A program made the position numbers and the translations under genes. The notes under the pieces were generated by a model that saw nothing but the letters and a program-made list of their open reading frames with translations, made no database searches and was not told where the DNA came from. From a virus, in the IMG/VR virus record IMGVR_UViG_3300037475_000070, positions 1 to 23,461 of that record: a stretch of 23,461 nucleotides of DNA. One strand, given 5' to 3'. Shown here in pieces: positions 1-23,461 of the stretch (positions within the stretch are counted from its first letter, which is position 1; every line of letters begins with the position of its first letter).

Positions 1-2
1 AA

Positions 3-191
3 GAGACAGCCAATGGTCTGATAAACGGGGAACTGTCCCTGACTATCGGCGGAGAGATTACCTATGAAGACATCTTTGGTGACGAGCACAAGACACCATT
101 CTTCTACCTATGGGTTGTTGCGGGTGATGAGACTAGCTTCAATTGGCTCGACAGGTCAGGTTGGATGGATTTAAGTCAGAAAGCTACATGA
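3..191 (+). CDS. C-terminal fragment of a protein with a DIFG-type tail (partial)
   Basis: The frame is open from base 3 and ends at TGA 189-191, giving 62 residues with the 5' part outside the window. The fragment contains YEDIFGDEHKTPFFY. A pattern of Y-x-DIFG-x-x-H-x-T-x-F is one I associate with the soluble C-terminal domain of short membrane-anchored hypothetical proteins in soil bacteria and their phages; this is recall, not a search. No function is known to me. It is the only gene in the first 3.6 kb that reads rightward, so it converges on the leftward replication cluster. A two-step hairpin starts five bases after the stop codon. No catalytic motif is visible. The reading frame is well supported and the family assignment is tentative. 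Confidence 0.55.
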   Translation, partial: ETANGLINGELSLTIGGEITYEDIFGDEHKTPFFYLWVVAGDETSFNWLDRSGWMDLSQKAT

Positions 192-195
192 AGCC

Positions 196-229
196 GGGTG
201 GTATGAAAGGCGATTTCAAAGAACCACCC
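196..229 (+). terminator. Two-step hairpin after the partial gene
   Basis: GGGTGGT (196-202) pairs with ACCACCC (223-229), and inside it TGAAA (204-208) pairs with TTTCA (214-218) around a 5-base loop. It lies five bases after the stop codon at 191. There is no T-run after it, so it could be a weak terminator or an mRNA 3' stabiliser. The rest of 230-371 holds no gene that I can support. Confidence 0.4.
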
Positions 230-371
230 ATCTCGGGTCAGGTGTGCCGGTCTTGAACACGAACCACAGTACGGGAGACTGGAGAAAAATTTCGAGATAA
301 TGGCTGTAACCCCGTCGTGTTATCCCGCCTGACATATAAAGCAATACGAAGTTTTTTCTTGCGCTGAATAT

Positions 372-560
372 TTATTGCGTCTGACTTTCTAGCTCCATCG
401 CCATTCTCACCCACGGGTTGAACTGGTTTCTACGGTCGTACTCTTGGTTGATGACTTCGAGACTATTCTTCTGCTCGTATTGGTACAGTAGCTGAGTAAA
501 CTTCTCGGTCAATCGTTGCCGTTCTGCTTCATCCATAACGTTACGGTGTGCTTCCTTCAC
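372..560 (-). CDS. Small charged hypothetical protein
   Basis: This is a 62-codon leftward ORF if read from GTG at 560, or 54 codons from ATG at 536. The ATG is preceded by AGGAAG, but about 14 bases away, so neither start is decisive. The protein is rich in Glu, Gln and Arg and looks mainly helical (MDEAERQRLTEKFTQLL...), with no membrane segment or cysteines. It is the last gene of the leftward cluster. Its GTG start overlaps the end of the Mom-like reading frame, and the tRNA-like gene lies just upstream. No family recognised. It could be a small regulatory or accessory phage protein. Confidence 0.45.
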   Translation of the reverse strand: MKEAHRNVMDEAERQRLTEKFTQLLYQYEQKNSLEVINQEYDRRNQFNPWVRMAMELESQTQ

Positions 561-1545
561 GTGGAATTTGGAGCGGTGGCAGGGAATCGAACCCTGCTAC
601 CGAGTTGGAGCCCGGAGTCGCCTCTGACTGTTCCACCGCTCGTTTGGGATACGGCAACACTTCCCACCCTATCGACTTCTTCAAATCACGCACCGTTCGC
701 TTGTCGCCGTACACACCCACGTACCTCAGCTTCGGCGTGCCCTTGAAAAACTCAGCACCCTGTTCGATGAGTTTCGTCTTCATCTCAGCACGAGGCATCT
801 TATACTTCATCGGCTCACCGGGCTTGCGACCTCTACGGTCTCGACACAACTGGCTGACGGCACGTGAGTCCTGCACCTTACCGTTGAGCCGGAACAGCGT
901 TGGTGTTCCCGTCGAACCGCAAAAGAGCCACGAATTACTCTGGTAAATCTTCCCAACCTCGCGGGCCTCTCCATCGGCGTACGCCACGAAAAGGTTGAAG
1001 CCAAGCTCCACCATCATGTTGCACGCACGGTTAATCAGGTAGCTCCCACTGTTCGGGTGAGCCCACGGTGCTCGGGCACCTCTGACCAACGTGCAGACCC
1101 GGTGTGCGTTCTCGGCACCAGCTACCGACTTCGTGACGTTGGTGCCAGCCGTGCTACCGTAACACTCTACCGCTGCCAAGTAATCGCCAAAGAACAACCC
1201 AAATGACCAGCGGGTGGTACCCATTGCACTGTCCGTCATCACCGCCAGCCATTCGTACTTGGAGATGAGCTCCTTGGCTTGCTCGTACGGGATTTGACGC
1301 ACCGTAGCTTTGCGGAAGTCTTTGGCAGCTTCCCGTCGCAGGTCTTCATCAGGCTCAGGCGGGATGAGGTCACGGATGACCTTCTGATGGCACTCATGTT
1401 GGTGCTTACGGAGGTACTCGACACACTTCCTCTCGTACTCCGACAGAGAGCCATCGAGACCCTTCAACTGGCGCAGCTTGTCAGCCACCCGCTGACGGTA
1501 CGCCCGTTGCTTCTCTGCTCCGTTCTCGTACTTCTTTCTTGACAT
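541..1545 (-). CDS. Mom-like GNAT-fold DNA modification protein
   Basis: The protein has 334 codons and starts at ATG 1545 with AGGA six bases upstream. Residues 97-210 carry the pattern I associate with Mom-like, GNAT-fold phage proteins: KYEWLAVMTDS, a glycine-rich FGLFFGDYLAAVECYG strand pair, VRGARAPWAHPNSGSYLI, and AYADGEAREVGKIYQSNSWLFCG (about 188-210). Phage Mu Mom converts adenine in DNA to N6-carbamoylmethyladenine and so shields it from host restriction; that role is inferred here. The N-terminal 60 residues are basic (EKQRAYRQR) and may bind nucleic acid. The conserved part seems to end at LPYPKR (residue 302). Residues 303-326 are encoded by the overlapping tRNA-like gene, so the last 32 residues look like run-on into RNA-gene sequence. 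It follows the replication ATPase in the same leftward cluster. Confidence 0.65.
   Translation of the reverse strand: MSRKKYENGAEKQRAYRQRVADKLRQLKGLDGSLSEYERKCVEYLRKHQHECHQKVIRDLIPPEPDEDLRREAAKDFRKATVRQIPYEQAKELISKYEWLAVMTDSAMGTTRWSFGLFFGDYLAAVECYGSTAGTNVTKSVAGAENAHRVCTLVRGARAPWAHPNSGSYLINRACNMMVELGFNLFVAYADGEAREVGKIYQSNSWLFCGSTGTPTLFRLNGKVQDSRAVSQLCRDRRGRKPGEPMKYKMPRAEMKTKLIEQGAEFFKGTPKLRYVGVYGDKRTVRDLKKSIGWEVLPYPKRAVEQSEATPGSNSVAGFDSLPPLQIPREGSTP
569..639 (-). tRNA. tRNA-like gene, possible tRNA-Trp (CCA), unusual loops
   Basis: Read on the - strand from 639, the acceptor strand GCGGTGG (639-633) pairs perfectly with CCACCGC (579-573), followed by discriminator T and an encoded CCA (569-571). 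The T arm is canonical: stem CAGGG/CCCTG around TTCGATT. The D arm AGTC/GACT has a short loop that keeps A14, G15 and the GG pair. The anticodon stem CCGGG/CTCGG has five pairs including one G-T, but encloses only six bases, CTCCAA. This would read CCA (Trp) with one loop base missing. The variable region is three bases and position 8 is A rather than T. The gene is 71 bases including CCA, about five short. It is either a divergent phage tRNA or a tRNA mimic or degenerate copy. It lies wholly inside the 3' end of the Mom-like reading frame. Confidence 0.55.
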
Positions 1546-1647
1546 AACGTTCCTATTCGTTAGCCGGTCACACAGTGAGGTTCCGGGTGGGTTGTCGATT
1601 GTATCGTCCTCTCCAGTATACGAGGGGCCTACAAATTCCGGCTACTG

Positions 1648-1669
1648 TTTTTGAATTTAGTTTCAAAAA
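1648..1669. terminator. A/T-rich symmetrical hairpin
   Basis: TTTTTGAA (1648-1655) pairs with TTCAAAAA (1662-1669) around a 6-base loop. The structure reads the same way on both strands and ends in a T-run on either. It lies between the replication ATPase and the Mom-like gene, where it could attenuate leftward transcription. It has few GC pairs, so it would be weak. Confidence 0.35.
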
Positions 1670-1688
1670 TCTTTCTGCCATACATCAA

Positions 1689-1734
1689 TGAGCACCGTAT
1701 TGGTTGGCCCACGCTAGTATTTATGCGGTGCTCA
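1689..1734 (-). promoter_or_regulatory. Conserved AGCG/AACNAATA box inside a long hairpin
   Basis: On the - strand, 1715-1695 read AGCGTGGGCCAACCAATACG, a good match to the boxes at 12428, 17056 and 18415. Here the box sits in the loop of a 9-bp inverted repeat, TGAGCACCG (1689-1697) with CGGTGCTCA (1726-1734), whose outer arm includes the stop codon of the replication ATPase. It lies 150-180 bases upstream of the Mom-like start. A promoter for the Mom/tRNA unit, or a combined terminator and promoter, is the simplest reading. Confidence 0.5.
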
Positions 1735-3450
1735 CGCTACATCTTCCATCTTGCTGATGATTTCATCTTCTTCTTGCTGGAATACCGCTGTAGTTGCGGC
1801 GGTGGGCTTCGCCTTGGTGGTTTCCGCTGGCGGATTCTCCAGCGTCCACCACCACCATTCCTTGTTAATCTGCCGGGTGATAATCTCCGGCATCTTGTGC
1901 TTGGAACGCTTGATGGTCTCCACGCTGATGCCTTCGTCTTCAGCCTTTCTATATATGTCCTTCGCCTTGCAGGGCATCATGGACTTGATAATCGCCACGG
2001 CCATAATCGCCTTGGTGTCCTTGCCGTCCTTGTTGCTGCGCTCCTGCTTCATCACATCGTCAGCCTTCATGCCGGTTTCCTTGCCCCACTTGATAACCGG
2101 GTGATTGAGCATCTTGCCGTTGACAGGTACATCTACTCCTTCAATCGCGTACTCGAACCCATTCTTGTTCTTGAGCAGATTGCCCTTGGCGTTGACCATG
2201 CGGTACAGATTTTCATCTTCGCTGTCCTGAGCGAACGTCCACACAGTACGAGCGGAGCCGGAGACGCAGGTAGCTCCCATGACCTGTTGCATGGCGTCCA
2301 CATCAGAACGCTTGGAGCTATGCACCAGAGCGAAGATGGTAATGCCGGTCTTCTGCCCAAGCTTAATCAACTTGTCGAGCAAGGGATGAATTTCCTCTTC
2401 GCGGTTGATGTTCAAGCCGCCGATGTAGCTGGTCAGCGGGTCAAGCACCAGCACAGCGATGTCCGGGTTCTTCTCGATGTAGGTGGTGAGCGTGATGAGG
2501 TCTTTCTTCAGGTTCAACACCGCACCATGCTCGTTGTCGGAATCCTTGGGACGGGTGGTGATGCGGAAGGTGCAAACCTTGGAGAGGTCAGCACCAGCGG
2601 CGATGAGACGCGGCTTGGTGGTATCACCGGGGTCGTCTTCAGCGGAGCACAGGAGCACGCGACGAGCACCAAACTCGTTGGGGGAGCCATCAGGCCAGTC
2701 CCGCCCGGTGGTGACACGCGCAACCCAGTCAAGCAAGCTGAGGGTCTTGCCCTTGCCGGGTTTACCGGAGAGGATGCATAGCTTGCCGGAAGGAATCTTA
2801 CCCGGCCATAGCCATTGCAACTCTGTTATCTCCACTTGTTCCATGGTCTGGATACGCAGGGTGCGAGTGTCGCCATCGTCATCTATGCCGACGCCAGCCC
2901 ATTCCAGACCCGTGGTGTCTTCGACCAGCGTGTCCGTGGTGTCCTTGTAGCCGGTGGTGGCGAGATAGTTGGCAAGCCATGCACGGGAGTCATCCACTCC
3001 GCCGAGCCGCTTCTTGTCCTTGTTCTTCTCGCTGGACGCACCGGACGCAATCCGGGCGGCTTGTTGCATCCCGGTCTTGTAATGGTCAAGCTTGGCTTGC
3101 TCCAGCAGATTGGCGAACAGAACTTCGGTGTCCATCTCCGCGCAAGTGGGCTCAAACTCTTTGAGGCATTCGAACTCCTCTTCAAACTTCTCCGACTTGC
3201 CGAACGCTTCCACGTGGACGGGGTTGGAACGGATGTAGTCGATGACAGCGGCGGGTGTGGATGGGCAACGCTGGTACTTGTCGATATACGAGAGGACGGC
3301 TTCGAGAGCCTTGGTCGTTACGGTCTCGTATTCCCGAGCGTTATCGTGGACGGACAGAATCCACGTGTAGGCGGCACGATGTGCAGCCCAGTGGCTGTAG
3401 ACATCGCGGGTGCAAGCACGGTAGAGGGCTTCGCTGAGGTATGAGGCCAT
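1732..3450 (-). CDS. RepA/AAA_25-like RecA-fold replication ATPase
   Basis: This 572-aa protein has a RecA-type core. GKPGKGKT at about 229-236 is Walker A, and AVLVLDPLTSYIG (about 332-344) is Walker B, in the DPL form typical of RepA/AAA_25 ATPases. FALVHSSKRSD (about 373-383) and a V-S-G-S-A-R-T-V-W segment near 396-404 match the sensor region of those proteins. The N-terminal 130 residues are helical and include ALEAVLSYIDKYQRCPSTPAAVIDYI, reminiscent of a DnaB N-terminal region. The C-terminal 100 residues look like a winged-helix or primase-interaction tail ending in a WWWW-containing segment (about 532-535). Known family members are hexameric ATP-driven helicases in plasmid and phage replication. 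Its start overlaps the stop of the upstream HTH gene (TAATG), so the two are translationally coupled. The nearby iteron-like repeats fit an initiation role. Confidence 0.8.
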   Translation of the reverse strand: MASYLSEALYRACTRDVYSHWAAHRAAYTWILSVHDNAREYETVTTKALEAVLSYIDKYQRCPSTPAAVIDYIRSNPVHVEAFGKSEKFEEEFECLKEFEPTCAEMDTEVLFANLLEQAKLDHYKTGMQQAARIASGASSEKNKDKKRLGGVDDSRAWLANYLATTGYKDTTDTLVEDTTGLEWAGVGIDDDGDTRTLRIQTMEQVEITELQWLWPGKIPSGKLCILSGKPGKGKTLSLLDWVARVTTGRDWPDGSPNEFGARRVLLCSAEDDPGDTTKPRLIAAGADLSKVCTFRITTRPKDSDNEHGAVLNLKKDLITLTTYIEKNPDIAVLVLDPLTSYIGGLNINREEEIHPLLDKLIKLGQKTGITIFALVHSSKRSDVDAMQQVMGATCVSGSARTVWTFAQDSEDENLYRMVNAKGNLLKNKNGFEYAIEGVDVPVNGKMLNHPVIKWGKETGMKADDVMKQERSNKDGKDTKAIMAVAIIKSMMPCKAKDIYRKAEDEGISVETIKRSKHKMPEIITRQINKEWWWWTLENPPAETTKAKPTAATTAVFQQEEDEIISKMEDVA

Positions 3451-3671
3451 TACTTAGCCCCCCTGCGTTGGTAGCGGGTCAGCGAATTGGCCTTAGCGAT
3501 GTTACAAATCCGGTTTAGACCCGCTTGGTGGCGGAAGGCAATCTGTATGTAAGGTAAGCCAGCCTTGAGGTCAGCGATGATGTTAGCCTCTTGGTTGGCT
3601 GGACGCTTAGCTTCTCTATTGGCAGTGACAGTGGCACGGCCTCTCTCTAAGTGCGGGTATCTAGTATCCAT
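3450..3671 (-). CDS. Small helix-turn-helix DNA-binding protein
   Basis: This basic 73-aa protein starts at ATG 3671, with AGGAG about 12 bases upstream. Residues 31-64 (IIADLKAGLPYIQIAFRHQAGLNRICNIAKANSLTR) have the spacing of a resolvase- or sigma-4-like helix-turn-helix: helix, Gly turn, IA-containing second helix, then a recognition helix. The N-terminal 25 residues are Arg-rich. Its TAA overlaps the ATG of the replication ATPase by one base, so the two should be made together. A role as replication-initiation accessory or autoregulator acting at the repeats upstream is inferred, not shown. No specific family recognised. Confidence 0.55.
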   Translation of the reverse strand: MDTRYPHLERGRATVTANREAKRPANQEANIIADLKAGLPYIQIAFRHQAGLNRICNIAKANSLTRYQRRGAK

Positions 3672-3704
3672 AATTTTCTTCTTCTCCTACTAATACCTAG
3701 ATAC

Positions 3705-3735
3705 CCACAAAATTAGTGTTTTGCACTCGCGCTAG
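3705..3735 (-). promoter_or_regulatory. Partial copy of the AGCG box upstream of the replication cluster
   Basis: On the - strand this reads CTAGCGCGAG followed by AAAACACTAAT. The first ten bases equal the box at 17054-17063, but the AACNAATA half is degenerate. It lies about 35-65 bases upstream of the HTH gene start, where a promoter is expected. Support is weaker than for the four best copies. Confidence 0.3.
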
Positions 3736-3831
3736 TCGATTAAATCGGGCGATACATATATCTTGTGGTGTCAAGCGGGAGCCACAATAGGTTGTGGTTT
3801 AAGACGGGAGAGGATAAGTCACGGGGTAAAA

Positions 3832-4030
3832 GTCAGGGTGTCATTTTAGCCCTGATATAAATACGATGACACCCTGACACCCTGACCTTCTGAGAGAAAT
3901 CCTTAATGTGTAATTCATGACTATCTATCTATTTAAAGGAGTTACGTTACACTCTGAGTGTCCCGTGAGTATCAGAGGGTCACAGTGTCAGGGTGTCATC
4001 ACATATATAGCGAGAGAGATGACACTCTGA
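3832..4030. repeat. Iteron-like repeat cluster, candidate origin or operator
   Basis: The unit TCAGGGTGTCAT occurs as an inverted pair: GTCAGGGTGTCAT (3832-3844) and ATGACACCCTGAC (3866-3878), with the latter tandemly extended by ACACCCTGACC (3877-3887). A second inverted pair is TCAGGGTGTCATC (3988-4000) with GATGACACTCTGA (4018-4030), one mismatch. Between them lie a 13-base palindrome ACACTCTGAGTGT (3949-3961) and a degenerate unit TCAGAGGGTCA (3972-3982). A further GTGTCATATGAC lies at 4146-4157. Such iterons next to a RepA-like ATPase and an HTH gene are typical of replication origins. An operator for the HTH protein is the alternative. I see no supported gene between 3672 and 4135. Confidence 0.6.
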
Positions 4031-4135
4031 TTATTCCCGTCTCGTCCGACTGAGGGAGTTACAGTTCCCGTTCGAGGATAGATAAGCCCGTGGTTTCCGT
4101 AGAAAGCCCCCAAAAAGAAAAAGGGGCCACTCCGC

Positions 4136-4414
4136 TCAAGCGTGAGTGTCATATGACTCTTTCCAGTGGTACGAAACACGAGACGGAATGTTGAATCTTC
4201 TTCCGTTGAGGTTCAGCCAGTGTTCGTGTGCCCGTTGGGCAGAAATTTGAGCAGCGAGTTTGGTCACTGCCACTCCATTGGCGACGGTTTCACCCGTGCT
4301 TAGTATGTACGTCCATATCCAGAGTTCCGGCGCAAGGGCGTTCCTCCACACCGTCATCCGAACGGAGAGCGAACCTGTAATCACTATGTCGCAGACTATG
4401 GAATGTTGATGCAT
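4136..4414 (-). CDS. Hypothetical protein, weakly supported
   Basis: This is a 92-codon leftward ORF starting at ATG 4414. No Shine-Dalgarno is visible before this ATG or the internal one at 4357. The C-terminal half (GVAVTKLAAQISAQRAHEHWLNLNGRRFNIPSRVSYHW) reads like plausible protein with balanced composition. The N-terminal half is less convincing. It lies on the same strand as the gene at 4469-4792 and could be expressed from the same transcript. No family recognised, and it may be spurious. Confidence 0.3.
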   Translation of the reverse strand: MHQHSIVCDIVITGSLSVRMTVWRNALAPELWIWTYILSTGETVANGVAVTKLAAQISAQRAHEHWLNLNGRRFNIPSRVSYHWKESYDTHA

Positions 4415-4468
4415 GGGGAAGAATCAATAGTAAAGTATCGCAGGGGCTCTCCTCCATCCATAGAGCAG

Positions 4469-4792
4469 CTAGGCAGACTTCCGTCTCCCAATTCTGACCG
4501 GGGAGTCTGATTCCGGGTCTCGCACGCGGACTTCGGCTACAAGCTTATCCAAGCGAAGGTTCCGCACCGCAGAGCCGAGCCGGACATATCTATACTCCGG
4601 GTCAGAACTCGGTAGACATAGGTCGGGATGATGCCGCTGGAATTCGTTCACCAATTGTTTTCCAACTGCGCTGAGATGTGCGAATTCGTATCCGTACGAA
4701 TGCCTAATCACTTTTGCCATTGTTCTGTACTCATCGGATACCCCGACGTACGCAACATTGGCACTCTTAGACCTCCGTTGCCTCGGACTCAC
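4469..4792 (-). CDS. Basic hypothetical protein
   Basis: The 107-codon ORF starts at GTG 4792, with GGGAG three bases upstream; an internal ATG (residue 25) is an alternative start. The protein is Arg- and Ser-rich with a basic N-terminus (SPRQRRSKSAN) and a basic C-terminus (RIGRRKSA), and has no cysteines or membrane segment. Its start is only 28 bases from the divergent membrane-protein gene at 4821, so the two probably share a short bidirectional control region. No family recognised. A nucleic-acid-binding role would fit the composition but is not shown. Confidence 0.4.
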   Translation of the reverse strand: MSPRQRRSKSANVAYVGVSDEYRTMAKVIRHSYGYEFAHLSAVGKQLVNEFQRHHPDLCLPSSDPEYRYVRLGSAVRNLRLDKLVAEVRVRDPESDSPVRIGRRKSA

Positions 4793-4820
4793 CGACTCCC
4801 TGAATTTACGCGCCCTTTAG

Positions 4821-5441
4821 ATGAACGTAGCCGAACTCAGACCTAACATCAACAAGGCGAACGAGGGTACGCAACGCGGAGGTAATGCTGGAACGATGGA
4901 GAGCCGTACTGAGACAGTCAACGAAGCAGCCGCAACAAGCGGTACAATTTCAGGCAACATGACGACCACACCTGAATACACCACCGAGGCTTGGGGCACG
5001 GCGATGCGTAGGACGCTTCGGACTTTCAAGGGCCTATTTAGAGCTTTCTGTTGGTTTGGTGGTATCGCCCTTGTCGCCCTATTCGCATTGGTTGGATACG
5101 AGCAGCTTGACCTGAATGGCTACATTTCCCACGAACGGACGCTTGACGTGTACATAGCCAGCAACTGGCTGGTTGGGGAGAACCGCATCTGCTGGCTCAG
5201 GTTCCAGCTTGACGCGAACGGAAAGCCGACCAACACACCAGAGAGGCTTGAATGCCCGGTTGGTGACGAAAAGCTTCAGGCTCACAACATCACTGTGACG
5301 TTCAAGGGTGTCATTGACCCCGTGGACATAAATGGCAAACCGCGAACCGTCGCTGACCTATGGAAATGTACACGGGAGGGCGATGGGTTCATCTGTGTGC
5401 CGATGGCGTATCCGGTTAAGCCAGTTACCTCCTCACCTTAA
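4821..5441 (+). CDS. Single-pass membrane protein, unknown function
   Basis: The reading frame encodes 206 residues from ATG 4821. That start has no Shine-Dalgarno, and ATG 4896 (residue 26), with GGAGG 13 bases upstream, is a real alternative. A Thr/Asn/Gly-rich, low-complexity N-terminus is followed by a basic stretch (RRTLRTFKGLFR) and one membrane helix at about 72-92 (CWFGGIALVALFALVGY). By the positive-inside rule the N-terminus is cytoplasmic and residues 95-206 are periplasmic or extracytoplasmic. That domain holds four cysteines and a predicted beta-rich fold. It resembles host-type membrane-anchored accessory proteins more than virion proteins. A superinfection-exclusion or envelope function is conceivable but unproven. 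Confidence 0.55.
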   Translation: MNVAELRPNINKANEGTQRGGNAGTMESRTETVNEAAATSGTISGNMTTTPEYTTEAWGTAMRRTLRTFKGLFRAFCWFGGIALVALFALVGYEQLDLNGYISHERTLDVYIASNWLVGENRICWLRFQLDANGKPTNTPERLECPVGDEKLQAHNITVTFKGVIDPVDINGKPRTVADLWKCTREGDGFICVPMAYPVKPVTSSP

Positions 5442-5502
5442 CGTCGTCACGCTCGTTCGGCAGTATCATAACTAAACAGCTATTTAAATCGCGGGAGGCC
5501 AG

Positions 5503-5784
5503 ATGACCGAAAAAGAAAGGCTCTTGTTCAGTAATCTGTTGTTCACTCATAAGCATCTGTTGACTGTTCTTCAGGTGTATCGGTACATGATTGAACATCC
5601 CGAGACGGACTACGAAACTGCCCAAGAAGCTGTCTTTGAGGAAATCCACGATGTCTACACGACTCTCGCAGATGCCTTGGTGATGGACACACCGCTAGAG
5701 GAGCCGCTAGATACGGTCATCACCCATTCTCATCTCATTGAGGTTGAAATCAGGAATAGCCTGAAGGGTCGCCGTTCAACATGA
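5503..5784 (+). CDS. Small acidic hypothetical protein, first gene of a coupled pair
   Basis: The 93-aa protein starts at ATG 5503 behind a good GGGAGG site (spacing about five). It is predicted all-helical and acidic in its second half, with no cysteines. Its stop overlaps the next start as ATGA, so it is translationally coupled to the 218-aa protein at 5781. A two-gene unit of a small acidic helical protein with a HEPN-like larger partner has the shape of a toxin-antitoxin or abortive-infection module. That is inference from arrangement only. No family recognised. Confidence 0.55.
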   Translation: MTEKERLLFSNLLFTHKHLLTVLQVYRYMIEHPETDYETAQEAVFEEIHDVYTTLADALVMDTPLEEPLDTVITHSHLIEVEIRNSLKGRRST

Positions 5785-6437
5785 CAACCGTACTTACCAA
5801 GCCCAAGGATTACCGTCTGCTGGTCGCTGCCCGTTATCTGGACGCCAGTGACAGGCTACTGAATGGAATGAGGGCTCAACAACAGGAGAACCCGTTCCAT
5901 TTTCTGGTTACTCTCCGTAGCTTCATTGAGTACACGCGGCGGGGAATCTGGTTTCTCTGTTGGGCAAGCAATGACCAGTTGCGAAGGGCTGAACACCTGA
6001 CGTTCAAGCAAGGGGGTAGTCCATCTCTCATCAAAATGGATACGATGCTTAACAAGGCCATGGGAGCGGGTCGGGTCTCGCATCTCAACGACCTTGTGGA
6101 AGTGGTCAACGAGCCGTTCATCGACTGCCTACATTCCCTGACTCACGGCAACCCTGTCTCCGTGCGGTTCATCGCCATGGACTTGACCAAGGTATTCAAC
6201 ATTCCAACGGGTCTGGCAACGGCGGAGCACGACCTGAATATATTCAGGCTGTTGCTGTATCGAAGAGTTGCGGGAATGCCTCAGAACGAGATATGGAAGT
6301 TACTGACACCTATCCACAACAGGCCGAAGGCATTGTTCGAGGAGATACAGAGGGTTGCCGCTGAAGTTATGGACAATGGCGGAATGAAGATTGACTGGCG
6401 GCTACCGAACGACTACATCATGACCGACTCAAAATGA
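5781..6437 (+). CDS. Helical protein resembling HEPN/DUF5677-type proteins
   Basis: This 218-aa protein starts at ATG 5781, within the ATGA overlap of the gene before it. It is predicted helical throughout. Residues 44-61 (TLRSFIEYTRRGIWFLCW) have the R-x3-E helix, and residues 117-124 (LHSLTHGN) the H-x-x-x-H-G segment. Pairs of this kind occur in DUF5677/AbiV-like proteins, some of which are HEPN-fold RNases or abortive-infection factors. I am recalling these patterns, not matching a profile, so the family link is tentative. The C-terminal 70 residues have a helical PQNEIWKLLTPIHNRPKALFEEIQ stretch. Its setting among small membrane proteins and a DUF4145 gene suggests an accessory or defence role. 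Confidence 0.5.
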   Translation: MTTVLTKPKDYRLLVAARYLDASDRLLNGMRAQQQENPFHFLVTLRSFIEYTRRGIWFLCWASNDQLRRAEHLTFKQGGSPSLIKMDTMLNKAMGAGRVSHLNDLVEVVNEPFIDCLHSLTHGNPVSVRFIAMDLTKVFNIPTGLATAEHDLNIFRLLLYRRVAGMPQNEIWKLLTPIHNRPKALFEEIQRVAAEVMDNGGMKIDWRLPNDYIMTDSK

Positions 6438-6444
6438 GCGACCT

Positions 6445-6496
6445 TAACGCTTCACGAGTGGTATGAGGCATAACGCTTCACGAGTGGTATGAGGCA
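6445..6496. repeat. Perfect 26-bp tandem duplication
   Basis: Two identical 26-base units, each TAACGCTTCACGAGTGGTAT followed by GAGGCA, lie head to tail at 6445-6470 and 6471-6496. The repeat covers the 3' end of the leftward membrane-protein gene. In the second (promoter-proximal) unit TAA is read out of use as TAT, and translation now ends at TGA 6452. An unduplicated gene would have ended after VKR. Confidence 0.85.
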
Positions 6497-6640
6497 TAAG
6501 ACAGCGGCGACCAATAAGGCCACCCGCAGGTACATAGTACGGATGAGCAGCGGCCCAATAAGCACCCCTCTCCAGTGCGCGGGGATTCGGATACACACCA
6601 CCACGGCAACAACCGCCAACAGCATGAGAACGTACTTCAT
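6452..6640 (-). CDS. Small two-helix membrane protein
   Basis: The start chosen is ATG 6640, with GAGG nine bases upstream; the in-frame GTG at 6643 is less likely. The 62-aa product has two hydrophobic segments, residues about 3-17 (VLMLLAVVAVVVCI) and about 38-52 (RVALLVAAVLCLIPLV), joined by IPAHWRGVLIGPLL, which is itself fairly hydrophobic. The last six residues (YASYHS) come from the tandem duplication. It lies 13 bases downstream of the DUF4145 gene on the same strand and is probably cotranscribed. Function unknown. A holin-like or exclusion protein is possible on topology alone, but nothing more supports that. Confidence 0.5.
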   Translation of the reverse strand: MKYVLMLLAVVAVVVCIRIPAHWRGVLIGPLLIRTMYLRVALLVAAVLCLIPLVKRYASYHS

Positions 6641-6655
6641 CACCTGTAACCTCGC

Positions 6656-7321
6656 TTAGTCCCCTCCAACGATAGAAGGTGGCTTGGGTGCCTGAGTCTT
6701 CGGACTTGCAACACCGGCTGGCATCTTACGACCACGAGTCACCATGTCAGGCAGCACGAAGAGGAACTCAGCCAGAGCCTTGGCAAACTCGATGGACTTC
6801 CGTGCGTCGGCTTCCGTGGGGAGTGGAGCATCTTCATCCGCATGACGCTGGTCATTCGCGTCAAGCCTGACCTCGTGAGCCCATTCCGCCATCTCTGCTG
6901 TAATCAGGTTGTCCGCAGCCGCCTTGATGATACGGCTATTCAGAACGCCTTCCTTGTACCCCTTCGCCTTCAGCATTGCGTCCACCGAAGACGCAGCCAA
7001 CATAACCGCACCAGAAGGCGTGTGCATGGCGTCCAGAGCCTGTGTAAGGAACATCCGAGCCCGTTCAGGTACTGAGTGAGCTACAACCTCTGCGGAAGGC
7101 CACACTCGGGTTACAGTCGCTGTATCACCATCACGCACGCTCATTACCACACCACCACAACTAGCACAACGGAATGTAGACCACCAACGCTCGTTCTGGC
7201 CTTTGTAATTGGCGGTTGCTTCCGTGTGCGTCTTTGGGAGTCGTGGCTTGTTAATGCCGCAGTGTGGGCAACGCTCAAGGTTAAGTTCAGCCCCATCTGT
7301 TATCGGTTGTGATGTGCTCAT
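6656..7321 (-). CDS. DUF4145-family protein with zinc-binding N-terminus
   Basis: The 221-aa protein starts at ATG 7321. It follows the DUF4145 layout: a CPHC (18-21) and CASC (52-55) zinc ribbon, a beta segment, then helices containing ALDAM...GAVMLAASSVDAMLKAKGY, an I-I-K-A-A-A-D-N-L-I-T helix, and EVRLDANDQRHADED (about 150-164), the counterpart of the family's IR..GN.AAH motif. It ends with EFLFVLPDMVTRGR. DUF4145 domains have a HEPN-like helical fold, are common in phages and mobile elements, and are found fused to restriction components. A specific activity is not established. Gln and Arg replace the usual Gly/Ala in the N..H motif, but His is kept. No clear Shine-Dalgarno is visible. 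Confidence 0.75.
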   Translation of the reverse strand: MSTSQPITDGAELNLERCPHCGINKPRLPKTHTEATANYKGQNERWWSTFRCASCGGVVMSVRDGDTATVTRVWPSAEVVAHSVPERARMFLTQALDAMHTPSGAVMLAASSVDAMLKAKGYKEGVLNSRIIKAAADNLITAEMAEWAHEVRLDANDQRHADEDAPLPTEADARKSIEFAKALAEFLFVLPDMVTRGRKMPAGVASPKTQAPKPPSIVGGD

Positions 7322-7942
7322 GTTGGTTGAAAGTGTAGCAGCCGCTCGATTGGTAAGCCGCCACTGACCGTCATGGCGGTCACAAATTGGACGACCGAAT
7401 TGAGCGTGTCAGGAATGACACACGTGTTTACTCTAGGTATCAGTGGGTTAAATCCTCACATTGGGCTGACGCCCATCCTGAGCCCTGTTCCGGTGCCCAA
7501 TTCCGCGTCCAGAACGCCCGTTTTAGCTCGAAAACATAACTGGGTTGGAGGCTGCGTCCTCAGTCCCACTGATAATGCAGCACTTGCACACTTGGCTGGA
7601 GAAGAGAGCACACAGCACCCAAATTCCAGCCCCCGATTTTTTGACCATCCCCCGCCTAATTAGCCCCCACCAACACTTCAGGCCGCAAGTCGCGAAGCTT
7701 CCGCGTGCTGCGACTTCCCACCGCACGCCTGACATAGCTCTCTACTGCCGGGGAGCCGGGGAAAAGGATGCCTTCGCGAACTTTAGACCCGGCAGGGGTG
7801 CCCCCCGCCCCCGGTTCCAGCGGCAGAGCCATGACGAAATAAGCAAAATTATTAAAAACAACTAGCGCAACCTCACTAACCCTGTTTTCCGACTATCTCA
7901 ACCTGAGTGTGGGTCCCTATCCCCACTTAGGAGCTATAACTC
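7322..7942. other. Non-coding, stem-loop-rich divergent region
   Basis: About 620 bases separate the leftward DUF4145 gene from the rightward late operon. ORFs in it lack ribosome-binding sites and have skewed, proline/serine-rich composition, so I accept none. Several hairpins are visible: TGACCG/CGGTCA near 7367-7384, GTGTCA/TGACAC with a GGAA tetraloop (7406-7421), ATTGGGC/GCCCAAT near 7459-7502, and AAGTCGC/GCGACTT (7687-7716) enclosing the palindrome GAAGCTTC. The stretch 7750-7830 is C-rich, and 7835-7862 is A-rich. The A-rich part is followed by CTAGCGCAA (7862-7870), a partial match to the phage box. It probably holds the late-operon promoter and a long leader. Confidence 0.5.
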
Positions 7943-8194
7943 ATGGTCACCGTAACGCAGGACCCAACCAACCCGGAACGTCTGGTTCTGTCCATCACTC
8001 TCACCACCTACTTGGACAAGCTGCTCCTCCAGACCCTCTCCGATGAGGTCACCAACGCCATCCGTGCTCAAGCAGTGAAAGACCTCAGTTCCAACTCCGC
8101 CGTGAAGAAGCTAATCGCCAAGGCCGCAACCGCCAAGCTGCTCACCATGCTCGGTGCTGAGGCCGGTGCAGAGGTCGCTCCTGATGCCCAATAG
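7943..8194 (+). CDS. Hypothetical 83-aa protein opening the late module
   Basis: ATG 7943 follows AGGAG with nine bases of spacing, a good start. The protein has a beta-strand N-terminus (TVTQDPTNPERLVLSITLTTY) and two helices ending in an alanine-rich tail. There are no cysteines and no membrane segment. Its last 11 bases overlap the start of the glycosyltransferase gene. Position at the head of the packaging/virion module suggests coexpression with it. No family recognised. Confidence 0.65.
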   Translation: MVTVTQDPTNPERLVLSITLTTYLDKLLLQTLSDEVTNAIRAQAVKDLSSNSAVKKLIAKAATAKLLTMLGAEAGAEVAPDAQ

Positions 8195-9605
8195 CAATAT
8201 CAGTATGGTCGTCACATCCTGCGGTCGCCACGACCTTCTCCGCTCCACTCTGGAGTCGTTCTATCAGTTCACCGACATCGAGCCTCAGCAACTCATCATT
8301 GTTGAAGACTCCGATGCTGAGATGCCTGAGTTCCTGACCGACTTCATCTGGCGTCAGCGTAACCTTCTCTGGCTCGGCAACGGTAGACGCATCGGACAAA
8401 TCTACGCCATCGACCGTGCCTATGCGGAAGTGAAGCACGACTTCATCTTTCATTGTGAAGATGATTGGAAGTTTGTCGAAGGCGACTTCATCATGAAGTC
8501 CAAGCGGATTCTGGAACAGCATCCGGAGATTATTCAGGTCTCCCTCCGTGGCCCCAGTGGATGGCACCCCCTTCAGTCCGCCTTTAATGAGTACAAGGGT
8601 CTGGAAATTTCGTTCTTCATCGCCGAACCCTACTGGCGTGGCGGTTGGGGTGGACTCAGCTTCAATCCCGGCCTTCGCCGTACTGCCGACTATAAGAAGC
8701 TTGGCTCCTATGGCCGTCATGCTTCGTATGGCACCAGCGGTCTCGGTCACGAGTTCCAACTGTCGAAGACTCTGCTTGATGCTGGCTACCGCATTGCCGA
8801 CCTTGGACGAGAGATTGTTGTTCACACGGGCGGAACACGCTCCATGGCCGTCAAGCCGCTACCTCCGATGCCCAAGCTGCTCATCGCCGTCCCCGCTTGC
8901 TTCAAGTTCGAATATGGCCGTTGGGAGTCTGAGCAGTCGCCTTCCTACAACCAGTCAACTGCATGGGAAGGCCGGCCCTATGGCACCGACATTCACATCT
9001 CCGGTGACAATGACCGCATCGCTGCCATTCGTGACACATGGGCGAAGGACGTTTCGGTGTTCCCATACGTCACGCTCAAGTTCTTCTATGGGAAGCCCCC
9101 GACCGGCTACCCCCGCGAACCGCTTCCTGATGAGGTCTTCCTCGATTGTAAGGATGGCTACGCCCATCTTCCACAGAAGACCGTTGCCATCTGCCAGTGG
9201 GCGAATGAGCATGACGTTGACTACATCTACAAAGGGGATGACGATACCGCCGTCTACGTTGACCGGCTCGTCCGTGAACTTGCTCACACTCTGTTCGACT
9301 ATGCCGGTTGCGACCACCATGGTGTCTGCACAGGTGGCCCCGGCTACTTCCTCTCCCGTCGTGCCTTCCGGCTCGTAGCAACACAAGGCGGCTCTCCCGA
9401 CCATTGGGCTGAGGATGTGTGGGTGTCGAAGGTTCTCAACCGTAACAACATTTATCCGATGCTGCTTCCGGGTCACCGAGCCGGGTACACCGACCATTGG
9501 TTCTTCCCGAACGGCTACGACCCGACGTTGGAGCCGGAAGGCGTCGTCACCATGCACGCCATAAAGCCTGATGTGATGAGGCAGTGGCACAAGGAGAAGA
9601 AGTAA
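8184..9605 (+). CDS. Two-domain glycosyltransferase, GT2-like plus GT31-like
   Basis: The start is ATG 8184, with GAGG nine bases upstream, rather than the in-frame GTG at 8154; the product has 473 residues. The N-terminal half (about 5-225) is GT-A-fold GT2-like: NISMVVTSCGRHDLLRSTLESF, an IIVEDSD strand, and EDDW at 92-95 as the DXD-type metal site. The C-terminal half (about 240-473) has the ordered hallmarks of GT31 beta-1,3-glycosyltransferases: IRDTW (282-286), KGDDDTAVYVD from 350 with the DDD metal site, GGPGYFLS (384-391) and EDVW (410-413). Known GT31 enzymes are mostly eukaryotic galactosyl-, N-acetylglucosaminyl- or Fringe-type transferases that use UDP-sugars. The target here is unknown; candidates are a virion protein, modified DNA or host surface glycan. 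Its stop overlaps the next start (TAATG). Confidence 0.75.
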   Translation: MPNSNISMVVTSCGRHDLLRSTLESFYQFTDIEPQQLIIVEDSDAEMPEFLTDFIWRQRNLLWLGNGRRIGQIYAIDRAYAEVKHDFIFHCEDDWKFVEGDFIMKSKRILEQHPEIIQVSLRGPSGWHPLQSAFNEYKGLEISFFIAEPYWRGGWGGLSFNPGLRRTADYKKLGSYGRHASYGTSGLGHEFQLSKTLLDAGYRIADLGREIVVHTGGTRSMAVKPLPPMPKLLIAVPACFKFEYGRWESEQSPSYNQSTAWEGRPYGTDIHISGDNDRIAAIRDTWAKDVSVFPYVTLKFFYGKPPTGYPREPLPDEVFLDCKDGYAHLPQKTVAICQWANEHDVDYIYKGDDDTAVYVDRLVRELAHTLFDYAGCDHHGVCTGGPGYFLSRRAFRLVATQGGSPDHWAEDVWVSKVLNRNNIYPMLLPGHRAGYTDHWFFPNGYDPTLEPEGVVTMHAIKPDVMRQWHKEKK

Positions 9606-9781
9606 TGCCCATCAAGTCATTCACCTGTCCGCAATGCGGTGACCAGTTCTACCGCATCTACGGACGCCAAGAGTACGACGCAACCACCAGCGCAGAATGT
9701 CTGGAGTGTGGCACCGATTCACCCGCTGACACTCTGCCACTGCCAGCACGCAGAAATCCACAACACGGGATACAGAAATGA
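9605..9781 (+). CDS. Small zinc-ribbon protein
   Basis: ATG 9605 shares a base with the glycosyltransferase stop (TAATG) and has AGGAG eight bases upstream, so it is preferred over the longer frame from 9584. The 58-aa product carries CPQC and CLEC, spaced as in FmdB-like or rubredoxin-type zinc ribbons, followed by a proline-rich basic tail. Its TGA overlaps the small-terminase ATG. It may be a structural or regulatory cofactor protein. Function unknown. Confidence 0.6.
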   Translation: MPIKSFTCPQCGDQFYRIYGRQEYDATTSAECLECGTDSPADTLPLPARRNPQHGIQK

Positions 9782-10314
9782 CGTTTTCAAAACCTATAGA
9801 GAATGACTACGCGACCATTGATGGTTTGAAGACTCACCCCCTGTGGCAGCAGTTAACGGATAAGCAGAAGACCTTCGTCCTCACCTATATCGAGACGGAA
9901 GGCGACAGGCTGAAGTCCGCTAAGACTGCATTTGATGTGGAAACGGACAGGGCAGCAGTCGGAATGGCAGCACGCCTTCTCCGCAATTACCTAGTCCGTG
10001 GTGTTCTGTCCGCGTTCCATGGGTACGACATCGCTCATTCAACTGTTGGCAGGACTGAACTGTTGGCGATTATTTCCGCTCGTCTCCGGAGAACGGATTG
10101 TCCGTTCAGGGAATTCGAAGTGTTGACGCGCATGTACGCAGACATCAAGGGATGGCGTACCAACGTCAAGCCGGGTTTGAAGAAGAAGGTTGTGGAAGAG
10201 GACGAGGAAGAAGAACAAACGGCTCCGGAAGTGACCGACATTTTCAAGCTGGTGCAGCAATTGGAAAACAAAAAGAAGGTTGGCAATGAAGAAGACGAAA
10301 GTACAGACGATTGA
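9778..10314 (+). CDS. Terminase small subunit
   Basis: This 178-aa protein begins at ATG 9778 in an ATGA overlap. Residues about 24-70 (LTDKQKTFVLTYIETEGDRLKSAKTAFDV...AARLLRNYLVRGVL) match the helix-turn-helix DNA-binding domain of small terminases, whose classic form is LT.KQ..F...Y...G....AA..AG. The middle is helical (TELLAIISARL..CPFREFEVLTRMYADIKGW). The C-terminus is highly charged (KKKVVEEDEEEEQ, EEDESTDD), typical of the segment that contacts the large subunit. Small terminase recognises the packaging site and regulates the ATPase of the large subunit encoded at 10806. The intervening antisense gene splits the usual pair. Confidence 0.75.
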   Translation: MTFSKPIENDYATIDGLKTHPLWQQLTDKQKTFVLTYIETEGDRLKSAKTAFDVETDRAAVGMAARLLRNYLVRGVLSAFHGYDIAHSTVGRTELLAIISARLRRTDCPFREFEVLTRMYADIKGWRTNVKPGLKKKVVEEDEEEEQTAPEVTDIFKLVQQLENKKKVGNEEDESTDD

Positions 10315-10387
10315 CTTGAAGAAGGGGACTAAATCCCCCAAGGACAGCCCTCTCATGCGTTCACTAATGAAGAAGCCGACGAATTAG
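10286..10387 (+). CDS. Possible 33-aa basic peptide
   Basis: A short frame from ATG 10286 to TAG 10387 follows GAAGG with six bases of spacing and overlaps the end of the small-terminase gene in another frame. The product has nine lysines among 33 residues (MKKTKVQTIDLKKGTKSP...). It fills the gap before the antisense DUF2513 gene. Small basic peptides of this kind occur in phage late operons, but this could be chance. Confidence 0.3.
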   Translation: MKKTKVQTIDLKKGTKSPKDSPLMRSLMKKPTN

Positions 10388-10740
10388 TGGCCGAGACGCG
10401 CCCTTATCAGAGCATCCAGCACTTGTTTCAACCCGTACGCGGTCAAAGGCAAGCCGGATGTCTTCAATTTTTCCTTTGCTTGCTCCCAAAGCGTGGGCTT
10501 CTTCGATGCCTCAAGAAAATCATAACCGTCGTTTGTCATTCGAATTACGAAGGCAGTGTCATTGTTCATTGGACCGATGAACCTTGCCTCAACAAGACCT
10601 GCATCGTGTACTAGTCTCAAGTGACCAACAACATCCTGAATCGAATGCTCCATTAGCGGCTTGGCCGTCCATGGTTTCCCGTTAGGCTGCTCCTCAATGG
10701 CAAGAAGAATCTCCCTGAACAAATCCATGTCTCTGGTCAT
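10384..10740 (-). CDS. DUF2513-family protein, antisense moron between terminase genes
   Basis: The 118-aa protein starts at ATG 10740 with no Shine-Dalgarno. It matches DUF2513 from end to end: TRDMDLFREILLAIEE at the start, VGHLRLVHDAGLVEARF as the winged-helix middle, IRMTNDGYDFLEASKKPTLWEQAKEKL, and a hydrophobic C-terminal helix. DUF2513 proteins are common in prophages and integrative elements and are thought to be wHTH DNA-binding proteins; their role is unknown. It is the only leftward gene in the late region and lies exactly between the two terminase genes. That position marks it as an independently expressed cargo gene. TTGACG about 30 bases upstream may belong to its promoter, but no well-spaced -10 is visible. 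Confidence 0.75.
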   Translation of the reverse strand: MTRDMDLFREILLAIEEQPNGKPWTAKPLMEHSIQDVVGHLRLVHDAGLVEARFIGPMNNDTAFVIRMTNDGYDFLEASKKPTLWEQAKEKLKTSGLPLTAYGLKQVLDALIRARLGH

Positions 10741-10771
10741 GCTGACATTCTAACGGACCATTGCGTCAAGT

Positions 10772-10802
10772 AGCGCGAAGCGTTGACTATCCGCCCCTTT
10801 AG
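10772..10802 (+). promoter_or_regulatory. Degenerate AGCG box before the large terminase
   Basis: AGCGCGAAG begins at 10772 and TTTAG ends at 10802, just before the start codon. The AGCG-to-TTAG distance is 27 bases, close to the 30-31 of the best boxes, but the AACNAATA half is not conserved (TTGACTATC). It may be a weaker version of the same signal. Confidence 0.3.
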
Positions 10803-10805
10803 TTG

Positions 10806-12419
10806 ATGGATAACAACGCCAAACAATTACTCGCACGTGCTCAGAAGCTGGTGGAGGAGCGGGAACGCTGCCTCACCGACAAGATGTACCTCGCCAACGA
10901 GGTACTCGGTTATCAATTCCAGCCCGACGTTCATCAGGAACTTTTCGACCAGTTCTTGAAGATGGATGCTTCCAAGTCCATCCTCATGCTGGATTCGGTC
11001 AAAGACCGCCTGATTCTCTGGCCGCGAAACCACTACAAGACCACCAGCCTCACCGTTGAGATTATTCAACTCGTCATCAACTTTCCCGACATTGAAATTT
11101 GCATCATGCGTTCCACTATGAAGCAGTCTCAAAAGTGGCTGAACGAAATTGCAGCCCACTTCAGCGGGGAAGCAGCAGGTTCTCGATTCAAGGAACTGTT
11201 CCCCGAGTTTTGCGGAACCAGAAAGCAGTTGAAGCAAACAGCCAACAAGTTTGTCGTGCCATGCGGCAAGAAGCAGCACCGCGAACCAACTGTCTTCATC
11301 GCATCGTTCACATCGGATACGACCGGAGACCACTATGACGTTGGATTTTTCGATGACCTCGTAACAAAAGACAACTTTCAGAACCCCACGCAGCTTGCAA
11401 AAGTAATCACCGGATTTTGGGCAATCACCCCTCAGGTGAAGCCCGGTGGTTATCGCTACGTCTCTGGCACCCGTTACGCCAACGGCGATTTGTACGACGA
11501 AATCATTCGCAAGAACACGAACAAGAACTGGAAGATTAGCGTCAAGGATTGCTGGACAGACGACCAGAAGGGCGTTCGCTTCCCGATGAGGGTTGTGAAA
11601 TTCCCCAATGGAGTTGAGGAACCTGTCGGCTTCACTCGTGAACTCCTGTTGCAGATTCAGGAAACAGACCCCGGCATGTTCAGCAGTCAGTATTTGAACC
11701 GTCCGGTGTCAGAGTCTTACCAAAGCTTCACTGAAGACCAGATGACTTCCGCACTGGTTGACCCGGAACAACACACCAACCTCTCTACGCCCGTCATCTT
11801 CGTTGATTTGGCTTCAGGTCAGGGTCCGAAGGCTGACGATTGCGTCATTGCGGTCGGGAAGATTGACCTCAAATCGAATATCTACGTGGTTGACGCCCGT
11901 GGCGGTAAGTGGTCTCCGGAACAATTCGCAATGAACGTCATCGACATGACTGTTAAGCACCTACCGCTGAAGGTAATGTTCGAGAACACACACTCCACGG
12001 ATTACTTTATTTCCCAACTTCGAATGATTGCCACGGAAAAGGGGATTCACATTCCCGTTGACAAACTCAAAGTAGATAACAAACCAGATGCCAAGATGAT
12101 TCGAGTCAAGGGACTCGCGAGTCTTCTCACCCGTGGTCGTCTCCGCTTCTTCAAGGGATTGTCCTGTTGGGACAAGATGAAGAAACAGTTCATCAACTTC
12201 ACGGGCGACAGGCACGTCCACGACGACTATCCGGATACCGTGGCTTTGATGGCGAACTACTTCATTGGAAGTGCTCCTCCGCCCCCACCGGCTGAGAGCA
12301 ATTACATGGTCGCTTTGCTTGAGCGTGCCCACGCTTTTCAGGAGCACCAAAGAATGCTGCAAAACTCCCAAGAGCCGCAGGACGAAGGCGGAGGAATGGG
12401 CTCAGACTTCGCGTGCTGA
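10806..12419 (+). CDS. terL: Terminase large subunit
   Basis: The start taken is ATG 10806; the in-frame TTG at 10803 is less likely. The 537-aa protein has an N-terminal ATPase: WPRNHYKTTS at 72-81 is the divergent Walker A (R-x-H-x-K-T form of large terminases), and DVGFFDDL from 178 is Walker B with acidic D183/D184. The C-terminal nuclease of RNase H fold shows IFVDLASGQG (first catalytic Asp about 334), VMFENTHSTDYF as the second acidic strand, and DRHVHDDYPD (about 468-477) as the third acidic site. The enzyme cuts concatemeric DNA and pumps it into the prohead through the portal encoded next. No Shine-Dalgarno is visible; CCCTTTAG precedes the start. Length is usual for the family. Confidence 0.93.
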   Translation: MDNNAKQLLARAQKLVEERERCLTDKMYLANEVLGYQFQPDVHQELFDQFLKMDASKSILMLDSVKDRLILWPRNHYKTTSLTVEIIQLVINFPDIEICIMRSTMKQSQKWLNEIAAHFSGEAAGSRFKELFPEFCGTRKQLKQTANKFVVPCGKKQHREPTVFIASFTSDTTGDHYDVGFFDDLVTKDNFQNPTQLAKVITGFWAITPQVKPGGYRYVSGTRYANGDLYDEIIRKNTNKNWKISVKDCWTDDQKGVRFPMRVVKFPNGVEEPVGFTRELLLQIQETDPGMFSSQYLNRPVSESYQSFTEDQMTSALVDPEQHTNLSTPVIFVDLASGQGPKADDCVIAVGKIDLKSNIYVVDARGGKWSPEQFAMNVIDMTVKHLPLKVMFENTHSTDYFISQLRMIATEKGIHIPVDKLKVDNKPDAKMIRVKGLASLLTRGRLRFFKGLSCWDKMKKQFINFTGDRHVHDDYPDTVALMANYFIGSAPPPPPAESNYMVALLERAHAFQEHQRMLQNSQEPQDEGGGMGSDFAC

Positions 12420-12427
12420 GCCGCACC

Positions 12428-12464
12428 AGCGCAAAGAAACGAATATAGGGGTCTTAGTTAGAGG
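12428..12464 (+). promoter_or_regulatory. Conserved box and RBS before the portal gene
   Basis: AGCGCAAAGAAACGAATATA starts at 12428, nine bases after the terminase stop codon, and TTAGAGG starts at 12458, 30 bases later. GAGG lies ten bases before the portal ATG at 12475. The same layout recurs at 17056 and 18415. I read it as a promoter-like element with a conserved leader and ribosome-binding segment. No host sigma-70 -35/-10 pair is apparent. Confidence 0.55.
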
Positions 12465-12474
12465 TTTAGATATA

Positions 12475-14439
12475 ATGCCGGGATTTGAGCACTTAGATTC
12501 AGCAGTGGACTTGGGAAAAGCCCTCGCTCCCATCACACCCGAAGAGGTTAAGACAGAAGACGAGTTATGGAGCGACGATGTTGCTCTTGGCATTGTTCTG
12601 TCTGATGTTGACTCCGGTGTTGCCTTCGAAAATTACAAGAACCATGTCATCAACATGGAGGCCGCTGACACGTTAGTACGTCAGTACGTCCCGCCTCGTA
12701 AGTGGCCTAACTCCGATAAAGACCGCTCCACTCTTGGCGTTCCTGTGGTGCTGGAAGCCATCGAGAAAATCATGCCGACGTTGCACATGTCCGTTTGGGG
12801 CAGCGGTAAAGACCCATTCTTGGTCACTCCGAAGGGCAAAACCAACCCTGCTGCTGCACGTGCATGGCAACACCTTCTCCGTTGGTGCGTTAAGACCTCC
12901 GGATTGAAGGAAGGCTCACGCCTGTCCATGAAGACCGCCCTTACCTATGGGTTCACTGTGGGCTCTTGGGGATGGGAGACGGAAGAGTACACACCAGAGC
13001 GGTACAAGATGTCCGACGACGGGCAGAACGTTGAGTTGGACGACTCAGTTGAGACCCAATGCATTCCGAAACCAAAGTTCGAGTGCATGAATCTTCGCAA
13101 CGTCGTCATTGACCCCGGTTGCTCCACTCAGGATGTTCGCCAAGGTCGATTCCTCGCGAAGCGTATCGCAATGACGGGCTATGAACTGGCTTCACTGCGT
13201 GATGACGAGAGCTACAAGAACATTCCGAGTGACGAGGAACTCAGTTTCATCCTCGCGACTTTGGCTGAGCCCACTGTCGATTCCATGCAGGGTCTCAAGT
13301 TCAACGAGACGCGAGAATTTCAGGCTCAGAAGGACACCGTAACAGCCAGCAAAGACCCGTTGGCTCAGAATCTCGAAATCATCGAATACTGGACGAAGGA
13401 CCGTATTGTTACGGTGCTTCAGCGCAAGATTGTAATCCGCAATGAGCAGAACGAGTTCAAGAAGCTTCCATTCGTCTCTATCGCCTTCATTGATGTCCTC
13501 AACTCTGCCTTCGGGTGGGGTGTTGCCAAGCTGCTGACTGGTGAACAGCGTCTTCAGCAAGGTGTGATGAACACATGGATTGATTCACTGGCTCTCCAAC
13601 TCAACCCGGCATGGCAGATGGCGAAGGGTGTGGGGGCAGGGAATCAGAACATCTCTATCGCACCCGGCAAGGTCGTCAGCACTGAGGGAGAACTAAAGCC
13701 TCTTGTCACCCCTTCCACAACCACGGAAGCGATGAGTGCAATTGAGGCTTCAGAGGAACGTGCCAATCGTCGTGTGGGTGCTAATGGTGGCTCAAACGTA
13801 CCGACACAGGCACTCCGCACAGGCACAGGTATTCAGGCGTTCCAAGGAGATGTGGTTCAACGTCTTCAGTATTTCTTGGAAATCTATCTGGACTTGTTCT
13901 TTGTTCCCGTGCTGGAGTCGATGCTCGGTCTCTGCAAGAAGAAGCTGACCCCGGCACAGATTAACCAGATTCTGTCCGATGAAGACGGCAACGCATATCA
14001 GGGCAACATCCTTGATGTTTACAACGCTGACGCACAGGTGGAAATCATCGCCGGTGTAAAGCTGACTACTCGCCAAGCCGCCGCTCAGATTGCGCCCATG
14101 CTCATGGAGATGTTGCAAGCAGGGGCGGTACAAACTAGCTTGCTCGTGCAGAAGAAGAAATTCGATTACACCGAATTCCTTCAGCAATACCTCGAACTTC
14201 AGGGTTGGGATGTTGACTCTCTCATCGTGGACGCCACGGATGAAGACATTCAGCGTGCTCAGCAAATGAACCCCGCATTCATCAAGGGTCAGAGCGAACA
14301 GCAACTTCAGGCACAGAAGCATCAGAACGACCTCGACAACATTGATGCCAAGGGGTCAATTCAGGCGCAAACCGCAGTTCTCAAGCAGACGGTCAAGGCA
14401 CACCTTGAAGCCGGTGAAGAGCAGGTTTATGGACAGTAA
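12475..14439 (+). CDS. Portal protein
   Basis: ATG 12475 is chosen because TTAGAGG lies upstream with suitable spacing; the same frame extends back into the terminase gene without a site. The 654-aa protein lies directly after the large terminase and has portal features: an N-terminal helical region (ENYKNHVINMEAADTLVRQYVPPRKWP), VPVVLEAIEKIMPTLHMSVWG, a LSMKTALTYGFTVGSWGWE motif, an acidic wing, a Gly/Ala-rich central FGWGVAKLLTGEQRLQQGVMN segment, and a Gln-rich C-terminal coiled coil. Portals are dodecameric rings at one capsid vertex through which DNA is packaged and ejected. The layout resembles podovirus-type portals. Its 3' end overlaps the next gene by 11 bases. Confidence 0.85.
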   Translation: MPGFEHLDSAVDLGKALAPITPEEVKTEDELWSDDVALGIVLSDVDSGVAFENYKNHVINMEAADTLVRQYVPPRKWPNSDKDRSTLGVPVVLEAIEKIMPTLHMSVWGSGKDPFLVTPKGKTNPAAARAWQHLLRWCVKTSGLKEGSRLSMKTALTYGFTVGSWGWETEEYTPERYKMSDDGQNVELDDSVETQCIPKPKFECMNLRNVVIDPGCSTQDVRQGRFLAKRIAMTGYELASLRDDESYKNIPSDEELSFILATLAEPTVDSMQGLKFNETREFQAQKDTVTASKDPLAQNLEIIEYWTKDRIVTVLQRKIVIRNEQNEFKKLPFVSIAFIDVLNSAFGWGVAKLLTGEQRLQQGVMNTWIDSLALQLNPAWQMAKGVGAGNQNISIAPGKVVSTEGELKPLVTPSTTTEAMSAIEASEERANRRVGANGGSNVPTQALRTGTGIQAFQGDVVQRLQYFLEIYLDLFFVPVLESMLGLCKKKLTPAQINQILSDEDGNAYQGNILDVYNADAQVEIIAGVKLTTRQAAAQIAPMLMEMLQAGAVQTSLLVQKKKFDYTEFLQQYLELQGWDVDSLIVDATDEDIQRAQQMNPAFIKGQSEQQLQAQKHQNDLDNIDAKGSIQAQTAVLKQTVKAHLEAGEEQVYGQ

Positions 14440-14704
14440 CAGTCAACTGATGCAGGTCAAATTGGAAATCGTCCAGACCACAAACACCCGTGGATGGCAG
14501 CTAATCCAAAAGCTTGGCGAAGAAACCGTCAAGAACATGGAACGCATGGCAATTGATGAAGAGGATGATGTCAAGGGCACACTTCTTCGTCGTGAAGCCA
14601 AAGCCGCCCGAAAGTTCTTCACCGATTTCACAGCGCGAATCAACCTAGCTCGTCAGGTAAGCGATGAGCCCAACAAAGACGACTTTTTAGAGATATGCAT
14701 GTAA
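14429..14704 (+). CDS. Hypothetical 91-aa protein between portal and scaffold
   Basis: ATG 14429 lies inside the end of the portal gene behind GCAGG; a longer frame from 14342 would overlap the portal more and lacks a site. The protein is helical (GWQLIQKLGEETVKNMERMAIDEEDDVKGTLLRREAKAARKFFTDF) with an acidic central patch. Location between portal and scaffold suggests a minor head protein or assembly factor. No family recognised. Confidence 0.65.
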   Translation: MDSNSQLMQVKLEIVQTTNTRGWQLIQKLGEETVKNMERMAIDEEDDVKGTLLRREAKAARKFFTDFTARINLARQVSDEPNKDDFLEICM

Positions 14705-14743
14705 ACCAGCTACTGGTTGCACATTGGTGGCAATGGAGAAACG

Positions 14744-15703
14744 ATGTCAGAACAAGTTACGAACGAACAAGACCTATACGCACTCGACCTGAATGAGCTA
14801 AAGAGGCTTGCTCTTGAAGAGTCCTCCCAACAGGAGCAGACGCAAGAAGTCACGGAGCAGTCTCGCGACGAACAGGGCCGTTTTACCAAGGCTGAAGCGG
14901 TCGAAGACCAGCAAGTCGCTGATGAGGATGAACAGCCTCAGGAGAAGGCTACCCGCTTCGTCGTCCGCAGGGTTGTAGATATTGGCGAAGGCGTGGACCC
15001 TGAGATTTTTGAAGCAGAAGGAGCCACGAAAGATGAGGCTCTTGAACTTCTTGCCGATAAAATCGCGGATTCCAAGCGTCACGCCACCCGCAAGATTCGT
15101 GAGCAGGAAGCACAGCTTCGCAAGGTCAAGGAAAATGAGGCTCCCAAGGCCCGTCAGTTCAGCGAAGACGAAGAGTATGTCTACTCGCAAGAGTTGATGG
15201 CGAAGCCTACGGAAGCGTTCGCGAAAATGTTTCGCGAAATGACTGGCGTGGAAATCACCCAGTTCAAAACTGTTGCCGACAAGGTGAATGCGTTCGAAGC
15301 AGGAAGACAAGCGAATGAAGCAATTGCAAACTTCCTGACTACGCATCCCGATTATGAGGACAATAAGCGGAGTGCAGACCTGATGACGCTTGCGTTAGAA
15401 GGTCGCGATAAAACCGCCGAGAACCTTGAAAAGGCTTATCAGTCGCTCGTATCGAAAGGATTGTTCGTTACGGGGGATGGACAAGCAAGCCTTGTGCAGG
15501 ATGAAACGGAGCAGCCCAAGACGGGGATTACGTCAAAGACTGTGAAGACGCCACCGCAGGGAACGAAGAAGGCAAGTGGGCTCCCCACGACTAACCGCTC
15601 AGCGGTTCCCGTCAAGAGCAACGAACCTTCGATGGACGAACTTTACAACATGCCCTTGGAAAAGCTTCGCGATGAAGCCAACAAGCGGATGAGTGGTCGT
15701 TAA
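14744..15703 (+). CDS. Probable capsid scaffolding protein
   Basis: ATG 14744 follows GGAG at good spacing, so it is preferred to the ATG at 14717. The 319-aa product is acidic, rich in Glu, Gln, Lys and Ala, and largely helical, with a coiled-coil-like stretch near 105-135 (RKIREQEAQLRKVKENE). The N-terminus is low-complexity (SSQQEQTQEVTEQSRDEQGRF), and the C-terminus holds a Pro/Thr linker and a short helix (SMDELYNMPLEKLRDEANKRM). This composition, and the position immediately before the major capsid gene, are those of scaffolds, which direct prohead assembly and then leave or are cleaved. No protease motif is seen. Assignment rests on position and composition, as scaffold sequences diverge fast. 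Confidence 0.7.
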   Translation: MSEQVTNEQDLYALDLNELKRLALEESSQQEQTQEVTEQSRDEQGRFTKAEAVEDQQVADEDEQPQEKATRFVVRRVVDIGEGVDPEIFEAEGATKDEALELLADKIADSKRHATRKIREQEAQLRKVKENEAPKARQFSEDEEYVYSQELMAKPTEAFAKMFREMTGVEITQFKTVADKVNAFEAGRQANEAIANFLTTHPDYEDNKRSADLMTLALEGRDKTAENLEKAYQSLVSKGLFVTGDGQASLVQDETEQPKTGITSKTVKTPPQGTKKASGLPTTNRSAVPVKSNEPSMDELYNMPLEKLRDEANKRMSGR

Positions 15704-15733
15704 CTTAAAACTTTTCAAAAGGTGGATTTATTT

Positions 15734-16720
15734 ATGGCACTTCCTACAGCAGCATCCGTTGTATCCTCTGGTCTCGGGAACTACCCGACTGTTTATTATG
15801 ACCGCGTATCCCTCGATGTTCTCTACTCCAACCTGTTCATGTATCAGGCTCTTGACTTGCGTCCTATGCCAGCCAAGGCCGGTGTCGCAGAACAGCTTTT
15901 TGATTACACCGCCCCATCTGCTAATACCTCAGCAGTGACCGAAGGTACTCCGGGCTCTGGTCAGACAATGACCTCCAACACCCGCACGCTGAACATCAGC
16001 AACTACGCAGACTACATCACGTTCAGCAACAAGGTGGTCTTGACCGCGATTGATGACACCATCGGCATGGGTGCTCAACTTCTCGCTTATCGTGGTGCTC
16101 TCTCCGTTGACACGGTTATCAGCACTGCGGTCGATACCGAGGCTAACGCCGACGCCAACACCCGCATTGAAGTTGCTGATGGTAGCTACTTCACTGCTGC
16201 AATCGCCCGGAAGGCGGCTGCTCAGCTTCGTTCGGTGAACGTCAAGCCCAAGGCAAATGGTCTGTACTTCGGTATCTGCCACAGCCTCGTGACCTACGAC
16301 CTCATCAACGACTCGTCCGCTGGCGGCTTCACTGACCTCCAGAAGTATTCGGATTCAACGGCTGCGAAGAACCCGGCTCTTGCTGGAATCTCCGGAGCAC
16401 GTGTTGGTGTCATCGGTGGCGTGGAATTCTTCGAATCGAACGCGGTCCCGACCGAGACCAACTGGCAATCGTCCAGCCACAATGCGTACCACACGTACGT
16501 GTTCGGCCATCAGGCGTTTATCGGTTCGTCTCTCGAAAAGACCAACTTGAACCAGAAGAACTTCTCTGTGAAGGTTGCGCGTTTCGACCAAGGCAACTCG
16601 ATTGACCCGGCTGGTTTGATTGCGGCGGCTGCAAGCTACAACTTCTTCTTCGGCTGCGTGAAAACCACGGGCTCCACGAACAAGTTCCGCCGCATCCGCA
16701 GTGAGAGTTCAATTGGCTAA
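15734..16720 (+). CDS. Major capsid protein, N4-gp56-like
   Basis: ATG 15734 has AAGGTGG eight bases upstream; the in-frame GTG at 15722 is less likely. The 328-aa protein fits the N4-gp56 group of HK97-fold capsid proteins: an N-terminal YYDRVSLDVLYSNLFMYQALDLRPMPAKAG helix and strand, FDYTAPSANTSAVTEGTPGSGQTMTSNT, an ISNYADYITFSNKVVLTAIDDTIG segment, and a late GGVEFFESNAVPTE...YVFGHQAFI region followed by VKVARFDQGNSIDPAGLIAAAASYNFFFG. It forms the icosahedral shell. It sits directly after the probable scaffold with only 30 bases between, and is followed by a strong hairpin. Family placement is from recalled pattern; the capsid role is well supported by order. Confidence 0.82.
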   Translation: MALPTAASVVSSGLGNYPTVYYDRVSLDVLYSNLFMYQALDLRPMPAKAGVAEQLFDYTAPSANTSAVTEGTPGSGQTMTSNTRTLNISNYADYITFSNKVVLTAIDDTIGMGAQLLAYRGALSVDTVISTAVDTEANADANTRIEVADGSYFTAAIARKAAAQLRSVNVKPKANGLYFGICHSLVTYDLINDSSAGGFTDLQKYSDSTAAKNPALAGISGARVGVIGGVEFFESNAVPTETNWQSSSHNAYHTYVFGHQAFIGSSLEKTNLNQKNFSVKVARFDQGNSIDPAGLIAAAASYNFFFGCVKTTGSTNKFRRIRSESSIG

Positions 16721-16736
16721 ACGAACCATAACAACA

Positions 16737-16771
16737 CATCGGGGCACAGGTGAAAAGCCGGTGCCCCGATG
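16737..16771 (+). terminator. Strong stem-loop after the capsid gene
   Basis: CATCGGGGCAC (16737-16747) pairs perfectly with GTGCCCCGATG (16761-16771), an 11-bp stem. No T-run follows; instead the GAGAGG site of the next gene begins seven bases later. It may protect the abundant capsid mRNA or partially terminate transcription to lower downstream expression. Confidence 0.6.
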
Positions 16772-16786
16772 AGCAAGAGAGGCAAA

Positions 16787-16993
16787 ATGAGTGCTCCCCT
16801 TTTTCTTCACATCATGGTCAATGGTGATATATGGGCGTCAAACAACATCAGTGACACCCCGTCTGGTACGGTCGCTGCAATTTTCCGCGTGAACTCTGAC
16901 ACCAGCTTCAAGAAGCTTGGCACTGTAACGGGCACCACCGGCACTATGGCAACCTCCGGTAGCACCGGCAAGTACGGCACCGAAGTCAAGTAA
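16787..16993 (+). CDS. Small virion-type hypothetical protein
   Basis: ATG 16787 has GAGAGG four bases upstream, whereas the longer frame from 16769 begins inside the hairpin. The 68-aa protein has a beta-strand N-terminus (APLFLHIMVNGDIWASNNIS) and a Gly/Thr/Ser-rich C-terminus (VTGTTGTMATSGSTGKYGTEVK), composition typical of capsid decoration or fibre proteins. It is bounded by the stem-loop after the capsid gene and by a terminator after its own stop. A head-decoration role is plausible but inferred from position. Confidence 0.6.
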   Translation: MSAPLFLHIMVNGDIWASNNISDTPSGTVAAIFRVNSDTSFKKLGTVTGTTGTMATSGSTGKYGTEVK

Positions 16994-17015
16994 CAAGCGT
17001 TTCGCTTAGCGGCAC

Positions 17016-17050
17016 AAAAGGGTACGGGCATAACGGCCTGTGCCCTTTTT
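17016..17050 (+). terminator. Rho-independent terminator
   Basis: A 14-pair stem runs from AAAAGGGTACGGGC (17016-17029) to GCCTGTGCCCTTTT (17036-17049), with two G-T pairs and a 6-base loop, and ends in TTTTT (17046-17050). It lies 23 bases after the stop of the 68-aa gene and three bases before the conserved box. Confidence 0.85.
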
Positions 17051-17053
17051 GTT

Positions 17054-17092
17054 CTAGCGCGAGGAAACAAATACGAAAACACAGTTTAGAGG
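17054..17092 (+). promoter_or_regulatory. Conserved box and RBS after the terminator
   Basis: CTAGCGCGAGGAAACAAATA begins at 17054, AGCG is at 17056, and TTAGAGG starts 30 bases later at 17086, five bases before ATG 17098. Standing straight after a strong terminator, it most likely starts a new transcript. Confidence 0.6.
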
Positions 17093-17097
17093 AACAC

Positions 17098-17409
17098 ATG
17101 GACGACGTTGTTGTACCCAGTTACTACGTGGTCAGCCGCAAGCTTGAGAAGGAACACGCCTTCGCAGTTATCCACGCCCTGAGTATCACGCCTTGTCAAT
17201 GTGCCGTTATCTCTGACGTTCTCGATGCCAGTCTTGCTCTGGAACTCTCCGCCTCTGTGCTGAGGGCAGCTACAGACAAGGATGCTCTTGCCTTGGCGGT
17301 TCTCATCGCTGAAGACAGCAAGCGTCCGGTGTTGGTTGTGGGTGAAGCGGACTTCCTCGATGCCGTCTATGGAGACGGTCGCAGAGAGGCTGTTGCAAAA
17401 ACATGCTAG
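17098..17409 (+). CDS. Hypothetical 103-aa late protein
   Basis: ATG 17098 follows GAGG of the conserved leader. The protein is Ala/Val/Leu-rich with mixed helix and strand (AVIHALSITPCQCAVISDVLDASLALELSASVLRAATDKDALALAVLIAEDS), and has three cysteines, two of them in PCQC. It shows no membrane helix of convincing length. Its stop overlaps the start of the next gene by seven bases. Position between capsid and adaptor genes suggests a head-completion or connector-related role, but no family is recognised. Confidence 0.6.
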   Translation: MDDVVVPSYYVVSRKLEKEHAFAVIHALSITPCQCAVISDVLDASLALELSASVLRAATDKDALALAVLIAEDSKRPVLVVGEADFLDAVYGDGRREAVAKTC

Positions 17410-17948
17410 TACAGGCAGACATTAACGAACTCGGAGACAAAAGACTCAGCCCTGAGGAAGCAACTCATCGCGAACGAGAAATCGCATTAAGGAAAGCGTC
17501 CCAATCGAGAATTGATGGTCAGGAAGAGTTGGAGGACGTTGAGAGGTCGTGCGGTCCCCGCATCGCATGGCAGGAACTCATCCGTCGTCTTCAGGATTCC
17601 AATCCTTCACTTCTCTTCATGGATTCGCAGGGCGGAGCACACATCGCTGCATACCGCCCCAAGAACCGTGTGGAACTTGCTGAGCATGAGTACGACCCTG
17701 AGAAGTACGAATGGTGGAACGACCATGTATATGTGACGGGGTTCCCAAAGGAATACATGCCGGAATGGAGTCACGTCCTACTCGACACTTCATTGCTTCC
17801 GGTAAAAGAGATTCGCGGTTGGCGTTCCGTGCTCATGGCGTTTATCAAAGCCAAAGCCGTTACCTACGCCTCAGCCGCAAAACATTTCGGTGAACCAACT
17901 GACAGCCGTTCAGGTCGTTGGCACGAACAACTACGGAACTTTAAATAA
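17403..17948 (+). CDS. Hypothetical 181-aa late protein
   Basis: ATG 17403 overlaps the end of the preceding gene. AGAGAGG lies about 13 bases upstream, a weak fit. The first 60 residues are a highly charged helix (SPEEATHREREIALRKASQSRIDGQEELEDVERSCG). The rest is a compact domain with ELIRRLQDSNPSLLFMDSQGGAHIAAYRPKN, then YEWWNDHVYVTGFPKEYMPEWSHVLLDTSLLPVKEIRGWRSVLMAFIKAKAVTYASAAKHFG, ending in a basic tail. It has one cysteine and no catalytic signature I recognise. It is probably coexpressed with its neighbours as part of head or connector assembly. Confidence 0.65.
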   Translation: MLVQADINELGDKRLSPEEATHREREIALRKASQSRIDGQEELEDVERSCGPRIAWQELIRRLQDSNPSLLFMDSQGGAHIAAYRPKNRVELAEHEYDPEKYEWWNDHVYVTGFPKEYMPEWSHVLLDTSLLPVKEIRGWRSVLMAFIKAKAVTYASAAKHFGEPTDSRSGRWHEQLRNFK

Positions 17949-17956
17949 GGAGCATT

Positions 17957-18382
17957 ATGAGCGACAACAAGCCAGCATCAACTATCAGCCCGGAGATGAA
18001 GGAACTTCTCCATGAACTGCAACGTCAGAACGCGGAAACTCTCCGCACGGTTGTGGAAGAGATGAAGAAGCCAGCCCCGAAGTCAGAGGCTGAGATTGCC
18101 CAAATCAAGCAAGACCAAGCGAGTCGTCTTGACCAAGCACAGCTAGTGCTCCAGACGATGGAGAACAAGAAGCGTGAACAGCGCATCTGTACCCACAAGC
18201 GTCCGGACAGTTCCTCTGCCTGTGTGTTGATTCCCGCTGATGGCAACAGCTACCACCTGTGCCAGCTTTGTCAGGCGAAGATTCGCCCCGGAGTTGCTCC
18301 GACTGGTTACACGGGTTCGGATTTCTATGACACCGACCTGTTTCAGCGGATTCTTCAGGAAGCCAAGCTTACTGATTTCTAA
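17957..18382 (+). CDS. Coiled-coil protein with C-terminal zinc-binding motif
   Basis: AAGGAG lies five bases before ATG 17957, a clear start. In the 141-aa product, residues 10-75 form a probable coiled coil (MKELLHELQRQNAETLRTVVEEM...EIAQIKQDQASRLDQAQLVLQTMENKKREQ). Residues 78-105 hold CTH, C89, H100, C102 and C105, a likely zinc site of CxH...C...HxCxxC type. The C-terminus is short and acidic. It precedes a terminator-like hairpin and ends the unit begun at 17098. A structural or assembly role is likely from position. No named family recognised. Confidence 0.65.
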   Translation: MSDNKPASTISPEMKELLHELQRQNAETLRTVVEEMKKPAPKSEAEIAQIKQDQASRLDQAQLVLQTMENKKREQRICTHKRPDSSSACVLIPADGNSYHLCQLCQAKIRPGVAPTGYTGSDFYDTDLFQRILQEAKLTDF

Positions 18383-18384
18383 GA

Positions 18385-18407
18385 GAAGGGGCCTAATCAG
18401 CCCCTTC
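18385..18407 (+). terminator. GC-rich hairpin after the zinc protein gene
   Basis: GAAGGGGC (18385-18392) pairs with GCCCCTTC (18400-18407) around a 7-base loop, starting three bases after the stop codon. There is no T-run. As at 17016-17050, the conserved box follows within six bases. Confidence 0.6.
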
Positions 18408-18412
18408 CGGTT

Positions 18413-18462
18413 CTAGCGTGAAAAAAACGAATACGAGTGCCTCTATTAGAGGTTCCTGAGGC
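18413..18462 (+). promoter_or_regulatory. Conserved box and RBS before the adaptor gene
   Basis: CTAGCGTGAAAAAAACGAAT begins at 18413, AGCG is at 18415, and TTAGAGG is at 18446, 31 bases later. The RBS can pair locally: CCTCT with AGAGG (18440-18452), or GCCTC (18439-18443) with GAGGC (18458-18462) just before ATG 18463. It therefore may also limit translation initiation. Confidence 0.58.
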
Positions 18463-19485
18463 ATGTCGAATTCCACCATCACTGTTCAACAAGTAGTTAA
18501 TTTGTGCAGCACCCACGCGGATTTGCTCCCACTCACGGGAGTTGGCGGGTTTGTCAACGAACCTGCCCTGAGTCTTGCGAATGATGCCCTGTCTGACCTG
18601 CTGACCGAGCCGAACGACTGGAAGTTCAACAGCATCTTTATGCCGATGTTGGTGACCACTCCCAACCGTCAGGACTACATCTTCGGTGGTGCTTCCGCCT
18701 TCTCTCTTGGCTCCGCGGCTGCTGGTGCTTGCATCGGCCTAGCTTCGAACTCCGCCATCACCGTAACGGCTGGTGTTGTTACGGTCGTCTGCACAGATAC
18801 TCACCGCTTCAAGGTGGGTGACACCGTGTACCTGAACAACGTCACGATGACCACGGGCACATCTGCCAACTACAACTCCACATTCACCGATGACGGCAAC
18901 TCGTCTCAGTGGTCTGGTGGTTGGGTTCTTACAGCCGTCACTAAATACAGTTTCAGCTTCAATGCCACCACAGGGCAGAACAACTCCGACGTTGGCGGAG
19001 CCCCCGGCATCACCGATTACGGTTGGATGTCTGAAGCCTCAATGGTGGACATGTCCAGTACATCGTCTCCACAAGGCATCAGGCACATCAAGGCCGTCAA
19101 GGGCATTCCCGTATGGTCACGAGTCTCCGACCCTGAAAAGGTATGCGTAGTTCAAGACCTCGGTAACGGAACTCTCCTCATTCGCTTCTACTACGTCCCC
19201 GGAACCACTCTGTGGGGACTCAAGGCTGTGTACCAAGCCGCTGCTCCGTTGAAGGAGTCGCTTGCGGATACGTGGTCTCCGATTCCTGATAACTACGGTG
19301 CGGTCATTCGCCAAGCCATGATGTACCGGATGTATCGCTACATCAACAGCCCTCGTGCCGACGCTGAGTATCAGAAGCTTCAGCAAGAAATCAACAAGGC
19401 TCAGGGTTACGACGACAACGAGGAAAGCAACGTTTATCTCCAGCCTGAGAACGGCCTCATGGATGGCTATTGGAGTGGCTTCTAA
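18463..19485 (+). CDS. Probable head-tail adaptor / tail tubular-like protein
   Basis: The 340-aa protein begins at ATG 18463 after the conserved leader. Its outer parts resemble adaptor or tubular proteins of podovirus-like phages: an N-terminal helical VNEPALSLANDALSDLLTEPNDWKFN, and C-terminal RFYYVPGTTLWGLKAVYQAAAPL...TWSPIPDNYGAVIRQAMMYRMYRYINSPRADAEYQKLQQEI. Between about 95 and 190 sits a beta-rich insertion (CTDTHRFKVGDTVYLNNVTM...TAVTKYSFSF) that looks like a small Ig- or SH3-like surface domain. Such proteins bind the portal and form the platform for the tail. Its stop overlaps the next start (TAATG). Function is inferred from order and fold pattern. Confidence 0.6.
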   Translation: MSNSTITVQQVVNLCSTHADLLPLTGVGGFVNEPALSLANDALSDLLTEPNDWKFNSIFMPMLVTTPNRQDYIFGGASAFSLGSAAAGACIGLASNSAITVTAGVVTVVCTDTHRFKVGDTVYLNNVTMTTGTSANYNSTFTDDGNSSQWSGGWVLTAVTKYSFSFNATTGQNNSDVGGAPGITDYGWMSEASMVDMSSTSSPQGIRHIKAVKGIPVWSRVSDPEKVCVVQDLGNGTLLIRFYYVPGTTLWGLKAVYQAAAPLKESLADTWSPIPDNYGAVIRQAMMYRMYRYINSPRADAEYQKLQQEINKAQGYDDNEESNVYLQPENGLMDGYWSGF

Positions 19486-21296
19486 TGGCGGAGATTAAAC
19501 GCAATATCGAATCCGGTGGAATCTACATCAACAAGTGGACGACGGGCTTGTACAACAACCGTTCTCCGCTGTTCGTGCCCATCTCCGCCATGGGTCTCCA
19601 GATGATTTCCCGCATGGACACTCTGTGGGATGGCCTGAACGCTGACCTCAGCCACCAGATGACACTCCAGCGTCGTCCGGGCTTCCTGCGTTACTGCTCC
19701 ACTGCGTTCAGTTCCAGCGAGTACCCACAACAGTTCTTCAGCTTCAAGAACACATCCGGAACCATCAAGGCCATGGTGGAGACACCGACGAAGGTTGAAT
19801 GGTTCGACACCACGACGGTCAACACCGTCATCACCAAGACCACGACTGCTCAGGGCAGCTTCGTGAAGGTGGGCTCCACTCTTTATTACGCGAACGGGGT
19901 TGACGCCAAAAAGTGGGTCAGTGGCACTGTTTCGAATTGGGGCATCGTCGCTCCAGCGACAGCACCAACCATCACCACAATCTCCGGAGTTCTCAGCCCC
20001 CTCACTGGGTACACGTACGTCTACGTCTACAAAAACAGCAGCACAGGTCACGTCTCGACAGCATCCCCGGTATCGGGTGACACGTTCGCGCAGACGAGCA
20101 AGGACTTCCAACTCTCCGGAATTGGCAGCAGTGACCCGCAGGTTGACCAGATTGAAATCTATCGCACAGAAGACGGTGGAGCGGATTACTACTACCTTGC
20201 GACCATCAGCAACAGCGGCTCGTGGACATACACGGACAGTTCACCTGATGACGACCTGAACACTTTCGTCGTTGCACCACAGAACAACCAGAACGACCCG
20301 CCCCCAACGGGAGCCGGTCTGACTTGCTTCTACTGCGGTCGTGTTTGGATTGCCAAGGACAACCTCCTCTACTTCGGTGGTGGTTCGGACGTGACGAATG
20401 GTGTGCCGGAAGAAGCATTCCCACCGGCAAATGTGTTCAAGCTTCCCGGAACGATTCGGGCGTTCGCACCCACTTCACAAGGTCTGGTTGTATGGACTGA
20501 GGATGATGCGTTCGTAGTGTTGGGCTCCGACCTTCTAAGCTTCCGCCCCATCATGTGGCAGAAGAACTTTGGAACGAAATCTCAGAACTGTGTTGCACAA
20601 GATGGAGACCTCATCTTCGTGTTTACAAGCAACCGTCAGCTATTTTCGTTGAGCACTTCGCTCTCTGAAATCGGGTTCCCGATTCAGGCGAGTCTTGGAG
20701 CGTTCGACCCCACCACCACTTACCTGACATTGCATCGTTCGGGTGCGGACGAAGGTCTGTTCATCTCGAATGGTGTGGACACTGTGTATCGTTACTCCGC
20801 TTCCATGCAGTGCTGGTCTTCTAAGTATCAGCCTGTCGGTGGAGTCAAGTGTGTATCCAGCATTGAAGTCAGCACTGCAAACTATCGCTTGCTAATGGGG
20901 CGTACGGCTGGCAGCGGATACATTCTCAGCCGGGATACCAACACCTATAGCGATGATGGCAGTGCGTATCCAGCGTATGCAATCGTGGGGTCCATCAATG
21001 TGGCTCCGCCTCGTGCTGTTACGGTGGTCAACTCTATCGTGTTGGAGACCTATCCGGTCGGAACATACCCAACCGTCAGCGTGCTGATGAACGAAATCAG
21101 CGGTACGTTCGTGACCATTCCCAACCCCGTACCAGACCCGCCTCAACTGGCTGGCAGTACCACGGTTAAGATGATGCGTCACGACTTGCTTGGAAACCAA
21201 TCGGCCATGCCGCTATACGCCCGTCATCTTCAGGTGAAGATTACGTGGGCAACAGAAGCAGCGAAGAACGAACTGCTTGGATTAGGAATCGTATAA
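19485..21296 (+). CDS. Virion tail/hub structural protein
   Basis: ATG 19485 shares a base with the preceding stop (TAATG); the longer frame from 19470 is unnecessary. The 603-aa protein opens with EIKRNIESGGIYINKWTTGLYNNRSPLF, and is then almost all beta strands, with repeated short aromatic/Gly turns (LYYANGVDAKKWVSG, RVWIAKDNLLYFGGGSD, GLVVWTEDDAFVVLGSD, GDLIFVFTSNRQLFSLS, GLFISNGVDTVYRYSASM). These suggest a beta-propeller-like body. A fibronectin-like segment lies at about 160-260 (APTITTISGVLSPLTGYTYVYVYKNSSTGHVS). Length and position after the adaptor fit a tail nozzle or hub protein of a short-tailed phage. No enzymatic motif seen. Confidence 0.7.
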   Translation: MAEIKRNIESGGIYINKWTTGLYNNRSPLFVPISAMGLQMISRMDTLWDGLNADLSHQMTLQRRPGFLRYCSTAFSSSEYPQQFFSFKNTSGTIKAMVETPTKVEWFDTTTVNTVITKTTTAQGSFVKVGSTLYYANGVDAKKWVSGTVSNWGIVAPATAPTITTISGVLSPLTGYTYVYVYKNSSTGHVSTASPVSGDTFAQTSKDFQLSGIGSSDPQVDQIEIYRTEDGGADYYYLATISNSGSWTYTDSSPDDDLNTFVVAPQNNQNDPPPTGAGLTCFYCGRVWIAKDNLLYFGGGSDVTNGVPEEAFPPANVFKLPGTIRAFAPTSQGLVVWTEDDAFVVLGSDLLSFRPIMWQKNFGTKSQNCVAQDGDLIFVFTSNRQLFSLSTSLSEIGFPIQASLGAFDPTTTYLTLHRSGADEGLFISNGVDTVYRYSASMQCWSSKYQPVGGVKCVSSIEVSTANYRLLMGRTAGSGYILSRDTNTYSDDGSAYPAYAIVGSINVAPPRAVTVVNSIVLETYPVGTYPTVSVLMNEISGTFVTIPNPVPDPPQLAGSTTVKMMRHDLLGNQSAMPLYARHLQVKITWATEAAKNELLGLGIV

Positions 21297-23461
21297 ATGG
21301 GTAACAACTTCACGGACGACACACTAAGTCAGACGACTGCTCTTGGTCACATCGCTACATGGACACCCGCCCGTCCTGTTGGTGACCTCACGCAACAGAA
21401 TACGAACGTAGAGATTGATGCGGTCAAGTCGGGGCTGGCTCATGTTGTTTCCAGCATCAACTCTTCCTCCAGTGCGACCGCTTCCGGGACGCCATCTCCA
21501 TGCACGGGCGTTGCGGCTGTCGAATCCCCGTACAAGACCGTTGATGGAAGCATGAAGTCTCTCGTGTCGGTGTCGTTCGTTAACACTGACGTAAATTTCG
21601 GCTCCGCTGACATTTATCTGACCGGATACCACGGTTCCACGACTCCACAGAAGGTGACATCCGGCACCACGTCTCCGATTAGCTTCCTGTGTGAGACCAC
21701 GCAGGAACCTGTCACCGTTATGGTCGTAGCGGTCGGCAACGACGGCTCATACCTGCCCATCATCTCTGCACCGACAACGACGGTTGTCTTGGATGGTGTG
21801 ACATCTGCTCCACCGGCTCCTTCAATCGCCACGGGGCTGGTTCTCAGTCCGCTTGGCTACAGTTTCAGCTTCAATGTTGAGGGTGGACTTCTGCACGACG
21901 TGATTGATGGCTACAGAATCTACCGCCACACCACCAACGTGTACAGCGGCTCAACTCAAATTCAGTACCTCAAGCAGCCTACCGACAACAGCGGAACCAT
22001 TCAGGTGCAGGACACTCAACCGCTGAGCAGCACCATCGACTACTTCTACTGGGTCTCTGCTGTGAACACCAGCGGCTTGGAATCGACTCCAACGGCTGTG
22101 GGTGCTGCCATTCAGGGTGGCTTCCCGCAGCAGGTCACTGGCGTCTCAGCAACAGAGAGCCCGTACAAAACCGCATCCGGTCAGATGCTCTCACTCGTTG
22201 CAGTGAACTTCACTCCAGCGGTCGGTGACTCCTACTACAACGAAGTTCAAGTATTCTTCACGGGGTTCAACGGCAATGCATTGCCACAATTGATGGCAGA
22301 AGGTACCACTTCTCCTGTGCAGTTCTTGTGTGAGACGACCCATGAGGTTGTTACGGTCACTGTCGTTGCTGTGAGTGCCAATGGCATCTCAGCAGACTTC
22401 TCATCCGCTCCGACCACAACCGTCACACTGGACGGTGTGAACTCAGCACCACCGGCTCCAAGCATCGCTCAGGCTCAGGTTGCCTTGGCTCATGACACCG
22501 GCTGGCAGTTCGCATTCAACATCATCGGCGGCTTGGAACACGACTTGATTCAGGGATACCGTGTGTATCACTCCACCACGAATTCCGCTCCAACCCCACC
22601 GGCTAGTCAGTATCAGTATTATGCTCAGCCGACTACGAACCTTGGCACCATCGTGGTACAGGAAGTCACGCAGAACATCACATATTACTGGGTCTCATCG
22701 GTGAACATCGCAGGGCTTGAGTCCACGCTCACAGCGGTTCCGTTCGTCTACACCGACCCCGGCAACCCGTCTCCTCCGACGCCTTCACCCGTGGTGACGA
22801 CTCTCAGCTTCCGTCCAGCCACATACCTGAACGGATGGGGCTCTAACGCTCACAACGGAAACTATGAATCCGGTGGTGGCCTTGGCTCTGAAGTGTGGGG
22901 ACTGAACGCGGCAACCACTTTGGCATACTCTAATCCGAATTCAGCGTATGACGGCAACGAAGGCTCGTGTGCATCACTGGCCGAATCACACACGCACCAA
23001 TATGGTGGTTGCATCTGGTCGTTCAGTGCATTCCCCGGATTGGCTTCGGGCGCATCCGTCACGGGTGCTGTGCTCAGCGTTCTATCGGAAACGAAACCTA
23101 CCAGCGGATATGCCGGTCACTGCGACATCTGGTATTCGCTGAATAACGGAAGCACGTGGACGAAGCTGTATGGAACATACTCCACGCGATTCAAACAGTA
23201 CGACACCGTAACTCTGTCCACTGGTCAGGACATGACCAAGGTTCAGGTGATGGCGTTCATGGACTCACACGATGACTGTCAGCACTTGGTGTACGAAGTT
23301 CGGATTGACATCACTCAGTCTTCATACCCCGGTCCCGAAAAGGTCACCGGAGCAGGGGCAACGCTTGCCAGCGGCAACGTTCAAGTCACGTTCAATGGTC
23401 TGACTCCCTTGTCCCGAACCGATGTCACCAACTACTACGTCTATCGTGCTCCGCAGGGGGG
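21297..23461 (+). CDS. Tail protein with duplicated FN3-like modules (3' end outside window)
   Basis: The frame starts at ATG 21297, abutting the preceding TAA, and stays open to the window end (721 codons seen). After an N-terminal 68 residues there are two homologous modules of about 211 residues, from about 69 and 280. Each begins with ESPYKT and includes SFLCETT/QFLCETT, SAPTTTV-x-LDGV-x-SAPPAPSIA, then GYRIYRHTTN/GYRVYHSTTN and FYWVSAVNTSGLEST/YYWVSSVNIAGLEST, the latter typical of fibronectin type III domains. From about 495 a different beta domain follows (TYLNGWGSNAHNGNYESGGGLGSEVWG...), then another FN3 start at about 690. It is probably a tail fibre or host-contact protein. TM segments and catalytic motifs are absent in the visible part. 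Confidence 0.7.
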   Translation, partial: MGNNFTDDTLSQTTALGHIATWTPARPVGDLTQQNTNVEIDAVKSGLAHVVSSINSSSSATASGTPSPCTGVAAVESPYKTVDGSMKSLVSVSFVNTDVNFGSADIYLTGYHGSTTPQKVTSGTTSPISFLCETTQEPVTVMVVAVGNDGSYLPIISAPTTTVVLDGVTSAPPAPSIATGLVLSPLGYSFSFNVEGGLLHDVIDGYRIYRHTTNVYSGSTQIQYLKQPTDNSGTIQVQDTQPLSSTIDYFYWVSAVNTSGLESTPTAVGAAIQGGFPQQVTGVSATESPYKTASGQMLSLVAVNFTPAVGDSYYNEVQVFFTGFNGNALPQLMAEGTTSPVQFLCETTHEVVTVTVVAVSANGISADFSSAPTTTVTLDGVNSAPPAPSIAQAQVALAHDTGWQFAFNIIGGLEHDLIQGYRVYHSTTNSAPTPPASQYQYYAQPTTNLGTIVVQEVTQNITYYWVSSVNIAGLESTLTAVPFVYTDPGNPSPPTPSPVVTTLSFRPATYLNGWGSNAHNGNYESGGGLGSEVWGLNAATTLAYSNPNSAYDGNEGSCASLAESHTHQYGGCIWSFSAFPGLASGASVTGAVLSVLSETKPTSGYAGHCDIWYSLNNGSTWTKLYGTYSTRFKQYDTVTLSTGQDMTKVQVMAFMDSHDDCQHLVYEVRIDITQSSYPGPEKVTGAGATLASGNVQVTFNGLTPLSRTDVTNYYVYRAPQG

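Follow-up and report, generated by a model that had tools for sequence, protein, structure and literature searches.

Gene context of the two-domain glycosyltransferase

The stretch of DNA analysed here (the window) is a viral contig of 23,461 bases whose source is an uncultured tailed phage, with the terminase subunits, an SU10-like portal and the major head protein encoded in order. An intact open frame of 473 aa, located at window positions 8184–9605 on the plus strand, opens with ATG at 8184 and closes with TAA at 9603–9605; it encodes a glycosyltransferase (GT) composed of two domains. The preliminary description had this continuous 473-residue frame correct in coordinates, length and reading frame, and its statement that the gene overlaps both neighbours also holds, with 11 nt shared with the upstream ORF and 1 nt (TAATG) with the downstream ATG. 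The genes that define the locus are as follows.

541–1545, minus strand: Mom-family DNA-modification protein (PF25680, 64 bits; phrog_1384)
7943–8194, plus strand: 83-aa ORF whose last 11 nt lie within the GT gene; L001 has a homologue; no family match
8184–9605, plus strand: two-domain glycosyltransferase, 473 aa (open frame, fusion in 14 viral records, AF2 model)
9605–9781, plus strand: small zinc-ribbon-like protein, start overlapping the GT stop (PF09723, 22.9 bits, below the cut-off of 34.4)
9778–10314, plus strand: terminase small subunit (phrog_51, 1.1e-6)
10803–12419, plus strand: terminase large subunit (phrog_38, 1.1e-47)
12469–14439, plus strand: SU10-like portal protein (PF23899, 91 bits)
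15722–16720, plus strand: major head protein (phrog_1357, 3.3e-25)

Most relatives likewise carry the GT gene directly upstream of the terminase, portal and head genes. The window protein falls in no PHROGs family and has no tblastn match among 50,697 named phage records; the same search of named phage records yielded no match for the three-domain protein of a relative, L034.

The C-terminal GT31 domain and its N-terminal GT-A partner

Modelling the complete protein with AlphaFold2 gave a confident structure (pLDDT 85.7, pTM 0.84) with two separate GT-A domains, which disposes of the alternative that the two halves form a single GT-A domain. Their predicted extents and the putative functional sites within them are listed below; invariance refers to 12 fusion proteins or, where given, to 30 N-domain sequences.

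8184–8858, plus strand: GT-A domain, GT2-like, residues 1–225 (about 1–217), from structure and profile
8457–8468, plus strand: EDDW, residues 92–95, putative DxD-type metal/nucleotide-sugar site; invariant in 12 fusions and 30 N-domains
8751–8753, plus strand: E190, putative catalytic base of the N-domain; invariant in 30 sequences, role suggested by the GT2 'ED' position
8823–8825, plus strand: H214, putative C-terminal metal ligand of the N-domain, invariant in 12 fusions
8868–9602, plus strand: GT31 domain, residues 229–473; PF01762 over cut-off, 17 best structural matches all GT31
9027–9041, plus strand: IRDTW, residues 282–286; T285 and W286 invariant in 12, aligned with 'R.AIRE.W' of B3GNT2
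9231–9263, plus strand: KGDDDTAVYVD, residues 350–360, DxD site; D352 and D354 invariant in 12, aligned with 'K(A/G)DDD' of GT31 enzymes
9333–9356, plus strand: GGPGYFLS, residues 384–391; G384, G385 and G387 invariant in 12, aligned with 'GG.GY..S' of C1GalT1
9411–9422, plus strand: EDVW, residues 410–413, with putative catalytic D411 (by analogy with GT31 enzymes); D411 invariant in 12, E410 not
9555–9557, plus strand: H458, putative C-terminal metal ligand of the GT31 domain, invariant in 12

The C-terminal domain is clearly GT31 by sequence and predicted fold. PF01762 (Galactosyl_T, GT31) scores 35.7 bits on the whole protein and 38.6 bits on the C-half (E 1e-8 to 1e-9), against a curated Pfam cut-off of 23 bits and with a domain span of approximately residues 226–473. 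A profile built from 12 sequences retrieved C1GalT1 (E 7.9e-11), B3GalT6 (6e-9), B3GNT2 (8.5e-8), B3GalT5 (4.8e-7) and CHSY3 (6.5e-6) among PDB sequences, with the motifs aligned. The 17 best structural matches of the model all lie on the C-domain and are all GT31 (Z 22.5–18.5, rmsd 2.3–3.2, 197–206 residues); for residues 226–473, B3GalT5 leads with Z 22.5, followed by CHSY3 (22.1), B3GalT6 (21.6), B3GNT2 (20.4), C1GalT1 (19.7, in an alignment starting from residue 172) and Manic Fringe (18.5), and GT31 precedes any other family. The four motifs named in the preliminary description occur in the order given and are kept in 12 homologues at 39–63% identity, and its reading of the C-half as GT31-like is borne out by the Pfam score and by profile and structure comparisons that favour GT31 over every other GT-A family. 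Judged on E-values, profile matches and motif conservation, the GT31 signal lies far beyond chance.

Assignment of the N-terminal domain is less specific. Predicted alone with 30 homologues, it adopts a confident GT-A fold (pLDDT 92.4), for which GT12, GT27, GT2 and GT13 enzymes are near-tied in structure comparison (Z 15–17), and profile matches include SpsA, TagF, PmHS2 and K4CP (E 5e-4 to 9e-3). The EDDW site and GT2-like pattern proposed earlier therefore stand at the level of fold, but in the window protein the domain scores below every curated family cut-off, PF00535 reaching 12 bits against 23.3; one relative, L034, passes with 25.5 bits. Because PF00535 stays under its cut-off, we call the domain GT2-like and not a member of GT2, a name that is fair for the modelled fold only.

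Both active sites look intact, each appearing to combine a DxD-type motif, an acidic residue and a C-terminal histidine: across the 12 fusions no substitution occurs at EDD 92–94, E190 or H214 of the N-domain, nor at D352, D354, D411 or H458 of the C-domain. This bears on the possibility that one domain alone is active and the other serves as a binding or positioning module, an arrangement known for some eukaryotic GT pairs; with three catalytic elements invariant in both domains across 12 sequences at 39–63% identity to the window protein, we consider it improbable here. Pairwise distances of the N- and C-halves correlate (r 0.74, Mantel 0/5000), so the two halves appear to evolve together. 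Between the window and L001, codon positions 1, 2 and 3 differ in 129, 120 and 227 codons, a pattern as for a protein under purifying selection. BLASTP of the N-half against the C-half yielded no significant match that would indicate internal duplication.

Distribution, architectures and neighbouring genes

The N-domain is fused directly to a GT31 domain in 14 viral records, one of them partial (L166). A second GT31 domain lies C-terminal to the fusion in L018 and L138, and an extra one N-terminal to it in L034, whereas L017 and L038 encode the N-domain on its own, in a gene next to those for GT31; this adjacency links both domains to one pathway. In L011 the codon homologous to the start of the fusion protein (5140) reads GGA where ATG, GTG or TTG would be expected, reflecting either a sequencing error or an unusual start.

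The occurrence of separate-gene and three-domain versions bears on a further reading, in which the protein would use its two sites to polymerize processively, building a polysaccharide of two alternating sugars as heparosan synthase 2 and the K4 chondroitin polymerase do. The Foldseek alignment of PmHS2 and K4CP does span both domains, and CHSY3 is among the best structural matches of the C-domain. However, the relative orientation of the domains is very different (rmsd 11–17 Å over both), and the separate and three-domain forms suit stepwise assembly better, which makes polymerization, in our estimate, quite unlikely.

Scanning a wider GT31 alignment over IMG/VR recovered 111 related stretches, with several GT31 genes on some of the matched contigs. 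Four viral contigs of 88–142 kb (L022, L023, L026 and L028) each carry several GT31-like genes, some in tandem, and in L025 (5014–7641) two GT31-like regions share an 876-aa frame with a domain of the GT11 fucosyltransferase type (PF01531, 108.6 bits). As a check on the nature of the larger GT31 contigs, the phrog_2 terminase gave a match in 4 of 14; PF04451 (NCLDV capsid) gave no match anywhere, controls included, and is uninformative on their giant-virus status. Of 297 Acidobacteriota genomes, 296 lack a PF01762 match over the cut-off, and the match in the remaining one lies on a phage contig binned in a MAG: this contig (L108, in an Acidobacteriaceae MAG from palsa) matches the IMG/VR contig L011 at 99.9% identity across 11,466 bases and is thus phage DNA that was binned with the MAG. 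The MAG copy has a split portal frame. The binning is a weak hint of an Acidobacteriaceae host.

A small methyltransferase gene adjoins the GT gene in L001, L011, L013 and L017; in the window, no methyltransferase gene adjoins it. Compared with solved proteins, these methyltransferases clearly match only MycE (3ssm), which we take to be a sugar 2-O-methyltransferase, and TylE, a demethylmacrocin O-methyltransferase (E 1e-10 to 2e-22), apart from one marginal match for L001. FkbM methyltransferase genes are present in L011, L013, L032 and L035. Since the fusion recurs in related phages, often adjoining sugar-methylating enzymes, these phages probably build small decorated sugars of their own. 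Related genes of cluster c9, GIY-YIG nuclease-like by eye, also lie near the GT cassette in L011 (4319–4816) and L032 (3080–4607).

Proposed function and comparison with known systems

We propose, with a probability of roughly 0.5, that the protein is a soluble bifunctional phage GT that transfers two sugars, one after the other, onto an acceptor made by the phage, most likely a virion protein, the glycan being O-methylated in relatives. Each domain, the N-terminal GT2-like one and the C-terminal GT31 one, would use its DxD-type site to bind a nucleotide sugar, and if both act in turn, one chain would add two sugars, one of them probably β-1,3-linked, as is usual for GT31. In several relatives, a MycE/TylE-like O-methyltransferase, an FkbM methyltransferase or both may then methylate the glycan. 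Catalysis by both domains, its order, the linkage and the donor sugars are what we infer, as is the acceptor, for which a virion protein seems most likely by analogy with mycobacteriophage virion glycosylation and PBCV-1 A064R. The position of the GT gene near head genes points weakly to a virion target. Sequential sugar addition and a phage-built glycan had been suggested in the preliminary description, and the sugar O-methyltransferases beside the gene in relatives strengthen that suggestion, the acceptor apart.

In a rather unlikely alternative, the enzyme would alter a glycan of the infected host's surface, LPS core or O-antigen, to block superinfection or change receptors. This reading gains from stand-alone relatives of the N-domain that reside in phage sugar clusters (L003) along with an epimerase/polysaccharide synthesis protein, a sugar nucleotidyltransferase and a rhamnosyl O-methyltransferase-like gene. 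However, the GT gene is located among late/packaging genes, and a GtrA-type flippase gene was detected in 0 of the 11 contigs of the group, which may be incomplete, with the positive control working; its absence is mild evidence against O-antigen conversion. A second target raised earlier, DNA modified by the Mom-like system, has lost ground. Glycosylation of DNA bases in series with this protein is suggested by the Mom-family gene of the window itself, but Mom is found in 0 of 12 further contigs that encode the enzyme, whether fused or split (1 of 13, the window only), and a thymidylate-synthase-type hydroxymethylase or base-hypermodification gene in 0 of 11, the control working and the contigs possibly incomplete in both counts. 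DNA modification is for these reasons very improbable.

GT31 enzymes make core animal and plant glycans, and the family is usually treated as eukaryotic; the papers searched contained no earlier description of GT31 in phages. That clear GT31 domains, with their catalytic residues, occur in more than 100 viral stretches but in a single Acidobacteriota genome of 297, and there on a phage contig, prompts one to ask where the family originated. More tentatively, tailed phages of soil-type samples (soil-type being an impression gained from the title of a single record, palsa) may harbour an extensive, so far undescribed set of GT31 proteins whose domains combine in architectures of their own (GT2-like+GT31, GT2-like+GT31+GT31, GT31+GT2-like+GT31, GT31+GT31 and GT11+GT31s). 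Together with sugar O-methyltransferases, this set would form a phage-encoded pathway for methylated β-1,3-linked virion glycans and might be a reservoir related to eukaryotic GT31/Fringe. Soil phages may thus coat their particles with self-made methylated sugars, and these bacterial-virus enzymes, probably soluble and available in fused and separate versions, could be used for direct tests of β-1,3 transfer and of two-step glycan assembly.

The window enzyme shares the GT-A fold and the DxD, GG.GY and (E/D)DV motifs with GT31 β-1,3-glycosyltransferases (B3GalT5/6, B3GNT2, C1GalT1 and Fringe), but it is encoded by a tailed phage, is fused to another GT-A domain and is about 20% identical to them. 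CHSY chondroitin synthases (CHSY3/CHPF) also join a GT31 domain to a second GT-A domain, and PmHS2 and K4CP carry two GT-A domains per chain; both groups are processive polymerases, unlike our reading of the window enzyme, and differ from it in domain partner and order. A tailed-phage protein, 'Fringe-like [Myoviridae sp. ctn8H20]' (A0A8S5QEQ3, BFVD), is 12% identical to the window protein over the alignment, and Fringe-like is in its case a UniProt database label only. In mycobacteriophages, capsid and tail-tube proteins are glycosylated by phage-encoded GTs such as Che8 gp110 and Corndog gp38 (PMC12363180), likened here by function, with GT families apart from the comparison. The closest parallels in virus-encoded multidomain GTs come from an algal virus, the chlorovirus PBCV-1, in a review of which (PMC9614988) the term 'GT31' is absent: A111/114R, with three GTs, assembles a portion of the glycan on the capsid protein (PMC9614988, PMC7826918), and A064R, with two GT domains and a methyltransferase domain, makes that glycan's methylated terminal disaccharide (PMC9614988). 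The methyltransferase of A064R belongs to the same chain, whereas in relatives of the window enzyme it is encoded by a neighbouring gene.
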